Shown piece after piece: positions 1 to 64,000 of a stretch of DNA of 64,000 nucleotides. A model generated the notes under the pieces. It was not told the origin of the DNA and searched no databases. It saw only the letters and a list, made by a program, of their open reading frames with translations. Made by a program: the position numbers and the translations under genes. The stretch is from a virus. The stretch is from positions 98,188 to 162,187 of the IMG/VR virus record IMGVR_UViG_3300023174_000058; one strand, 5' to 3'. Each line of letters opens with the position of its first letter. Within the stretch, counting starts at the first letter, position 1.

Positions 1-330
1 ATCGATTATACAATTTTAGTTGATCCAAACTTCAATAAATTGGATGTATATAATTTAGTTCAAAAACAATTACAATTTGTGTTTTCTTCAAAGCCACAGA
101 TTGGAGAATCTTTTAATAAATTAGATATTTATAGAGAAATTCAAAAAATTGAAGGCGTTTTAGATATAAAAGATATAAATATACGTAATATTACAGATTC
201 TGGGTATTCACAAACCACTTTTAATATAGAAGAAAATACAACTGAAGATGGCAATGTTATTTTAATGCCACGAAATGCTATATACGAAGTAAGATTTCCT
301 ACAATTGACATAGCAGGGAAAGCTATTTAA
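1..330 (+). CDS. Baseplate wedge protein, gp6/baseplate-J-like, C-terminal end (5' truncated by window)
   Basis: The reading frame is open from base 1, so the gene begins upstream of the window; an internal TTG at 40 is not a convincing start. About 109 C-terminal residues are visible. They show the pattern of the C-terminal domain of baseplate J / T4 gp6 proteins: a VDPNFN segment, then an IGESFNKLDIYREI stretch followed by GVLDIKDINI, close to the 'IG..i..s.iy..I..v.GV..v' pattern of that family. gp6 forms the ring of wedges in the contractile-tail baseplate. The stop overlaps the next start (TAATG), suggesting translational coupling. The family call rests on pattern recognition from a partial sequence. 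Confidence 0.6.
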   Translation: MDYTILVDPNFNKLDVYNLVQKQLQFVFSSKPQIGESFNKLDIYREIQKIEGVLDIKDINIRNITDSGYSQTTFNIEENTTEDGNVILMPRNAIYEVRFPTIDIAGKAI

Positions 331-1739
331 TGCCAATTACAAAATATACTGCTTCGGCAGACACAACAATAGTTAATGCTTATTATCCTGATAGTTTAAA
401 TAGGGCTATATATGCAAACTTAGGAGCAGCCGACTCTTTAGAGGTATTTTCTATTTATATTTCTGGCACTGAAACACAAAAAGCAAGAACTCTTGTTCAA
501 TTCCCAATTAGTGCCATATCATCAAGTAGAGTAGCCGGTTCAATACCAAGTTCAGGTAGTGTTAATTTTTATCTAAAGTTATTTAACGTAGAGCATCCTG
601 AGACTTTACCTAAAAAATATTATGTTTCAGTAGATCCAATAACTGGTTCTTGGGATGAAGGATTCGGTTTAGATCTTGAAAACTATAGCGACAAAGGTCA
701 AAGCGGCTCTATTGGCTATGGCTCCAACTGGAAATATAGATCGACAACTAATTCACCATATGTATGGGCAAGCGAAGGCGGTGATGTTGTTTCTGGCTAT
801 AACAAAACCTTTTATTTTGATGAAGGTACCGAAGATTTAGACGTAAACATAACAGATATTGTTGAAGCTCAAATAAACGGCGTAATACCAAACAATGGCT
901 TTATGATTAAACTATCTGGTGCATATGAGGATGGTACAAACGCTACAACATATTATACAAAAAGATTCTCAGCAAGAAGCTCAGAATACTTTTATAAAGT
1001 ACCAGTCATTGAAGCACGCTGGGAATCTGTTATAAAAGATGATAGAAATAACTTTTACTATGCAACGCCAAACTTAAGTTCAACCGATAATAATCAAAGC
1101 GTATATTTTTATAATAAAGTTAATGGTATTTTAAAAGATATCCCAAGCTCAGTTGTTCCATTGGTTAATGTATATAATGAATCAGGAAATTTATTAACCG
1201 GTTCCATACAGTCGGTAAAAGTCTCAACTGGTACTTACAAAGCAACGATAAACATTACTGGGAGCTCAGAAGAATTACTACAAGATGTATGGTTTTCCGG
1301 TAGTAATGCGTATTTTACGGGTTCTATTGATGCTAAGATTAGACAATTTGATGATTCAGCGATCCAGCCAGAATATATATTTGCTGTTACCAATTTAAAA
1401 AGCGTATATAGCTCTGAAGAAAAGCCAGCGATAAGAATCTTTGGAAGACAAAGAGATTGGTCGCCTAATATATATAAAGTTGCCTCTAAAGAAATTAATA
1501 CCTTAACTTTTAATAATTTATATTATAAAATAATAAGAATAGTTGATAACTCCACAATTATTGATTATGGCATTGAGCCAATTGCTTACACCTTATGTTC
1601 TTATGATAAAAATGGTAATTATTTCGAGTTAGATATGTCAATGTTAGAACCGGGATACGCATACGGTATTAAGCTAATGTTATTAAATGGCGAGTTAAAG
1701 ACAGAATTTAAAGATATATTTAGATTTAAGGTTCAATAA
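330..1739 (+). CDS. Virion structural protein with N-terminal DNRLRE-like beta domain
   Basis: 469 residues. The N-terminal ~220 residues begin with an 'ADTTIVNAYYPDS' motif and continue with a leucine-rich LEVF segment and a 'KARTLVQFPIS' motif, the layout of DNRLRE/CBM96-like beta-sandwich domains (D-x-T/Y-I, then R-x-L-x-x-F). The rest is Ser/Thr/Gly/Tyr-rich beta sequence with no motif I recognise. Start and stop overlap both neighbours by TAATG, so it belongs to the same translational unit as the gp6-like gene and the LamG-like protein downstream. Position after the baseplate wedge suggests a baseplate-associated or appendage protein; a carbohydrate-binding role is inference from the fold. 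Confidence 0.55.
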   Translation: MPITKYTASADTTIVNAYYPDSLNRAIYANLGAADSLEVFSIYISGTETQKARTLVQFPISAISSSRVAGSIPSSGSVNFYLKLFNVEHPETLPKKYYVSVDPITGSWDEGFGLDLENYSDKGQSGSIGYGSNWKYRSTTNSPYVWASEGGDVVSGYNKTFYFDEGTEDLDVNITDIVEAQINGVIPNNGFMIKLSGAYEDGTNATTYYTKRFSARSSEYFYKVPVIEARWESVIKDDRNNFYYATPNLSSTDNNQSVYFYNKVNGILKDIPSSVVPLVNVYNESGNLLTGSIQSVKVSTGTYKATINITGSSEELLQDVWFSGSNAYFTGSIDAKIRQFDDSAIQPEYIFAVTNLKSVYSSEEKPAIRIFGRQRDWSPNIYKVASKEINTLTFNNLYYKIIRIVDNSTIIDYGIEPIAYTLCSYDKNGNYFELDMSMLEPGYAYGIKLMLLNGELKTEFKDIFRFKVQ

Positions 1740-4153
1740 TGGCAAGCACAATAGATATTTTTAATTCCGCTAAGATAGATCAGGCTAAATTAACTGGTAG
1801 CCAAGGTTTTTATAATAATATAGGTGAAATAACTGAATCAGCCAAACTGCAAGACAAATTTATTTCTAACGTAGACTACTCTGATCCGGCTAATTTTGCT
1901 AGATTTGGCTCCGCTGAAGAATATTATAAAAATGCAATTACATATATTGCGACAGATTATCCATACGATTCATCTTTTTATGAAAAAACAAAGTGGATAA
2001 ACAATTTAAATGAATTAGAATACTATATTTTTAAAGAAGAATTCCCTAAATATAAAGGTTACGTTGAACTAAGCTCATCTCAATATATTGGAACATTTTC
2101 TCCATCAAGAGACATCCCAGATACTGACACAAAAAGCATTTATGTTAACGGAGAAAGATACTTTGTTAACGAATCATTAAACTTTAGTGATGGCTTTACG
2201 TTTGAAAGCTGGTTGAAATTTGATAACGTAACAAACACTCCAAACATTCTAACAATTAATACTGTTGTTTCTGGCGGTTCTGGCATTAATAACGTTGTTT
2301 TGCTTAAAGTATTTGCTAGCGCCAGTAATCTTTATGTTTCCGGTAACATTTCTCAGACTAATTTTTCATATAATTTACAAAATGGCAGCTGGAATCATTA
2401 TGCAATTTCATTTAATGCAAACAGTTGTTCATTATATGTAGATGGGGAACGCACACAGCAAATACAAACAGACACTTTATTAAATACTGGTAGTTCCTAT
2501 GTTTTTTATAGAGCTGGTTTAGTCCCTACAACTCAAACTTCAAGCTATTCCTCACTTGGGACATACATAACTTCCTCAGTATTTACTTTAGGAAGTGGGT
2601 CATTGTTATCATTAGATGAAACAAGATTCTGGAATAAGGAAAGAACTCTTGAAAACGTAGGCCGTTACTGGTTTACGGCTGTTGATGGAAATGATTTTTC
2701 GGATCCAAATACAAGTAATCTTATCCTTTATTATAAATACAATGAAGGCTGGGATGATGTAAATGGAAGCATTTGCTTAGATTATTCCGGTTTTAAGAAA
2801 GATGCAATCATTTATAATTATAATTTATACGATTGTAGAAAAAGCGGATCAGCAATAGATGATTCTGGTTTGATTGAAGATTTAGAGCCTTCAAGTATTA
2901 TCTATGCGCCTGCTATAAGTTATTCAACAGCATCACTAGAAGCGTTTTATGATCAAAAAGTACAATCTGGTACTGATTATGATGAGTTAAATGGCAACGC
3001 TTTATATAAAAAGTTTCCATCTTGGATACTTGAAGAAGAACAATTAAACGAGACAAAGCACTTAAAGCAAGTTATACAGATAGTTTCTTCATATTTTGAT
3101 GATTTATACAATAAAATATCAGAAATATCTAACTATAAGCATCAGCAAATAACAACAGATGTTAATAAGCTGTATCCATTTTATGATAAAATATTAACTT
3201 CAACTGGATTTGATGTAACGGAACTATTTAACAACTTAGATATTATTGAAAAGATCTCATCAAGATCGGAAAATAATATTTTTGATCAAGATATTCAAAA
3301 GATAAAAAATAGTATATTCCAAAATATATATAACAATTTATCCTTCATACTAAAGTCAAAAGGAACTGAGAAATCTATTAAAAGTTTTCTTAGAAGTTAT
3401 GGCATAAATGAAAACTTGGTTCGTGTTAATCTTTATGCCGATAAATCAAATTACGTTATTAACGATAAATACGTTGAAACAACAGTAAAAAAGAAAACAA
3501 TAACTCTTACAGATAACAAGAATATATTTTTATCTGGTACTGCCGTTGACGCACCAGTAAGCGGCAACTATTTAACGCTTGAAACTTCTGTTATATTTCC
3601 AAAAATACTTTTGTCAAATGCCCCAGCAACAGCATCCATACTTGGGTACTATATTGCCAACAATTCAACAACATTTGCTACAAGTAGTACAAAGCATAGA
3701 GCGCTTATAACAGCAGAAACAGATCAATATGGATCTACTATTTGTTTTTATACAGGTTCAAATGGTACTTCGAATTTTAATTTAGTTGCCTCATCGTCAA
3801 AGATTCCAAATTTATATGATGATACTGTATGGAATTTCGCTATAGGGCAAAGACCAGACGTTGACACTACGCTTGGAGTGCCTAGCTACCCGTATAAAAT
3901 AGATTTTAGAGCAGTTAATACTCAAAAAGAGAACACTCCGATCATAACAGCGTCAGTTGGCTCAATATATGCTAGCGGGTTTCTTTCTGACTACGCCAGA
4001 TATTTTATTGGAGCTTTTAATCAAGAAATGACAGGTTCCACGATATATAATTCAAATGCCAAATATTTATATTGTAATTATTGGACAAAGTATTTGAGCG
4101 ACGATGAACTTATTGCGCACAACAAGGACATATTAAGCTATGGCGTTGAATAG
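1739..4153 (+). CDS. Virion structural protein with LamG/concanavalin-like domains
   Basis: 804 residues. Residues ~130-340 resemble a LamG-3/concanavalin A-like jelly roll: 'GFTFESWLKFD', then 'GSWNHYAISF' and 'CSLYVDGERT', followed by a 'DETRFWNKERT' segment. A central region (~500-580) contains 'LSFILKSKGTEKSIKSFLR' followed by YGI, a pattern I associate with tail proteins of other myoviruses. A second beta-rich region at ~595-804 ends with 'LYCNYWTKYLSDDEL', again LamG-like. LamG folds in phage tails often bind glycans, so a receptor-contact or baseplate-periphery role is plausible but inferred. The 3' end overlaps the next gene by 14 bases. Confidence 0.55.
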   Translation: MASTIDIFNSAKIDQAKLTGSQGFYNNIGEITESAKLQDKFISNVDYSDPANFARFGSAEEYYKNAITYIATDYPYDSSFYEKTKWINNLNELEYYIFKEEFPKYKGYVELSSSQYIGTFSPSRDIPDTDTKSIYVNGERYFVNESLNFSDGFTFESWLKFDNVTNTPNILTINTVVSGGSGINNVVLLKVFASASNLYVSGNISQTNFSYNLQNGSWNHYAISFNANSCSLYVDGERTQQIQTDTLLNTGSSYVFYRAGLVPTTQTSSYSSLGTYITSSVFTLGSGSLLSLDETRFWNKERTLENVGRYWFTAVDGNDFSDPNTSNLILYYKYNEGWDDVNGSICLDYSGFKKDAIIYNYNLYDCRKSGSAIDDSGLIEDLEPSSIIYAPAISYSTASLEAFYDQKVQSGTDYDELNGNALYKKFPSWILEEEQLNETKHLKQVIQIVSSYFDDLYNKISEISNYKHQQITTDVNKLYPFYDKILTSTGFDVTELFNNLDIIEKISSRSENNIFDQDIQKIKNSIFQNIYNNLSFILKSKGTEKSIKSFLRSYGINENLVRVNLYADKSNYVINDKYVETTVKKKTITLTDNKNIFLSGTAVDAPVSGNYLTLETSVIFPKILLSNAPATASILGYYIANNSTTFATSSTKHRALITAETDQYGSTICFYTGSNGTSNFNLVASSSKIPNLYDDTVWNFAIGQRPDVDTTLGVPSYPYKIDFRAVNTQKENTPIITASVGSIYASGFLSDYARYFIGAFNQEMTGSTIYNSNAKYLYCNYWTKYLSDDELIAHNKDILSYGVE

Positions 4154-7100
4154 TGACTTATTAGTATCATGGAATTTTGAGACTGTTACCGGATCAAATA
4201 GTAGTGGTCAATTTGAAGTTGCTGACGTGTCAACCACATATAGTGGTATAGGTACCGGCTTCGACGCCAATTCGCAAAATTTTATATTAAAAGAAGATAT
4301 ATTAACTGGTAAAAAACAACATTTTGAAACTCTTGAGGGATCTGACACAATACAGATTGTGGACTTTGATGACGAAAGAACCTCACAAATAAATAAACCA
4401 AGCTCAGTTAGACTAGCGATTGAAAACAGCATGTATCAAATCGTTTCTGACGAGATGATGAACCTTTTTACCACAGTAAATTCGTATGCTTTCAAGTTTT
4501 CTGTACCAGATAACAAATATCAACCAGAATACGATAAGCTTATTGAATTAAGAAAAGGCTTTTTTGAAAACATAGATGGCAAACCAGATTTAGAAAGATA
4601 TATTGAATTTTATAAATGGATCGATTCCTCACTAGGTGCGCTATTAGACCAATTAAAACCAGAAAATTCATCAGATATATCTGGATTAAAGGTAACTGTC
4701 GAAAGCCATATTTTAGAAAGAAACAAATATCAGCATCAATTACCTGTTACTATCGAGCCAAATAAAATTTTTTCTTCTGGAATTCAAGTAATAAAATCAA
4801 ATGCTACAACTAGCTCAAATAAACAGGATTATTTAACTACTTCTGCCGATAATATTGCGGTTGATAATGATAAAGTTATCTCTGTTGGAAATATTTTAAA
4901 CAAAAACTACTCCAGTAATACAGAAATTATTCAAACTGCTGGTAAGATTCATAATAATCGTGGTACAAAAGAAAATAAAACGGTTATACAAACAAAATTT
5001 AGCGCTGGTGACGGTCTTTCTGAGCAATTTAGAGATTCTTCGGAAGAATTTTCAGTATACAACGATACAAATCAACGCGCATTAAACCTTAGAACTGAAT
5101 TTAATTTGTCCCAATCGCAAGATAGAAGAATAGACCAAGGTACAAGCTCTAATGTTGATTTTGAAGATAATGCGTTTGTGCAGAGAAACGTACCTTATGC
5201 TGCTAGAAATTATGCTCATACTGAATCAATAGATTATACAAGCATACCAAGCGAAGATATTTTACAACTAAGATATAATAATAGACTTATTTATGATCTA
5301 ACAAACGGCAAAGAAGTAATAGAGCCTCCAATTCGATTTGCTGTATCAGCAAAACATAAAGTTAGAATGGTTGGTGCGTTTGAAGATATGGATATTGAAT
5401 CTCCATATTATTCAAAGATTGATACTTTTACACCAAGAACACTAAACGCAACTGGTACTTCTGTTTATTTTGATAGAAGTGAGTTTGGTAGATTAGACGA
5501 CGCTGATACATTTTATAAAAAAATTGATGGAGCTTCTACAAGCTCTATTGATATTAAACGTGTGGAAATTTTAGATAACATATTTCCACGTAAAGATATG
5601 ATGGGACGCGCAGTAATACGTACTAAGTCAGACTATGAAGAAGAAAAAGGTACGTTTAGCAGCACAGAATTAACTTGGTCACAAAATAGCTATAATAATA
5701 ACAGTGCAGATATTAGAAGTTTTTGGAGAGATAATTATGAAGATCGAAAACGTACAAGAGGAGCAGATAACCCTACAAGTTACACTGGTTCAATAAATGC
5801 TCTTGGAAGTTATAATTTGTCTGAAAGTAATTCATATCAACTTTCAAATCCCTCTAACTATTTGGTATTAACAGGTTCTAACTACTCTGGGACTTGCAAT
5901 TTTACCACAAACATATTTAATAATTATTATGATTTATTATCGACAGTAGAAGCAAGTAGTTCTGTGTCCGACAGGGCTGATCCTAGGATTTATATTGATT
6001 TAAGGTCTTCTGGGATTGGTGATATTTCTGCTTATTCACATGGGGAATTGAGCAAGTTTATAGTCTCTTCTTCTCTTGTCCCAAGAGCAAAACCAACTTT
6101 TATATTTAATAACTTTCCAAGTTATATCTCTGATCGATATTACTATCCCGGCAGTTTTATATTTTCTGCGGGATACTACCCATCGGCTTCATTTGGATTT
6201 AATTTATCTTATCAAACAGGTTTAGACAGTAGAATAAAACCTTTTTATGATTCTTATAAATTATATTTTGAAAATATAAAGGGAAAATCTCATAATAGTT
6301 CCATAATCCCTGAATTTCAAGTTTCAAATTTTGATAAACTGCTTTCACAAGATTTTAACGACCCATATGATAATGGAGAATATCTAAAAATACTAGGTAG
6401 AGAAAATACAGATCAATATTATTCAAATATTTCCGATGCTCTTAATATAGACTTTAACAAATTTTTTGATAAAGACTCAAATAAGATAAAATTTAAATTT
6501 AATGGTATAAAAAAACTATTACCATATAATGGTTTTTATCCACAACAAGCATCTGCAAAGATTGTAAATTTATTTTCTTCTTCTTATTTTTCAGGCTCAT
6601 CATTAGGAGAAGCACAAAAGCAAACACTATTACAACCACTATTCGCCCCCGGTGTATTGTTCAACACAATAAAGGCCGGTATAGCAATGGATTATCCTGT
6701 TTGTATAACTTCAAGCTTAATTACAACAGCTAGTATTTATACCAACGTTTATAATAATACAAATACAGCTTCTTGCGATGAAAATATTAGAGTAATAAAG
6801 TCTGGTTCTATTACAGATAGAGCGGCTTTTGAATCGTTGCTAGACCCAAAGAAATTTTATTTTGACTTATTTAGCGATTCGGATAAAAGACTTATTTATT
6901 TAGATCCGACTCACTATAGCGATATTTTTACATATAATTCAGCTTCAAACGCTATTATTCCTTCGGCTTCTTATGCGGATATACAAGATTCATTTATAAA
7001 CAATAAAGATGATCAGTATAAAGCATATATAAACAACTTTTTATCAGAAATTCCAAATTTTTTCTTAAAAAATAACAATCTAACCTACTTCATATCACGC

Positions 7101-8639
7101 CCAGAAAGTGAATTCCAAACACTAACAAATGGAAAAGAATACTCTTTTAATATTAGAATAAGAAAAAATAATAATTTTTCTATGTTCAAAAGAATTTCTA
7201 GTATTGGCAGTAACGATCTACCAATCGAAAGTATATTTGGACCGCCAACACAAATTAAAAGTTCTGTTGTTAATAAAAACAATTTATTTAATAGAATAAG
7301 TTATTATCCATTTTGTCCTCCATATTTTGCGGATCGTTTTCTCGACATAGCATCAACTAATCCAAGCACAGATGTTTTAGATGTTCCTGTAACAGTATCA
7401 TTTATTGCGAATGACACAAGAAAATATTCGCTTGAAGATATTTTTAGTTCGGTAACATGTAAAACGTACATAGGTCCAGAGTATGGGCCTCCCGCTTATT
7501 ATCCATATTCAAATGGCATTAGGACGCTACTAGAAAATCTTTTAAATTTAAAAAATAAAATAAACTCAAAGCAAATTACTTTCAGCACAACTACTGGTTT
7601 ACCAACTGATACAGTTGATAAAGATGATTTTAGATGGGTAATACAAACAAAGTTTGAAACGCCTCTTATTGATTATGACGATACAACAGAAGCGTCTTCT
7701 TCGGTAGGTTCTGCGCACGTAGGCACATATAGCAGCGCAGGATCCACGAACACTGGGCCTTTGTCTACTGAATTTCGATATAATTTGCTTGAAGGTATAT
7801 GGTCTTCCTATGGAAATGTTCCAAAAGACGGTCAAAGTGTACAGATAATCATAGATGATGATGGAGCCGAAAATTCATTATTAGAAGCAGTAGGATTTAG
7901 ACGAGAATCCAAATCAATCGGTCAGCTAGCGACAAACAAAACAATACAAGAAGCAATTGTTTTAGCGCCTTTTGCTGTTAAAAATGCTGATACAAATATA
8001 TTCACATATAACACAACAGAGGATAAATATTTTATCAAGATCCCAGAATCAACCATAAACAGACTACTAAAAGTCCCAAATTATAGATTGATAGATAGAA
8101 ACAACAATAGGCGTATGGATAAAATAAAAACAATCCTAAACACAAATCTAGAAATTGATAAAAACAATTCTATAGTAGATTTGATGATTAAAATGGTTAA
8201 TTATAATATTCCACCGCATCTAAATTGGCTGTTCGATACTAATATCGAACCATTTGTAATGTATATTGCTGAATTTAATCATGTATTATCCAAACAAGAC
8301 CTAGCGGATATTTGGCAAGGAACAATGCCACAAATTGCTCAAGTTCCAGAAGAACAGCAAGTGACGTTGGAACATTCATTAGGGCCAGATCAGCTATTGG
8401 GGAATCTTGATTTGGGTAAATATGATCTAAAAATGAAAACGTTCAAAATCAAATATAGAGCAAATGGTAGCTATTATGATATGTTAGACGATATCGAAGA
8501 TAATAAAAATTATAAATATGTAAAAAGCGATACATCTATCCCTTGGTATACATATAACTGGCCTTATGATTACTTCTCCCTTGTAGAACTAGTTAATATA
8601 CAAGCGGGCGAAGTATACGAAAAATCAGGTAGCGTATAA
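4140..8639 (+). CDS. Very large virion structural protein (1499 aa), function unknown
   Basis: The longest gene in the window. Residues ~160-205 contain 'DQLKPENSS' and then 'ESHILERNKY', a motif I associate with large conserved virion proteins of aquatic T4-like phages. The body is Asn/Ser/Tyr/Asp-rich with no enzymatic motif, no signal peptide and no membrane segment. Near the C-terminus is 'DLADIWQGTMPQIA', followed by the acidic stretch 'DDIEDNKNYKY'. It starts 14 bases inside the previous gene and ends in TAATG with the next. Cotranscription with the gp6-like and LamG-like genes points to a baseplate or long appendage component. I cannot assign a T4 equivalent. Confidence 0.5.
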   Translation: MALNSDLLVSWNFETVTGSNSSGQFEVADVSTTYSGIGTGFDANSQNFILKEDILTGKKQHFETLEGSDTIQIVDFDDERTSQINKPSSVRLAIENSMYQIVSDEMMNLFTTVNSYAFKFSVPDNKYQPEYDKLIELRKGFFENIDGKPDLERYIEFYKWIDSSLGALLDQLKPENSSDISGLKVTVESHILERNKYQHQLPVTIEPNKIFSSGIQVIKSNATTSSNKQDYLTTSADNIAVDNDKVISVGNILNKNYSSNTEIIQTAGKIHNNRGTKENKTVIQTKFSAGDGLSEQFRDSSEEFSVYNDTNQRALNLRTEFNLSQSQDRRIDQGTSSNVDFEDNAFVQRNVPYAARNYAHTESIDYTSIPSEDILQLRYNNRLIYDLTNGKEVIEPPIRFAVSAKHKVRMVGAFEDMDIESPYYSKIDTFTPRTLNATGTSVYFDRSEFGRLDDADTFYKKIDGASTSSIDIKRVEILDNIFPRKDMMGRAVIRTKSDYEEEKGTFSSTELTWSQNSYNNNSADIRSFWRDNYEDRKRTRGADNPTSYTGSINALGSYNLSESNSYQLSNPSNYLVLTGSNYSGTCNFTTNIFNNYYDLLSTVEASSSVSDRADPRIYIDLRSSGIGDISAYSHGELSKFIVSSSLVPRAKPTFIFNNFPSYISDRYYYPGSFIFSAGYYPSASFGFNLSYQTGLDSRIKPFYDSYKLYFENIKGKSHNSSIIPEFQVSNFDKLLSQDFNDPYDNGEYLKILGRENTDQYYSNISDALNIDFNKFFDKDSNKIKFKFNGIKKLLPYNGFYPQQASAKIVNLFSSSYFSGSSLGEAQKQTLLQPLFAPGVLFNTIKAGIAMDYPVCITSSLITTASIYTNVYNNTNTASCDENIRVIKSGSITDRAAFESLLDPKKFYFDLFSDSDKRLIYLDPTHYSDIFTYNSASNAIIPSASYADIQDSFINNKDDQYKAYINNFLSEIPNFFLKNNNLTYFISRPESEFQTLTNGKEYSFNIRIRKNNNFSMFKRISSIGSNDLPIESIFGPPTQIKSSVVNKNNLFNRISYYPFCPPYFADRFLDIASTNPSTDVLDVPVTVSFIANDTRKYSLEDIFSSVTCKTYIGPEYGPPAYYPYSNGIRTLLENLLNLKNKINSKQITFSTTTGLPTDTVDKDDFRWVIQTKFETPLIDYDDTTEASSSVGSAHVGTYSSAGSTNTGPLSTEFRYNLLEGIWSSYGNVPKDGQSVQIIIDDDGAENSLLEAVGFRRESKSIGQLATNKTIQEAIVLAPFAVKNADTNIFTYNTTEDKYFIKIPESTINRLLKVPNYRLIDRNNNRRMDKIKTILNTNLEIDKNNSIVDLMIKMVNYNIPPHLNWLFDTNIEPFVMYIAEFNHVLSKQDLADIWQGTMPQIAQVPEEQQVTLEHSLGPDQLLGNLDLGKYDLKMKTFKIKYRANGSYYDMLDDIEDNKNYKYVKSDTSIPWYTYNWPYDYFSLVELVNIQAGEVYEKSGSV

Positions 8640-9472
8640 TGGCAGCATTTTTAGATCAAAAAGAGGAAGTTTTATCAGTTGAGCTTACAAAACACGGCAG
8701 AAAGTTGCTTGGTTTGGGCCAACTTGAACCAGAATTTTTTTCTTTTTTTGATGATTCTGTTATTTATGACGCAAATTATGGCGATTTAACCGAACAACAA
8801 AACGAAATTCAAAACCGTCTTTTAAACGAAGATCTAACTTTACGCGCATTAAATGTTACTGACGACATACAACTAGCCCCACTGGGGCGTTCAAGTCCGT
8901 CCTCAGATTATGCACCAGCTTGGAATCTAAAAGTGTTAAATGGTTCTATAGATTCTTACAACTCTTCTAGTTCAAACTATCTTCAAAAAGAGTTTGATAT
9001 GAAGGATATAACATATACCGTTTCTCTTGAAAAAACAAACGTATCAAATATTCCAAATTTTAATCTCTCATCGTTTGAGCTAGAGGACGGAAGAATTGTA
9101 AAAGTTGATGATGATTATATCTTACTAGAATTAATAGAAGAGAACGTGGAAGATGAATTTCAAAACTTTACAATAGAACTTTTCACATATGATGAGTTGG
9201 CTGGCGGTAAAAACGGAGGTTTGGAGCGCCAGTTAATGTTTTTGCCAAAACAGACCAACATAATTGATGGTATCATTTATGATGAAAGCGAGCTTCCAAA
9301 TAGATTCGCAGATATAAAATTAACAAAAAATGATGCAGAATTCTATTTAGATGTGCTTGTAGATAATGAGATAGATCAAGCGATCATTACAAAAGCCGCT
9401 AAAGCCGTCAACGAAGTTGTTAAAGCAACCTACACCACTACGTTTGAAGGCCCAACAGGATCAGACTGCTAA
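8639..9472 (+). CDS. Virion protein with N-terminal 'FL..(I/V)L...LT..GR.LL' domain
   Basis: 277 residues. The N-terminus (FLDQKEEVLSVELTKHGRKL) matches the N-terminus of the gene at 13919 (FLNNSGDIILDAVLTDYGRQ): both have FL, an (I/V)L pair, LT-x-(H/Y)-GR and then F...DD...Y. This marks a family common in large tailed phages that I cannot name further. The rest is acidic, including 'LIEENVEDEFQNFTIELF'. It is coupled by TAATG to genes on both sides. The C-terminus (GPTGSDC) ends in a lone cysteine. Probably a tail or baseplate periphery protein; function unknown. Confidence 0.5.
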   Translation: MAAFLDQKEEVLSVELTKHGRKLLGLGQLEPEFFSFFDDSVIYDANYGDLTEQQNEIQNRLLNEDLTLRALNVTDDIQLAPLGRSSPSSDYAPAWNLKVLNGSIDSYNSSSSNYLQKEFDMKDITYTVSLEKTNVSNIPNFNLSSFELEDGRIVKVDDDYILLELIEENVEDEFQNFTIELFTYDELAGGKNGGLERQLMFLPKQTNIIDGIIYDESELPNRFADIKLTKNDAEFYLDVLVDNEIDQAIITKAAKAVNEVVKATYTTTFEGPTGSDC

Positions 9473-11691
9473 TGTTTACAGTTGCTACAATTAACGACTC
9501 ATCGCAAAATTTAATAGCACCATCTGTATACATTGATGGTGTTGAAAAAGAAAACAATACTTACAAAATACACTATTCTCTTGTTGATAACAATAATTCT
9601 TGGATGAACAATGAAGATATTTTAAGTAATCTAAGCGTGTATATAAGCGATGGTATTTCTACAGAAAAAAGACTTTTAAATACAACAATTGCCGCAAATC
9701 AAATAAAAAATAATACTGTAAAAGATTACGCTATTCTATTCAACACTGCTTCAACCGTAACTATAACCGCTTGGAGCGGAAATGAAAATATAAGCAGCAG
9801 CGTAGTCACGCAGTCTGTATTACTTCAATCTAATATTGTAAAGGCATCATATAACGGCGTAACGTATGATTATGTAAATAAAATAAAAGATTTTGATATT
9901 CTAAACTTTATAAATACAATAAACTTAAATACAGGTTCGCAAGTAACTTCAAGCACACCACTAGAAAGCGAGCTATTGATATCTTATAATCCAATTAAAA
10001 AAGCTTCACTTGGTTTTATAATAAATTTAGAAAAGCTATTTACACAAAAATCATCATTTTATAATATTTTAAAAGGTAACGAAAATTATAAAAAGTTAAT
10101 TTTAACAAATTCTAAAATTAATGATAATTTAAGCTATTTTTCGAAGAAAAACTTAACAAAAAAAGCAAAAGACTATACAAAAATAGCCAACCCTATTTCA
10201 GCAAGTATAATAGATGCACAAACGTTTTTATATTATGTTGGCGTCGTTGATGATAACACGCAAATAGACGACAAAAGCTATTATGATATTAGCGCGCATA
10301 TAGAATTTAATGATTTTTCAAATGAATTTATTGGTGATAATATTAGAGAAAGTTTAAAGCAAGCGCAATCATTTTTAGAAAAATACAAAAATAGCTTTAT
10401 AATATCTTGGAATGATACTTCAATAAATGATCCAAATACTTTTGTATTTGAAAATTATTACGAGCAATATACCAAAAATATAGAATCATATATTAATGAT
10501 TTATCACCTCTATGTGCGTTGTTGTCTGGTCTTAGTACACAGAAGTTTGCTAGTTTATTTATGTCACTTTTGCACCCGCTAATGACAACACCAGAATTAT
10601 TAAATAAACTAACTGATTTTACTACGAAATTACAAGACACGATTGAATCTATATCTTCTTTGACGGCAAGAGGCGATGCAATTACAAAAAGTAATGTTAT
10701 ATATGATAAGATTTTTGGTAATTCGGAAGAAAATATCTTTTCTGCTGATTTAAATTATGATTATGACGCTAACACAGGCATTGAATTGCTATCTGCTGAT
10801 AGTGTTTCTGATAGAGCAAAAGAAACAATAACGCCGTTAAAAGAGCTAACGCAAACTGATTTTGAAAGCAGAAAAATATTAGAAGCACGAAAATATTTTA
10901 GTAACCCAAGCGTTTCAACAATTAATCAGATAAATCTATTTTCAATAGCAAGTTTTGACATAAAAGGTACATCATTTCAATCTCTTATTGGATTAACGCA
11001 GACAGATGTTTCCCCATATAATGATGTTTACTTATCAATAAAAGAATATAATGATTTTAATTTTAGCTATAAAAAACCAGAAACTTATTTCTTTCAAATT
11101 TCAAAAGATGGCATAAACATAAAAACATTATCTAACAGAGACAATAAATCTATTAATTCCTTGCAGAAGAGTACATTATTTGATTCAAACCGAGATACAA
11201 AACAATCTTCGCTTAAGTTTATGACTGATACAAACATTAAAAGCCTTTATTATGTATTAGATAATGAAATATTTATTTCTCTTGAAAACATAAAAGATAC
11301 ACAGCACTATAGAGCAGCCAATAACGATGGCACAGGCGAAGCCTCAGTGTTTAAGTACGCAGAATCTTATTTAGAAAATCCTGACTTAAAAGCAAAGACT
11401 TTCATATATTATAATAATCTTTTTAGTATAACAAGCCTAACGGAAGCGAATACAACAGATTTAGACATTTATGAGCTACAAGATAATAAAACTAGCTGTG
11501 TTTCAGATCTTTTTACTAAAAAATTAAGACAATTTAATCGTTTTTTTGCCGTTCGTAAAGCCACTACTAAGCCAACGTACGTATTACCTGTATTAAATTT
11601 ACAAAATGATATTAAATTAAATGTTCCCGCTATTTATCTTAGCAGAAGCACAACGCCAGCAAAAATTAATATATCAACATCTGAATTATAA
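9472..11691 (+). CDS. Hypothetical virion protein (739 aa)
   Basis: Not recognised. The N-terminal ~130 residues are beta-rich and Ig-like in feel (SVYIDGVEKENNTYKIHYSL, later 'TITAWSGNENISSSVV'). The middle (~200-450) is predicted-helical, Lys/Ser/Leu-rich, with 'LKQAQSFLEKYKNSF' and 'LTDFTTKLQDTIESIS'. No catalytic motif, signal peptide or membrane segment is visible. TAATG coupling to genes on both sides puts it in the baseplate/appendage operon, so a structural role is inferred from context only. Confidence 0.45.
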   Translation: MFTVATINDSSQNLIAPSVYIDGVEKENNTYKIHYSLVDNNNSWMNNEDILSNLSVYISDGISTEKRLLNTTIAANQIKNNTVKDYAILFNTASTVTITAWSGNENISSSVVTQSVLLQSNIVKASYNGVTYDYVNKIKDFDILNFINTINLNTGSQVTSSTPLESELLISYNPIKKASLGFIINLEKLFTQKSSFYNILKGNENYKKLILTNSKINDNLSYFSKKNLTKKAKDYTKIANPISASIIDAQTFLYYVGVVDDNTQIDDKSYYDISAHIEFNDFSNEFIGDNIRESLKQAQSFLEKYKNSFIISWNDTSINDPNTFVFENYYEQYTKNIESYINDLSPLCALLSGLSTQKFASLFMSLLHPLMTTPELLNKLTDFTTKLQDTIESISSLTARGDAITKSNVIYDKIFGNSEENIFSADLNYDYDANTGIELLSADSVSDRAKETITPLKELTQTDFESRKILEARKYFSNPSVSTINQINLFSIASFDIKGTSFQSLIGLTQTDVSPYNDVYLSIKEYNDFNFSYKKPETYFFQISKDGINIKTLSNRDNKSINSLQKSTLFDSNRDTKQSSLKFMTDTNIKSLYYVLDNEIFISLENIKDTQHYRAANNDGTGEASVFKYAESYLENPDLKAKTFIYYNNLFSITSLTEANTTDLDIYELQDNKTSCVSDLFTKKLRQFNRFFAVRKATTKPTYVLPVLNLQNDIKLNVPAIYLSRSTTPAKINISTSEL

Positions 11692-13883
11692 TGAGTAAAA
11701 AAGGCAAAAGAGCAATTTATATTAATTCAAATATATTTGCTCAAAATGTAAAACCAGAAAACTTTAATAAAGATTCGGCTGGATCGCAGATCCCTGATCC
11801 AATCCGTTATTATTCTGGTAATTTTTGGACATTTAAGAATAACAATCTTACAAAAACAGACGTTGCTCCACTTTTCAATATCGCCAAAGAAAATTTTAGT
11901 CCTGACACAATCACGCTAACTGTTGATCAAAGCAAATTTTATGAAGACACTTTTGAAAACGGCATACTTATAAAAAAATTTAATAAATCAAGTTGGTTAG
12001 ATTTTATTGAACAAACCGTTCCAGCGCAAGAGCAAATATTTGAAGACTACTATGTAAATTTTGCAGAACCTATAAATATAGCAGAAAGTGGGCAAATTGC
12101 GGAAGGTGATATAAGTTTTTTAAATAGAGAATTTATATTTAATTTTTATTCTCCTTCTTACGAAGCTCTTCTATCCGACCAAACTTTTGATGTAACAATT
12201 TTACCAACAGTATATAACGTATTAAGAAACAATCAGGTCGATATAAGAACTGAGGAAGAAAATCTAATCTTATCTCTTGGTGGGTTTATAGAATCAAATT
12301 ACGTTGATTCACTCACTACATCTAATAAAACAAACGATTTATTAAAAGAATATTTTAATCAATACGCAGAAACTTTTGTCCTACCAGACGTTGCACCTGT
12401 AAAAAAGCGCATAAGACAAACAAATTCAATTATTAATTTAAATACAGAAACATTATCACTAGTAAAAAAATTAAACAATAAATATGTTCCGTTTCCATTT
12501 TATATGCAGACAGAATTTAGTAATCTAGCTTCAGAATATAACAATCTAATTCATGTTTTAGATGATTTTGAAGGAACAAAAGACAATCTACTTTCATATA
12601 TACAAAATCAATTCAGCATTAAAACAAAAAATTTTTTGTACAGTAGCGATGATGTTACACCAACAGAATTACAATTACAAGAGTTAGATATTAAAACTTG
12701 GATAGACAGTAATATAGCAAGAACCACAGCGACTGACGTTAATATCACTCCATCTGTTGCTATATCATTTAGCCAATTAATCGATTATCTTAAAGATAAT
12801 ATAAAAATAAAAAATCGTAAATATGAAAATTTTGTAAAAGAATCATGCTTCTACGATGTTCTTTTTTATAAAATTGAAAAAAGGCAATTTAACTACAATA
12901 AACAAAATAAACCAATAAATACGTACTTTGTAACTCCAGATAAAGGTGATTTAATAAAGTTTATCGATACTCAAATAAAGTATGGGGTAGATTATTACTA
13001 TACAATCACCGCCTATACAATGGTTATCGGTTCAGAATATAATTATACGCCATATTATAACGAAACAAACAAGCTAGAAAAGCAAAGGGATATAGAAAAA
13101 GGTAAATACAAACTAAATGTAACTGCTAAACCAGCGTATAAAATACTTGAAATCCCATTTGCCAAATTCACAGGTGCAGTACATGAAAAACCATACACAA
13201 AACCTGTTATGAGCGTTTCACAGTTAGAAAATGAATTATTCTTTAGACTATTAGATTCGGATTTACAAAGCTCAGAAGAGTTTGAGATTGTTGAAAATAA
13301 TGATTTTAAGTTATTTGAAAATATAAGACTCTCTCAAGATAACGAAAATCCAAATGAAATTGTTTCTTCTATCAATAATAATGCTAATGTAAGATTACAA
13401 ATTTACAAAACAACAAATTATCCAACAAATTATTTATCTTTCCAAAATAAATTATATAAAACACTAATATTAGAAAATAACAATAAAAGCTTTATAGATA
13501 CAATCCTAGACAATACAAAATATTATTATATGTTCCGTTTTTTAAACGAGCATAATGTGCCTTCTAATGTTTCAAAAATTATAGAAGTTAAATTAATAAA
13601 TGAAGAAGGCTATTATTACTTAGAAACAAAAGACATAGATGTTAAGACGCCATATCCTAAGAAGAATTTTAAGGCTATGAAAAGATATCTTCTTGTTAGG
13701 CCAAGCGTTTTACAAGTTCAGCCACATTTCGATAAAGACATAAAAACAATAGATGATGTTTATTTAGGAACAAATCAGCAAAATGTATGGGACAAACCGT
13801 TTGTTCTTAAAATAACATCAAATAAAACAAATAGAGTTTTAAAATTTAACTTTACGGCAACATTAGATAAGAAAAAAGAATAA
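11691..13883 (+). CDS. Hypothetical virion protein (730 aa)
   Basis: Not recognised. A basic N-terminus (MSKKGKRAIYINSNIFAQN) is followed by mixed alpha/beta sequence rich in Asn, Lys and Tyr; a segment near 435-450 reads 'GVDYYYTITAYTMVIGSEY', like an Fn3-type strand pair. No enzymatic motif or membrane segment. It is the last gene of the TAATG-coupled run that starts with the gp6-like gene; after it comes a 35-base gap with a good ribosome-binding site (AGAGGA) for the next gene. Structural role inferred from position. Confidence 0.45.
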   Translation: MSKKGKRAIYINSNIFAQNVKPENFNKDSAGSQIPDPIRYYSGNFWTFKNNNLTKTDVAPLFNIAKENFSPDTITLTVDQSKFYEDTFENGILIKKFNKSSWLDFIEQTVPAQEQIFEDYYVNFAEPINIAESGQIAEGDISFLNREFIFNFYSPSYEALLSDQTFDVTILPTVYNVLRNNQVDIRTEEENLILSLGGFIESNYVDSLTTSNKTNDLLKEYFNQYAETFVLPDVAPVKKRIRQTNSIINLNTETLSLVKKLNNKYVPFPFYMQTEFSNLASEYNNLIHVLDDFEGTKDNLLSYIQNQFSIKTKNFLYSSDDVTPTELQLQELDIKTWIDSNIARTTATDVNITPSVAISFSQLIDYLKDNIKIKNRKYENFVKESCFYDVLFYKIEKRQFNYNKQNKPINTYFVTPDKGDLIKFIDTQIKYGVDYYYTITAYTMVIGSEYNYTPYYNETNKLEKQRDIEKGKYKLNVTAKPAYKILEIPFAKFTGAVHEKPYTKPVMSVSQLENELFFRLLDSDLQSSEEFEIVENNDFKLFENIRLSQDNENPNEIVSSINNNANVRLQIYKTTNYPTNYLSFQNKLYKTLILENNNKSFIDTILDNTKYYYMFRFLNEHNVPSNVSKIIEVKLINEEGYYYLETKDIDVKTPYPKKNFKAMKRYLLVRPSVLQVQPHFDKDIKTIDDVYLGTNQQNVWDKPFVLKITSNKTNRVLKFNFTATLDKKKE

Positions 13884-13918
13884 AACGACCTAATTATAAA
13901 CAGTAAAGAGGATAAATT

Positions 13919-14845
13919 ATGGCATCATTTCTAAATAATAGCGGCGATATCATCTTAGATGCCGTTTTAACAGATTACGGTAGACAACTATTAGCCAAAG
14001 GCGATGGTTCTTTTAACATAACAAAGTTTGCTTTTGGTGATGATGAAATCGATTATTCATTATGGGATGCAAATCAAACTACGGCCCTTAAAGATGTAGA
14101 GATACTAGGAACCCCAATTCTTGAAGCTTTTACAAATAATGCTGCTTCTATGAAAAGTAAGTTACTAACACTTAATATTGAAAATCTTTTATACCTCCCA
14201 ATTCTTAAATTAAATACAAATATCTTTAATACATCAAGTTTTAATTCTCAATTTACTGGTTTTGTTGTCCCAATCGATGACTCAAACAATACTACTACAA
14301 CATCATTTACGCCAACAAATTCAGTTTATTTAACTGAGGGTCTAGTTAATTACAGCAATCTATTAACGATAGACCAAGGTATTGATTCAAGCGATACCGA
14401 CAACAGAAAAAGCCTTGAGCAAGAAATTCCAGAGTTATATGAAAAAGAATATAACATTATTATGGATAATAGATTAGGTACTTTAGCATCTTCTATAAAT
14501 GGCACACCAGAGACGCCAGTAAGCATAGACGACGATAATATGGCAACATATAAAGTTTCTCTAACAAGCGCTGGCGGGTTTGTAACAAAAATCCCTGCAA
14601 ACGGAACAAGCCCAACACAAAATGCAATTATAAATGGTTATCAAGGCACAAGACTACAATTTACTGTGTTACCAACAAGAACAGTTGAAAATAACAATAT
14701 ACTCGATAGATTGGGTGAACAGTTACAAATTAATCCAATTGACCCAACTGCTTATTATAGAACTGTTCGTACATCAGTCACAGTAGTCGGTATAACAACT
14801 GGTTATTCAGTAGAAATACCTGTTTTATTTGCTAAAAAAGTTTAA
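13919..14845 (+). CDS. Virion protein with 'FL..(I/V)L...LT..GR.LL' domain (paralogue of 8639-9472)
   Basis: 308 residues. The first ~50 residues carry the module also found at 8639: FLNNSGDIILDAVLTDYGRQ, then LLAKGDGSFNITKFAFGDDE. The GDGSF...FA.GDDEI pattern is frequent in tail-associated proteins of large myoviruses. The C-terminal ~100 residues are beta-rich and end in 'VEIPVLFAKKV'. The start has a good AGAGGA site 8 bases upstream. Together with the next gene it looks like part of a set of baseplate-peripheral or decoration-type proteins. Biochemical role unknown. Confidence 0.55.
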   Translation: MASFLNNSGDIILDAVLTDYGRQLLAKGDGSFNITKFAFGDDEIDYSLWDANQTTALKDVEILGTPILEAFTNNAASMKSKLLTLNIENLLYLPILKLNTNIFNTSSFNSQFTGFVVPIDDSNNTTTTSFTPTNSVYLTEGLVNYSNLLTIDQGIDSSDTDNRKSLEQEIPELYEKEYNIIMDNRLGTLASSINGTPETPVSIDDDNMATYKVSLTSAGGFVTKIPANGTSPTQNAIINGYQGTRLQFTVLPTRTVENNNILDRLGEQLQINPIDPTAYYRTVRTSVTVVGITTGYSVEIPVLFAKKV

Positions 14846-14857
14846 TAGGAATATAAT

Positions 14858-15928
14858 ATGGCATCTTCATATAAATATCTTGGCACCAATGACCGTGTTG
14901 TTTCAACAACAAATTTAACTGAGCAAGTAACAGAAGCGCAAGGATCCGCATGGTCTGCAACTGGCTTACCAGTGAGCTCTCCTGTTTTTGTTAAATATGC
15001 TTCCAGCAGTTTAAATGTATTTGACGTAACAATTGGTAGAAGCAGCGAAACAACAAGCTCAAATTCAACAACGTTAGCAAGAGAACAGGCAAACTATAAC
15101 CAAATGGCAAAAGTGCTCCTTGGACACGATGCTAGCGGACAGATACTAAAGTTTAGCCTTGATGCCGATGCTAGCATCTCAAACAATATTTTGCACAATG
15201 CTATATTCCTAAATTTCGCAAGAACGCAATTTAAAGATAAAATTAAAAGCGGCACATTTAAAATTTTAGTAAATGTAAGCGGTGCATCAGATGTATATCT
15301 TTCTGATACAAGCGGAACGGTTGGTCCAACTGTCAGAGAAGCGCAAACTGGGGAAGTTGGTCTTCTTTATGTAAGCGGTGCGGCTACAACTTCTGGCCTT
15401 ACTTCATCACTAAATGTTACTGGTGGGCTTGTATTTTATGAAGCCGGTATAGCAGTTATATCTCCTTATATCTTTTCTAAATATGGAATTAATGCGCCTC
15501 CCTCTTCTTCAAATGATACTTTTGATACAAATTCAAGCGGAATATTAACTAATATTGGATATTTTAGTGGCAGTACTACGGTCGGTGCCACATTCGTAAG
15601 CAGCAGTACCCCAATTTCTGCTTCCGCTTACGGTTTCAGTAGTAATCTATTAACTGCCAGCTTCCAAGCAGTAACAGAACTAAATTCAACTGTTTATTTC
15701 TGCCGTGCATTTAATAATGAGTTTAACTATTCATCAAACCCAACCTATCTTAGCAGCAGCCAAATAATTGTCAAAGAAGGTGATCCAATGAACCAACCTG
15801 TTTCATATATAACAAGCGTTGGTTTATATGATGACAATAACCAGCTCTTAGCGGTGGCTAAGTTATCAGAACCAATCAAGAAAACCCCAGATACAGAATT
15901 AATCGCGAGAGTTCGTCTGGACTTCTAA
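14858..15928 (+). CDS. Virion protein with C-terminal 'GLYD' module
   Basis: 356 residues, Ser/Thr/Ala-rich beta sequence. The last ~45 residues (VSYITSVGLYDDNNQLLAVA, then LSEPIKKTPDTELIARVRLD) match the C-terminus of the gene at 16194 (TYITKIGLYDKDKKLIGIAS, then LSNPVRKTENREFIFKLKLD). So two neighbouring proteins share a C-terminal module with consensus YIT..GLYD....L...A.LS.P..KT. Upstream spacing is 12 bases with a weak AGGAA site. No catalytic motif. A role in the virion is inferred from the module and neighbours. Confidence 0.5.
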   Translation: MASSYKYLGTNDRVVSTTNLTEQVTEAQGSAWSATGLPVSSPVFVKYASSSLNVFDVTIGRSSETTSSNSTTLAREQANYNQMAKVLLGHDASGQILKFSLDADASISNNILHNAIFLNFARTQFKDKIKSGTFKILVNVSGASDVYLSDTSGTVGPTVREAQTGEVGLLYVSGAATTSGLTSSLNVTGGLVFYEAGIAVISPYIFSKYGINAPPSSSNDTFDTNSSGILTNIGYFSGSTTVGATFVSSSTPISASAYGFSSNLLTASFQAVTELNSTVYFCRAFNNEFNYSSNPTYLSSSQIIVKEGDPMNQPVSYITSVGLYDDNNQLLAVAKLSEPIKKTPDTELIARVRLDF

Positions 15929-15929
15929 A

Positions 15930-16115
15930 ATGAAAAACATTAACGCAACAATAAAAAATGCAGCAAAAAATACAAATACAATAAAGTTTAATAAATGGAA
16001 AGGGGTAGTCAATGGTAACATTTTTGATCCCACTCCTTATCCAACCGCTGCTGGCTGTGAAATACAACTAGATTTTAGCTGCGAAGACAATAGCCAATAT
16101 ATTGGGGTTGTTTAA
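15930..16115 (+). CDS. Small hypothetical protein (61 aa)
   Basis: Starts one base after the previous stop and ends just before a strong terminator, so it is the last gene of its transcription unit. Lys/Asn-rich N-terminus (KNAAKNTNTIKFNKWKG), two cysteines in the C-terminal third. No family recognised. Spacing and position favour a real gene over chance, but no Shine-Dalgarno is evident, so translation may depend on termination of the gene before it. Confidence 0.5.
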   Translation: MKNINATIKNAAKNTNTIKFNKWKGVVNGNIFDPTPYPTAAGCEIQLDFSCEDNSQYIGVV

Positions 16116-16132
16116 AAAGAAATAAAATATAG

Positions 16133-16169
16133 TAAGCGGTGCCCACAAAGCACCGCTTATTTTATTTTG
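16133..16169 (+). terminator. Intrinsic terminator
   Basis: Perfect inverted repeat: left arm TAAGCGGTGC at 16133-16142, loop CCACAAA, right arm GCACCGCTTA at 16150-16159, followed by the T-rich run TTTTATTTT. It closes the first long operon after the 61-aa gene. Confidence 0.85.
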
Positions 16170-16175
16170 TGAAAA

Positions 16176-16183
16176 CTATATAT
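16176..16183 (+). promoter_or_regulatory. Putative late promoter element (variant CTATATAT)
   Basis: CTATATAT, one base from the recurrent CTATTTAT motif, preceded by AAA, lying between the terminator above and the start codon at 16194. Only 10 bases separate its end from the ATG, so a transcript starting downstream of it would have a very short leader. Weakest by spacing, supported by the terminator-motif arrangement. Confidence 0.25.
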
Positions 16184-16193
16184 TATTAGATAA

Positions 16194-17099
16194 ATGCCAA
16201 ATTATATAATATATAAAGACTCTTCTCGCGCAAGACCGCGAAACGTCTCAGAAGAAGCGTATAATTCAGCCAGCTATGGCACAGAATATGTGTATTCTCC
16301 AAATGATTCACGATTTGATGCTTACTATTTTAGCAGTAGCGCACAATTTGCAAGCGAAGATCATAAAAAAATAAGATCATTAAAAAATATCGTAAATAGA
16401 CATTCTGCTTACGACGATATCTATAACATAAATAACTTTTATAATACAACCTCAAGTTTGTTAACAATAAATTCTTATTATTTGGGCTCCGGGATACAAC
16501 CGGGGACAGTTCAACTAACATTTTATTTTTCAGGTTCAATTTTAGATAGAGCCATTGATTCAAAAGAAAACGGTGTTTTATCAAGCAGTTTAAATGGTAA
16601 AGTAGGAATTGTTCTTTACAAAGAGGGCGTTATTCTATTAAACAATACTTCCTCTCTTACCGGCGTTTCTGTTAGCGTCAATAATTCAATTGATTATCCA
16701 AGGTGGACAAACTTTTTTGCTAATGATTCTCAAGACGACGACGGTCTATATTCAGATGTAGAATTCGCATATAACGAATCAGTACCAACAGCAATTTGGT
16801 ATGCTTCAGCCGATAAATATGATTTAAATCATTCAAATAATGAAACTTATATTCAATCTGGGAGCTATTCGTACGTAACAAACTCATTGGCATATTTTGA
16901 AAACAAAAAAATGGCAATAAAAAATGTAGTAAAATCGCCATTTACTAGTGGTTCTGCTCAATTTGAAAAAGAAACCTATATAACAAAAATAGGTTTATAT
17001 GATAAAGATAAAAAATTAATTGGAATTGCGTCTTTATCAAACCCAGTTAGAAAAACCGAAAATAGAGAGTTTATTTTTAAATTAAAATTAGATTTATAA
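16194..17099 (+). CDS. Virion protein with C-terminal 'GLYD' module (paralogue of 14858-15928)
   Basis: 301 residues. The C-terminus carries the YIT..GLYD....L...A.LS.P..KT module shared with the gene at 14858. The N-terminus differs: basic and Tyr-rich (KDSSRARPRNVSEEAYNSAS). The central part is beta-rich (GTVQLTFYFSGSILDRAID, then KVGIVLYKEGVILL). No Shine-Dalgarno is obvious before this ATG and the leader after the candidate promoter is very short, so initiation may be weak or leaderless-like. The stop is one base before the next start. Structural role inferred. Confidence 0.5.
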   Translation: MPNYIIYKDSSRARPRNVSEEAYNSASYGTEYVYSPNDSRFDAYYFSSSAQFASEDHKKIRSLKNIVNRHSAYDDIYNINNFYNTTSSLLTINSYYLGSGIQPGTVQLTFYFSGSILDRAIDSKENGVLSSSLNGKVGIVLYKEGVILLNNTSSLTGVSVSVNNSIDYPRWTNFFANDSQDDDGLYSDVEFAYNESVPTAIWYASADKYDLNHSNNETYIQSGSYSYVTNSLAYFENKKMAIKNVVKSPFTSGSAQFEKETYITKIGLYDKDKKLIGIASLSNPVRKTENREFIFKLKLDL

Positions 17100-17100
17100 A

Positions 17101-18183
17101 ATGGATAAAAAAGAACCTTTAATAGATTTAACTTATGCGTCATCCATAGAAAATGTTGATTTTGCTATCTACGATTGGTTAGATAGACAATTAAATTTAT
17201 CTTGCGATACAAAAGATGGTTTTAAAAAAGTTCCAGTTATCTGGGTAACACCTGAAAGAGCTTTTCAAATTAAACAAAATAAAGAATTTAGAGATATTAA
17301 TGGAACAATAAACCCGCCGTTAATGACGATTGAAAGAACAAATATTTTAAAAGATGTTAGAAATAACGGAACATATTATACAAACCTACCACCGAAAGAC
17401 AATAGGCAGATAATTTCAAGAAGAATAAATCAAAAGAAGACTTCTGAATTTGCTAATGCTGATTATCAAAAGCAATACGGTTATGTACAGTTTGCTAGAC
17501 CGCGTAAAAATGAAAAAGTAGTATATGAATTTAAAAGCATGTTATTGCCTGTGTATGCAACTTTTACATACAACATTAATGTATTTACACAGTTTCAACA
17601 GCAAATGAATGAAATATTACAGCCATTCCTCGCAAAAACTGGCAGTACAAGATATTTCTTGGTTGAACGAGATGGCTACAAATACGAATGCTTTATTGAA
17701 GGAAATATAGATAACAAAAATAATATAGCTTCTATGGAAGAAGAAGAGCGTAGATATATTTCTACTATTACTATAAAAGTATTAGCGAATCTTATTTCAG
17801 ATGGGAAAAATCAAGAAGATACCATTATTAAAACATTTGAAAATGCGGTTGAGCTAAAAATACCAAGAGAGTCATTAATAATCGCAAAAGAGGAGCTTAA
17901 AGCCCCTAAAGAAATAACTAAACCATTATCAGCAAATAGCGCACAATTAGTAACTTCAAATGTAGCAATTAAGAAAGTATTTACAATTGGTAATGGAATT
18001 GATTCTATTTATCAAGTTAATCACAATTTAGCTAGCAGGGATTTATATGTAATTGTAAGAGAAAATTTTGATGGTTATTCGACCGTTGAAGTTGCTATAG
18101 ACTATACAGACTTAAATCATATAGATATAGACATGGGCGATGTAATTAATACTGATTCATATGTTGTTACAATAATCGGTTAG
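17101..18183 (+). CDS. Conserved virion/tail protein with C-terminal fibre-type beta domain
   Basis: 360 residues. The N-terminal half has 'VPVIWVTPERAFQIK' followed by GTINPPLMTIERTN, a pattern I have seen in tail-associated proteins of large myoviruses but cannot name. The middle contains 'PVYATFTYNINVFTQFQQQM' and 'ERDGYKYECFIEGN'. The C-terminal ~70 residues (VFTIGNGIDSIYQVNHNLAS, then DLYVIVRE) resemble the 'IGdG....f.vtHnl.t.dv.V' domain found at ends of phage fibre proteins. It is last in its unit: the following 39-base gap carries the CTATTTAT motif. Role: probably baseplate or fibre attachment; uncertain. Confidence 0.5.
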   Translation: MDKKEPLIDLTYASSIENVDFAIYDWLDRQLNLSCDTKDGFKKVPVIWVTPERAFQIKQNKEFRDINGTINPPLMTIERTNILKDVRNNGTYYTNLPPKDNRQIISRRINQKKTSEFANADYQKQYGYVQFARPRKNEKVVYEFKSMLLPVYATFTYNINVFTQFQQQMNEILQPFLAKTGSTRYFLVERDGYKYECFIEGNIDNKNNIASMEEEERRYISTITIKVLANLISDGKNQEDTIIKTFENAVELKIPRESLIIAKEELKAPKEITKPLSANSAQLVTSNVAIKKVFTIGNGIDSIYQVNHNLASRDLYVIVRENFDGYSTVEVAIDYTDLNHIDIDMGDVINTDSYVVTIIG

Positions 18184-18197
18184 TATAATTTATATAA

Positions 18198-18205
18198 CTA
18201 TTTAT
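18198..18205 (+). promoter_or_regulatory. Putative late promoter element CTATTTAT
   Basis: Exact CTATTTAT within TAACTATTTATAGG, 25 bases before the ATG at 18223 and followed by an AGAGGAAA ribosome-binding site. One of the best copies of the recurrent intergenic motif. Confidence 0.45.
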
Positions 18206-18222
18206 AGGTTAGAGGAAATAAA

Positions 18223-19104
18223 ATGTCATTACCAGTAAAAGATGGAAATGGTTCGCTAACAGCACTAAAAACTACACTATCAGCCTCAGAACATCTACCA
18301 CATCACATCGTACAATCAGTCGCTAGTACGGTTTCTGTTACTGGTACTATTGGAGTAGGTAATTCATTAACGATTGGCACAATTTCTGATACTGTACAGC
18401 TAGAGGTAGATAACTACTCTTATCCGGGTGGGACTTACGGTGCTTTAGTGACTAAAATAACAGCTTCAAGCGGAGATCCCGTACATGTTTCGGCTTCTAA
18501 GAGCAATCCAGTTTTCGTTGTTTCCGATAGTGATAAGCCAGTTTATGTATATAGCGAAGACGGTAAACCAGTTTTCGTTACAAGCTCAGAAGGTCGTGTT
18601 GTTTTCGTTTCAGCTTCAGCAAACAGCCCAGTTTCAGTTACTTCAAGCGCGAATAAGCCAATTTATGTTACAAATGATTCATATTATCCTGTTTATGTTA
18701 CATCTTCAGAATCTTATCCTGTAACAACTAAAGAAAAGTTACCAAGCTTAATAGTAAGAGCCAATTTTTCAACTTTTGCTGGTACTATCAACTGGGCTGC
18801 AACCGGTTCTTCAAACATTAGCGGAACATTTATTTTAGCAGATTCTTCTTCTACTAGAAGGGGTCTTATGTTTGCCAACAACACAAACAAAGATTTGTAT
18901 ATTGCACTTGGGAATACTGATTTTGCAAGTACGAATGGGTTTTTATTATCAAATACGGCTTCTGCCCCAATAGCCTATTCTTTTGTTCTTTATCCATCTG
19001 GGACGTATTTTGCAGAGCCATCTTTTGCTGGAATAAAGCATAGTGGTTTCTTTGTTAGCTCATCTAACATAGATGTTCAAGTCAACGTATTTAAAACAGA
19101 GTAA
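18223..19104 (+). CDS. Virion protein with eight tandem decapeptide beta repeats
   Basis: 293 residues. The N-terminus 'SLPVKDGNGSLTALKTT' is typical of small phage virion/decoration proteins. Residues 86-165 are eight consecutive ten-residue repeats with consensus P-(V/I)-x-V-x-x-S-x-x-x (for example PVFVTSSEGR, PVSVTSSANK, PVYVTSSESY). The alternation of V/aromatic positions suggests a regular beta-solenoid or extended trimeric beta shaft. The C-terminal ~115 residues form another beta-rich domain (RRGLMFANNTNKDLYIALGN). A good Shine-Dalgarno (AGAGGAA) and the CTATTTAT element precede it. Likely a short fibre or head/tail decoration; target unknown. Confidence 0.6.
   Translation: MSLPVKDGNGSLTALKTTLSASEHLPHHIVQSVASTVSVTGTIGVGNSLTIGTISDTVQLEVDNYSYPGGTYGALVTKITASSGDPVHVSASKSNPVFVVSDSDKPVYVYSEDGKPVFVTSSEGRVVFVSASANSPVSVTSSANKPIYVTNDSYYPVYVTSSESYPVTTKEKLPSLIVRANFSTFAGTINWAATGSSNISGTFILADSSSTRRGLMFANNTNKDLYIALGNTDFASTNGFLLSNTASAPIAYSFVLYPSGTYFAEPSFAGIKHSGFFVSSSNIDVQVNVFKTE
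18478..18717 (+). repeat. Eight tandem 30-bp units coding decapeptide repeats
   Basis: Eight in-frame 30-base units starting at codon 86 of the gene, each beginning with a Pro-Val, Val-Val or Pro-Ile codon pair. Protein repeats are clear; DNA copies have diverged at synonymous sites, so selection acts on the peptide pattern and the array is not a recent duplication. Confidence 0.8.
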
Positions 19105-19108
19105 AAAA

Positions 19109-19579
19109 ATGTCAATTTCATATCCAATCCCATCAGGCGGCGGCGGCACAGTAATTATAAGTCAACGCGCACAATATGCAATCCCCGCAACAATTAATAC
19201 TAACTTTCCGATAGTAGTAAGCGGAGCTACTACTCCAACAGAGATAGCTACAATTTTTGTTCCTCCTACTTATCTTTACCAAATGTCCGGTAGCTACAAT
19301 CTTATAGCTATTGGGTATATTACTGGCGCTTCTGGCATAACAGGCTCGCTTGAAATTACTTCATATGATACACATAACGTTTTTTTAACAGAATATGCTC
19401 CACTTGGCGATAATTCTGCTATGGCTCTTAGGTTCACGGGCAGCTCAGATTATTTTACTTTAAACTATCCACTTAACATTGGGGCTGATTACGGAGCATC
19501 CCTCCCAGTAATGTTTTCTGGTTCTGTTTCAAACTACACGGCAAGCATTTATGGCTTTTATTTAAGCCCAACCGTATAG
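19109..19579 (+). CDS. Small beta-rich virion protein
   Basis: 156 residues from the ATG at 19109. I prefer this start over the ATG at 19073, which lies inside the previous gene and would add 12 residues. The protein opens with MSISYPIPSGGGGTVIISQ, a Gly-rich hinge, followed by repeated Ser/Thr/Gly beta sequence (IVVSGATTPTEIATIFVPPT). There is no catalytic motif. Placement between the decapeptide-repeat protein and the coiled-coil fibre suggests an accessory adhesin or decoration protein. Family not recognised. Confidence 0.5.
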   Translation: MSISYPIPSGGGGTVIISQRAQYAIPATINTNFPIVVSGATTPTEIATIFVPPTYLYQMSGSYNLIAIGYITGASGITGSLEITSYDTHNVFLTEYAPLGDNSAMALRFTGSSDYFTLNYPLNIGADYGASLPVMFSGSVSNYTASIYGFYLSPTV

Positions 19580-19626
19580 TATATCATATCATTGGGAATA
19601 ATTTAAATTTTAATACTAATTATTAT

Positions 19627-19661
19627 AACGCTGGTAATTTGCGTAAGCAAGTTCTGGCGTT
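19627..19661 (+). terminator. Possible imperfect terminator / leader hairpin
   Basis: AACGC at 19627-19631 pairs with GCGTT at 19657-19661; the pairing extends through G-U pairs, and an inner TTGC-GTAA-GCAA stem-loop is possible. A T-rich TTATTATT follows. It lies in the 115-base gap before the coiled-coil fibre gene, so it may be a weak terminator or an mRNA leader structure. Confidence 0.35.
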
Positions 19662-19694
19662 TATTATTGCCTATTGGCAGGAGGATAACCATTT

Positions 19695-21689
19695 ATGGCT
19701 AATCCATTAAAAATTTTAACACAGTTATCAGCAAGTGAAGCTGCTGAATTTATGAAAGAAGTTAAATTCAATGAAAAAATTACACTAGCTAACAAGAAAA
19801 TCGTTGGCCTAGCAGAAGGTACAGTAAACGGTGATGCAGTTCGTTATGAACAATTATCATCAGAGGCTTCATTACGCGTCTCAGGCGATTCATCACTAGC
19901 TTCACGCCTATCTGTTGAAGAATCAAACCGTGAAGTAGCAGTTAGCTTAGAAACATCAAACCGTATTTCTGCTGATAATTCGCTCTCATCACGTATTTCA
20001 TTAGAAGAATCAAATCGCGCTTCAGCTGATAGCTCAGTAAGTACTTCATTAACAAACCGTATTTCATCTGAAGAATCAACTCGTGCATCAGGCGATGTTT
20101 CACTAACAAATCGCGTTTCATTAGAAGAATCAACAAGAATATCCTTAGATGTTTCATTAACAAATCGTGTTTCATTAGAAGAGTCAACTCGTGCAGCTGC
20201 AGTTAGCGTTGAACAATCAGTCCGTGCATCAGCAGATATTTCATTAACTACTCGTTTATCAACAGAAGAAAGCAATTCACTTTCAGTTGATATAAGCCTC
20301 TCTAATCGTATATCAACCGAAGAATCAACACGTGCTTCAGCTGATGGTTCAATCGCAGTTGCTTTTGCTGCAGCTGATACGTCATTAACAACACGTCTTG
20401 GTAACGAAGAATCAACTCGTGCATCAGGCGATCTTTCCTTAACAAACCGTATTTCAACCGAAGAATCAGCTCGCGCAGCTGCAATTATTGCAGCAAATTC
20501 TTCTATTGATACTCGCGTTTCAAACGAAGAATCAGCCCGTGCGGAAGGAGATGTTTCATTAACAAATCGTATATCAACCGAAGAATCAACACGCGCTTCA
20601 GCTGATGGTTCATTAACAAATCGTGTTTCATTAGAAGAATCAACAAGAATATCCTTAGATGTTTCATTAACAAATCGTGTTTCATTAGAAGAGTCAACTC
20701 GTGCCTCATCTGATGTCTCATTAGCAACACGTCTTGGAAATGAAGAAACAGCAAGAGGAAGTGCTGATACCTCGTTAACAACCCGCGTTTCATTAGAAGA
20801 ATCAGTTCGCGCTTCAGCTGACGCAAGCATCGTAGTAGCACTATCAACCGAAGCACAAGCACGTATTGCGGAAGATCTACTCTTCCTCAAGCTTGATGGT
20901 TCACGCGCAATGACCGGCGATCTTAATATGGGTACAAAGAGCATTACAAATGCTAAGAGCGGTTCATTCTCGGGTGATGTTACAATTGCTGGTCAATTAA
21001 AGGTTCAAGGTTCATTAACTTACCTAGATACACAAAATCTAAAAGTTAAAGATAACCTAATTGAACTTAACGTTCCAGAAACTGGCGCAACAAGCAATGC
21101 AAATGCTGGTATCGTAATCAAGGGTAGCACCGCAAACAAAGACGTAAGCATGATCGTTGATACAGACGGCGGCAACCTTGTTGTTAACACCAAAGTCTCA
21201 GCTTCAGCGTTTGATGCAGCTGGTGCTGTTGATGTTGGCGGTGCATTAACAGTAGATGGACAAGCAACAATTAGCTCAGATCTATTTATCTCAGGTGCTT
21301 CATACGGCGCAGCGGATACAATGATTGGTTACTCTGGCGGAGTATACAACGTTGAGAGCATGCTACGCGTATTGTTCAACAGAGGCAACACAAGCGTTGA
21401 TGGTTATTCAAAACTACGCCACGTTGCAGAACCAAGCCTTGTTGGTGGTACACTCACCTACGCTCTACCAGAAACAGCAATGTTTGCTGATAGCCAACTT
21501 GGTAAGGTTATGGTTGACGTTCTAGTAGCTTCAGGCGGCGGTTGGAGCAACGATCTAATCGCAGTCAAACTAGAAGATAAGGGCAACGGCTATCTACAAA
21601 TTGTTATCGACGCTCCAGCCCACAACAACGGTAAAGTACGTATTATCGCTGTTAACGAAGGCATGGACCTAGAGACAGCTGGTCAATAA
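19695..21689 (+). CDS. Long coiled-coil tail fibre protein with 18-residue repeats and C-terminal adhesin module
   Basis: 664 residues. N-terminus ANPLKILTQLSASEAAEFMK is a variant of the 'P(V/I)K(V/I)LTDL' start shared by several fibres in the window. Residues ~50-390 are repeats of ~18 residues (SLTNRVSLEESTRASADV-like). 18 = 7+11, so they would form a long alpha-helical, probably trimeric, coiled coil. Then comes 'DGSRAMTGDLNMGTKSI', a typical fibre neck, and a C-terminal ~110-residue module (MVDVLVASGGGWSNDLIAVK) also found in three other fibre genes here. A strong Shine-Dalgarno (CAGGAGGAT) and more C-ending codons near the 3' end suggest high expression. A strong terminator follows. Confidence 0.7.
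   Translation: MANPLKILTQLSASEAAEFMKEVKFNEKITLANKKIVGLAEGTVNGDAVRYEQLSSEASLRVSGDSSLASRLSVEESNREVAVSLETSNRISADNSLSSRISLEESNRASADSSVSTSLTNRISSEESTRASGDVSLTNRVSLEESTRISLDVSLTNRVSLEESTRAAAVSVEQSVRASADISLTTRLSTEESNSLSVDISLSNRISTEESTRASADGSIAVAFAAADTSLTTRLGNEESTRASGDLSLTNRISTEESARAAAIIAANSSIDTRVSNEESARAEGDVSLTNRISTEESTRASADGSLTNRVSLEESTRISLDVSLTNRVSLEESTRASSDVSLATRLGNEETARGSADTSLTTRVSLEESVRASADASIVVALSTEAQARIAEDLLFLKLDGSRAMTGDLNMGTKSITNAKSGSFSGDVTIAGQLKVQGSLTYLDTQNLKVKDNLIELNVPETGATSNANAGIVIKGSTANKDVSMIVDTDGGNLVVNTKVSASAFDAAGAVDVGGALTVDGQATISSDLFISGASYGAADTMIGYSGGVYNVESMLRVLFNRGNTSVDGYSKLRHVAEPSLVGGTLTYALPETAMFADSQLGKVMVDVLVASGGGWSNDLIAVKLEDKGNGYLQIVIDAPAHNNGKVRIIAVNEGMDLETAGQ
20115..20194 (+). repeat. 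80-bp direct repeat, copy 1
   Basis: Identical over 80 bases by eye to 20625-20704; both lie in the coiled-coil region of the fibre gene at the same reading phase. The offset is 510 bases, or 170 codons. The identity at synonymous positions points to a recent internal duplication or gene conversion. Confidence 0.75.
20625..20704 (+). repeat. 80-bp direct repeat, copy 2
   Basis: Second copy of the 80-base sequence at 20115-20194. Recombination between copies would remove or add exactly 170 codons in frame, changing fibre length without changing the reading frame. Confidence 0.75.
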
Positions 21690-21714
21690 TTAAAACTAAA
21701 ATAATTTAGTTTGG

Positions 21715-21747
21715 GGAGCGGAGAGAAATCTCCGCTCCTTTTTATTT
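21715..21747 (+). terminator. Strong intrinsic terminator
   Basis: Perfect 10-base-pair stem: GGAGCGGAGA at 21715-21724, GAAA tetraloop, TCTCCGCTCC at 21729-21738, followed by TTTTTATTT. GNRA-type loop and long U-run make this one of the clearest terminators here. It ends transcription from the coiled-coil fibre gene. Confidence 0.92.
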
Positions 21748-21762
21748 ATCTTGTAAAACATA

Positions 21763-21770
21763 CTATTTAT
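21763..21770 (+). promoter_or_regulatory. Putative late promoter element CTATTTAT
   Basis: Exact CTATTTAT preceded by TA, 28 bases before the ATG at 21791 and 25 bases after the preceding terminator stem. The terminator-then-motif order supports a promoter role. Confidence 0.45.
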
Positions 21771-21790
21771 TTTAGTTAAAGGAGCCGAAA

Positions 21791-22921
21791 ATGAAAAAAA
21801 TAAATATTGGTATCTCTGTTTTAATTAACAAACCAACAGAATCTTTCTTTACAAATGGTATAAGACAAAATGCGATCATAATGAAAGACCTTTATGAGAA
21901 AATAGATTTTGTTAATAAAGCTTATTATATAAATTTTGGAAAACAAAAAGATTATTCACAATCACCTTGGAAACAATATGAACGAAACATTATACAATTT
22001 GAAGAAATGTTTGATAAAATAGATGTTTTAGTCGTTTCTTGCGTAACGATTTCAAAAGAAATTGCTGATGCGGCAAAGAAAAAAGGCATTAAGCTTATAC
22101 ATCACATAATGGGAAATGAATATTACTCATACGTTGAAAGCGTTTTATTTAAAAAAGAAGAAAGCACTATACTAGCAAAAGAAGATTGGTATGACTCAGT
22201 ATGGATTTCTCCACACTTATATGAAATAAATAAAGATTTATTTGAAGCAATTTATGAATGTGATGCAAATGTTGGTGCATATGTGTGGTCACCACAATTT
22301 TTATTGGAACATGTGAATGCTTTATACGATACAAAAAAAATTAAAGAAAAAATCTATATTCCAAGCGATAAAAAACAAAAAAGAATTAATGTTTTTGAGC
22401 CAAATTTAAGTTTTATGAAAAATTCTATATTTCCGATTTTAATAGGTGAAAAACTAGAACTAAAACACCCAGAAATTTTTGATAGTTTAAATTTGTTTGG
22501 ATCAGACACAATAAAAGAAAAAAAACAATTAATAGATCTTGTAAAAACTTTAAAAATACAAAAAAATAAAAAAATCTTTTTTGAAGACAGATATCCTATT
22601 GCTTGGTCACTTTTTAATCATACGGACATTGTTTTATCTCATACGCATTATTGCGACTTAAATTATGTTTATTTTGATGCTGCTTGGCTTGGTTTTCCAT
22701 TAGTACACAATTCAAAGTTTATAAAAAAGCTCGGCTGGTATTATGAAAATTTTGATGCAGATGGAGCGATTAAGCAAATTAATAAAATAGCTAACACGTT
22801 TGACAAATTGCAGGTTAGAGAAAAATATCTAAAAGATTCGCAAAAGTTTATTTCTGATTATTTTCCAACACACGTCAAGAACGTTGAAGCATATAAAAAA
22901 TTATTAGAAAAACTATTTTAA
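21791..22921 (+). CDS. Glycosyltransferase-like protein (DUF2827-like), first of a tandem pair
   Basis: 376 residues. N-terminus KKINIGISVLINKPTESFFT followed by NGIRQN, the pattern I associate with DUF2827-type GT-B-like proteins ('kIgIsv......NGirQN'). Further shared points with the next gene: 'FEPNLSFMKNS', 'DLNYVYFDAAWLGFPLVHNS' and 'LGWYYENFDADGA', the last two resembling the nucleotide-sugar side of a GT-B fold. The protein is related along its whole length to the next gene. A strong Shine-Dalgarno (AAAGGAG) precedes it. Sitting inside the adhesin island, it might glycosylate a virion protein or a host glycan; substrate unknown. Confidence 0.5.
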   Translation: MKKINIGISVLINKPTESFFTNGIRQNAIIMKDLYEKIDFVNKAYYINFGKQKDYSQSPWKQYERNIIQFEEMFDKIDVLVVSCVTISKEIADAAKKKGIKLIHHIMGNEYYSYVESVLFKKEESTILAKEDWYDSVWISPHLYEINKDLFEAIYECDANVGAYVWSPQFLLEHVNALYDTKKIKEKIYIPSDKKQKRINVFEPNLSFMKNSIFPILIGEKLELKHPEIFDSLNLFGSDTIKEKKQLIDLVKTLKIQKNKKIFFEDRYPIAWSLFNHTDIVLSHTHYCDLNYVYFDAAWLGFPLVHNSKFIKKLGWYYENFDADGAIKQINKIANTFDKLQVREKYLKDSQKFISDYFPTHVKNVEAYKKLLEKLF

Positions 22922-22930
22922 AGGTTGATT

Positions 22931-24067
22931 ATGAAAAAAATAAATATTGGTATAACTTTATCTATAGATCCAACTGAATCTTTGTTTACTAATGGTATAC
23001 GACAAAACATTCTTATTCTTAGAGAATTATATGAAAAATGCGAAGGTGTAGAAAAATCTTACATTATTAATACATCTGGAAAAAGCATCCCAGACGATCC
23101 AAAATTGCCACTTTATCCTTTTAGAGATGTCATAATAGATATCAAAGATGTAGTTAAATATTGTAATTTTGTTGTTGTTGCCCACGGTTCTTTGTTGCCA
23201 GCAGAGTATCAAGAATTGTCAAAAGCAGGAATAAAAATAACTAAACTTATTCTCGGACCATCAGTTAGTATTTTTAACGAAGGAATACTTTTTAAAGGCA
23301 ATGATCAGCAACAAGGTAATTTTTATAGAAATAAAGGTAATGTTAGTAAAGTTTGGATGTCAAAACATTACTTTAAAGATAGATATTTTTTTGAAACAAT
23401 CTATGGATGTGAAGCAAAAATTGCACCATATGTTTGGGATCCACGATTTATAGAAAAAAGCTGTTCAGATTTCCAAAATAACAATAAAAAAATAGCAGAA
23501 TATATTCCAAGCGGTTTAAAAGAAAAAAGAATTGTTAATTTTGAGCCAAATTTAAATATGGTTAAGACTTCTACGCAATCTGTTGTAACTTTAGAAAGAT
23601 TTTATCGGCAACACCCAGAATATGTAGGAGATTGCTATTTTTTTAATACAGGCGTTATTAAGCAAAAAAAGGATTTTATTGATTTTGTAAAAGATTTAGA
23701 TATTTACGTTTCAAAAAAACTTTCTTTTGAGGGCGGGATTGCGATAGTAAATGCTTTAGGTAATTATGGAGATGTAGTTTTAGCTAGTCAAAATCAAAAT
23801 GAGCTAAATTATCTTTATTTAGATGCTGCTTGGATGGGATATCCAGTTCTACACAATTCAAGCATGATGAAAGAAATAGGATTTTATTATAAAGATAATG
23901 ATGCTCAACAAGCTTCAAAAATATTATATAATATATGCAAAAATTTTGATAAAAATTACAAAAAATATAAACAAGAATCAAGAGAAAAATGTAAAAAGTA
24001 TATGATTACAAACGAACAACATATAAAAAATTATACAAAACTTATACATGAAGTAATGGATTCTTAA
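22931..24067 (+). CDS. Glycosyltransferase-like protein (DUF2827-like), second of a tandem pair
   Basis: 378 residues from the ATG at 22931; a TTG two codons upstream is less likely because the AAGG site spaces well to the ATG and the protein then aligns with its paralogue from residue 1. The first ~23 bases of both genes are identical. Same landmarks as the first copy: NGIRQN near residue 22, 'FEPNLNMVKTS', 'ELNYLYLDAAWMGYPVLHNS' and 'IGFYYKDNDAQQA'. Divergence elsewhere means an old duplication with likely different substrates. Predicted cytosolic (no signal peptide). DUF assignment is from memory. Confidence 0.5.
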   Translation: MKKINIGITLSIDPTESLFTNGIRQNILILRELYEKCEGVEKSYIINTSGKSIPDDPKLPLYPFRDVIIDIKDVVKYCNFVVVAHGSLLPAEYQELSKAGIKITKLILGPSVSIFNEGILFKGNDQQQGNFYRNKGNVSKVWMSKHYFKDRYFFETIYGCEAKIAPYVWDPRFIEKSCSDFQNNNKKIAEYIPSGLKEKRIVNFEPNLNMVKTSTQSVVTLERFYRQHPEYVGDCYFFNTGVIKQKKDFIDFVKDLDIYVSKKLSFEGGIAIVNALGNYGDVVLASQNQNELNYLYLDAAWMGYPVLHNSSMMKEIGFYYKDNDAQQASKILYNICKNFDKNYKKYKQESREKCKKYMITNEQHIKNYTKLIHEVMDS

Positions 24068-24068
24068 A

Positions 24069-24278
24069 ATGAAGAAAAAAATTACATATTTAGTAAAATA
24101 TATGGATGATGTTATCAAAGAAGTATTAACGCATACAAAAGATATAAAAACTCAAGCAGAATTATTAAAAAATAGGCAAATGTTAGATGAAGCAATAAAA
24201 AAATTAGAAAAAAAATATGACAATATTATAAAAGACATACAAAACGATATAGAGGAAGAGCAAACGGATGAAAAATAG
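24069..24278 (+). CDS. Small coiled-coil protein (69 aa)
   Basis: Starts one base after the glycosyltransferase-like gene and overlaps the next gene by 11 bases, so it is co-translated with them. Almost entirely charged helix (KKLEKKYDNIIKDIQNDIEE) with an acidic tail. No family recognised. Could be an accessory subunit of the neighbouring enzymes; nothing in the sequence proves it. Confidence 0.45.
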   Translation: MKKKITYLVKYMDDVIKEVLTHTKDIKTQAELLKNRQMLDEAIKKLEKKYDNIIKDIQNDIEEEQTDEK

Positions 24279-24519
24279 TTTTAATTTTTTACAATTTACT
24301 AATTGGTTATTAATTTGTAGAGAAAATATTGGAAAAATAAAACAAGAAATTTTAGACGAAAAAATTACAAAGCAACAAGCAATTGAAAAATTATTAGCGG
24401 AAAAAAAAAGAATATCAATCTTAAAAGATGTTTTAGATAAAAAAGTCCGACTATTTGGTATTCAATCGCATTTTTTAAAGAATTTAAATGAGTTAAAAAA
24501 AAGATATGGAGTTGAATAG
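24268..24519 (+). CDS. Small helical protein (83 aa)
   Basis: Overlaps the preceding gene by 11 bases. Contains an aromatic N-terminus (NSFNFLQFTNWLLICRENIG) followed by a Lys/Glu-rich helix and a GIQSHFLKNLNELKK end. No known family. Last gene of the small operon that starts at 21791; a CTATTTAT element lies right after its stop. Confidence 0.45.
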   Translation: MKNSFNFLQFTNWLLICRENIGKIKQEILDEKITKQQAIEKLLAEKKRISILKDVLDKKVRLFGIQSHFLKNLNELKKRYGVE

Positions 24520-24523
24520 CAAA

Positions 24524-24531
24524 CTATTTAT
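24524..24531 (+). promoter_or_regulatory. Putative late promoter element CTATTTAT
   Basis: Exact CTATTTAT preceded by AAA, starting five bases after the stop codon at 24519 and 29 bases before the ATG at 24553; a GAGG ribosome-binding site lies between. Confidence 0.45.
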
Positions 24532-24552
24532 TATTAATTTGAGGATTGATAA

Positions 24553-26661
24553 ATGTCCACTGGCAATAGAAAACCGGTAAAAGTTTTGACCGATCTGCTT
24601 ACAAAAAAGCAGATCCTAAAAGAAGATTCTGACGGTAATATTCTTTTTAAAGTTTCTGGATCTCAAAATAATGGTATAATTAGTGCTTCTTTGCCAATAA
24701 CAGGTACTGATGCTTATTTTAATAATGATGTAACGATCGATGGAGTTTTACGAGCAAGTCAAATAGAAGTTACAACATTAATTAATTCGTTAAATTATGA
24801 AACTTCCATATCCGCTTCTATTAATGCGCTTTTAGACGTTTCAGCCTCTACGGCAGAAGTGGATCAATTTTTAAAATGGGATGGCTCACAATGGGTTCCC
24901 GGTAATGTTAATAATGGCTCAATAGGAGCAGCTGAGGATGGCGATTATACTGACGGTTTATTTACTGACTTTAATGATACCACGCCAGTTGGGACAGCTA
25001 TTGATAGAATAAATGAGGTTTTAAAAGGTCTAGCCCCCAAAGTTGCTCCCGATCTCACAAATTTAGAAAAAACATCCGGCGCAACTGGAACTAATATGCG
25101 TTTAGCTTTTGGTTCTTCATATTCGGTTGCAGGTTATACGAATGTCACTGCTTCAATTGGTGCAATATTATTAAATAAAGATTTTACGGAATCATTTACA
25201 ACTATTAATGGAAACGGCGGATATCCTATAAGACTAGGCGCGTATGCTACGCCTGTTGTCTTAACAATGTCGCTAAATAATAGTGTAGTATCAGACGCAG
25301 GAGCTTTTACAAATTATCCGGCTAAGTCTTTTAATGTTTCGCAAAATGGTATCGGAAATTATATTTTAGAAGTTAATGGCGTACAAATAAATCCAACTGG
25401 TTCTACAAATAATACAAGTTTAGCAAATACAGAAACTTTTGCATTATCATTGGCTAATACTGCTTCTTTTATAGGATCCGGTCAAGGATTTGATTTATTT
25501 AGGCATAGAACTGGAACTGTAGGAATTCCTACGTCCCTATGGCAAAATGGTCATAACTATGTAAAAGTCATTCATAGCTCTTCTCTTGGAACACACGTTA
25601 CCAACTATATAGATTGGGTTTATGATCCTTCGGCAGCATCTGGAGTTGATTCTTATAGTTTTACCACGCCAATTTCAGCTTCTTTTACGGCAACTGGAAC
25701 AAAACATCTATCTGGTATAAAATATTACACAAATATATCTTATAACTTTGCTACAACTGTTAGCAATTTCTTTAAAAATATATACCCAATTGCTGGTGGT
25801 TTAACTTTCAGTGGTTTAACATCAGGTTTAACTGTTAACAGCGTTACGATCCCAACTCCTACAACAAATCTTGATGATATCAATGTGAGTGTTGGACATA
25901 CATTTAATGGTGCATATAGGTTATTAGGTAGTTCGCTTGTGTCAACATTAAATTCTGCGAATGGTCTTGGAAAAGCTGGCTCTACTACATTAACAACCAA
26001 TACTATTCTTTATGACAACGTAAATACGGCAAATACGACAACAGCGGAAAATTTCTGCTTAGAAAATTATCGCGGTGAATCAGGTAGCTATGATACGCAA
26101 ACAGCAGCTTTAAATGCAATTGGGGCTTTCCCAAGCGGTTCTTCTTTAGGATCTAACGAATTGGCTGTTTATAATGATTCATTAAGATATCCAACCCAAA
26201 TCTTAAACGGTGGTAACGTTAGTGGATCCGGTATTGTCCATATGATTTCAGGGCAGCCAAACTATTCTTCAGCATCCGGTAATAGAACATATCATCGTAT
26301 CTTCCGCAATGGCTCAAGCTCTATAGCTGTATTTAATTTAGCAATTAATGGCGGAAGCGGTATTAATGTTGTACCTTTTGGCACAGCTTTAAACTCAAAC
26401 AACGTTCATGTATGGATCAAAATACCCGGAAAAACAGGCTGGCGTGATATAGCTACTGGTACCCCCGCCCCCGGCTATAGTGCCTTGGATAATAATTTAG
26501 GTGCTTTACAGGGTTCAAAAGTAACAACATCTACTTCTTCAACTCATACTATCAATTTATTAACCGAGGCGCTTGCTGTAAATGAATATTTTGTTTTAAG
26601 AATTGAAGCATCGGACGCTTGGACTAATAACATTGGTTCAATAACAATAACAGGATTGTAA
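24553..26661 (+). CDS. Tail fibre / adhesin-type virion protein with KVLTDL N-terminus
   Basis: 702 residues. The N-terminus NRKPVKVLTDLLTKKQIL carries the 'P(V/I)K(V/I)LTDL' motif also seen at 28222, 30713, 49502 and, in variant form, 19695, probably a shared docking segment. Residues ~90-125 contain 'FLKWDGSQWVPGN', a hinge motif common in phage fibres. The C-terminal half includes 'ENYRGESGSYDTQ' and 'NELAVYNDSLRYP', followed by Ser/Thr/Gly-rich beta sequence, a pattern I have seen in large virion proteins of aquatic T4-like phages. No enzymatic motif. Spacing to the next gene is 3 bases. Confidence 0.6.
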   Translation: MSTGNRKPVKVLTDLLTKKQILKEDSDGNILFKVSGSQNNGIISASLPITGTDAYFNNDVTIDGVLRASQIEVTTLINSLNYETSISASINALLDVSASTAEVDQFLKWDGSQWVPGNVNNGSIGAAEDGDYTDGLFTDFNDTTPVGTAIDRINEVLKGLAPKVAPDLTNLEKTSGATGTNMRLAFGSSYSVAGYTNVTASIGAILLNKDFTESFTTINGNGGYPIRLGAYATPVVLTMSLNNSVVSDAGAFTNYPAKSFNVSQNGIGNYILEVNGVQINPTGSTNNTSLANTETFALSLANTASFIGSGQGFDLFRHRTGTVGIPTSLWQNGHNYVKVIHSSSLGTHVTNYIDWVYDPSAASGVDSYSFTTPISASFTATGTKHLSGIKYYTNISYNFATTVSNFFKNIYPIAGGLTFSGLTSGLTVNSVTIPTPTTNLDDINVSVGHTFNGAYRLLGSSLVSTLNSANGLGKAGSTTLTTNTILYDNVNTANTTTAENFCLENYRGESGSYDTQTAALNAIGAFPSGSSLGSNELAVYNDSLRYPTQILNGGNVSGSGIVHMISGQPNYSSASGNRTYHRIFRNGSSSIAVFNLAINGGSGINVVPFGTALNSNNVHVWIKIPGKTGWRDIATGTPAPGYSALDNNLGALQGSKVTTSTSSTHTINLLTEALAVNEYFVLRIEASDAWTNNIGSITITGL

Positions 26662-26664
26662 TCA

Positions 26665-28092
26665 ATGGCTTTAACAGAAAAAAATCAGTTATTAATAGCA
26701 TTTAAAAAACTTTACGGTAAAAGTCACACAAGCGCTAAATTTGGCGTTTTCAATGAAAGTATTGGTTCATCCGTTCAATTAGGCGCTAGTACAATATTTG
26801 GTAGCGTAATACCAAGCAGCCCAAGTGGTTCGCTGTATAGTATTACGCAAAATATTGTAGAAAAAATTAAATTTGATCTCGTACCTATTTCGCTATCAAC
26901 TTACGCCAGTACATTAGGCTCTTTAGCTGGTACTACAATAGATGATGAAGGCGATACAGCGGTAAATGGTGTACATGCCTATCGTTTAGTTTTACCTTCT
27001 GATTATGTAATTAACTCTTCCAATCCAAAGAAGGGCACTGGGTATTTTATAAATTCTGCTACAGCATCAGTATCTAATGGTGCCTTGCAGTTGGTTCCAC
27101 CATCTTTTGGTGACTTGTATACAGCAGAAATTAGTAGTTCTTCTGGTATTATTGGCGGTCTTGATGACGAAGATTATTATCTAGACTATTATTCCGGTAT
27201 TTTATTTATACAAGATATTGGTAGAACTCCAACTGCCGTTACTGCTTATGCATATGTTGGCGACTTTGTTAGTGATATTATTTCGGATGTAGCAACTGAT
27301 GTAATAACAGAAGTTATTGCTGGAACAAATTTAACTGGTGGCGGCACAAGCGGTTCTGTAACTGTAAGCTTAGAGGATAATATTTCTCTAACATCTGTAA
27401 CGGCATCTTTATACGGTACTGCTTCTTGGGCTACTACATCAAGTTATGCATTAAATGCTGCTACTGCAAGTTATGTTACTGCTTCTAATATTGATAATTT
27501 TACTTCTGATGTTAGAAGTCAATTTAGTGCTGGCACAAATATAAGCATAACTAGTGGCACTATATCAACAATTAATGTTCCCACTGTAACACAAGTAAGT
27601 GGAGCTATTTCAAATTTTGCAACAAGAGCAGAAGTTACTGGTGCGCTTTCTCCATACGCTCTTTCAATAGATGTATCATCTTCGTTCACAACACCAGCAC
27701 AAGTAACGGGAGCTTTTTCTGTTGTAACTGCAAAAAATGCAGAAACTGCAAGTTATGCATTAAATACAACATTTTCTACTACTAATATACAAAATGCTTA
27801 TAACCGATTAAGATACAAAGAAGTAGGTTTTTTTGATCACACTGGTAGCGCTACAGTGCAGCTTCCAACTTCTTCTTTGGGAGGCGCAGCTTTTCCTGTT
27901 ACTTCATTAGATTATATAAATGTAAATGTTAGCGTGCTTGATGATGGTACGTGGGTTAATGATATTTTTGCTGTATCTGTATACACTGCTTCAAATCATG
28001 TTTATGTAGATTTATGGGCCCCAGATCTTCACGAAACAGATAAATACAAATTATTGGCAATCAATCAAGATCCAAGTTTATTTATAATTTAA
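26665..28092 (+). CDS. Tail fibre protein with shared C-terminal adhesin module
   Basis: 475 residues. Middle part has Ala/Ser/Thr-Ser-Tyr repeats (TASLYGTASWATTSSYALNA) characteristic of phage fibre shafts. The C-terminal ~75 residues (INVNVSVLDDGTWVNDIFAV, then VDLWAPDLHETDKYKLLAIN) match the modules at the end of 19695-21689 and inside 28222 and 30713: V.V...D.G.W.ND....V, then (I/L).AP......YKL.AIN. It lacks the KVLTDL N-terminus and starts MALTEKNQLLIAFKKLYGKS instead, so it may attach differently, for example onto the preceding fibre. Confidence 0.6.
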   Translation: MALTEKNQLLIAFKKLYGKSHTSAKFGVFNESIGSSVQLGASTIFGSVIPSSPSGSLYSITQNIVEKIKFDLVPISLSTYASTLGSLAGTTIDDEGDTAVNGVHAYRLVLPSDYVINSSNPKKGTGYFINSATASVSNGALQLVPPSFGDLYTAEISSSSGIIGGLDDEDYYLDYYSGILFIQDIGRTPTAVTAYAYVGDFVSDIISDVATDVITEVIAGTNLTGGGTSGSVTVSLEDNISLTSVTASLYGTASWATTSSYALNAATASYVTASNIDNFTSDVRSQFSAGTNISITSGTISTINVPTVTQVSGAISNFATRAEVTGALSPYALSIDVSSSFTTPAQVTGAFSVVTAKNAETASYALNTTFSTTNIQNAYNRLRYKEVGFFDHTGSATVQLPTSSLGGAAFPVTSLDYINVNVSVLDDGTWVNDIFAVSVYTASNHVYVDLWAPDLHETDKYKLLAINQDPSLFII

Positions 28093-28114
28093 AAAATTTA
28101 ATTAATTCCTTTAA

Positions 28115-28134
28115 AACGATTTGTTATAATCGTT
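28115..28134 (+). terminator. Possible weak terminator hairpin
   Basis: AACGATT (28115-28121) pairs with AATCGTT (28128-28134) around a 6-base loop, followed by the A/T-rich AATAATATTTTATTT. It lies in the 129-base AT-rich gap between two fibre genes and before a promoter-like motif. Low GC makes termination efficiency doubtful. Confidence 0.4.
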
Positions 28135-28197
28135 AATAATATTTTATTTCTAAAAACCATTTATTAAATTAAAAACTAATTAATTAGATAATTTGGA

Positions 28198-28206
28198 CTA
28201 TTTTAT
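28198..28206 (+). promoter_or_regulatory. Putative late promoter element (variant CTATTTTAT)
   Basis: CTATTTTAT, the recurrent motif with one extra T, within GGACTATTTTATAGG, 24 bases before the ATG at 28222. Flanks (AC before, AGG after) match the copy at 18198. Confidence 0.3.
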
Positions 28207-28221
28207 AGGAATTAATGTTTG

Positions 28222-29163
28222 ATGGAATATCAACCAGTTAGAGTTTTAGCTGATTTAGAAGCCTTACAAGACGTTGTTGTTAGTGGTTCGCTTATAATCA
28301 CTACCGATACTGCCTTTAGCGCATCTGCTATAGCAACTGGTGCGGTTGGCGAGTATTCTGTTGACGAGGCATTTCACACCCTTGATCAATCAGTATATCA
28401 AACAAATGCAAATATTGCTAATGCTATTGCTGGTGTTGTTACTGCTTATAACAACAACAGATATATTTTCAGTGGGTCATTAGATTCCAGCGGATCTGCC
28501 GTTTTAAATTTAACCACTAGTATTATTTCTGGCAGCGAAAACTTTTCTTCAACTGAATTAGCAAAAGTTACTGTTAATTTATTAATTGATACCAACGGCG
28601 ATGGTAGATATCGCAATGATTTAACTTCTTACGAAATTTATACTTCTGGTAGCGAATTATTAGTTAGTATTGATGCCCCTGCTTCTCCAAATAATAATTA
28701 CCGTTTAATTGTTTCTAATGAAAAACCATTAAATCCTATCTCTGGTAGCAATGGAATCCTTATAATAGCTGGCCCACAGGGAGTAGCTGGCCCGTCTGGT
28801 TCTACTGGTGCGGAGGGGAGATCTCATATAAACGTTGCGTCTCTTTTGTCAACAACCAATTCAATTGAAACAGTTGCGTCTAATTTCTCACTAAGCCCAG
28901 CAAAAGCACCTAATGGTTTTTACATTGACGTGACTGGTTTTACACAGGACAGCTCTTTTCCCTTGGTTGTAAAATTATATAATCTAACAACCGATTCGCT
29001 TCTTGATTCAGATTTAATAAATACTTTGTCTCCACAAACAGTTCGCTTGAACGGAGCAATCCCATCTGTTTCTAATACTCAATTTGAATTAAGATATTAC
29101 TCTTCTGGCTCTTCCAGCAACTATGTATATTTACAAACAGCAATAGTGGAAATTACAAATTAA
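28222..29163 (+). CDS. Tail fibre/adhesin with KVLTDL-type N-terminus and collagen-like linker
   Basis: 313 residues from the ATG at 28222 (AGGAA upstream); the TTG at 28219 is an alternative. N-terminus EYQPVRVLADLEALQDVVVS carries the shared docking motif. The adhesin module at ~85-175 reads 'LAKVTVNLLIDTNGDGRYR', then NDL and 'VSIDAPASPNNNYRLIVSN'. Next come collagen-like GPQGVAGPSGSTGAEG triplets, then a C-terminal beta domain (~195-313). DNGDG-like spacing could bind calcium. Five bases beyond its stop is a GGAGA site for the next gene. Confidence 0.65.
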   Translation: MEYQPVRVLADLEALQDVVVSGSLIITTDTAFSASAIATGAVGEYSVDEAFHTLDQSVYQTNANIANAIAGVVTAYNNNRYIFSGSLDSSGSAVLNLTTSIISGSENFSSTELAKVTVNLLIDTNGDGRYRNDLTSYEIYTSGSELLVSIDAPASPNNNYRLIVSNEKPLNPISGSNGILIIAGPQGVAGPSGSTGAEGRSHINVASLLSTTNSIETVASNFSLSPAKAPNGFYIDVTGFTQDSSFPLVVKLYNLTTDSLLDSDLINTLSPQTVRLNGAIPSVSNTQFELRYYSSGSSSNYVYLQTAIVEITN

Positions 29164-29177
29164 TTGGAGAAATAAAT

Positions 29178-30263
29178 ATGTCTTTAGAATTATCTTGGTC
29201 TTGTTCAGGTTCTGTTTCTGGTCAGACAGTCAACGTAATAAATCCATATACAGATGTAGTCAATGGTCCAGCATGGGAACTCTGGTGGTTTAAAGAAAGA
29301 TTAAAAGAGTTTGGTTGGACTGTTGTTAGCTCATCTAACTCCTCAACAGCTAGCGCTGGGGATCTTTGGGGGTCCACATTTGATTCTACAACATCAGATG
29401 GTGCGACTAAAAACGCCAAAATTAAATTTGGTTCAAATTCTGCTGCGCGTTCATGGATTGCTCTTGCTGCTCCAACTGGTAGCAATGCAGCAGGTCATCA
29501 TTTGATTATTGATTACGGAAATGAATCAAACGTGGCGTACAGAGCGCAGTTTATTTTTAATAAAGGCGCTATTAGCGGTGGCGCTACAAATTCAAGACCA
29601 ACTGGAAGCTACGAAATGGGGCTTTCTGTTGCTGGTGGTTTAGCGTCAAAAGATATTGCTTTTCATGATTCAACAACTAACTCTTCTGCTCAACATAGAG
29701 TTAATTTTCACGCCGCGACAAACGGCGCTTTCTATATATCAGAAGTTCAGGTTGGAAAGGGTAGGTTTACTTTCTTTTTGTCTTTCCTACCTCTACAAAA
29801 CACACACGCTGTAGATAATTACACTTGGGTTGTCGCCGGGGTAGATGTGCATACGGCAACTACATTCACTCCAGCCGATGGAAGGGCTCTTTATTACGAA
29901 TCAAGCGCGGCTATCACTGGGCGTTCTCACGATGGCTCAAATTTTACGTCATTAGCAGGTGTTATCCCAGCAGTTTCAACCGAAAGCTCTGCTGGTGCTT
30001 TATCTGCTCTTTTCCACACAAATATTTTGAGTTCCCCTAACTCTTCTGACGCGACTTATACAGATTTTCCAATATTTGTCGTTAACACAAGCACAGGTCC
30101 AATAGAATTTAAAGGCAGGCTGCCAGACATTAGCTGGACTAGCGTTTCAATTCCAAATGGGGCGGTGACTCCTCCTAAGTCTATTGCTTCTGACAAGTAT
30201 GAAAGAACAAAATATCTTTATACTTGGCTACCTTGGGTTTCTTCAAACGCGCCAGTACTATAA
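29178..30263 (+). CDS. Virion protein, probable tail appendage (361 aa)
   Basis: N-terminal 'SLELSWSCSGSVSGQTVNVI' followed by 'PAWELWWFKERLKEFGWTVV', an amphipathic aromatic helix. Then a Gly/Ser/Ala-rich beta body with 'AGHHLIIDYGNE' and 'FHAATNGAFYISEVQVGK'. Similar proteins, as I recall, sit in structural clusters of large phages, but I cannot name a domain. It has good GGAGA upstream and 12 bases to the next gene. Probably a fibre tip, fibre adaptor or decoration protein. Confidence 0.5.
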   Translation: MSLELSWSCSGSVSGQTVNVINPYTDVVNGPAWELWWFKERLKEFGWTVVSSSNSSTASAGDLWGSTFDSTTSDGATKNAKIKFGSNSAARSWIALAAPTGSNAAGHHLIIDYGNESNVAYRAQFIFNKGAISGGATNSRPTGSYEMGLSVAGGLASKDIAFHDSTTNSSAQHRVNFHAATNGAFYISEVQVGKGRFTFFLSFLPLQNTHAVDNYTWVVAGVDVHTATTFTPADGRALYYESSAAITGRSHDGSNFTSLAGVIPAVSTESSAGALSALFHTNILSSPNSSDATYTDFPIFVVNTSTGPIEFKGRLPDISWTSVSIPNGAVTPPKSIASDKYERTKYLYTWLPWVSSNAPVL

Positions 30264-30275
30264 TAGGAAAATTTA

Positions 30276-30698
30276 ATGGCTGATACAGAAATTGCGCTTT
30301 ATAGCCCATTTCAAAATATAGTTAACAGCACTGCATTTGAAATACAATTTCAAATGCAGAAAACTAATTTTAGTAGCAGTTTTACAAACTTTTCTAATGA
30401 AGTAAGCACAATAAATATTTTAAAAGATGCAAATTATTTAAATTTTACAAACGAAGCAAATACGATAAAAACAATATTTACTATAAATTATATTAATAAC
30501 AGTACAACAGAGCAAAGAATATTTAGTCCAATTAGTTTTTATAATGAAAGCTCTATAAAGAAATATTCAATGAGAGCGAGAAAAGTCATCGATAATTCAT
30601 TTGTTTATTGGCGCTCAACAAATATTGATAGCGTTGGTCAATACAGCGGATTTTCTATAAATGAATTAAAAGATATATGTATTATCGCTTATAATTAA
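30276..30698 (+). CDS. Small beta-rich protein in adhesin cluster (140 aa)
   Basis: Not recognised. Asn/Thr/Phe-rich with alternating hydrophobic pattern (TINILKDANYLNFTNEANTI), ending in 'GFSINELKDICIIAYN'. An AGGAAA site lies ahead of the ATG. Located between two fibre genes and likely co-transcribed. It could be a fibre chaperone or an accessory tip protein; both are guesses from position and size. Confidence 0.45.
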   Translation: MADTEIALYSPFQNIVNSTAFEIQFQMQKTNFSSSFTNFSNEVSTINILKDANYLNFTNEANTIKTIFTINYINNSTTEQRIFSPISFYNESSIKKYSMRARKVIDNSFVYWRSTNIDSVGQYSGFSINELKDICIIAYN

Positions 30699-30712
30699 AA
30701 TGAGGCAATTGA

Positions 30713-33070
30713 ATGTCTAGAAGAAATATTAAAATTTTAACGGATGTTGACGGAAAACAAGATTTATCAGTAAGTGGAACTCTTACAGTTAAAGCAGACT
30801 CTTCATTTGTTATTCCATCCATTTCAACTTCTTCTGACGGTTTTTATTCCATTAATAACGCAATACATAAAATTGATAAATCACTACAGGATGTAAACGC
30901 AAGAGTTGTTAGCTCAGTAGGAAATGTTCTTGGGCAATATAACGCAAGCCGTTATGTCTTTAACGGTTTTTTAAACGCCTCTGGTGCTGTTTCTATAAAC
31001 ATAACTAGAAACTCCCCGTCTGGTACTGTATATTTTAAAGAAAGCGATATATCAAATTTATCAGTAAACATTTTAACAGATTTTGATGGCGACGGAATTT
31101 TTACGAATAACCTAGTTCCTTATCAGATAAGACCATCAAATGGCGATTTGTTATTAAACATTAGTGCTCCTAGTGCTCCTAATGTTATGTATAAAGCTAC
31201 AGTTATAAATGATTCAGCAATTATTGATATACCTTCACAAAACGATGTTTATCTTGTAACTGATTCTGGCTCTTCGACTGTAGATGGACAAACTGTATTA
31301 TTAGATAACATTTCTTTATATAATAAAAACGTGAGAAATTTTTACGTTTCACCATCTGGTTCTGATGATAACGACGGCTTAACTTTGTCAAGTTCTTTTG
31401 CGACAATTCAAAAAGCTGTTGACTCTATTTCTACTTATACAAATTCAGCAACAACGAGATTACAATATCACACAGCCATAAATCTCGCTAGTGGCTCTTA
31501 TACAGAAAAAGTCAATATTTTAAATAAAGACCTTTCAGGAAAAAATAGTAATCTCCTATTAGCTTTTAAAGGAGAAAAACAAAATCTTTATGAAAATCTT
31601 AGAGTTATTTCACATATTTTAATAGATAAGGATTCTGGCGGATCTGCCGGTTTTTCACAAATAGTACTAAATTTCACCTCCCCGCCCGCAGATAATTCTC
31701 TCAAAGGGCTTTATATTAATAAAAAAACATCGCCACTATCATCTGGTATTTTAATTACAGGTAACTCTGGTAGTACTATCTATACGACTGTTGGATCATC
31801 GACTTGGTCAGCCATACAATCTGCAACAGATTTTTATATTTTTAGAAATCTTTCCACAGTTAATGGATTTTTTAGAATAGCTGGTAGCGACGGAGTTATA
31901 AGCTTTAGAAATGTTAATTTAAATGTCTCTTTAAATGAAGCAAATGGCTCAGACACATTCTTTTTTTCTTCTGTAATGAATCCAATAGGTACAATAGATA
32001 TTGATAACACTGGCGAAGTAGCTGGTACTGCTGTTCAGACACGCTATGGATCTTATAGCAATGATGAAATTCAAGTAATTAATTGCAATATTTTTAATGA
32101 TAAAACAAGTGGGCTTCCTATTAGATTGGTTGCTGGACCAAAAACATATATGTTTTCGTGCTTTATTACTAGCTCTACAAGTCACATAAGTATTACAAAT
32201 CTTAATCAAGTTGATTCATTTAATGCGCTTAGTTGCAATTTTGAAAACGCCGGGATTAGCTTAACTAGCGTACCATTAATTTCTACTTCTAACTCTAGTT
32301 TTTTAAATTCAACACTGTCATTTACTTCTTGTGATAGTGTAACTCTTCCACAAAAAGCTATTAGCACTAGAAACACCGGTGATAGAATCGGTATTTATAA
32401 TAGCTATGCAACATCTCCATCTAACGCATATTATAAAAATGTTGGATTTGATGTAGTAAATAAGTCAATGTTCATATTGGCTTCTCCTTTTTCGGCACAC
32501 GGTCCATTTAATAGTCGTTTTTTAAATATTACTAATAATAGCTTTATTGAATTCGGATCAGTAAATTCCACTTCTTCATTCTCTGGGGCATTAAATACCG
32601 ATTACTTAGTCCAAGCCACTGGTAAAAGTAATATAAATGTTAATTCTAGATTAGATGTACAAAATGTTTATAGCCCTTCAGTAAATCCTTTTTTTGCTTT
32701 TTTCGGCGCTAGCACAATGAGTTTCTTATATTATAAACCATTAACAGCCGCATCTGGAACAGCAAATTACAGATCTAATGGTGATATAAAAGCTGACGAT
32801 TATAACTATTTTTATACAGACCTTCCTGTTATAACAACTGAAGCTGTAAAAATAGATGATAGAACAAATGTATCTGCTACAAAATACGATTTTCGTTATC
32901 CATTACAGACAACAAGAGACATAACATTAACAGGTTCGGCTCAATTAATAAGTTCTTTGGTTAAGCTTAATCCATATACAACATTACCAGCTGGCTCACT
33001 TGGATTAATGGCTGTATCTGGCTCTTCTCTATATTTCCATAATGGTACAAGCTGGAACAAGGTTATTTAA
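30713..33070 (+). CDS. Tail spike-like adhesin with beta-helix domain
   Basis: 785 residues. N-terminus SRRNIKILTDVDGKQDLSVS carries the docking motif. Residues ~75-170 are the shared adhesin module ('LSVNILTDFDGDGIF', NNL, 'LNISAPSAPNVMYKATVIND'). At ~210 the sequence 'FYVSPSGSDDNDGLTL' followed by FATIQKAVDSI is the classic entry into a right-handed parallel beta-helix of the pectin-lyase type, covering most of ~210-650. The C-terminus ends 'SGSSLYFHNGTSWNKVI', a common fibre end. Beta-helix spikes often bind or degrade surface polysaccharide; no catalytic residues can be assigned by eye. Confidence 0.65.
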   Translation: MSRRNIKILTDVDGKQDLSVSGTLTVKADSSFVIPSISTSSDGFYSINNAIHKIDKSLQDVNARVVSSVGNVLGQYNASRYVFNGFLNASGAVSINITRNSPSGTVYFKESDISNLSVNILTDFDGDGIFTNNLVPYQIRPSNGDLLLNISAPSAPNVMYKATVINDSAIIDIPSQNDVYLVTDSGSSTVDGQTVLLDNISLYNKNVRNFYVSPSGSDDNDGLTLSSSFATIQKAVDSISTYTNSATTRLQYHTAINLASGSYTEKVNILNKDLSGKNSNLLLAFKGEKQNLYENLRVISHILIDKDSGGSAGFSQIVLNFTSPPADNSLKGLYINKKTSPLSSGILITGNSGSTIYTTVGSSTWSAIQSATDFYIFRNLSTVNGFFRIAGSDGVISFRNVNLNVSLNEANGSDTFFFSSVMNPIGTIDIDNTGEVAGTAVQTRYGSYSNDEIQVINCNIFNDKTSGLPIRLVAGPKTYMFSCFITSSTSHISITNLNQVDSFNALSCNFENAGISLTSVPLISTSNSSFLNSTLSFTSCDSVTLPQKAISTRNTGDRIGIYNSYATSPSNAYYKNVGFDVVNKSMFILASPFSAHGPFNSRFLNITNNSFIEFGSVNSTSSFSGALNTDYLVQATGKSNINVNSRLDVQNVYSPSVNPFFAFFGASTMSFLYYKPLTAASGTANYRSNGDIKADDYNYFYTDLPVITTEAVKIDDRTNVSATKYDFRYPLQTTRDITLTGSAQLISSLVKLNPYTTLPAGSLGLMAVSGSSLYFHNGTSWNKVI

Positions 33071-33601
33071 ATGATTTTAGGGTTGGATATAAGTACATCA
33101 ATAACTGGATATACTGTACTTGATGGACAAACGATTGTCAAATGCGACATGTTGGACTTACGTAATAAGAAATATGTTGATTTTTTTGACAAAAGCGTAG
33201 CAGCAAAAAATCTATTGACAGATATAAAAAAACAGTATAATATTACTCATATCTTTATTGAAGAAACATTAAACGTATTAAGCGGTAAAAGCAGTGCTCA
33301 TGTAATAATGACATTAAATCGTTTCAATGGCATATTATCGTGGACATGTTATGAGGTTTTTGGAATAAAACCGCAGTATATTAGTTCAAGACAAGCAAGA
33401 AAAATGGCTGGCATCACTATACCAAAAGGTGCAGATGCTAAAGAAACTGTTATAAATTTTCTTCTTGCAAACGAACCACAATTCAAGGTAGACTACTCCA
33501 AGTTTGGCAACTTAGTGCAAGGCACGGCTGACCGTGCCGATTCGCTAATTATAGCAAAGGCTGGTTATCTACTGTGTCAAAATCCAAGCTCGACATCGTA
33601 A
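33071..33601 (+). CDS. RuvC-like Holliday junction resolvase / crossover nuclease
   Basis: 176 residues. RNase H-fold signature: 'MILGLDISTSITGYTVLDG' (catalytic Asp6), 'THIFIEETLNVLSGKS' (Glu64/Glu65), and C-terminal 'GTADRADSLIIA' (Asp154, Asp157). The D-E-D/D set is complete. Length matches RuvC (~170). It would resolve branched DNA before packaging, a role filled in T4 by the unrelated endonuclease VII (gp49). The start sits directly on the stop of the spike gene (TAAATG) and its 3' end overlaps the primase start by 28 bases, so resolvase and primase are translationally linked. Confidence 0.8.
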   Translation: MILGLDISTSITGYTVLDGQTIVKCDMLDLRNKKYVDFFDKSVAAKNLLTDIKKQYNITHIFIEETLNVLSGKSSAHVIMTLNRFNGILSWTCYEVFGIKPQYISSRQARKMAGITIPKGADAKETVINFLLANEPQFKVDYSKFGNLVQGTADRADSLIIAKAGYLLCQNPSSTS

Positions 33602-34509
33602 AAGAAATTCTTGGTGAACCACAGCGAAGTGGTCACGAATATCTTTTCTATTGCCTCTTTTGTAAGCATCATAAGAAAAAATTAAGCTTAAATCTTGAAA
33701 AAGGTAAGTATAAGTGTTGGATTTGTGATGCCGCTGGGCCTATACAGCGTCTTGTCCGCAAACATGGTACCTTCCTTCAGCTCCAATCGTGGCGAGAACT
33801 AACAGGGCAGGTAGAAATAGCGGATTTTGATGCGTTATTTGCGCCACAGCAGCAAGAAGTGATAGAAGAACAAACAATACACCTACCAGAGGAATTTGTT
33901 TCTTTATGCAATCGTAATATTTCTCTTACATCAGTCCAAGCAAAAAATTATCTTGCTGGTCGTGGTATAGAAAAAGAAGATATTTTACGTTGGAAAATTG
34001 GCTTTTGTCCAACTGGTGTATACGGCGAAAGAATTATTGTACCATCGTTTAATCTTGATGGTAAATGCAACTATTTTGTTGCTCGTACCTATGCCAAGCA
34101 TTGGAAGAAATACATGAATCCGCCAGAAAGCAAGGACATTATCTTTAATGAGTTAATGATTGATTGGGACGAAGACGTTGTACTTTGCGAAGGCGTATTT
34201 GATGCGCTAAAGATCCCGAATAGTGTCCCTATTCTTGGGTCTACACTGCGCGAAGATAGCAAGTTATTTCAACAGATTGTTAAAAATGACAGCGCCATCT
34301 ACCTTGCACTCGATCCAGATGCAGAAAAAAAGATAGAACATCTTATTGAAAGTTTACTTCGCTACGGGATTGAAATTTATAAGGTTGAAATTAAGCCATT
34401 TAAAGATGTAGGTGAAATGAGCAAAGAAGAATTTTTGAGACGAAAAGATTCTGCAAAGCTAATTAAAAACACAGACAGCTTACTTTTACAAAAAATAATG
34501 AGTATTTAA
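33574..34509 (+). CDS. DNA primase (Zn-ribbon plus TOPRIM)
   Basis: 311 residues from a GTG at 33574; no ATG further in would keep the zinc domain. Zn-binding cysteines: C27-x2-C30 and C48-x2-C51 ('FYCLFCKHH' and 'KYKCWICDA'). TOPRIM: 'VVLCEGVFDALK' (Glu206) and 'LALDPDAEKK' (Asp247, Asp249). The arrangement is that of short phage DnaG-type primases such as T4 gp61, which lay RNA primers at the fork with the helicase. No helicase domain is fused. It overlaps the RuvC-like gene by 28 bases. AAAGG lies 13 bases before the GTG, a long spacing. Confidence 0.8.
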   Translation: MSKSKLDIVKEILGEPQRSGHEYLFYCLFCKHHKKKLSLNLEKGKYKCWICDAAGPIQRLVRKHGTFLQLQSWRELTGQVEIADFDALFAPQQQEVIEEQTIHLPEEFVSLCNRNISLTSVQAKNYLAGRGIEKEDILRWKIGFCPTGVYGERIIVPSFNLDGKCNYFVARTYAKHWKKYMNPPESKDIIFNELMIDWDEDVVLCEGVFDALKIPNSVPILGSTLREDSKLFQQIVKNDSAIYLALDPDAEKKIEHLIESLLRYGIEIYKVEIKPFKDVGEMSKEEFLRRKDSAKLIKNTDSLLLQKIMSI

Positions 34510-34510
34510 C

Positions 34511-34882
34511 ATGAAAAAATTAAACAAAATAGCTCTAAAAGAATTAGTTGTTGAATCGCTTAAAGAAATGAAAATTTCACAAGACGAAATGACAGGAACT
34601 GGTTACGAAGATGTTCGTGCTGGCCTAGAGAGTGAACCAACGCCAGAAGAATTAGCTCCATTAGATATTAGTGCTTATTTTAAGCAAGTTGGGGAAGAAC
34701 TAAAAAATAGAATTGAAGTTGCTAAAAACGCACCTAGTATAAAAGCGATGCCAGTAATGACACCAGAGCAATTAAAAAATGCAATGGAAGAAATGAAACG
34801 TGTTAAAGAAGAAATGGATATTCTTCAAAAAGAGCTAGAAGGATTGCAAAGTAGATTAAAAACAACTACATCTAAACAATAG
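34511..34882 (+). CDS. Small helical protein with N-terminal helical tag (123 aa)
   Basis: N-terminus KKLNKIALKELVVESLKEMK is an amphipathic basic/acidic helix of the kind shared, more clearly, by the small proteins at 38098, 47283 and 54335. The C-terminal half is coiled coil (MEEMKRVKEEMDILQKELEG). No enzymatic motif. It is followed by a strong terminator, so it closes the RuvC-primase unit. It may be a virion-internal or scaffold-associated protein if the tag hypothesis holds; otherwise unknown. Confidence 0.5.
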   Translation: MKKLNKIALKELVVESLKEMKISQDEMTGTGYEDVRAGLESEPTPEELAPLDISAYFKQVGEELKNRIEVAKNAPSIKAMPVMTPEQLKNAMEEMKRVKEEMDILQKELEGLQSRLKTTTSKQ

Positions 34883-34912
34883 TTGAATTCATATGTAGCT
34901 TGTAGTATACTT

Positions 34913-34943
34913 GGCCCTGTTAGTAGCAGGGCCATTTTATTTT
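34913..34943 (+). terminator. Intrinsic terminator
   Basis: GGCCCTG (34913-34919), loop TTAGTAG, CAGGGCC (34927-34933), then ATTTTATTTT. It separates the RuvC/primase unit from the Mre11-Rad50-like gene. I see no CTATTTAT element in this gap. Confidence 0.88.
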
Positions 34944-34952
34944 GAGGTATCT

Positions 34953-37900
34953 ATGCCTAAAATCGCACATATAAGCGATACACACATTAAAACTCTAAAG
35001 CAACACGACGAATATAAAGAAGTTTTTGAAAAAATTTATAGCAAGTTAAAGCAAGAAAAAGTAGATTTTATTGTTCATACAGGGGATATCGCTCATACAA
35101 AAACACAAATCAGCCCAGAATTTGTTGATATATGTAGTCAATTTTTTACCAATTTAGCAGATATTGCACCATTACATATCATTCTTGGTAACCACGATGG
35201 AAATCTTCGTAATAGCAATCGACAAGATGCTATCTCTCCAATTGTTACGGCATTAAATAACCCTAGAATCAATCTTTATAAGAACAGTGGAGAGTATGTT
35301 GTCGATAGCACACTATCGTTTAACGTACTTAGTGTTTTTGATAAAGAAGGCTGGGTAAAGCCAAGTTCTCAGGATCGCATTAATATTGCTCTTTATCATG
35401 GTTCTATCAACGGTGTCATGACTGACACCGGTTACATTATTGAACACGGCGATGATGTTATCGATATTTTTGAAGGGCACGATTATGCTCTTCTTGGCGA
35501 TATTCATCTTGCTAATCAAATTGTAGACCCAGATGGCCGGATGCGTTATGCTGGTTCTACTATTCAGCAAAACTTTGGCGAAACCGATGATAAAGGTTTT
35601 CTTATTTGGGATATTAAAGACAAAGATATTTTTAATGTTGAGCATATTCGTATTCCAAACCCGAAACCTTTTATTACTATTGAGCTAGGTCTTGATGGTG
35701 AAATTGGAGATAGTGTTAGAGCATCAAAAGGCTCACGTATTCGTCTTATCGCACGCAATAATCTATCTGTCGATAAGGTTAAAAATGCTATTGATACTGC
35801 AAAAACGCGCTTCAAGCCTGAGAGCGTCACTTTTGTAAACAAAACGCTTGATAGTAAAGAAAATCTACAAGAGGTTTCGCGTCTTTCGCAAACTCTTAAC
35901 TTGCGTGACCTTTCTATTCAAGAAGAGCTTATTACTAGCTATTTAAAGGATTATAAGCCAGATAACGAAACTCTTGAAAAAATTTATGATATGAATAAAC
36001 GTTTTTCTTCTCAGGTAGAGCAAGGTGAAGAAGTAGCTCGTAATGTTAATTGGAAAATTAAATCACTTGAATGGGATAATCTTTTTAATTATGGTGAAGG
36101 CAACAAGCTTGATTTTGAAAAGCTTAATGGAGTTGTAGGTATATTTGGCAAAAATTATACAGGAAAATCATCTGTAATTGATTCTCTTCTTTATACTGTT
36201 TTCAATACAACTTCAAAAAACAATCGCAAAAATCTAAATATTATTAATCAAAATCGAGACAAAGGTCGTGGAAAAATTATATTTGATATTGAAGGTAATG
36301 AATATATTATCGAGAGAACAAGCGAAAAATATACAAAAAAGAGTAAAGGCGTAGAGACAGTAGAGGCAAAAACTGATGTTACGTTCAACACCGAAGGGGA
36401 CGAAGCCGTTTTTAATGGTTTGGACCGCAGTGATACTGATAAAAATATTCGCAGATTTGTTGGGACAATTGATGATTTCCTATTAACATCAATGTCTAGC
36501 CAACTTAATTCATTGGCTTTTATCGGTGAGGGCTCAACACAACGCAAAGCAATTCTTGCTAAGTTTCTTGATCTAGATATGTTTGAGGTCAAGTTTAAGC
36601 TAGCTAAGAGCGAGGCAGCTGAAATTAAAGCTGTATTAAAAAAATTAGAAGGGACTGATTTTGAAGCGCAAATAACTGCTGCCAAATTAGCTATTCAGTC
36701 TAATGAAAATAATATTTCTACTACGAAATCTGAACTAGCATCATTGCAAGACAACCTTAAAAAACTACAAGAAGAATTATTAGATATATCTTCTTATTTG
36801 CGTAACATTAAAAAAGATCAAGGTAACTTAACTGACATTTACGCTATTATGGCGCAGCATCAATCTATCAGTGATAATTGTACAAAACGTATTACAGAAT
36901 TAGATAAAAAGATTGAAGAATTAAATATAAAAAAATTAGAAACATCTAAAAAACTAAACATTGATTATGACGCCTTATTGTCAAGACGAGAAGAATTAAA
37001 AAATAAAAATGATCAATTTACGCAGCTTATTAGTGAATTCAATCTAATAAAAAAATCAATACTTGATCTTGAACGTGATAGCAAAATTCTTGATGAAGTC
37101 CCATGCGGTGATGAATTTCCATCTTGCAAATTTATTAAGAATGCCTTTGAATCAAAATCTGAACTACCAGAGTTTAAAGTTAAACTTGTCCAACTAACAA
37201 AAGAAAAAACAGAATTAGAAAAGTCTATTGAAGAATTTAAAATAATAGAAGATAGCATTAATACTTATAAGAATAATCAAGTGTTGTTGGATAAATTACT
37301 TATTCTTCAAAAAGATCTTTTACTCGAACGTGAAAAAACTGTAACAAAACAAAATGCTGCTCGTGATACAGTTGAATCATGCCGAGAGCGCTATGAAGTG
37401 CTTAAGATACAATCTCAAGAAAATTCTGAATTGTCATCTAAGATTGATCGTGAAAAAGAATTAAAAATTCTTATTAATGATAATGAAATGAAGTTAAATT
37501 CATTGCAACAAAAAATTACAGGATTTTATAAAGAAAGCGGCTATCAAATATCAACACTTGAGACGCTTGAGGAACAGCAATTAGAACTAGCGGAAAGACG
37601 TAAAGAATTTGCAGCGTATGATCTATACTTGAAAGCAATGCATCCAAACGGTATCTCTTACCAAGTCATTAAAAATAAACTACCAGTTATCAATTCTGAA
37701 ATCAATAAACTTCTCGCTAACGTAGTAGATTTTAGCATATTTCTTGTAAATGATGACGATAAGCTAGATATTATGATTAAACATCCAAAATATGACGCTA
37801 GACCACTAGAAATGGGAAGTGGGGCTGAGAAATCATTAGCTTCGATTGCTATTCGTTTAGCTTTTTTAAACGTTACATCTTTACCAAAATGTGATGTTTT

Positions 37901-38087
37901 TGTGTTAGATGAACCGGGAACAGCATTAGATAACGATAATCTAGCTGGTTTTATTCGTATCCTAGAACTAATTAAGGGTAGCTTTAAGACCGTACTCCTT
38001 ATTTCGCACCTTGACGCGCTTAAGGACACAGTCGATATGCAAATTAATATTGATCGACAAGGTAACTTTGCTTTTGTAAATCAATAG
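34953..38087 (+). CDS. Single-chain SbcD-SbcC (Mre11-Rad50, T4 gp47-gp46-type) recombination nuclease
   Basis: 1044 residues from the ATG at 34953 (TGAGGT upstream). N-terminal ~340 residues are an Mre11/SbcD phosphoesterase: DTH (9-11), GDIAH (44-48), GNHD (79-82), YHG (148-150), GDIH (182-185). A Rad50/SbcC ATPase follows in the same frame: Walker A 'GIFGKNYTGKSS' (from 396), long coiled coil, C718-x6-C725 at the apex where a zinc hook is expected, 'MGSGAEKSLASIA' signature and Walker B 'VFVLDEPGTALD' (Asp986). T4 encodes these as two genes, 47 and 46; the complex resects ends and supports recombination-dependent replication. Unusual: one polypeptide, and a hook with x6 instead of the usual CxxC. 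Confidence 0.9.
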   Translation: MPKIAHISDTHIKTLKQHDEYKEVFEKIYSKLKQEKVDFIVHTGDIAHTKTQISPEFVDICSQFFTNLADIAPLHIILGNHDGNLRNSNRQDAISPIVTALNNPRINLYKNSGEYVVDSTLSFNVLSVFDKEGWVKPSSQDRINIALYHGSINGVMTDTGYIIEHGDDVIDIFEGHDYALLGDIHLANQIVDPDGRMRYAGSTIQQNFGETDDKGFLIWDIKDKDIFNVEHIRIPNPKPFITIELGLDGEIGDSVRASKGSRIRLIARNNLSVDKVKNAIDTAKTRFKPESVTFVNKTLDSKENLQEVSRLSQTLNLRDLSIQEELITSYLKDYKPDNETLEKIYDMNKRFSSQVEQGEEVARNVNWKIKSLEWDNLFNYGEGNKLDFEKLNGVVGIFGKNYTGKSSVIDSLLYTVFNTTSKNNRKNLNIINQNRDKGRGKIIFDIEGNEYIIERTSEKYTKKSKGVETVEAKTDVTFNTEGDEAVFNGLDRSDTDKNIRRFVGTIDDFLLTSMSSQLNSLAFIGEGSTQRKAILAKFLDLDMFEVKFKLAKSEAAEIKAVLKKLEGTDFEAQITAAKLAIQSNENNISTTKSELASLQDNLKKLQEELLDISSYLRNIKKDQGNLTDIYAIMAQHQSISDNCTKRITELDKKIEELNIKKLETSKKLNIDYDALLSRREELKNKNDQFTQLISEFNLIKKSILDLERDSKILDEVPCGDEFPSCKFIKNAFESKSELPEFKVKLVQLTKEKTELEKSIEEFKIIEDSINTYKNNQVLLDKLLILQKDLLLEREKTVTKQNAARDTVESCRERYEVLKIQSQENSELSSKIDREKELKILINDNEMKLNSLQQKITGFYKESGYQISTLETLEEQQLELAERRKEFAAYDLYLKAMHPNGISYQVIKNKLPVINSEINKLLANVVDFSIFLVNDDDKLDIMIKHPKYDARPLEMGSGAEKSLASIAIRLAFLNVTSLPKCDVFVLDEPGTALDNDNLAGFIRILELIKGSFKTVLLISHLDALKDTVDMQINIDRQGNFAFVNQ

Positions 38088-38097
38088 AGGTGTTAAT

Positions 38098-38349
38098 ATG
38101 CAATTAACAAAAGATAAATTAAAAGAAATAATCAAAGAAGAATTAGAAAATGAATTTTCTCTATTCCATAAAGATATTGAAAGATCTTTCTTGTATATGG
38201 CTTCAAAAGATAAAATCTTTAAAAGTAACTTAGGACAGTTTATGATGATGAGCCCAGAAGAAAGAGAACAAATCATTGAAAACATTAAGCAAAAAATGGG
38301 AAAATGGGAAAAACCATATCCAAAAACAGATAAAGACGTAGAACTTTAG
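38098..38349 (+). CDS. Small protein with N-terminal 'LTK..LK.IIKEEL' tag (83 aa)
   Basis: N-terminus QLTKDKLKEIIKEELENEFS matches the starts of the genes at 47283 and 54335. The rest is a short charged helix with 'MMMSPEEREQIIENIKQKMG'. Ten bases after the SbcDC-like stop, with a GAGG site. No known domain. If the shared N-terminus is a capsid-targeting tag, this would be an internal head protein; that is untested inference. Confidence 0.5.
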   Translation: MQLTKDKLKEIIKEELENEFSLFHKDIERSFLYMASKDKIFKSNLGQFMMMSPEEREQIIENIKQKMGKWEKPYPKTDKDVEL

Positions 38350-38357
38350 GAGGAAAT

Positions 38358-38612
38358 ATGCAGATGGGAATAATTGACGATATGAAAAAAGAAGTTAAAA
38401 AAGAATTAAAAGAACAAGAAAACGATCGTGGTGTTCTTGATATTATTACAGCTAAAGCTATTTCAAGAAAACTGTTAGTATGGATTACTGCAAGCGCATT
38501 TCTTGGTCTAGGTAAAATCACAGCAGACGAATGGACTGCTATTTCTCTTGGCTATGTAGGCGTTGAAGGTTTTGCGGATCTTGCTGTCAAATGGAAAGGG
38601 GCAGGCAAATAA
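38358..38612 (+). CDS. Small putative membrane protein, possibly holin-like (84 aa)
   Basis: A charged N-terminal helix (DDMKKEVKKELKEQENDRGV) is followed by one or two moderately hydrophobic segments: 'LLVWITASAFLGLGKITA' (~37-54) and 'AISLGYVGVEGFADLAV' (~59-76). The 'W..ITASAFLGLG' then 'GYVGVEG..D' layout resembles small phage holin-like proteins with a 'Y.g..g..D' end. Strong AGGAGG site. It overlaps the next gene by one base (TAATG) and heads a run of membrane/coiled-coil genes, which fits a lysis cassette, although no endolysin is recognisable nearby. Confidence 0.4.
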   Translation: MQMGIIDDMKKEVKKELKEQENDRGVLDIITAKAISRKLLVWITASAFLGLGKITADEWTAISLGYVGVEGFADLAVKWKGAGK

Positions 38613-39001
38613 TGGAAAAACTTAAAGAATTTTTATCAAAATTTAAAAAATGGATTATTGCTGGCGTTGTTGGTATCGCAGTTGCTTTTCTAGCTTGGAA
38701 GAAATTCTTTGCAGAAGAGGTAAAACTTAACGAGCCTTCTAAAAAAGAAGAAGAAGCAAAAGACAAAGCTAAAAAACAATTAGAACAGGAACTTGCTGCT
38801 CTTGAAGCTGAAAAGAAACAAAAAGAAGCAAAGCTAGAAGCAGAAAAGAAAACTAAAGAAGAAGAAATAAAGAAGCAAGCAGAAGAAGAAAAGAAAAAGC
38901 TAGAAGAGCTAGCGAAAAAAGATAAAGAAAAATACAAAAAAGAAGTAACTGCCAAAACTGGCATACCAGAAAAAAAGAAAGGCCGACCAAAGAAAAGATG
39001 A
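38612..39001 (+). CDS. Membrane-anchored charged coiled-coil protein (spanin-like topology)
   Basis: 129 residues from the ATG at 38612, which is coupled to the previous stop; an upstream in-frame start at 38591 would give no better ribosome site. One transmembrane segment near the N-terminus ('WIIAGVVGIAVAFLAW', ~15-30) is followed by ~95 residues of Lys/Glu/Ala coiled coil (EQELAALEAEKKQKEAKLEA) and a basic end 'KKKGRPKKR'. The N-anchored coil is the topology of an inner-membrane spanin (Rz type), but no specific signature exists. It overlaps the next gene by 4 bases (ATGA). Confidence 0.45.
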   Translation: MEKLKEFLSKFKKWIIAGVVGIAVAFLAWKKFFAEEVKLNEPSKKEEEAKDKAKKQLEQELAALEAEKKQKEAKLEAEKKTKEEEIKKQAEEEKKKLEELAKKDKEKYKKEVTAKTGIPEKKKGRPKKR

Positions 39002-39450
39002 TAAATAAAAAATTTCTGTTTTCTTTCCTTACGCTACTTTTATTAGTGGTGCGATCTCCTTTTGTTTTTGCTGAGGATGTTTCAGAAGAAACTGGCTATA
39101 TTGATTTAAAAGCCGGTGAAAAAGCCCCAGTGGATGGACTGCTTTTTGATCCTCCTGCTCTCTCAAAATTAATAGCAAATCAGCAAACTAAGTTAAATTT
39201 ATTAGCTTTAGAAAAAGATACTGAGATTGGCAAAATAAAACTAGAATTAGAAACTGTAATAAAGAAAAAAGAAGCAGAAATTAAAGTAAATAAAGAACTT
39301 AGTGAAGATTTAATAAAGATAAAACAAGAAAGAATAGAGCAATTAAGTAAAGAAATGAAATGGAATAATTTATACTTTGTTGGCGGATTTACAGTTGGAG
39401 TTGTAATTTCTATAGTTATTTTCTATGCAGCAGTTCAGGTGCCACAATGA
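38998..39450 (+). CDS. Exported membrane protein with signal peptide, coiled coil and C-terminal TM
   Basis: 150 residues. Signal peptide: 'FLFSFLTLLLLVVRSPFVFA' with likely cut after AxA-like VFA. Mature part begins EDVSEETGYIDLKAGEKAPV, with the 'GEKAPVDGLLFDPPAL' motif I have seen in transmembrane proteins near lysis genes of other phages. A coiled coil (~60-120) leads to a C-terminal TM helix ('FVGGFTVGVVISIVIFYAAV'). No lipobox cysteine, so not a classic o-spanin or u-spanin. Together with the previous gene it could bridge the envelope during lysis; inference only. Confidence 0.5.
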   Translation: MINKKFLFSFLTLLLLVVRSPFVFAEDVSEETGYIDLKAGEKAPVDGLLFDPPALSKLIANQQTKLNLLALEKDTEIGKIKLELETVIKKKEAEIKVNKELSEDLIKIKQERIEQLSKEMKWNNLYFVGGFTVGVVISIVIFYAAVQVPQ

Positions 39451-39791
39451 AAAAAGATCTAAATTATATCGCAGCATTAGAAAAAGCAGTAAGAGAAAAG
39501 TATGGCGAATTAGCTATAATAAATCCAAAAAGCAACTGGAATCCAGAAAAAGAGCAAATTTATATAGAGCAAACAAAAGAATCTTATAAAAAAGAATCAA
39601 TGGCTGAAAAATCCCAAGAGAAAGTAGACTTAGGAGGGGTTTTAATATCCAAGAAACTAATTAATAGTAATAATAATAGGCAATGTAAATATTGTAAAAA
39701 ATATTCATTCAATAGAGATGATGATGTTTACCTTACAAAGTATTTAAGTTGCCACATTTGTTATATTCAGCAAATTGAAGGTAGAAAATAA
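39447..39791 (+). CDS. Small zinc-ribbon protein (114 aa)
   Basis: Overlaps both neighbours (ATGA at 39447, TAATG at 39791). The C-terminal third has two CxxC pairs, 'RQCKYCKKYS' and 'LSCHICYIQ', about 20 residues apart, a probable zinc ribbon. The N-terminal ~60 residues are helical and charged. No family recognised. Zinc ribbons of this size in phages often bind DNA or host proteins; no direct evidence here. Confidence 0.5.
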   Translation: MKKDLNYIAALEKAVREKYGELAIINPKSNWNPEKEQIYIEQTKESYKKESMAEKSQEKVDLGGVLISKKLINSNNNRQCKYCKKYSFNRDDDVYLTKYLSCHICYIQQIEGRK

Positions 39792-41599
39792 TGTCTTCAG
39801 CACTAAAAATAGTTAATAAAACAAACACACAAAACAAAAAAAGTCTAGATGAGGGCTTAGGAGTTCTTGTCGCTGGTATGATACTTGGTCTTCCGTTAGG
39901 GCTGATTGCACAAAAAATAGGAACTATTCTTGGCAAAAATCTTAGAAATAAAAAAGATGGACAAACCATACTAAATAAGGAAACCGAACAGCTACATTTT
40001 GATTTAAAAACAATTTTAAAAAAATATAAAGTAGATGAATCTGATGAAATAGCAAAAGAAATTGCTGATTTATTTAGAGAATCGTTTATCAATCCTCCTA
40101 AATTTGAAGAAAATTTTAAAACTATCGATGCTATTTTAAAAAAAGGGTTTTCCGTTGGGAACACCAACACTGTAGAAAATTCTATTTCTGAAATTAACTA
40201 TAATAAATTAAATGAAATTATAAAAAATCAATTAGTATCTGAACTTGGAAAGATTATAAAAGCGGCCACCGATAAAACAACTAAAAAGCTATCTGGACTT
40301 AGTATTGGGCAGCTTAAACAAACACAAGAAAAAACGAAATCACCAGTGCAACAAGCTTCACAAGAAACTGTAGATGAACCAACAAAAACTCCTGAAAGCT
40401 TTACAGATTTTAACAGAAAACAACAATCTGATTATTTAGTTTATCTTGTTAGAGCTTCTAGACAAAAAAATTTACAAATAGATGCAAAAGCTTTAGATAA
40501 TTTCACAAATAAATTTGATGAAATACTTAAAACTGGTAAAGCCCCGACTGAAGAGCAATTAAAACAAATCGCTGACCAATCTTTTGCGGCACAACAGGCT
40601 GTACAAAAAGAACCAGAAACTACAACTAAACAAGAAAAAGCAGTAGAGCCAGAAGAGACTAAACAGGAAAAAGTTCCACCTTCTGAATTTATTGATAAAC
40701 TTAATAAAATTAAAAAAGCATTTAAATTAAACAAAGAACAAACATCTGTTATAAAAAATTTAAATGCTCTTTTTATGCGCGCTACTGCTACACTTCAAGA
40801 ACAAAAATGGTCTAAAAAATATGTTTTAGATAAAATTAAAACAGCCGTTGAAGGTTCCGAATTTAGTGATTTTGACGAATTAGGAAAAAATAATCTTATA
40901 AAAATTTTAAGTAGCGTATTTACGACTATATATTTTCCAGTGGAAGCAACTCCTGCCGATAAAGAAATAACTAAAAAAGTTGAAGCTGTTGCAGAGAAGG
41001 CGGCAGAAGAAAGTCCAAAGCAATCTTCCGAGGAAGCAGAAGAATTAAGCGATGACGATATAGAAGAAGTAAACCCAAAGAATGATGCTAAAAATACAGA
41101 AACAGCAGCAGAACCTGAAAAAAATATAAGCGATAGTGATAAAGAGACGATAAAAAATATTAAAGAAATATCAACAAAAATAACAGATGAAGTTATAAAT
41201 AAAATTATTAATATAATTAATTCAGAATTTGTAGAAGATGAAGCAGCTGCATCACTAAACGAAGGAGCAAGCAGCTCAAAAGCTAAACAAATTATTAACA
41301 TAATAAATAATTTACAATTAACAGATTTGGAAAAATATAAGCTTTATGACGAATTGCAATCTTTTGTTAATAGTAAATTAAAAGATGACAAAGAAGCGCA
41401 AGTAGACAATTATAGTTTTTATAGTATTCTTGGCGATGAGCGGAGAAAATATAATCAAGCATTCTTAGAGGACTTTAAAACAAGAAAAAGAGTAAACGAA
41501 AATTTATTTTCCAAATTTATAAACAATCAAAAAACATTAAATAAAAAACAAATATTTAAATTTGATGGGGATACTTTTAAAAAGTATAACAGAGGATAA
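39791..41599 (+). CDS. Large acidic/basic helical protein with N-terminal hydrophobic segment (602 aa)
   Basis: A hydrophobic stretch at ~23-42 ('LGVLVAGMILGLPLGLIAQK') suggests one membrane-insertion or membrane-active segment. The rest is predicted helical and low-complexity, rich in Lys/Glu/Ala/Thr, with acidic blocks such as 'SSEEAEELSDDDIEEVNPK'. The C-terminus ends basic (FKFDGDTFKKYNRG). No enzymatic motif. It lies between the membrane-protein run and the packaging genes, five bases before the next gene. Could be an internal head protein or a membrane-associated factor; I cannot decide. Confidence 0.45.
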   Translation: MSSALKIVNKTNTQNKKSLDEGLGVLVAGMILGLPLGLIAQKIGTILGKNLRNKKDGQTILNKETEQLHFDLKTILKKYKVDESDEIAKEIADLFRESFINPPKFEENFKTIDAILKKGFSVGNTNTVENSISEINYNKLNEIIKNQLVSELGKIIKAATDKTTKKLSGLSIGQLKQTQEKTKSPVQQASQETVDEPTKTPESFTDFNRKQQSDYLVYLVRASRQKNLQIDAKALDNFTNKFDEILKTGKAPTEEQLKQIADQSFAAQQAVQKEPETTTKQEKAVEPEETKQEKVPPSEFIDKLNKIKKAFKLNKEQTSVIKNLNALFMRATATLQEQKWSKKYVLDKIKTAVEGSEFSDFDELGKNNLIKILSSVFTTIYFPVEATPADKEITKKVEAVAEKAAEESPKQSSEEAEELSDDDIEEVNPKNDAKNTETAAEPEKNISDSDKETIKNIKEISTKITDEVINKIINIINSEFVEDEAAASLNEGASSSKAKQIINIINNLQLTDLEKYKLYDELQSFVNSKLKDDKEAQVDNYSFYSILGDERRKYNQAFLEDFKTRKRVNENLFSKFINNQKTLNKKQIFKFDGDTFKKYNRG

Positions 41600-41604
41600 T
41601 ATAA

Positions 41605-42153
41605 ATGGCACTTTCAATATATGATGTTGTAAAAGGTATTTCACAAGCAATCCACAACAAACACCACGGCGCAATTGATGCAAACGGTGAACTTGTAGAA
41701 ATTGGCCTAAAACGCGAAGACCAACCAATAACAGACCAACGTATCATGGATGGGTTTGGTGTTTCCATGCAAGGTAATCTACTTATTATTAAATATAACA
41801 GCTTTGAACCATTAGCAAACTTACATGAAAAGCGTTTTGAAAAAGAAATTGAACGCCGCATGGAAGAAGTTAAAAAATTTATTGTTAAAGAATTTAGCAA
41901 AGTAACAGGTAGTAATCTTAGATTAAAAGAAGTTGGCGAAGTTAAAGTATTAGTAGAAACTTCCAATCGCATAAAAGCTCTTGTAAAGGCTATGATGCCA
42001 TTTGAAGTGCTTAATTTAAAAGAAGTAGAACCAGTCGGCAGTCGCGGTAATGTCGCTACAGGCAATTTAGAAAAAATGAAAGAATATTTTGGCAAGCAAG
42101 AAAAAATGATTAAAAAAGCCAAATCAATAAACGTAACCCGTAAAGAGAAATAA
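41605..42153 (+). CDS. Conserved hypothetical protein upstream of terminase (182 aa)
   Basis: Begins 'SIYDVVKGISQAIHNKHHGA' and contains 'GFGVSMQGNLLIIKYNS', 'KEIERRMEEVKKFIVKEFSK', then VTGSNLRLKEVGEVKVLVE. I have the impression that proteins of this layout precede terminase genes in other aquatic myoviruses. Its place, 12 bases ahead of the large terminase subunit, is where T4 has the small subunit gp16, but the sequence does not look like gp16 (no obvious central coiled coil). Function unknown. The gene has a somewhat GC-richer codon choice than the two before it. Confidence 0.5.
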   Translation: MALSIYDVVKGISQAIHNKHHGAIDANGELVEIGLKREDQPITDQRIMDGFGVSMQGNLLIIKYNSFEPLANLHEKRFEKEIERRMEEVKKFIVKEFSKVTGSNLRLKEVGEVKVLVETSNRIKALVKAMMPFEVLNLKEVEPVGSRGNVATGNLEKMKEYFGKQEKMIKKAKSINVTRKEK

Positions 42154-42165
42154 AAGAGTGGCCTT

Positions 42166-43740
42166 ATGTCAGATGAGCTTTCGATTGAGGAGATAAAGAA
42201 AGAAATTATTAAGTGTGGCAAAAATCCTGCCTACTTTTTAAAGAATTATGCCAGAATTACCCATCCCGATAAGGGCGCAATACCTTTTAAGACGTATGGT
42301 TTCCAAGACGACTTATTAGATAAATTCCGTGATCACCGTTTTAATGTTATAGTAAAAGCCCGCCAGCTTGGTATTTCAACCATCTGCGCGGGCTATATTG
42401 CTTGGCTTATTTTGTTCTATAGAGAAAAAAACGTACTTGTTATGGCTACAAAATATAGTACAGCAAGCAATATGGTAAAAAAAGTTAAGTTCTTAATTAA
42501 GAACGTGCCAGATTGGCTAAAAATTGCAACTGTAAGCGTTGACAACAAACATTCATTTGAATTAACAAATGGTTCACAGATAAAGGCTATCCCCACTTCA
42601 GAAGATGCTGGTCGTTCTGAAGCGGTATCTTTGCTTGTAGTTGACGAAGCTGCGCACATTGATAACATGGACAGCATCTGGACAGCTCTATATCCTACTA
42701 TTTCAACTGGTGGTCGCTGTATCGCTCTTTCCTCTCCAAATGGTATAGGCAACTGGTTTCACAAAACGTATGAAGATGCTGAAAATAATCAAAATCTTTT
42801 CATTCCAACCAATTTGCCTTGGGATGTCCACCCGGACCATGATCAAGAATGGTTTGATAACGAAACCAAGAACCTTTCAAAAAGAGAAGTAGCACAAGAG
42901 TATCTTTGTAGTTTTAATGCATCTGGCGAAACAGTTATCGACCCAGATGACATGGAATACTTAAGAAGTAATGTATCAGAACCAAAGCATAAATCTTGGA
43001 TAGATAGAAATTATCATATTTGGAAACCCTATAATCATCAAGGCAAATATTTAATGGTCGCAGACGTAGCACGAGGAGACGGCGAGGACTATTCAGTTTT
43101 CCATATATTAAATGTTTCTACTATGGAACAGGTTGCGGAATATCAAGGAAAATGTGAACCGGATCAATTTGTAAAATTATTAATCGATGCTGGTAAAGAA
43201 TATGGCAACGCTTTACTTGTTATAGAAAACAACAATATTGGTTTTACGGTAGCGCAAAGAGTCGCAGAGTTTGGATATAGAAATCTTTATTATTCAAATA
43301 AGTCTTCACATGAATATGTTGAACCAAATGCGGCGATAGGTAATAGTAATGTTGTGCCGGGATTTACAACATCCGTAAAAACAAGACCATTGATAATTGC
43401 TAAACTTGATGAAATTATAAGAAACAAGGCAATTACAATTAACTCAGCAAGACTAATTAGGGAATTAGAAAAGTTTATTTGGGTTAATGGCAGACCTGAA
43501 GCTCAAAAAGGTTATAATGACGATCTTGTTATGTCATTAGCTATTGCTTGCTGGGTTAGAGATACTACTATAATTAACAATCAAAAAGATGTAGAATTAA
43601 GTAAAGCAATATTGAACAGCATTGGAAAAAGCAATAGCATTTTAAACAGCAGCATAAAAGGAATGCATAATCACAAAGAAGTTGAATTCAATAACGCTAG
43701 AAATACTTATAAAGATTTCTTGTGGTTAATAAAAGGATAA
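42166..43740 (+). CDS. Terminase large subunit (gp17-like packaging ATPase/nuclease)
   Basis: 524 residues. ATPase half: 'VIVKARQLGISTICAGYIAW' (61-80) is a deviant Walker A in which the usual GK(S/T) lysine is replaced (GIST); Lys64 upstream may serve, as in lambda gpA-type motors. Walker B 'SLLVVDEAAHID' (Asp160-Glu161), coupling motif region 'IALSSPNG'. RNase H-like nuclease half: 'MVADVARGDGEDYS' (Asp300), 'LLVIENNNIG' (Glu354), 'GYNDDLVMSLAIA' (Asp452/453). This matches the T4 gp17 plan. The enzyme pumps DNA through the portal and cuts concatemers. The portal gene follows 4 bases later. Confidence 0.95.
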   Translation: MSDELSIEEIKKEIIKCGKNPAYFLKNYARITHPDKGAIPFKTYGFQDDLLDKFRDHRFNVIVKARQLGISTICAGYIAWLILFYREKNVLVMATKYSTASNMVKKVKFLIKNVPDWLKIATVSVDNKHSFELTNGSQIKAIPTSEDAGRSEAVSLLVVDEAAHIDNMDSIWTALYPTISTGGRCIALSSPNGIGNWFHKTYEDAENNQNLFIPTNLPWDVHPDHDQEWFDNETKNLSKREVAQEYLCSFNASGETVIDPDDMEYLRSNVSEPKHKSWIDRNYHIWKPYNHQGKYLMVADVARGDGEDYSVFHILNVSTMEQVAEYQGKCEPDQFVKLLIDAGKEYGNALLVIENNNIGFTVAQRVAEFGYRNLYYSNKSSHEYVEPNAAIGNSNVVPGFTTSVKTRPLIIAKLDEIIRNKAITINSARLIRELEKFIWVNGRPEAQKGYNDDLVMSLAIACWVRDTTIINNQKDVELSKAILNSIGKSNSILNSSIKGMHNHKEVEFNNARNTYKDFLWLIKG

Positions 43741-43744
43741 TTAA

Positions 43745-45619
43745 ATGGCAGATCAATACGGAAGAAAACCAGTAAAGTTTAATAAAAATATAAAAAACCC
43801 AGAATCACAATTATTCAAAAGTCTAACAAGACTTTTTTCTGGTCCTCTTGTTAATTTTCGTCAACAAGCACAAATACGTTTTCGCCGTCGTGATTTAAAT
43901 AAATTTAATTTTACTAGTGCAACCGGTAAGCAATTTCAAAAAAGTAGTTATAACCCATTTGATGCCATACAAGCAAATATTATGGCAAACCAAACTCGCG
44001 CAGAACGTTACAGCGATTTTGATCAGATGGAATACACTCCAGAAATTGCGTCAACGCTTGATATCTATGCGGACGAAATGACAACACATAGCAGTATAAG
44101 CAAGATGTTGCACATTAAATCTTCTAATCAAGAAATACGTGGTATTTTAGAGTCACTATATTATGATGTTCTAAATATTGAATTCAACCTATTTGGCTGG
44201 TGTAGAACAATGTGCAAGTTCGGAGATATGTTCCTATACCTCGATATAGACCCAGAGCTGGGTGTTAAAAATGCTATTGGTTTACCATCGCCAGAAATTG
44301 AACGTCTTGAAGGGCAAGATAAGACAAATCCAAATTATGTTCAATTTCAATGGAATAGCGGTGGTTTAACCTTTGAAAGCTGGCAAATTGCTCATTTCCG
44401 TATTCTTGGACAAGATAAATATGCACCATACGGTACAAGCGTTCTAGAACCAGCGCGTCGAATTTGGCGTCAATTAAATCTGTTAGAAGATGCAATGATG
44501 GCTTACCGTATTGTTAGATCCCCAGATCGCCGTGTTTTTTATATCGATGTTGGAAATATAGCCCCAGAAGATGTTGAACAATACATGTTAAAGATTCAAG
44601 CACAAATGAAACGCAACATGATTATTGATCCAAACACTGGTCGTGTTGATTTACGTTATAATCCAATGAGTATCGATGAAGACTATTTCGTTCCAACACG
44701 CGGTACATCAAATACAAAAATTGATACTCTACAAGGTGGTACTTTTGCAAGCGCAATTGATGACGTTAAATATTTAAGAGACAAGCTATTTAGCGCTCTT
44801 AAGATTCCACAATCTTATCTTGCGCGTGACGATAAAGCTAGCGAAGACAAGACTACGTTAGCACAAAAAGATATACGTTTTGCTCGTACCATTCAAAGAC
44901 TACAAAGAGCTCTTATTGCTGAATTAGAGAGAGTTGGTATTATCCATCTTTTTACTCTTGGTTATCGAAACGAAGATTTGTTAAATTTTAGTCTTTCGCT
45001 AAATAATCCATCAAAAATTAGTGAATTACAAGAACTTGAACATTGGAAAACAAAGTTTGAAGTAGCCTCACAGGCAAAAGAAGGTTTTTTTAGCAAACGC
45101 TGGATTTCAGAAAATATATTTAATCTATCTGAAGTAGAATTTAAGAAAATACAACGTGAAATCTTCTACGATAAACAATTTGAAGCTTCATTAGAAGCGG
45201 CTGGCGGCGCATCAGCATCAGCCGGAGCCGAAGCTAGTGCTCTTGGCGGTGCAGCGGGCGGAGAAACACCAGAATTAGGCGGCGGTACAGAAAGCCCACC
45301 AGCTGAACCTGAAGGTGGCGAAGGAGCAGAATTAAAACCAGTTACAGAATTACCAGCAGCTAAACGTCGTGATGATAAAAAAGCTGTGGATATGCGCTCA
45401 TCGATGTCGAAGGGCGTAGCTTCAGGTATGAGATCAGAAGCATATCCAGAAGGAGCTAGAAGAGATACATTTAGAACTATGATCCCCGGTTATGATAAAT
45501 TATCTTCTATGTATGAAGCAACTAATTATACAGAAGACGAAAATGAAAAAAGATTGCATGAGGTCAATCAGGATATAAAAAATCTGTTGGCAGCTTTGGA
45601 GAAAAAGGATGCAAAATAA
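43745..45619 (+). CDS. Portal protein (gp20-like)
   Basis: 624 residues. Diagnostic stretch 'DQMEYTPEIASTLDIYADEM' near residue 100, followed by the wing/stem sequence with 'SWQIAHFRILGQDKYAPYGT', 'LEDAMMAYRIVRSPDRRVFY' and 'PQSYLARDDKASEDKTTLAQ', all typical of T4-type portals. The dodecamer forms the DNA entry vertex. Residues ~480-535 are a Gly/Ala/Ser/Glu-rich low-complexity segment (GGASASAGAEASALGGAAGG) not needed for the portal core, an unusual extension. The 3' end overlaps the next gene by 11 bases. Confidence 0.95.
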   Translation: MADQYGRKPVKFNKNIKNPESQLFKSLTRLFSGPLVNFRQQAQIRFRRRDLNKFNFTSATGKQFQKSSYNPFDAIQANIMANQTRAERYSDFDQMEYTPEIASTLDIYADEMTTHSSISKMLHIKSSNQEIRGILESLYYDVLNIEFNLFGWCRTMCKFGDMFLYLDIDPELGVKNAIGLPSPEIERLEGQDKTNPNYVQFQWNSGGLTFESWQIAHFRILGQDKYAPYGTSVLEPARRIWRQLNLLEDAMMAYRIVRSPDRRVFYIDVGNIAPEDVEQYMLKIQAQMKRNMIIDPNTGRVDLRYNPMSIDEDYFVPTRGTSNTKIDTLQGGTFASAIDDVKYLRDKLFSALKIPQSYLARDDKASEDKTTLAQKDIRFARTIQRLQRALIAELERVGIIHLFTLGYRNEDLLNFSLSLNNPSKISELQELEHWKTKFEVASQAKEGFFSKRWISENIFNLSEVEFKKIQREIFYDKQFEASLEAAGGASASAGAEASALGGAAGGETPELGGGTESPPAEPEGGEGAELKPVTELPAAKRRDDKKAVDMRSSMSKGVASGMRSEAYPEGARRDTFRTMIPGYDKLSSMYEATNYTEDENEKRLHEVNQDIKNLLAALEKKDAK

Positions 45620-46427
45620 TTTAGAAAAACCAAAATTTAAACACAATAAAAAACGAAATAGTGCTTTTTTGTTTGAATCATTGGTTAAAGAATTAACAAA
45701 AAGCGTTGTTTATGACGATAAGGAAAAACAAAAATTATTATCATCATTAATAAAACAACACTTTAATAAGAATAATGTTTTATATAAAGAATTAAGTCTA
45801 TATAAGCAATTATACGAAACAAAAGAGTTTCCAAAAGAAATAGCAGAAAAGCTTGTTGACACAATTAAAAGTGAACACGAAAAACTAAATGAAACAGAAA
45901 TTTATAATGAACAAAGTAAATTAATAGCAAAAATTAATAAGTTTATTGGACCACAAGTTTTCAATAACTTTGTTCCAAATTATAAAAATTTAGCTACAAT
46001 TTCACAAATTTTTAATAAAAATATAGAAACAAAGCAAAAAATTTTATTAGAGCAAGAGCTAATTAATAGTATTACCGGTAAAATAATAACAGAGATTAAA
46101 GAAATTAAATCTGTTGAAAATTCTGTAATTAATAGATTCGTAGAACGCTTTAATGAAGCATACAATGAATCTCTTTTAAAAGAACAAAAAGATTTATTAT
46201 CAGCTTATATTAATTCTTCCGAAGATAGCATTGACCTAAAAGTTTTTATCCATGAAGAATTATTGCGTTTAACAAATGAATTAAAATCAATTGAAGAAAA
46301 AGATAATTCTGGTAATGCAAAAAAAGTGTGTGAATCTTTAGAAAATCTAAAAATTGAAAGCATAAACGATGATTTAATTAAAAAAATTATGTATGCTCAA
46401 CAATTCTTATATGAGGTAAAAAACTAA
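45609..46427 (+). CDS. Conserved hypothetical head-operon protein (272 aa)
   Basis: Starts inside the portal gene (11-base overlap) and couples by TAATG to the next. Almost entirely helical, Lys/Glu/Asn-rich. N-terminal 'KHNKKRNSAFLFESLVKELT' and later 'FNNFVPNYKNLATISQIFNK' are the parts I would expect to be conserved; I associate such proteins with the portal-protease interval of aquatic T4-like phages. T4 has the small core proteins gp67 and gp68 there, so an internal core or assembly role is possible. No motif proves it. Confidence 0.5.
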   Translation: MQNNLEKPKFKHNKKRNSAFLFESLVKELTKSVVYDDKEKQKLLSSLIKQHFNKNNVLYKELSLYKQLYETKEFPKEIAEKLVDTIKSEHEKLNETEIYNEQSKLIAKINKFIGPQVFNNFVPNYKNLATISQIFNKNIETKQKILLEQELINSITGKIITEIKEIKSVENSVINRFVERFNEAYNESLLKEQKDLLSAYINSSEDSIDLKVFIHEELLRLTNELKSIEEKDNSGNAKKVCESLENLKIESINDDLIKKIMYAQQFLYEVKN

Positions 46428-46987
46428 TGCCAATAGCCTTAAAAATCAAGGGACCGGATGTTAGTGATTTAACCTTAAAAATAAAAGAAAAGAATGTAAA
46501 AAAAGTTACGCTTGCCATCCGTAAAACTCTTGATGGAAACATTTTAATACAAGATCATCACAACATGAATATTGTTGTTATGCCTGATAAGGGAAAGATA
46601 TTATCTTTTCCAAAAGGAGAGTTTAGCCAAGATTGTTATGCTGACCAAGATCAGCTGTTTCAGTTTTTAGTACAAAATGGCGTAATAATGCCAGACACGA
46701 TTATAGGTAGCAACATATATGGTTCTTTGGAAGCAAAATTTAACACACAAAAATCTGGCGAAGAAGAACCTTTAGAAGTTGTAATATTAAATATTAGTAA
46801 TTTCTTAACTAAAGATAAAGAAGAATATAGTATTCGTAAGAAGTTTATTGACGATCTTGAGAAAGAGCTTCTCCACCCAGACTACGAAAATAGTACTGAT
46901 CTTGGTGAAGTCCCACAAGAAAAGTTCAAGGGCAGCATACCAAAATATGGCTTCCCAACTCGTGGCATTTATCGTTACAATTATTAG
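46427..46987 (+). CDS. Conserved hypothetical head-operon protein (186 aa)
   Basis: Alpha/beta protein beginning 'PIALKIKGPDVSDLTLKIKE', then 'KVTLAIRKTLDGNILIQDHH' and 'NIVVMPDKGKILSFPK', and 'GVIMPDTIIGSNIYGSLEAK'. No catalytic motif. Coupled to the gene before it by a one-base overlap. Same context argument as its neighbour: portal-to-protease interval of the head operon. Function unknown. Confidence 0.5.
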   Translation: MPIALKIKGPDVSDLTLKIKEKNVKKVTLAIRKTLDGNILIQDHHNMNIVVMPDKGKILSFPKGEFSQDCYADQDQLFQFLVQNGVIMPDTIIGSNIYGSLEAKFNTQKSGEEEPLEVVILNISNFLTKDKEEYSIRKKFIDDLEKELLHPDYENSTDLGEVPQEKFKGSIPKYGFPTRGIYRYNY

Positions 46988-46995
46988 GAATAAAA

Positions 46996-47265
46996 TTGCA
47001 ATTATCAACATTTATACTGGCTTGTTATGGAATGACTATGATTGCGGTTTATGGCAAAATTTTTGATGCCATAAGGCCGCAACATCATTTTTTTAAATGC
47101 CCTATGTGCATGGGATTTTGGGTTGGTATTATAAACTGGTTTTTAATCGATGTAAGTTTTAATTTCTTTGTTGCTGGCTGTATTGGCTCTGGTGCGAGTT
47201 ATTTTATTAGTCGTCTTGTTGATGATGACGGAATAATCATAAAAATAAAAACTAATAAAAATTAA
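46996..47265 (+). CDS. Small membrane protein, DUF1360-like (89 aa)
   Basis: TTG start at 46996, chosen because AGGAA lies just upstream and the next ATG would remove the first membrane segment. N-terminal hydrophobic helix 'LSTFILACYGMTMIAVYG', then 'FFKCPMCMGFWVGIINWFLI' with the CP-x-C-x-GFW motif I associate with DUF1360, and a third hydrophobic segment 'FNFFVAGCIGSGASYFI'. A two- to three-helix inner-membrane protein. Function of the family is unknown. It is unexpected inside a head-assembly operon. Confidence 0.6.
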   Translation: MQLSTFILACYGMTMIAVYGKIFDAIRPQHHFFKCPMCMGFWVGIINWFLIDVSFNFFVAGCIGSGASYFISRLVDDDGIIIKIKTNKN

Positions 47266-47268
47266 TCA

Positions 47269-47276
47269 CTATTTAT
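47269..47276 (+). promoter_or_regulatory. Putative late promoter element CTATTTAT
   Basis: Exact CTATTTAT preceded by CA, only 14 bases from its first base to the ATG at 47283. If it is a promoter for this gene the leader would be extremely short; it may instead drive a downstream start such as the protease gene. Confidence 0.35.
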
Positions 47277-47282
47277 ATTAAC

Positions 47283-47708
47283 ATGAAAATTACAAAAAAG
47301 CTTATCGAGCAATTAATAAAAGAAGAAATTGGTGGCGTTCCACAATATAGTGGTGATGGAGTTTATCCCGGCTATGGATATATGAAAAATGCGCCAGACG
47401 GAAAGCTACCAGATAACAATACTTACGAACCATATAAAGGTCGCGAACCTTATCCAACTGATGCTGAAACGCCAAAAATGGAAGAAGGTCAAATGTTTGT
47501 TGCTCAAGGAAAAAATGTTTATTTACTTGAATTTGTACCCAATTCAGACCGAATGGCGGGAAGATTAACGCCTGTTGGATATTTTGAATTTACAGTAAAC
47601 GAAGTACAAAATGCACTCAATTGGAATGAGTCAGCTCCAGCAAACGTTAAATTTGATGCTAAATTAGAAAAACAAATCCTCGAATTTAGAGGTGTAGACA
47701 AGGGTTAA
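47283..47708 (+). CDS. Small protein with N-terminal 'MKITK..I..LIKEEI' tag (141 aa)
   Basis: N-terminus KITKKLIEQLIKEEIGGVPQ is nearly the same as that of the gene at 54335. The tag is followed by a Tyr/Gly/Pro-rich stretch (GDGVYPGYGYMKNAPDGKLP) and a folded domain of ~75 residues ('GQMFVAQGKNVYLLEFVPNS'). Encoded just upstream of the prohead protease gene. (I/L)-x-E in the tag (LIKEE) fits the cleavage preference of T4 gp21, hence the idea that this is a head-targeted, processed protein. Unproven. Confidence 0.5.
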   Translation: MKITKKLIEQLIKEEIGGVPQYSGDGVYPGYGYMKNAPDGKLPDNNTYEPYKGREPYPTDAETPKMEEGQMFVAQGKNVYLLEFVPNSDRMAGRLTPVGYFEFTVNEVQNALNWNESAPANVKFDAKLEKQILEFRGVDKG

Positions 47709-47710
47709 AT

Positions 47711-47812
47711 ATGCGCTCACAAATCACTTATACACGTCGTTATATGCTTCAACCAGTACGTCGTTGCTGCTCTGGACAAATAAACGTGCGGGTTGCGCCC
47801 GCTAATATTTAG
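47711..47812 (+). CDS. Possible microprotein, Arg/Cys-rich (33 aa)
   Basis: ATG two bases after the stop of the tagged gene, running to TAG at 47810-47812. Sequence starts MRSQITYTRRYMLQPVRRCC and continues SGQINVRVAPANI. Net positive, with a Cys-Cys pair. It fills the gap between two real genes almost exactly, and its stop is nine bases before the protease ATG. No Shine-Dalgarno is evident beyond a weak GGG at 47702-47704. Could be a real leader peptide or chance. Confidence 0.3.
   Translation: MRSQITYTRRYMLQPVRRCCSGQINVRVAPANI
47788..47802 (+). terminator. Short GC hairpin before the protease gene
   Basis: GCGGGT (47788-47793) pairs with GCCCGC (47797-47802) around a 3-base loop, followed by TAATATTT. 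The stem is short and the U-run is broken, so it may instead be an mRNA leader structure or attenuator within the head operon. Confidence 0.3.
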
Positions 47813-47821
47813 GTAAAATAT

Positions 47822-48424
47822 ATGTCACAAGAATTACTTAGAGAATTTTTTGAATTATGCCCAAACGGTACATGTCAAGATCTTTTAACAGAAGCAGAAA
47901 AGCTTGATGTTAAAAGTAATGGCACTATGTATCTTACTGGTAAAATCCAAGAAGCAGATGTAAAGAATGGTAATGGTCGTAAATATAGCGAAAGAATACT
48001 TCGTCGCGAAATTGAAAAATATCAATCTGTTATCAGCGAAAATCGTGCTCTTGGAGAGCTAGATCACCCAGAAAGTTCTGTAATTAATCTTAAAAATGCG
48101 TCGCATCTTATTGTTAAAACTTGGTGGGATGGACCTGCCGTTATGGGTAAATTAAAAGTGCTACCAACCCCAAGCGGACAAATTCTTAAATCTCTTGTAG
48201 AAAGTGGCGTTAAGCTTGGGATTAGCTCTCGTGGACTTGGTTCTACCCATCAAATCAATGGCGTGACAATGGTGGATGATGACTTCCAGCTTATTTGCTT
48301 TGATATGGTAAGCGAACCATCAACTCCAAATGCCTACATGATGAAAGAAGCAAAAGATCGTTTGGTAAAAGAAGCAAAAAATAATAAATTAGCTGAATTA
48401 GCTTTAAAAATATTAGGCGGCTAG
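47822..48424 (+). CDS. Prohead core protease (gp21-like)
   Basis: 200 residues. Motifs of T4-type prohead proteases: 'KNGNGRKYSERIL', 'ALGELDHPESSVINLKNAS' (His82) and 'KLGISSRGLGSTH' (Ser135/136), then 'DFQLICFDMVSEPSTPNAYM'. These supply the His and Ser of the catalytic site in the herpesvirus-assemblin-like fold. It degrades the scaffold and trims the capsid and internal proteins at (L/I)-x-E sites during head maturation. Length is close to T4 gp21 (212). One base separates it from the next gene. Confidence 0.9.
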   Translation: MSQELLREFFELCPNGTCQDLLTEAEKLDVKSNGTMYLTGKIQEADVKNGNGRKYSERILRREIEKYQSVISENRALGELDHPESSVINLKNASHLIVKTWWDGPAVMGKLKVLPTPSGQILKSLVESGVKLGISSRGLGSTHQINGVTMVDDDFQLICFDMVSEPSTPNAYMMKEAKDRLVKEAKNNKLAELALKILGG

Positions 48425-48425
48425 A

Positions 48426-48806
48426 ATGAATACAAAAGAATTAAAAGCTACTATAAAACCATTAATTAAGCAATGTATTAAAGAAGTTTTAATGGAAGAA
48501 GGGCTTGGTAAATTAATTGCAGAATCGATTGAACAACCTGTGGTTAAAAAGCAAGAGCCAATAAAAGAATCAAAAGCACATACAGAAAATCGTAAAAAAT
48601 TATTAGATCAAATTGGTAAAGAGGGATATGTAAATACAAAATTTGATCCTTTTTCTGGCACCAAACCTCTAACAGAGGCTCAAGCAAGTAATATTACTGG
48701 ACCGGCTCAAACAATGGATCCATCTGATCCCGGTGTAGATGTAAGTAAATTAATAGCAGGTAACAAACAAGTGTGGAAAACACTAACTAATGGAAAGAAA
48801 GGTTAA
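48426..48806 (+). CDS. Small tagged protein next to the prohead protease (126 aa)
   Basis: N-terminal helix 'MNTKELKATIKPLIKQCIKE' then VLMEEGLGKLIAESIE, a looser version of the helical N-terminus shared by several small proteins here. The C-terminal part is disordered-looking, Pro/Gly/Asp-rich (GPAQTMDPSDPGVDVSKLIA). No domain known. It sits between the protease and the S21-like gene. Several (I/L)-x-E sites are present. An internal head or scaffold component is plausible by position. Confidence 0.45.
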   Translation: MNTKELKATIKPLIKQCIKEVLMEEGLGKLIAESIEQPVVKKQEPIKESKAHTENRKKLLDQIGKEGYVNTKFDPFSGTKPLTEAQASNITGPAQTMDPSDPGVDVSKLIAGNKQVWKTLTNGKKG

Positions 48807-48810
48807 ATAA

Positions 48811-49083
48811 ATGTCTAAGCACTCCCCAACACACGCAAGCGCAGCGCTACCACCAGATGTAAAACCATCTTTAGAGGCTAATGAACTATTAATTAAAAAG
48901 TTTTTAAAGAGTTGCAAAAAAGAAGATTTACAAAATGTAGTTTTTGAAAACAGCTCTGGTGTACGTCGTTTTGAGACTAAATCACAACGTGAACGCCGAG
49001 AGCGCCGCGTATCAAAAGAAAAAGCATTACGTGAGTACAAAGAGTCAGAACGTATGTCACAAGATGATAAAAAACGTAAATAA
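48811..49083 (+). CDS. Small basic protein, possibly related to ribosomal protein bS21 (90 aa)
   Basis: Central part: 'ANELLIKKFLKSCKKEDLQN', then 'GVRRFETKSQRERRERR' and 'VSKEKALREYKES'. bS21 has the order 'E...alr.FKk.cek.g', then 'RRr.yekPs.kRkrk...a', so the layout is similar, with a short insert between the helices. Phage-encoded bS21 proteins are established in aquatic phages. But the match is by pattern only and the gene lies in the head operon, so a small basic virion or assembly protein is a fair alternative. Confidence 0.35.
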   Translation: MSKHSPTHASAALPPDVKPSLEANELLIKKFLKSCKKEDLQNVVFENSSGVRRFETKSQRERRERRVSKEKALREYKESERMSQDDKKRK

Positions 49084-49095
49084 GAGGTTATTTAA

Positions 49096-49500
49096 ATGTC
49101 AGATCAATCAGTCGCATTAAAGCCCGGAATCAATCACGTTGGCAATTACCAAGTAAGCGGTATTCCGTTTGCCAGTTCATCTATTGTGGCTCCTGCAACT
49201 TCAAGCACACCAGTTGAAGTTATATTCCCAAGTGTTACTAAATTTGTTGTTGTAAAAAACGTAAATCCGACAAGTGGAACATTGAGAGTTGGTTTTAGTT
49301 CAAATGGTGTAAAAACAGGAACTAATTATTTTCTTCTAGATAAAGGCGAATCCTTTTCAGGAGATTTAAAATTAACTTCTATATTTTTATTAAGCAATAA
49401 CGGTACTTCCATAAGCGCCTCAGTTATTGCTGGTTTAACTGGTATAGTTCCCGGCTTTAACCTAACCTCCGTTTACAGCGGATCCAGTGGTATTGGCTAG
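49096..49500 (+). CDS. Small virion protein, possible capsid decoration (134 aa)
   Basis: N-terminus 'SVALKPGINHVGNYQVSGIP' resembles starts of small decoration/virion proteins in large phages. Remainder is a compact beta domain ('PVEVIFPSVTKFVVVKNVNP', 'TLRVGFSSNGVKTGTNYFLL'). No signal peptide. It lies two genes upstream of the scaffold and capsid genes and is expressed with them; AGAGGTT upstream. Binding to the capsid surface is a reasonable but unproven reading. Confidence 0.5.
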   Translation: MSDQSVALKPGINHVGNYQVSGIPFASSSIVAPATSSTPVEVIFPSVTKFVVVKNVNPTSGTLRVGFSSNGVKTGTNYFLLDKGESFSGDLKLTSIFLLSNNGTSISASVIAGLTGIVPGFNLTSVYSGSSGIG

Positions 49501-49501
49501 T

Positions 49502-50527
49502 ATGAAAGTTTTAACCACACTAAGCGTATCTGGCGGTCTTGAAGTTGGCTCATCTTTACAAGATGTTTTTACTATTGGAACAGCTGGAATAGAGAACAAC
49601 GGTAATTCGGTAGATACGCTTAATGTTTGGGCAAACACAGAATTTAAAAATAACGTTATCTTAGGTAGTAGCAGCTCCGATACAATTATCGCAAATGGAA
49701 CGTTTGCCGCTAAATCAAATATAACAATTGAAAACTCAAGCCTATACTTAACTGGATCTGGCTCTACGATTTATTATAATGGCATGGATCTGTTAGCCAG
49801 CATGAACGGGGGCGGCGGTAGCAATAGTGGAAATGAAAGCGGCGGCGGCAATAAAGAACCATCTTATATAAATGATATATACGCTGGTAATAACATTACA
49901 ACTGCTCGAAGTGGTTCCGTTGTAACAGTATCGGTTGATAGAAATATTACTGATGGATACACTTTTTTGTTAAATAGCAGCAGTTATGTTCCGCAATATA
50001 ATGATAGAACAATTTATTTTAGTTTTAGCCCACATTATAATAATATAACTTATTTTCCGTGGGCAGCACAGTCAGCAAAACTAAAAAGCATAGATTATGC
50101 TATTTCTGACATAAGCATGTCGGTGTATCTACCGCCAGCGCAAACTCATTTAGGAAAGATGTTTACTTTTGTAAACGCAACCTATGTTGGGACTTCCTCA
50201 ATTGATATAATTGGATATGATGATTTACAGGGCAATACAACAACTGTAAATGGAAAATACTCAGTTCATAAACTTAAATTTTACCCATATTCAAGCGGCA
50301 ATTATACTGATTATATTGGCTCTGGAAAAATAACTGGGAATAACACTCTTGAAGTTTATTTAATAACAAATCAAGTAAAGGATTTTAAAACAATAGTTGG
50401 GCATAATTACGAAACTGATCAGCATAGCTTTATTACATTACAGGCAGTTTCGTCAAGCCAATATGGATATACATGGATGATTAGGGACATAAATGATTAT
50501 CAACCATACACCATAACAGCAATTTAA
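49502..50527 (+). CDS. Fibre-like virion protein with KVLT N-terminus in the head operon
   Basis: 341 residues from the ATG at 49502, one base after the previous stop; an upstream GTG at 49487 is in frame but would overlap, and the ATG start restores the shared 'MKVLTTLSVSGGLEVGSSLQ' N-terminus seen in the tail fibres. A Gly/Ser/Asn hinge ('NGGGGSNSGNESGGGN') at ~100-118 separates an N-terminal beta shaft from a C-terminal ~220-residue beta domain. So an adhesin-type protein is encoded amid head genes, perhaps a head fibre or a displaced tail fibre. Confidence 0.55.
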   Translation: MKVLTTLSVSGGLEVGSSLQDVFTIGTAGIENNGNSVDTLNVWANTEFKNNVILGSSSSDTIIANGTFAAKSNITIENSSLYLTGSGSTIYYNGMDLLASMNGGGGSNSGNESGGGNKEPSYINDIYAGNNITTARSGSVVTVSVDRNITDGYTFLLNSSSYVPQYNDRTIYFSFSPHYNNITYFPWAAQSAKLKSIDYAISDISMSVYLPPAQTHLGKMFTFVNATYVGTSSIDIIGYDDLQGNTTTVNGKYSVHKLKFYPYSSGNYTDYIGSGKITGNNTLEVYLITNQVKDFKTIVGHNYETDQHSFITLQAVSSSQYGYTWMIRDINDYQPYTITAI

Positions 50528-50560
50528 TAATCATTTTGTAGTTTTTTGAAATGTATAGCA

Positions 50561-50568
50561 CTATTTAT
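50561..50568 (+). promoter_or_regulatory. Putative late promoter element CTATTTAT
   Basis: Exact CTATTTAT preceded by GCA, 39 bases before the scaffold ATG at 50600 and 34 bases after the stop of the fibre-like gene. Confidence 0.45.
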
Positions 50569-50577
50569 TAACAAAGT

Positions 50578-50585
50578 TATAAATA
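50578..50585 (+). promoter_or_regulatory. TATAAATA, T4 late-promoter-like octamer
   Basis: An exact TATAAATA, the T4 late promoter core, 22 bases before the scaffold ATG and 10 bases after a CTATTTAT element. It is the only intergenic TATAAATA I found with good spacing, so it may be chance in AT-rich DNA; distance to the start would allow only a short leader. Confidence 0.25.
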
Positions 50586-50599
50586 TATGAGGTAGTTAA

Positions 50600-51730
50600 A
50601 TGTCTTCATTGCTTGAACAAGCCATTATTGACGCCAAGACTCTTAAAGAGACAGCGCGTAAAAATGCAGAATCTGCAATATTAGAGAAATATTCAAACAA
50701 AATAAAACAAAGTATTGAAATGCTTTTAGAACAAGATGAGACGGACGCCGCTGCGTTAGTTGACTCTTTAGGAGAAGCAGAAACGACAGCCGCAGCAACA
50801 CCAGTTGCACAAACTGAAGTCCCAACTGCTACATCGCCAGAAGTTAAAAAAGTTATGGATAAAATTCCGCCTTCATATCTTGGTGAAAACAACTTAGACG
50901 AAATCGAGCTTGATCTTGATTCTTTAGTCGAAGAAGTTGACAATATGAAAAAAGAATTAAATATTGAAGAAATGCCAAAAGAAGATTCAAATGTCGTTCA
51001 GCAACCAACAGCTAGAATCGCTTCAGATACATTAGCTGAAAGCGATATGCCAGAAGCGGCCGAAGAGTCTCTTGAGGAAGAACTTGAAGAGCAACCAGAA
51101 GAAATGGTTGAAGTTGATGAAAAGCTTGAAGAAGAAATTCAAATTGATATTAAAAATGTTGCTCCCGGTGGTATCAATGCAAACACAATTGAATTAGAAA
51201 AACAAATGAGTATTGCTAAAGTTTTAGCTGCTCAACTTGAAGATTTAAAAGAACATCTATTAGTAAAAGATAATCAGATTGCACACATGGAAGCTGAACT
51301 CACCGAAGCAAAAGTGATGGTAAGCGAAAAAGCTACACAATTAAAAGAAACAAAAGAAAAACTTAAGAAATCAATGTCTGTTAATGTTCATCTAAAAGAA
51401 AGCTTTGAACAATTCAGCCAAAAACTTAATGAAGTAAACCTTATCAACGCACGTTTACTTTATTCAAATAAGGTGCTTAGAAATGCCTCACTTAATGAGC
51501 GGCAGCGTGATCAAATTGCCGAAGCCATTTCTAGCGCCGCATCGGTAGAAGAAGCTAAGACTGTTTATGAAACCCTACAAAAGTCAATGCAAACTGTAGT
51601 TGAAAAACGTACAGCCCCACAATCATTGTCTGAGGCCGTAAACAAAGCTAGTAGCCCATTCTTACCAAGAAATCAAACAACAGTTGATCCAACAAAGGAT
51701 CGCTGGAAGATTCTAGCAGGAATCAAATAA
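50600..51730 (+). CDS. Prohead core scaffold protein (gp22 position)
   Basis: 376 residues, strongly acidic and helical. N-terminus 'SSLLEQAIIDAKTLKETARK' then NAESAILEKYSNKIKQSIE is a pattern I associate with scaffolds of aquatic T4-like phages. The middle has very acidic blocks (ESLEEELEEQPEEMVEVDEK) and a long coiled coil (~205-300, 'KQMSIAKVLAAQLEDLKEHL'). The C-terminus ends 'DPTKDRWKILAGIK'. Directly upstream of the capsid gene, as T4 gene 22 is. It would shape the prohead and be degraded by the gp21-like protease. A promoter-like pair and GAGG site precede it. Confidence 0.75.
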   Translation: MSSLLEQAIIDAKTLKETARKNAESAILEKYSNKIKQSIEMLLEQDETDAAALVDSLGEAETTAAATPVAQTEVPTATSPEVKKVMDKIPPSYLGENNLDEIELDLDSLVEEVDNMKKELNIEEMPKEDSNVVQQPTARIASDTLAESDMPEAAEESLEEELEEQPEEMVEVDEKLEEEIQIDIKNVAPGGINANTIELEKQMSIAKVLAAQLEDLKEHLLVKDNQIAHMEAELTEAKVMVSEKATQLKETKEKLKKSMSVNVHLKESFEQFSQKLNEVNLINARLLYSNKVLRNASLNERQRDQIAEAISSAASVEEAKTVYETLQKSMQTVVEKRTAPQSLSEAVNKASSPFLPRNQTTVDPTKDRWKILAGIK

Positions 51731-51760
51731 CAACTATCTCATACGAGAGGAAAAATAATT

Positions 51761-53596
51761 ATGGCTAACATTTTAGAACGCCTTACAGAAGGCACAGTAT
51801 TTCACGACAAGAAGCGCGAAAGCGCAGCACTAGTAGGTAAATGGGAAGCTTCAGGTCTACTCGAAGGTATCAGCGATGAATTCCAACGTGGTTCAATGGC
51901 TGTTCTTCTCGAAAACCAAGCAAAAGAACTACTTCGCGAAGCTAACACAATGTCAGCTGGCGACGTTCAAGGTTTCGCAGCAGTTGCGTTCCCAATCGTT
52001 CGCCGCGTATTCGCTGGCCTAATCGCCAACGACCTCGTCTCAGTACAACCAATGTCACTACCAAGCGGTCTTGTATTCTTCATGGACTTCAAGCACGGCA
52101 ATGATCTTGGTCTATCAGATGACAAAGTAATCACTTCCGGCGAGTCAGTATACGGTGATCGCGTTGGCGAAGAAATTCGTAAAGGCGTTCGCGTTGATGG
52201 CAATGCTTATGCAGAAAAAGGTTATTTCGCATTAACATCAGGTTATGGTACAGCGCGTTACGCTGAAACAGTTGCTGGTACTTCAGTAGTTGCAATCACT
52301 GCTTCAGTAGACCTCTCTGCTCCATCAGATCTAGGTGCAGCTCTATTACGCAACGACGCAGACTTACTTGCTGAAACAACCAAGAAAGCAGTTGTTGTTC
52401 GTTTCCCAGTATCAGCCCTAACCACCGCTGGTGGCCTATTAGCTGAACAAGATTTAACCTCAATCTCAATTGCTTCAGGTTCAGCAACTGCTGGCATTGG
52501 TACATCAGCTGCCTCACTTGCTTCAGCCGCTGGCCTATTAGCACAACCAGTTCGCCGTTTAACCAAAGTTGTTGAAGGCGCAGGTACCTTTGCTGCCGCT
52601 GATACACTCGGCACCAAGTACGTCGAAATGGTATTCCTACACTCATCATCAGTATCATTTGCTGCTGGCGATGATTTCGCAACCGGCTCAGTTGCTTCAC
52701 TCGTTGTCGAAGTTCCAGTTAAAGACAAACTTGCTGGCGTAACCGACAGCATGGGTAACAGTGTACTTGGCGCTCTTGCAGGTCAATCACCTTGGTCATT
52801 AGAAAACAGCGCAAACATCTCAGAAATCCAACTCAAAGTTGATTCATTCCAAATCTCAGCTCGTACCCGTAAGCTCAAGGCTGCTTGGACCCCAGAATTA
52901 GGCCAAGATCTAAACGCTTACCACAACCTTGACGCCGAAGTTGAATTAACTTCAATCCTCAGCGAAACAATCGGTCTTGAAATTGATCAAGAAATTCTTA
53001 ACGATCTAATCAAGGGCGCAACCGCTGGCGTTAAGTACTGGTCACGTCGCCCCGGTAAGTTCGTAAACCGCAACACCGGTGTTGACCTTGCAACCTCACT
53101 ATACGGTGGCACCAACCCAGCGTTCCCACCAGACTTCACTGGTAACGTTTCAATGTGGTACGAAACCCTCATCGAAACAATCAACGACGTTTCAGCTAAC
53201 ATCCACCGCAAGACACTACGCGGTGGCGCTAACTTCATCGTTGTTTCACCAGAAGTTGCAAACATCCTTGAATTCACTGCTGGCTTCCGCGCTACCGTAA
53301 CACACGATAGCGAAAAAGGCTCAACCGGTGCAATTAAGGTTGGCGCTCTAAATGCCAAGTTCGACGTAATCGTTGACCCATACTTCCCACGTAACGTAAT
53401 CCTCGTTGGTCGTAAGGGTGCCTCATTCCTCGAATCAGGTTACGTTTATGCTCCATACGTACCACTACAAACCACACCAACCATCTTCGATCCTAACACC
53501 TTCACACCACGTAAGGCCGTTATGACTCGTTATGGTAAGGCTATGGTTCGCCCAGATATGTACGGGCTTTGTGTGGTTCAAGACCTATTAGGCTAA
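51761..53596 (+). CDS. Major capsid protein (gp23-like)
   Basis: 611 residues. N-terminal 'ANILERLTEGTVFHDKKRES' is followed by 'LREANTMSAGDVQGFAAVAF' and 'PIVRRVFAGLIANDLVSVQP', the T4 gp23 landmarks; the C-terminus has 'PTIFDPNTFTPRKAVMTRYG' and 'MVRPDMYGLCVVQDLLG'. Probable maturation cut at Glu60 (LLRE|AN, an L-x-E site). It is ~90 residues longer than T4 gp23, with an Ala/Ser/Thr-rich insert around 165-320. Codon choice is markedly different: C-ending codons (AAC, TTC, GAC, ATC) dominate, as expected for the most abundant virion protein. AGAGGAAAA site; strong terminator follows. Confidence 0.95.
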   Translation: MANILERLTEGTVFHDKKRESAALVGKWEASGLLEGISDEFQRGSMAVLLENQAKELLREANTMSAGDVQGFAAVAFPIVRRVFAGLIANDLVSVQPMSLPSGLVFFMDFKHGNDLGLSDDKVITSGESVYGDRVGEEIRKGVRVDGNAYAEKGYFALTSGYGTARYAETVAGTSVVAITASVDLSAPSDLGAALLRNDADLLAETTKKAVVVRFPVSALTTAGGLLAEQDLTSISIASGSATAGIGTSAASLASAAGLLAQPVRRLTKVVEGAGTFAAADTLGTKYVEMVFLHSSSVSFAAGDDFATGSVASLVVEVPVKDKLAGVTDSMGNSVLGALAGQSPWSLENSANISEIQLKVDSFQISARTRKLKAAWTPELGQDLNAYHNLDAEVELTSILSETIGLEIDQEILNDLIKGATAGVKYWSRRPGKFVNRNTGVDLATSLYGGTNPAFPPDFTGNVSMWYETLIETINDVSANIHRKTLRGGANFIVVSPEVANILEFTAGFRATVTHDSEKGSTGAIKVGALNAKFDVIVDPYFPRNVILVGRKGASFLESGYVYAPYVPLQTTPTIFDPNTFTPRKAVMTRYGKAMVRPDMYGLCVVQDLLG

Positions 53597-53619
53597 ACCC
53601 TAAAGCTCTAATGTAAGAG

Positions 53620-53651
53620 GAAAACCCGCTGAAAGGCGGGTTTTCTTTTTA
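53620..53651 (+). terminator. Strong intrinsic terminator after the capsid gene
   Basis: GAAAACCCGC (53620-53629), loop TGAAAG, GCGGGTTTTC (53636-53645), then TTTTT. It separates the capsid gene from the homing endonuclease. Confidence 0.92.
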
Positions 53652-53667
53652 ATAAACTACTTACAAT

Positions 53668-54246
53668 ATGCAAGCAATCTATCAAATAAAAAATAAAATA
53701 AATAACAAATTTTACATAGGCAGCACCAATAACATAAAAAAGCGCTGGAATAATCATCGTTCCAAACTCCGAAACGGGAAGCATGAAAATGCTTATTTGC
53801 AACAGGCGTGGAATAAATACGGGGAAAACACATTTGAATTTATTGTTCTTGAAGAAGTAAATGATAATAATAGAATAGAGAGAGAAATTTATTATTTAAA
53901 TGAAACAAAGTGTTATGAAAGATCTATTGGATATAACTTCGATAAAAATCCAACAGACAAAAGTGGTTCAAAAAATCCTTTTTATGGTAAAAAACATTCA
54001 CAAGAAGTAAAACAAAAAATAAAAATTGCTGCCAATAATCGAACGGAAGAAACTAACAAAAGGATATCAGATTCACGTAAAGGCGAAAAAAGCAACACTG
54101 CTAAATTAACTTGGGAACAAGTTAGAGAAATAAGGAAACTATATGCAAACAGTAATGAAACATACAGATCGTTAGGAAAAAAATATAATGTTACAAAAGG
54201 TACTATTCAAGCAATATTAGAAAAAAAATCTTGGAAAGAAGAATAA
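53668..54246 (+). CDS. GIY-YIG homing endonuclease, free-standing
   Basis: 192 residues. The GIY-YIG catalytic domain is N-terminal: 'IYQIKNKINNKFYIGSTNNI', then 'KKRWNNHRSKLRNGKH' with the conserved Arg, and 'ENTFEFIVLEEV' with 'REIYYLNE' (catalytic Glu). A NUMOD3-like 'GSKNPFYGKKHSQEVKQKI' follows, then a C-terminal HTH ('TYRSLGKKYNVTKGTIQAIL'). Such genes spread by cutting related phages lacking them, typically near conserved genes; here it sits right after the capsid gene between two strong terminators. Only a degenerate CTACTTAC lies upstream, so expression may rely on readthrough. Confidence 0.9.
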   Translation: MQAIYQIKNKINNKFYIGSTNNIKKRWNNHRSKLRNGKHENAYLQQAWNKYGENTFEFIVLEEVNDNNRIEREIYYLNETKCYERSIGYNFDKNPTDKSGSKNPFYGKKHSQEVKQKIKIAANNRTEETNKRISDSRKGEKSNTAKLTWEQVREIRKLYANSNETYRSLGKKYNVTKGTIQAILEKKSWKEE

Positions 54247-54267
54247 AAATTAAATGCTGAAAAGCAG

Positions 54268-54298
54268 CCCCGCCTCCAAAAGAGGCGGGGTTTTTTAT
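54268..54298 (+). terminator. Strong intrinsic terminator after the homing endonuclease
   Basis: CCCCGCCTC (54268-54276), loop CAAAA, GAGGCGGGG (54282-54290), then TTTTTTATT. Ends the homing endonuclease transcript; the next promoter-like motif follows within 20 bases. Confidence 0.93.
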
Positions 54299-54308
54299 TA
54301 TTTAAAAA

Positions 54309-54316
54309 CTATTTAA
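54309..54316 (+). promoter_or_regulatory. Putative late promoter element (variant CTATTTAA)
   Basis: CTATTTAA, one base from CTATTTAT, preceded by AAA; 26 bases before the ATG at 54335 and 18 bases after the preceding terminator stem. Terminator-then-motif order supports it. Confidence 0.35.
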
Positions 54317-54334
54317 TTCCATAGAGGTTGCTTT

Positions 54335-54601
54335 ATGAAAATTACAAAAAGCTATTTAAAACAAATCATTAAAGAAGAGTTAGAAAAAATTGACGAGCAA
54401 CAATTAGAACTACCATTTGGCTCTCAAATCCCACAGCAACAGATTGTGGATCCAAAACCTACATCGAAAAGTGAAGAACAAAAAAAACAAGAGCAAGAAC
54501 AAATAAAGTTAATTAATAATCAAATAAACACAAAACAAGATGAAATTAAGCTTTTAAAAAAACAATTAAATTCTTTAATGCAATCACAAGCTGGAGTTTA
54601 A
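54335..54601 (+). CDS. Small protein with N-terminal 'MKITK..LK.IIKEEL' tag (88 aa)
   Basis: N-terminus KITKSYLKQIIKEELEKIDE is the clearest copy of the tag also found at 38098 and 47283. The rest is a Gln/Lys-rich linker (SEEQKKQEQEQIKLINNQIN) ending in a coiled coil. Strong AGAGG site. Encoded between the capsid/homing endonuclease block and the neck gene. The I-K-E in the tag fits the T4-type protease cleavage rule; if so, the protein would be packaged in the head. Unproven. Confidence 0.5.
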   Translation: MKITKSYLKQIIKEELEKIDEQQLELPFGSQIPQQQIVDPKPTSKSEEQKKQEQEQIKLINNQINTKQDEIKLLKKQLNSLMQSQAGV

Positions 54602-54609
54602 AATATTAA

Positions 54610-55884
54610 ATGGCATATCCCGTCCTCACACCAGTATCAAATACAAGCAAGAGTATATTATCTCCAACCGGCAGCGCAGCAGCCGTTACAACATCATCAC
54701 TACCATTTGGTGTTTATGTAAACGATAATTACTGGTCAGCCGATCAAATAAATCTATTTAAACAAGGTGCAGCAGAACAGGTAGCCTTTGTTTATAAAAA
54801 GCTTGGTGGCGACGTACTTGATATTGAATTGGTTGATTCACAAGTTTACGCAGCATATGAAGAAGCGTGTCTTGAATATTCTTATTTATTAAACCTACAT
54901 CAATCAAAAAATTCATTATCACGCGCTCTTGGTGCAAAAACAGGTTCATTTGATCAAAAAGGCCAATTAACTGGCTCTGAATATGACACGTCTGAACATA
55001 TAGAATTAAAATATCCAAAATTTTCTCTAGGCTATGCTCAAAGAGTCGGTCAAGGCTATTCAGATGTTGTGTCGTTAAACGGCACTACAGACACATATTC
55101 TGCGTCATTTGATATTGTTGCTGGTCAACAGGATTATGATTTACAAGCAATCTTGATGGCATCTGATATGAGTGCATCAGTCGCAAATAAAAAAGTATTA
55201 GTTAAACGTGTGTTTTATAAAACAACAGCTGCTTCTTGGAACTTTTATGGTTACTTCGGCGGCCTTAACGTTGTTGGCAACTTAAGCACATATGGTCAAT
55301 ATGCGGATGATAGCACGTTTGAGGTTATCCCAACGTGGCAGAATAAACTTCAAGCAATGGCATACGAAGACGCTATCAAGACTCGTGTAAGTGATTACAG
55401 TTATCAACTCCGTAACAATAAAGTGCGTATTTTCCCAACCCCAGCATCAAGCAGCCCGATCAAGTTTTGGTTTGAATACCAGATTCCAGAAGGCCCTTGG
55501 GCAGAACAAGCTGATAACGTTACTGATGCAAACACTGATGGTGTAAACAATTTAAATACATTACCATTCCAAAATATACCATATGATAAAATAAATTCAA
55601 TTGGTAAGCAATGGATACGCCGCTTTTGTTTATCGCTATGCAAGGAAATGCTTGGCTATATTCGTAGTAAGTTTGCAACAATTCCAATTCCCGGTGAATC
55701 TGTTACATTAAATGGCACAGCGCTTGTAACAGAAGCAAAAGCAGAACAAATAGCATTACGCGAAGAGCTAACTAAAGTTCTTGATGAAACAACATACGAC
55801 AAGCTCCTTGAAAAAGATGCAAGTATTTCAGAAAACTCTTCTAAAATACAGAACTTTGCTCCAAATCTTATATATGTGGGGTGA
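54610..55884 (+). CDS. Putative neck / head-completion protein (gp13 position)
   Basis: 424 residues. After a low-complexity N-terminus it has 'KKLGGDVLDIELVDSQVYAA', then YEEACLEYSYLLNLHQSKN, the pattern of proteins annotated as neck gp13 or structural in aquatic T4-like phages. Later 'FGGLNVVGNLSTYGQYADDS' and 'VRIFPTPASSSPIKFWFEYQ', and near the C-terminus 'IRRFCLSLCKEMLGYIRSKF' then ATIPIPGESVTLNG. It would cap the portal and accept the tail. T4 gp13 is shorter (309). Position, between capsid and sheath, agrees; identification moderate. Confidence 0.5.
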   Translation: MAYPVLTPVSNTSKSILSPTGSAAAVTTSSLPFGVYVNDNYWSADQINLFKQGAAEQVAFVYKKLGGDVLDIELVDSQVYAAYEEACLEYSYLLNLHQSKNSLSRALGAKTGSFDQKGQLTGSEYDTSEHIELKYPKFSLGYAQRVGQGYSDVVSLNGTTDTYSASFDIVAGQQDYDLQAILMASDMSASVANKKVLVKRVFYKTTAASWNFYGYFGGLNVVGNLSTYGQYADDSTFEVIPTWQNKLQAMAYEDAIKTRVSDYSYQLRNNKVRIFPTPASSSPIKFWFEYQIPEGPWAEQADNVTDANTDGVNNLNTLPFQNIPYDKINSIGKQWIRRFCLSLCKEMLGYIRSKFATIPIPGESVTLNGTALVTEAKAEQIALREELTKVLDETTYDKLLEKDASISENSSKIQNFAPNLIYVG

Positions 55885-55900
55885 TTTTTGGCGTACATAA

Positions 55901-55908
55901 CTATTTAT
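55901..55908 (+). promoter_or_regulatory. Putative late promoter element CTATTTAT
   Basis: Exact CTATTTAT preceded by TAA, 24 bases before the homing endonuclease ATG at 55925, with an AAAGGAG site between. Confidence 0.45.
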
Positions 55909-55924
55909 CATAAAGGAGAAATTT

Positions 55925-56746
55925 ATGATAAAGTGTGAAATCTGTAATAAAGAGTTTAATTTTATTCCCGGTCATTTGAAAAAACATAATCTAACTGTAG
56001 AGCAATATAAACAGCAATATGCTTGCGCTAAACTGACGAGCGAAGAAATGAATAAAAAAACGTCGGAAAGCACAAAACTAGCAATGAGACAGACTGAGAT
56101 GCTAGAGAAAATGAAAGAAGCTAGAAAAAAAATAGACTATTCCAAAAATAAACCTATCTTTGATAGGAACGATCAACAAATTAAAAAACGTCAATATAGT
56201 TTAGAGAGAAATAAAAAAATATCTGATGCTAAAAAAAAGTTTTGGGAAAGCAAAAAAGGAAAAACTGTAGAACAATTATTTGGTGAAGAAAAAGGTAAAA
56301 AAATTAGACAAATAAAAAGCCTACAGAACAAAGGAGAAAATAACCCAGCCTATGGAAAAGTCTATACAAAGATAGGAAGGAAAAGAGGATTTTACAAAGG
56401 ATTTTTCTTTAGAAGTTTATGGGAATATTCATATATAAAATTTTTAGAACAAAATGGAACTTTTTTAGAAGACATACAATATGAAACGATTAAAATAAAA
56501 TATACAAATAAGGGTAGTGGAAGAACCTATACCCCAGATTTTTTCCTACCTAAAGAAAAAAAATTAATAGAAATAAAATCTAAATGGTTTCTTCAAACTG
56601 ACAAAGAATTAATAGATATAAAAAAACAAGCAGCGGAAAAATGGTGTTTAGAAAACAATATAAGTTATCAAATTTTGACAGAAGACGATTTTCCTATATT
56701 GTCTTATAAACAAGCAAAAGAAGATAAAGATGTCAAATTTATTTAG
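55925..56746 (+). CDS. Free-standing homing endonuclease: zinc finger + NUMOD3 + PD-(D/E)XK
   Basis: 273 residues. N-terminal zinc finger of the MucR/Ros flavour: 'IKCEICNKEF' and 'PGHLKKHNLTVEQYKQQY' (C-x2-C...H-x4-H). A lysine-rich linker holds a NUMOD3-like 'ENNPAYGK'. The C-terminal nuclease: 'FRSLWEYSYIKFLEQNG', then 'IQYETIKIKYTNKGSGRTYT' followed by PDFFLP and 'KKLIEIKSKW'; D of PDF and E-x-K of IEIK give the PD-(D/E)XK site. Distinct from the GIY-YIG gene nearby, so the two invasions are independent. It splits the neck genes. Strong ribosome site and own CTATTTAT element. Confidence 0.75.
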   Translation: MIKCEICNKEFNFIPGHLKKHNLTVEQYKQQYACAKLTSEEMNKKTSESTKLAMRQTEMLEKMKEARKKIDYSKNKPIFDRNDQQIKKRQYSLERNKKISDAKKKFWESKKGKTVEQLFGEEKGKKIRQIKSLQNKGENNPAYGKVYTKIGRKRGFYKGFFFRSLWEYSYIKFLEQNGTFLEDIQYETIKIKYTNKGSGRTYTPDFFLPKEKKLIEIKSKWFLQTDKELIDIKKQAAEKWCLENNISYQILTEDDFPILSYKQAKEDKDVKFI

Positions 56747-56759
56747 GAATATAATTTAA

Positions 56760-57254
56760 ATGGCTAAGAAAAAAGATAAATGGACGCAGCCTGAAGCCCC
56801 GCCGCCGCCACTATTTACCGGTCAAAAAGAAAAAGACCTTGTAAAACAAGTAAATGATGAACTTATTGAACGTGTGATAGGTCAGGCGGTTGTTTATTAT
56901 CCTATTAGTTTAGAGCATACTAATTTTCATCCCCTATACGGTGAAGCATTAAATAAAACGTTCCTACCGCCTGTGCATATAAATGCTCTTGTAGAGTGGG
57001 AAGGCTATAAAACAACAACAAATAATTTTGGCGTTGATCGCCGTCCATCCATTATTGTGCATTTTCATAAACGTCGTCTTGTAGAAGATCAAGATGTTTA
57101 CGTACGAGAAGGTGACTTTCTTTTTTATGATGATGCGTATTTTGAAATCGTAACATTATTAGAACCAAAGCGCCTATTTGGTGATGCCAAATACAAGATG
57201 GAAATAGCAGCAAAATGCATTAAAGCACGCCAAGGCATATTTGATGCTAAATAA
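56760..57254 (+). CDS. Putative neck protein (gp14 position)
   Basis: 164 residues. Pro-rich N-terminus 'KWTQPEAPPPPLFTGQKEKD', then 'AVVYYPISLEHTNFHPLYGE' and 'FLPPVHINALVEWEGY'. The C-terminal half has 'VREGDFLFYDDAYFEIVTLL', matching head-tail joining proteins with 'R.GD...Y....YEI'. In T4 gp14 follows gp13 and completes the neck. Shorter than T4 gp14 (256). Identification rests on position and this motif. Confidence 0.5.
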   Translation: MAKKKDKWTQPEAPPPPLFTGQKEKDLVKQVNDELIERVIGQAVVYYPISLEHTNFHPLYGEALNKTFLPPVHINALVEWEGYKTTTNNFGVDRRPSIIVHFHKRRLVEDQDVYVREGDFLFYDDAYFEIVTLLEPKRLFGDAKYKMEIAAKCIKARQGIFDAK

Positions 57255-57277
57255 ATGGATTTTCATAAATTTTCTAT

Positions 57278-57285
57278 CTACTTAT
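57278..57285 (+). promoter_or_regulatory. Putative late promoter element (variant CTACTTAT)
   Basis: CTACTTAT, one base from the consensus, 55 bases before the sheath ATG at 57333. The leader contains a TTAGGAGA site. This is the longest spacing in the set. Confidence 0.3.
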
Positions 57286-57332
57286 TATAAGTTTTCACAC
57301 ATATAGAAATTTAGTTTTAGGAGACTATTTTA

Positions 57333-59783
57333 ATGGCTATTGAAAAGTTCCGCTTTGTATCCCCCGGCGTACAAATCAATGAAATAGACGAAAGCATCGT
57401 TACCCCAACCCAACCAGCAATTGGTCCAGTTGTTATTGGTCGCACAGCTAAAGGCCCAGCAATGCAACCAATTATTGTCAGCAATGTCAGCGAATTAGAA
57501 AGAGTTTTCGGTGGCCCTACAAATGGCGTTGTAAGTGCAGTAGATGTTTGGCGTACCGGCGCTCCAACTGCTCCAACTTTTGCAACATATGCAGCAAAAG
57601 CATTCTTACAGAATGCATCACCAGTAACAGTGGTTCGTCTTGCTGGCGTTGATCAAGGTGGTACAACCGCCACCCCCGGCTGGATTACTGATGGCGCATA
57701 TCACATTTACGCAGTAAGCGGTACAACTGCTGTATTAGCTGGTGTTGTTTATACAGATAGCGGATCTGCATTAGGTGTTTCTGGTGCTCTTGGATTTACA
57801 AGCAATGGCTCAAGCTCATATACTTCAAATCAAGGTAACCTATATTTAAGCTCATCGACTGGCGGGACAGGCAGCGCAATCCCATTCTCATTTGTTGCCT
57901 CTTCCGGCTCATTCTTAAGAAACGTATTAAATACAAATCCAACCTTACTTTCCTCAGAAGGTCACTTCTTAGGTGAATCATTTGAGAATTCATTACCAGC
58001 CGCGATTACACAAGTTTATGTTTCACAATCATCAGCTTGGAGAACTCATACAAGTGCATCAATTAGCGCAGAAAGCGGTTGGGTTACAAGTGATCACGCA
58101 AGCGGATCAGACCCAGTTAATCTATTCAAATTTGTTGGTCTTAACAGCGGAGCAAGCCTTTCAAAAGAAATTAAAATTTCAATTGAAAATGTTCGCGCTT
58201 CAAGAAACACAAATGTAACAAAATACGGTACATTTGATGTTGTTGTTCGCAAGCTTTATGAAACCGCTGGAGATTCCGCGTTAGAAAGATTTACAGGAGT
58301 TTCACTAGATCCAACATCAGATGATTTTATCGTTAGAAGAATTGGTGATTCATACCGTCAATGGGATGCAACAAACAGTCACTACGTTGAATATGGATCA
58401 TACGCAAATCGTTCAGCTTATGTTCGTGTTGAAATGAACGCGGATGCTTCAATTGAGCCAACTGCACTACCACACGGTTTCCGCATCAAAGGTGTTCCTG
58501 ATCTTGGTACCGTTGGCGGATTAACTGCCCAACATGCAGACATTGAACTACTAGAAAGCTCAGTTCGTTTATCCGCAGCTAAAACAACACGCTTTGGTCT
58601 AGTTGCTGACAAGACAGGCAACGCTGATCTCGTAGACATTCTCGGTCAAAAACCAGCTGTTGCCGTTGAAGATGATTTGCTTTTCAGCACAAGATATGTA
58701 AGCAGTTCAGCCACTGCAGTTCAATATGTTGATGGTGTATATAACTCAACTGATGTGCTAACAGCGGGAACAATTTCTGGCTTCACAATGCCAATGTATG
58801 GTGGTTTTGATGGCGCTGACATTACAGAAGCAGAACCATTCGTAAACGCATTTGTACTAAATTCAGGGGATGAAACAAGCAATGCTGCTTATCGTTCAAT
58901 CAAACAAGCAATTGATATTGTTTCAAACCCTGAAACGGTCGATATGAACCTTCTTTGCGTACCAAACTTAAAGAACGAAACACTAACAAGCTACATGATC
59001 AGCGTTTGCCGCGCCCGTGGTGATGCAATGGCGATCATCGACCTTGATGGCGATTATGAATATTCATGGGAGACAAATGACAAAAAAGAATCCCGTCCAC
59101 TAAATACATCAGCTGTTATTCAAAATCTAACAGAGCGCGCTATTGATGACAGCTACGGTGCAGCATACTTCCCATATGTATTCGTAGCAAGCGAAGGTAT
59201 CTTTATGCCATCTTCAATCGCAGCACTTGGCGCTTATGGTGGTACAGAAGGTCGCAGTGCTCTATGGTTTGCACCAGCTGGCTTCAACCGTGGCGGCTTA
59301 ACCGAAGCTAATGCCGGTATCGGCGTAAGCCGTACAGCACTACAATTAAACGCAACAGATCGTGACGATCTATACACTGTAAACATTAACCCAATTGCTA
59401 CCTTCCCAAACGAAGGCGTGCTAATCTTCGGTCAAAAGACTCTACAAGTTACACCAAGCGCGCTTGATCGAGTGAACGTTCGTAGATTACTAAACTATAT
59501 CAAGAAAGAAATTTCACGCGCCGCAACCCGCGTCCTATTTGAGCCAAACATTGAAGCAACTTGGAATAACTTCAAGGGTGTTGTTGATCCATTCCTTCTT
59601 GCTATCAAAAATGCTTATGGTCTTGAAGATGCAAAAGTTGTATTAGACAGTACAACAACAACCGCAGATCTTGTAGATCGTAACATCATGTACTGCAAAG
59701 TATTTGTCAAACCAACCAGAGCAATTGAATACATCGCAATTGATTTCGTAGTAACAAACTCTGGCGCAGCATTCACAGAATAA
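57333..59783 (+). CDS. Tail sheath protein (gp18-like)
   Basis: 816 residues. N-terminus 'FVSPGVQINEIDESIVTPTQ', then 'PAIGPVVIGRTAKGPAMQPI' and 'VSNVSELERVFGG', the hallmark of contractile sheath proteins. C-terminal domain: 'NPIATFPNEGVLIFGQKTLQ', 'ALDRVNVRRLLNYIKKEIS' and 'LFEPNIEATWNNF', equally typical. About 150 residues longer than T4 gp18, with extra Ser/Gly-rich material in the outer domains (~130-350). It contracts to drive the tube into the cell. Codon choice is C-richer than in neighbours, fitting high expression. AGGAGA site. Confidence 0.97.
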   Translation: MAIEKFRFVSPGVQINEIDESIVTPTQPAIGPVVIGRTAKGPAMQPIIVSNVSELERVFGGPTNGVVSAVDVWRTGAPTAPTFATYAAKAFLQNASPVTVVRLAGVDQGGTTATPGWITDGAYHIYAVSGTTAVLAGVVYTDSGSALGVSGALGFTSNGSSSYTSNQGNLYLSSSTGGTGSAIPFSFVASSGSFLRNVLNTNPTLLSSEGHFLGESFENSLPAAITQVYVSQSSAWRTHTSASISAESGWVTSDHASGSDPVNLFKFVGLNSGASLSKEIKISIENVRASRNTNVTKYGTFDVVVRKLYETAGDSALERFTGVSLDPTSDDFIVRRIGDSYRQWDATNSHYVEYGSYANRSAYVRVEMNADASIEPTALPHGFRIKGVPDLGTVGGLTAQHADIELLESSVRLSAAKTTRFGLVADKTGNADLVDILGQKPAVAVEDDLLFSTRYVSSSATAVQYVDGVYNSTDVLTAGTISGFTMPMYGGFDGADITEAEPFVNAFVLNSGDETSNAAYRSIKQAIDIVSNPETVDMNLLCVPNLKNETLTSYMISVCRARGDAMAIIDLDGDYEYSWETNDKKESRPLNTSAVIQNLTERAIDDSYGAAYFPYVFVASEGIFMPSSIAALGAYGGTEGRSALWFAPAGFNRGGLTEANAGIGVSRTALQLNATDRDDLYTVNINPIATFPNEGVLIFGQKTLQVTPSALDRVNVRRLLNYIKKEISRAATRVLFEPNIEATWNNFKGVVDPFLLAIKNAYGLEDAKVVLDSTTTTADLVDRNIMYCKVFVKPTRAIEYIAIDFVVTNSGAAFTE

Positions 59784-59808
59784 TTAACGTTCTTAGGAGA
59801 ATAAATAA

Positions 59809-60333
59809 ATGGCATTCTGGTCAGATCCTAACCTAGATCCAAAGCGTCAGTTTAAATTTAAAGTTTCATTCAGCCGCTTAGGTTTAAATTCAACATTTCT
59901 TGCACAAAGCGCTACCCGCCCACAATTTACAATTGGTGATGGTACAAAAGTAGACTTTCTTGATAAATCATTTCACTTCCCCGGTAAAGTGACTTGGGAT
60001 CCTGTTACGATTACATTTGTCGATGCAGTATCTGCAAACGTATCAAAAGATTCCTATAGATATCTACAGGAAGCTGGCTGGGTAAATCCAGCTGCTGTTG
60101 GTGGTGTTCCAGCAACAGCAAATTTTGCTACAATCGGAAAGCTAGGCGCAGTCGGCACTTCAGGCAGAGTTCTTATTGAAGTATTACGCTCAACAGGCGA
60201 AGTAGAAGATCGCTGGACACTAAACAATGCTTGGATTACAAAAGTTGCATTAAATGAACTAAACTATACAGCAGAAGGCATCTTAACTGCTGCTTATACG
60301 TTCCGTTACGATTGGGCCGAAATCGTACTATAA
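59809..60333 (+). CDS. Tail tube protein (gp19-like)
   Basis: 174 residues (T4 gp19: 163). 'AFWSDPNLDPKRQFKFKVSF', 'KSFHFPGKVTWDPVTITFVD', 'EDRWTLNNAWITKVALNELN' and 'AYTFRYDWAEIVL' mark the tube fold. Hexameric rings stack inside the sheath. TTAGGAGAA upstream; 25 bases after the sheath stop, as in T4 where 18 and 19 are adjacent. Confidence 0.93.
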   Translation: MAFWSDPNLDPKRQFKFKVSFSRLGLNSTFLAQSATRPQFTIGDGTKVDFLDKSFHFPGKVTWDPVTITFVDAVSANVSKDSYRYLQEAGWVNPAAVGGVPATANFATIGKLGAVGTSGRVLIEVLRSTGEVEDRWTLNNAWITKVALNELNYTAEGILTAAYTFRYDWAEIVL

Positions 60334-60349
60334 AATTTTAAACTGTATC

Positions 60350-60357
60350 CTATTTAT
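60350..60357 (+). promoter_or_regulatory. Putative late promoter element CTATTTAT
   Basis: Exact CTATTTAT preceded by TC, 37 bases before the ATG at 60387, with an AGAGGAT ribosome site between. It could allow separate expression of the second tube-like gene. Confidence 0.42.
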
Positions 60358-60386
60358 ATTATAATATAACCGAAGAGGATACACTA

Positions 60387-61259
60387 ATGGCCTTCTGGAA
60401 TAACCCATCTGAATTGACCCCTAAACAGAGTCACAGGTGGGTTATTTCATTTGGTGAACATGATATACAAAAGACTGATTCAAGCGCAACTAGGAATATA
60501 ATTCCTTTTTATTTTGCTAAAAGCATTGATAAGCCTTCCTATGAAATAGGCATTCAGCAAGCAAAATATCTTTATTCTCATACTTTTAATTTTCCAAAAA
60601 GATTAACATGGAAACCTATAACAATTACTTTCTATGATGTAATTGCTGAAAAAACAAATACAAGTTTTTTATTTAAACCAACGGTTAGCACAATAGGCGA
60701 GCTTAATAGTGTCATTACACAATCAGATGCAATAAGAACTAATGAAACTATTAGTATTACTGAAGCTGACATATATGCTAAAAATTCAACACAGCTATTT
60801 TTTTATAAATTCTTACAAGAAAGTGGCTATTTTGACCCAGAAGAGTATAACAAAGAAGACCAGCTGTTAAGATTTAGAAAATATAATTTTAAAAAGGATA
60901 TGATAAAAGCTTTAGTAGGCCAGCAAGCAGATTTTTGGGGAAACGTTAAATCTTTTCCTGTAGATACAGATTTATGGAAGACGTTAAATATAATAGAATT
61001 AAATCCAAATGGTAAACCAATAGAAACTTGGAAATTGTACGCTCCATTAGTTACGGACGTAAAATTTGATAGATTAGATTATTCAAATGAAAACGTTTTA
61101 TCTGTGACCGTTACAATAAACTATGATTGGGCAAAACTACAACCAGAAAAAATATATAAAAATTTTAAAACTTACGACATTCAGCAAGCAAAAGGTGTTT
61201 CTGGCTTACCAACTGTAATCGGGGTAGAGTCAAGTATTGGAATAAATGAAGATAAATAA
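60387..61259 (+). CDS. Second tail-tube-fold protein (tube initiator / gp54-like or gp19 paralogue)
   Basis: 290 residues. Ends match the tube protein: 'AFWNNPSELTPKQSHRWVIS' at the start, 'HTFNFPKRLTWKPITITFYD', and 'IETWKLYAPLVTDVKFDRLD' with 'TVTINYDWAKLQP' at the end. A ~90-residue insert sits between (~95-190). In T4 the tube-like proteins gp48 and gp54 sit between the baseplate hub and the tube, so a tube-initiation or tail-terminus role is plausible. The reading frame continues openly for 43 codons beyond the TAA at 61257-61259 (see the next entry). Confidence 0.7.
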   Translation: MAFWNNPSELTPKQSHRWVISFGEHDIQKTDSSATRNIIPFYFAKSIDKPSYEIGIQQAKYLYSHTFNFPKRLTWKPITITFYDVIAEKTNTSFLFKPTVSTIGELNSVITQSDAIRTNETISITEADIYAKNSTQLFFYKFLQESGYFDPEEYNKEDQLLRFRKYNFKKDMIKALVGQQADFWGNVKSFPVDTDLWKTLNIIELNPNGKPIETWKLYAPLVTDVKFDRLDYSNENVLSVTVTINYDWAKLQPEKIYKNFKTYDIQQAKGVSGLPTVIGVESSIGINEDK

Positions 61260-61391
61260 TATAATAATTTACAAAAATTTAATTATACTTATAAATCACT
61301 ATCAACAAACTCTTCGTTAACTGTATTAAATACAGAAAATCTTGGTAGCGGAGAAAGACAAGTGTTAGAAGATATTTTAAAAGAAAGGTAA
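61260..61391 (+). other. In-frame 43-codon open extension after the stop of the second tube-like gene
   Basis: Immediately after TAA (61257-61259) the same frame stays open for 43 codons to a second TAA at 61389-61391, three bases before the next ATG. It reads YNNLQKFNYTYKSLSTNSSL, later 'ENLGSGERQVLEDILKER'. There is no ATG or TTG in it, and its only GTG is near the end, so it could only be translated by stop readthrough or if the TAA is a recent mutation or a sequencing error. It fills the 132-base gap to the next gene. Confidence 0.4.
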
Positions 61392-61394
61392 TAT

Positions 61395-62279
61395 ATGAAA
61401 TCGAATACAGAAAATCATTTTGAAGCATTAAAACAACAAGCAGTTCAACAGCAAGTGGCTCCACAAGTAGCAGCAACAGGTTCCCCATTAAGTTTCGTAG
61501 TACCAACAGAATTAGTTGAATTACCTTCTCGTGGCTTGTTTTATCCCGAAGGACACCCTCTTCACGGAAAAGAAGGTGTTGAAATAAAACAAATGACCGC
61601 TAGAGAAGAAGATATTCTAACAAATAAATCCTTTATTAAAAAAGGTGTTGTTATTGATAAACTAATTGAATCTTTAATTGTAGATAAAAGTATTGCCGTA
61701 TCATCATTGCTTGTTGGAGACAAGAATGCAATCATGGTTGCCGCCCGTATAGCAGCATACGGATCAGCGTATGATGTTATGGTCACTTGTTTAGAGTGCG
61801 GTTCAAAAAATCAATTAGGAATCGATCTACAAGAAATAACAGTACGCGATACAGGCAAGATAGATGAAACTGTTGCTAGTAATCCAAAATTAGCGCACGA
61901 AAGACTACCAAGCGGAAATATTGTTATTAAACTTCCAAAGTGCGGTTGGGATGTCACTTGTAGGCTATTAAACGGCGAAGATGAAAAAAGCCTACTTTCA
62001 TTTCTTGAAGCAAAAAAGAAAGCGTATCCACAAGATAACGAACTAGCTCTTTCTGAACAACTATATTTTATTGTTGAAAGCATCAACGGCGTAACAGATA
62101 AAAAAGTATTACGTGATGCGATTGGCTTAATGCCAGCCTTTGATGCAAAGCATCTACGTACAACATATGCTAAATTAATTCCAAACGTAGCAATTGAAAA
62201 GAAATTCACTTGCGTTTCCTGTTCAGGCGAACAAGAGTTGGAGGTTCCATTTACGCAGGAATTTTTTTGGCCTAAGTGA
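61395..62279 (+). CDS. Baseplate hub protein gp26-like (T4 baseplate family), possible tape-measure chaperone
   Basis: 294 residues. 'ELVELPSRGLFYPEGHP', 'KQMTAREEDILTNKSF' and 'RIAAYGSAYDVMVTCLECGS' fit the T4 gp26-type family (Pfam T4_baseplate, as I recall). CxxC pairs at 'CLECG' and 'CVSCSG' suggest zinc binding. The last codons run GAA TTT TTT TGG CCT AAG TGA: a seven-T tract seven codons' worth of sequence before the stop region, with another ORF open in the +1 frame. It lies two gene positions ahead of the tape measure gene, where other phages encode the G/GT tail chaperones. AAAGG upstream. Confidence 0.7.
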   Translation: MKSNTENHFEALKQQAVQQQVAPQVAATGSPLSFVVPTELVELPSRGLFYPEGHPLHGKEGVEIKQMTAREEDILTNKSFIKKGVVIDKLIESLIVDKSIAVSSLLVGDKNAIMVAARIAAYGSAYDVMVTCLECGSKNQLGIDLQEITVRDTGKIDETVASNPKLAHERLPSGNIVIKLPKCGWDVTCRLLNGEDEKSLLSFLEAKKKAYPQDNELALSEQLYFIVESINGVTDKKVLRDAIGLMPAFDAKHLRTTYAKLIPNVAIEKKFTCVSCSGEQELEVPFTQEFFWPK

Positions 62280-62442
62280 TAGCTACCAAAAAAGCCTATA
62301 TGAACAACTGTTTCTTTTACAGTATTATGGAAGGTGGTCATTTATAGAGCTTTATAACTTGCCAATTGGTCTGCGTGAATGGTACATGACACGTTTGGGT
62401 GACGAAATAAAACAGCAAGCAGAGCGAGCAAAAGGTAAATAA
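62194..62442 (+). CDS. Overlapping ORF, likely expressed as a frameshift extension of the gp26-like gene
   Basis: Open frame offset by +1 relative to the gp26-like gene. The only upstream start is a TTG at 62194 that has no ribosome-binding site, and no ATG lies before the core. The convincing protein sequence begins near 62269: LSDSYQKSLYEQLFLLQYYG, then 'WSFIELYNLPIGLREWYMTR' and a basic Gln/Ala end. This looks like a real conserved domain without its own start, as expected if ribosomes shift on the T7 tract (62262-62268). It ends just before a strong terminator. It occupies the place of T4 gene 51, but no similarity can be claimed. Confidence 0.55.
   Translation: MKRNSLAFPVQANKSWRFHLRRNFFGLSDSYQKSLYEQLFLLQYYGRWSFIELYNLPIGLREWYMTRLGDEIKQQAERAKGK
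62262..62268 (+). promoter_or_regulatory. Candidate slippery site for +1 (or -2) ribosomal frameshift
   Basis: Seven consecutive T bases preceded by GAA. In the zero frame they read TTT TTT T(GG); skipping one T, or slipping back two, continues in the downstream frame as GGC CTA AGT GAT. Both slips keep UUU under Phe-tRNA. Confidence 0.45.
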
Positions 62443-62448
62443 TAATTT

Positions 62449-62479
62449 GTGGGCGGTTATTCCGCCCACTTTTTTATTT
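62449..62479 (+). terminator. Strong intrinsic terminator before the tape measure gene
   Basis: GTGGGCGG (62449-62456), loop TTATT, CCGCCCAC (62462-62469), followed by TTTTTTATTTG. It ends the gp26-like unit. The next gap holds an AT-rich TATATAATTATAATG stretch and a GAGGTG site but no CTATTTAT. Confidence 0.92.
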
Positions 62480-62518
62480 GTTATATAATTATAATGTACA
62501 TTTTGAGGTGTTATTTAA

Positions 62519-64000
62519 ATGGCAGATATTCCCCCCAAGCCTACTATTGATCTAAAACTTTCCGATACTCTCAACGAAGCTGGACAATCAGCAGAGCGTC
62601 TTGCAACGTCTGTTGCTGGAGCTCAAGCAAGTATACAATCATTAGAATCTGCGGCAAAAAATTTTTATAAGCTCATTACAGAACAAGGCGCTTCTCTTGA
62701 AAAAGTTACAAAGCAATTCTATGATCAAATCGATGCAGTAACAGAGACAAGAAAAACATTTGGAGACTTTGCAGCTGCCACAGAGGGTATTAACGAAAAA
62801 ATTAATTTAATGAGCGTAGGCGTATCTCAAGCCGAAAGCGCACTTAGAGATCTTTCTACGCAACGTATTCCACTTCTTAAAGATATTAAAAAGCTCCAAG
62901 AAGAAATAAGCGAATTAAATCCAAAAATTAACGAAAGCGAAAAAGATTCATTAGATAATCTTATAGAGCAAGTGTCAAAAAGAAAGCAGCTTCTTAAAGA
63001 TGCAAACGATTTAAATAAAAATGAACAAGAAAGAGCCGACGCTTTACAAGCGTACAAAGATTTAACACAAAAATTAACAGAAGATGCAAAAAATAATTAT
63101 GCTTTACAGCTAGCTATAAAGAAAGTTGATCTAGAAATAGCAGAAGCAAAAGACAAAGAATTAGAATTATTACAAAATCAAGCAGCAGCATTAATTCCAT
63201 TATTAAACTATGAAAAGCAACGTGAACAAGCAGCAAGAAAAACAGTAGATTATATGGATAATATTGTCTCTAGCTTAACAAATGGAGCGGAAAAATCTAA
63301 CATATTTGGATCCGTTTTCTTAGCCATGCAGAAAAGTGTTGACGGCACTAAAATCGGCGTTAGTGGCCTTATGTCACTTTTTAAAGAAGGGTTAACGGAG
63401 AGTTTGTTAAATCCCGAAAAAGCCGCTAACCGTGTTTTTAACTTAATAAATGATAAGTTAATCAAATCAACTCTTGATTTTGATAGAGCGCTTGCTGACG
63501 TTGGTAGATCTGCTGGTGGTTTTCGTAAGGAGTTTGAAGGTATAGCAATGAATATGGGTGGAGTATCATTTGCCGCCCTTAGCGAATATGGCGTAACTTT
63601 AAAAGAATTTGGACAAGCATATGGATCATTAAGTAAATCAATCGGCGGATTTAATAATATGCTTAGTGCTCAAAAAAAACTATTAGTAGAAAATGCCGCA
63701 TCAATGACTGCACTTGGCGTTAGCGCAGATACATACGGTAAATTAGTTTCTAATTTTATGGGAGCATTAGGTAAGACAGCTGAAGGCAGCCGCGATATGA
63801 TTAACGCTCTTGCTAAGGATGCTATTGCGCTTGGAAAAAGTGTTGGCGAATACACATCAGAGTTTCAGAGCGCAATGAGCCGCATTAGTGGTTATGGGCG
63901 AGAAGCCACAGCAATATTTAAAGAATTAAATGCTATAGCTGTAGCCACAAAAGGCGTAATCAACGCACAAGATTTACTGTCTATTAGTGACCGCTTTAAA
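62519..64000 (+). CDS. Tape measure protein, N-terminal part (3' truncated by window)
   Basis: ATG at 62519 (TTGAGGTG upstream); the frame is open to the end of the window, 494 codons. N-terminal ~240 residues are charged coiled coil ('SVAGAQASIQSLESAAKNFY', 'LLKDIKKLQEEISELNPKIN', 'KKVDLEIAEAKDKELELLQ'). After ~260 it becomes Gly/Ala/Ser-rich helix with 'FDRALADVGRSAGGFRKEFE', 'MGGVSFAALSEYGVTLKEFG' and 'MTALGVSADTYGKLVSNFMG', the pattern of tape-measure domains ('....g.s...f..a...G'). It sets tail length; T4's is gp29. No membrane segment is seen so far; those usually lie further on. Position after the gp26-like genes fits. Confidence 0.8.
   Translation, partial: MADIPPKPTIDLKLSDTLNEAGQSAERLATSVAGAQASIQSLESAAKNFYKLITEQGASLEKVTKQFYDQIDAVTETRKTFGDFAAATEGINEKINLMSVGVSQAESALRDLSTQRIPLLKDIKKLQEEISELNPKINESEKDSLDNLIEQVSKRKQLLKDANDLNKNEQERADALQAYKDLTQKLTEDAKNNYALQLAIKKVDLEIAEAKDKELELLQNQAAALIPLLNYEKQREQAARKTVDYMDNIVSSLTNGAEKSNIFGSVFLAMQKSVDGTKIGVSGLMSLFKEGLTESLLNPEKAANRVFNLINDKLIKSTLDFDRALADVGRSAGGFRKEFEGIAMNMGGVSFAALSEYGVTLKEFGQAYGSLSKSIGGFNNMLSAQKKLLVENAASMTALGVSADTYGKLVSNFMGALGKTAEGSRDMINALAKDAIALGKSVGEYTSEFQSAMSRISGYGREATAIFKELNAIAVATKGVINAQDLLSISDRFK

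What the first reader, a model, noticed from the sequence alone, without database searches (positions are those of the whole stretch)
62194..62442. Programmed frameshift from the gp26-like gene into a start-less ORF before the tape measure gene
Seen: the gp26-like frame ends at 62279; an ORF in the +1 frame overlaps it, has no ATG and no ribosome site, and has protein-like sequence starting where the first gene ends. A seven-T run lies at 62262-62268 exactly where the frames can be joined. Known: in lambda-like and many other long-tailed phages the two genes before the tape measure are joined by a frameshift (G/GT, -1; Mu uses -2) and make tail chaperones. Inference: this T4-like phage makes a long and a short form of its gp26-like protein, and gp26 family members may be the myovirus counterpart of G/GT.
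Basis: partly seen in the sequence, partly recalled or inferred. Interest (0 to 1): 0.75.

Follow-up and report, generated by a model that had tools for sequence, protein, structure and literature searches.

The report
+1 frameshift in tail-assembly chaperone gene
A large group of T4-like viruses of bacteria seems to make a short and a long version of one tail-building helper protein by having the ribosome slip one base forward at a nearly unchanging run of T's; the trick is known from other phages, but this forward-slipping version in the T4-type gene is, as far as I could check, undescribed.

Summary
The gp26-like gene (61395-62279) overlaps a +1-frame ORF without a credible start, and T7 at 62262-62268 is where the frames join. 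The arrangement recurs in 285 of 323 related loci (173 non-redundant junctions). At the join every one has UUU followed by a pyrimidine, usually UUU UUU UGG CCU, so tRNA-Phe can re-pair one base forward. In a 72-locus subset the +1 frame is open through the tail in 72/72 and each other frame is closed in 72/72; 11/72 have no start codon from the upstream stop to mid-tail. A nested clade carries the canonical -1 heptamer A_AAU_UUC instead and has its tail in the -1 frame; another lineage has its own ATG. The tails are homologous to cyanophage 'gp51', which profile comparison links to the C-terminus of T4 gp51. The pair is therefore the short/long tail-assembly-chaperone system. That T4 gp26/gp51 play this role, and polyT -1 sites in T4-like phages, are published (Vladimirov 2022, known only through citing papers). 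New here are the conserved +1 polarity and the polarity switch. Plus-one fits all junctions; -2 fits poorly in 8 of 173. No experiment confirms it.

The parts
57333..59783 (+). Probable tail sheath gene (context)
   Evidence: Position only: directly before the tube genes, and annotated sheath genes hold this place in relatives; its family was not searched here
59809..60333 (+). gp19-like tail tube gene (context)
   Evidence: phrog_4542 tail tube E 1.5e-21
60387..61259 (+). Second gp19-like tube gene (context)
   Evidence: phrog_4542 E 6e-17
61395..62279 (+). gp26-like gene = short tail-assembly chaperone (294 aa)
   Evidence: Pfam T4_baseplate PF12322 E 2e-14, phrog_150 E 3e-15; SD-like AGAAAGG at 61382-61388
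62262..62268 (+). Slip site UUU UUU U (frame 0: TTT TTT TGG)
   Evidence: TTT TTT in 70/72 loci; UUU_Y in 173/173 non-redundant +1 junctions
62269..62273 (+). GGCCT, read in both frames (Trp-Pro in frame 0, Gly-Leu in +1)
   Evidence: Wobble T of CCT invariant in the +1 group; CCT/CCC/CCA in members whose tail is not in the +1 frame
62269..62442 (+). C-terminal tail of the long chaperone, +1 frame (57 aa + stop); open frame from 62194
   Evidence: Relatives in +1 frame in 285 loci; profile match to cyanophage gp51 tails E 4.5e-8; predicted all-helical, pLDDT 90
62519..64000 (+). Probable tape-measure gene, cut by the contig end
   Evidence: Position; the next large gene is annotated tape measure in L102 and L105; coiled-coil-like

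Best explanation
The gene makes two proteins. Most ribosomes stop at 62279 and give the 294-aa short chaperone. A minority slip forward by one base at the U-run (peptidyl-tRNA-Phe moves from UUU to the overlapping UUU or UUC) and read on to 62442, giving a 348-aa long chaperone ending ...QEFFGLSDSYQK...KGK. By analogy with lambda G/GT the common domain would coat the tape-measure protein and the rare tail would recruit tube subunits. Shown by sequence: the dual coding, the conserved site, the homology and the gene order. Inferred: that the shift happens, +1 rather than -2, its efficiency, and the assembly role.
For: Junction identical in type in 285 loci, 173 non-redundant, all with UUU_Y. 0/72 stops in 51 +1 codons versus 72/72 in each other frame; third-position bias switches from frame 0 to the +1 frame across the T-run. 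26/72 loci have no ATG/GTG/TTG between the +1-frame stop and the T-run, 11/72 none before +97; several have that stop 5 or 11 nt before the T-run, so the +1 frame can only be entered at or next to the run. The T of CCT is invariant although it is a wobble base in frame 0 and CCT is 33% of Pro codons elsewhere. Natural switch: a 100/99-supported nested clade has A_AAU_UUC (in all members read), tail in -1 frame and a freed Pro codon; two loci with their own ATG lack UUU_Y. Tail homologous to cyanophage gp51 (E 4.5e-8), which matches the T4 gp51 C-terminus (E 4.9e-6). Gene order tube, gp26, tail, tape measure.
Against: No proteomic, ribosome-profiling or reporter data. No conserved downstream RNA structure (7 of 8 loci without significant structure) and SD-like sequence upstream of the run only in part of the group, so the stimulator is unknown. 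-2 slippage is possible at the window's own site. The window tail alone does not match Pfam or PHROGs, and the direct profile match of A2 to T4 gp51 is weak (E 0.19); the link to T4 runs through the cyanophage tails. The direct match of the gp26-like set to T4 gp26 is also modest (E 0.0009).
Confidence: 0.88

Rival explanations
1. Same fusion, but made by a -2 ribosomal shift (as in phage Mu), which adds one more Phe (EFFFGLS instead of EFFGLS).
For: T7 allows tRNA-Phe at the second UUU to re-pair two bases back; the resulting frame is the same; Mu uses -2 (PMC5009743).
Against: Needs mispairing in TTC TTT TGG (4 non-redundant), TTC TTT CGT (1), TTT CTA TGG/TTC (3), where +1 by Phe re-pairing still fits. 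The rule that fits all 173 is UUU_Y, the +1 rule.
Confidence: 0.1
2. Transcriptional slippage on T7 deletes a base (or adds two) in part of the mRNAs, so that normal translation gives the fusion.
For: Homopolymer of 7, in a few loci 8 (L034, L065, L141).
Against: 29 of 173 non-redundant sites (TTTCTT, TTTCTA, TTCTTT) have no run of five or more T and keep the +1 frame; run length is held at 7 and not lengthened; bacterial slippage usually needs longer runs (own knowledge).
Confidence: 0.06
3. The tail is a separate small protein with its own start (TTG 62194 or an internal codon) by reinitiation or leaderless-type initiation; no frameshift.
For: Such a state exists: L173 and L178 have an ATG-started tail ORF after a stop. 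Some +1 loci hold upstream ATG/GTG/TTG. Absence of an SD alone is weak evidence if the host is a Bacteroidota (own knowledge).
Against: 18/72 +1 loci have no start codon before +43, 11/72 none before +97; start positions are not conserved while the slip site is; the slip site is missing where an ATG exists.
Confidence: 0.04
4. Sequencing or assembly artefact in a homopolymer, or a decayed gene.
For: Homopolymers are error-prone.
Against: Same state in 173 divergent junctions from many metagenomes, MAGs and isolate genomes, also at sites without homopolymer; tail under purifying selection.
Confidence: 0.01

Closest known systems
T4 gp26 / gp51 (short and long tail-assembly chaperones; Vladimirov, Gautam & Davidson 2022)
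   Same: Same T4_baseplate family (T4 gp26 and gp51 both hit PF12322 and phrog_150); gp51 carries the C-terminal tail; both listed as hub assembly chaperones (PMC3004832).
   Different: T4 has two separate divergent genes and no frameshift; here one gene gives both by a +1 shift.
Kyanoviridae and other T4-like -1 sites (S-SSM2, P-HM2, HTVC008M, phiN3, DLP6, KVP40-like PG216)
   Same: Shift at the homologous FF codons near the end of gp26, homologous tail (annotated gp51 or 'baseplate hub assembly catalyst').
   Different: -1 at U_UUU_UUC/U; here +1. They form a separate deep clade.
Lambda G/GT, P2 E/E+E', Mu -2 tail genes
   Same: Short form plus rare frameshift-extended form encoded between tube and tape-measure genes.
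   Different: -1 or -2; no sequence similarity tested or found to the window genes.
Haloarchaeal myovirus HSTV-2 tail genes (very likely +1); RF2 prfB +1 site
   Same: +1 polarity; prfB re-pairs CUU to UUU, one variant here is CUU_UGG.
   Different: prfB needs a stop codon at the slip site; here the stop lies at varying distance (about 15-36 nt). HSTV-2 gene family not compared here.

Membership tests
T4_baseplate / gp26 family (PF12322) | Sequence match above the curated cut-off over most of the profile | tested here: met
   54.2 bits vs 24.5, profile 12-219/219
Frameshift tail-assembly chaperones (G/GT type) | Gene pair lies between tube and tape-measure genes | tested here: met
   Window order; annotated tape measure follows in L102 and L105
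Frameshift tail-assembly chaperones (G/GT type) | Second ORF lacks its own start and is joined in another frame at a slippery site | tested here: met
Frameshift tail-assembly chaperones (G/GT type) | Both short and long products are made, at a fixed ratio | not testable with these tools
   Needs reporter or mass spectrometry
Frameshift tail-assembly chaperones (G/GT type) | Products bind tape measure and tube protein, are needed for tail assembly and absent from virions | not testable with these tools
   Known for lambda; not measured here
Frameshift tail-assembly chaperones (G/GT type) | Fold similarity to a solved chaperone (HK97 tail assembly chaperone, 2ob9) | tested here: inconclusive
   2ob9 appears at rank 5 but E 4.2, probability 0.13
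gp51 / 'baseplate hub assembly catalyst' tail | Homology of the C-terminal tail | tested here: met
   A2 vs cyanophage tails E 4.5e-8, probability 95; cyanophage tails vs T4 gp51 E 4.9e-6; A2 vs T4 gp51 directly not significant
Classical -1 heptamer frameshifts | X_XXY_YYZ in the right register and tail in -1 frame | tested here: not met
   Window tail is in +1 frame; met only in the nested clade A_AAU_UUC

The most novel reading that the evidence does not exclude
A T4-like clade with at least 173 distinct junctions found here uses a +1 frameshift defined only by UUU followed by a pyrimidine, without a stop codon or RNA structure. Within the same gene the direction of shifting has changed (+1 to -1, with exchange of the site) and has been replaced by a separate start. 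This gives a natural series for how recoding polarity evolves, and a counter-case to the statement that T4-like phages use a mechanism other than frameshifting.
Probability: 0.7. Interest if true: 0.6.

Novelty: new variant of a known kind. Interest (0 to 1): 0.52.

Why it matters
A review states that G/GT-type frameshifting is widely conserved except in T4, and the 2022 T4 study proposes another mechanism. This shows by comparison that a very common environmental branch of T4-like phages most likely does frameshift, in the rarer +1 direction, and that the direction changed within one gene while the tail was kept. It also corrects annotation: the second 'gene' is missed or called from an internal start in such genomes. 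The site could help to find and name tail-assembly chaperones, and it offers a simple +1 signal to study tRNA-Phe slippage.

Tried and rejected
Downstream RNA structure as stimulator: no consistent signal. Upstream SD-like stimulator: seen in the window's subgroup (AGGA just before the run), not general. UGG as a required slow codon: rejected, UAC or UUC stands there in some junctions. Stop codon as stimulator as in RF2: rejected, its distance varies. Phage-borne tRNA: none in the window. Fold search against the PDB for gp26 and tail: no significant match; sequence search of the PDB: none. Vladimirov 2022 could not be read, so what it says about +1 is unknown; novelty is judged from papers that cite it.

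Full report
What is there. The window is the last 64 kb of a 162-kb virus record. Near its end lie a probable sheath gene, two gp19-like tube genes, a gp26-like gene (61395-62279; PF12322 E 2e-14, phrog_150), an overlapping +1-frame ORF (62194-62442) and the start of a probable tape-measure gene. Frame 0 at the join reads GAA TTT TTT TGG CCT AAG TGA; the second ORF, read from the run, gives GLSDSYQKSLYEQLFLLQYYGRWSFIELYNLPIGLREWYMTRLGDEIKQQ.

Conservation. With profiles of gp26 and tail, 323 loci were classified: tail in +1 frame 285, in -1 frame 27, no tail found 11. After removing near-copies 173 +1 junctions remain: TTT TTT TGG CCT 128, TTT CTT TGG CCT 20, TTT TTT TAC CCT 11, TTC TTT TGG CCT 4, and a few rare forms. 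Each holds UUU followed by U or C, so the single bacterial tRNA-Phe (anticodon GAA, own knowledge) can re-pair one base on.

Dual coding. In 72 non-redundant loci the first 51 codons of the +1 frame never hold a stop, while both other frames always do; differences concentrate on third positions of frame 0 before the run and of the +1 frame after it. In 86 aligned loci the wobble bases of frame 0 upstream (-13, -10, -7, -4) carry 0.03-0.23 bit, whereas positions 0 to 11 carry 1.8-2.0 bits, including the wobble base of the Pro codon, which is the second base of the Leu codon in the +1 frame. L101 and L133 changed CCT to TCT: Pro is lost in frame 0, Gly-Leu kept in +1. In several loci a +1-frame stop lies 5 nt before the run, so entry is confined to the run and its next bases.

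Starts. 26 of 72 have no ATG, GTG or TTG between the upstream +1 stop and the run; 18 have none before +43 and 11 none before +97, which is inside the conserved tail. Start positions differ between relatives; the slip site does not.

A switch of direction. Trees of gp26 proteins give two deep sides: the +1 group with the window, and a -1 group with cyanophages, HTVC008M, phiN3, DLP6 and KVP40-like phages, whose sites are U_UUU_UUC or U_UUU_UUU. Inside the +1 side a single clade (100/99) has its tail in the -1 frame; the members read all have A_AAU_UUC, and their Pro codon varies between CCT and CCC. A second small lineage (L173, L178) has a stop between and an ATG-started tail, and no UUU_Y. 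Site and frame thus change together, as expected if the site sets the frame. Long branches make the deep placing of T4 and of MIJ3 uncertain.

What it is. The tails of the +1 group match those of the cyanophage group (hhalign E 4.5e-8), and these match the end of T4 gp51 (E 4.9e-6; phrog_634). T4 gp26 and gp51 both belong to PF12322: gp51 is the domain plus the tail. Sullivan et al. (PMC3037559) noted that cyanophage gp51 lacks the first 200 residues; in the light of the frames above this is because its N-terminal part is gp26 itself (inference). So the pair is the short/long tail-assembly chaperone, as in lambda G/GT. This role of T4 gp26/gp51 was reported by Vladimirov et al. 2022, which I know only from PMC10885494 and PMC12846349; the latter says polyT -1 signals in T4-like chaperone genes are given there.

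Direction. A -2 shift would reach the same frame. It needs mispairing in 8 non-redundant junctions (TTC TTT.., TTT CTA..), where +1 still fits; hence +1 is favoured, but for the window's own T7 the two cannot be told apart by sequence. Transcriptional slippage is unlikely, since 29 of 173 sites have no run of five T.

Limits. No expression data; stimulators unknown; host unknown; role in assembly by analogy. The sheath call rests on gene order.

Noticed in passing
L151-L161 (actinobacterial-phylum genomes): The tails weakly match Pfam DUF6760 (best E 3e-5). Full DUF6760 ORFs follow genes with T4_baseplate-like ends, perhaps in contractile injection systems. Six loci share a near-invariant junction GGGGGAATCGTGA: a GTG start overlapping the stop, or a possible GGG_G +1 slip; others have ATGA starts.
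   Followed up: partly
L173, L178: Tail carried by a separate ATG-started ORF with an extra N-terminal stretch (MNIDRFLQELQ...), slip site lost.
   Followed up: partly
L125 3289-3381, L110 16366-16503, L128 3335-3439: Annotated 'gp51'/hypothetical genes are called from internal ATGs; the open -1 frame runs back into gp26 at U_UUU_UUC or a weaker site.
   Followed up: partly
window 59809-60333 and 60387-61259: Two tandem gp19-like tube genes, the second with a long insertion.
   Followed up: no
L128, L130 (Vibrio K362, Klebsiella T751): Tail in -1 frame but the sites (A_CUU_UUC, G_AUU_UUC) are not canonical heptamers.
   Followed up: no
L106 5700-5800: 595-kb phage: gp26 end and tail do not fit either pattern; the frame-0 end looks shifted.
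   Followed up: no
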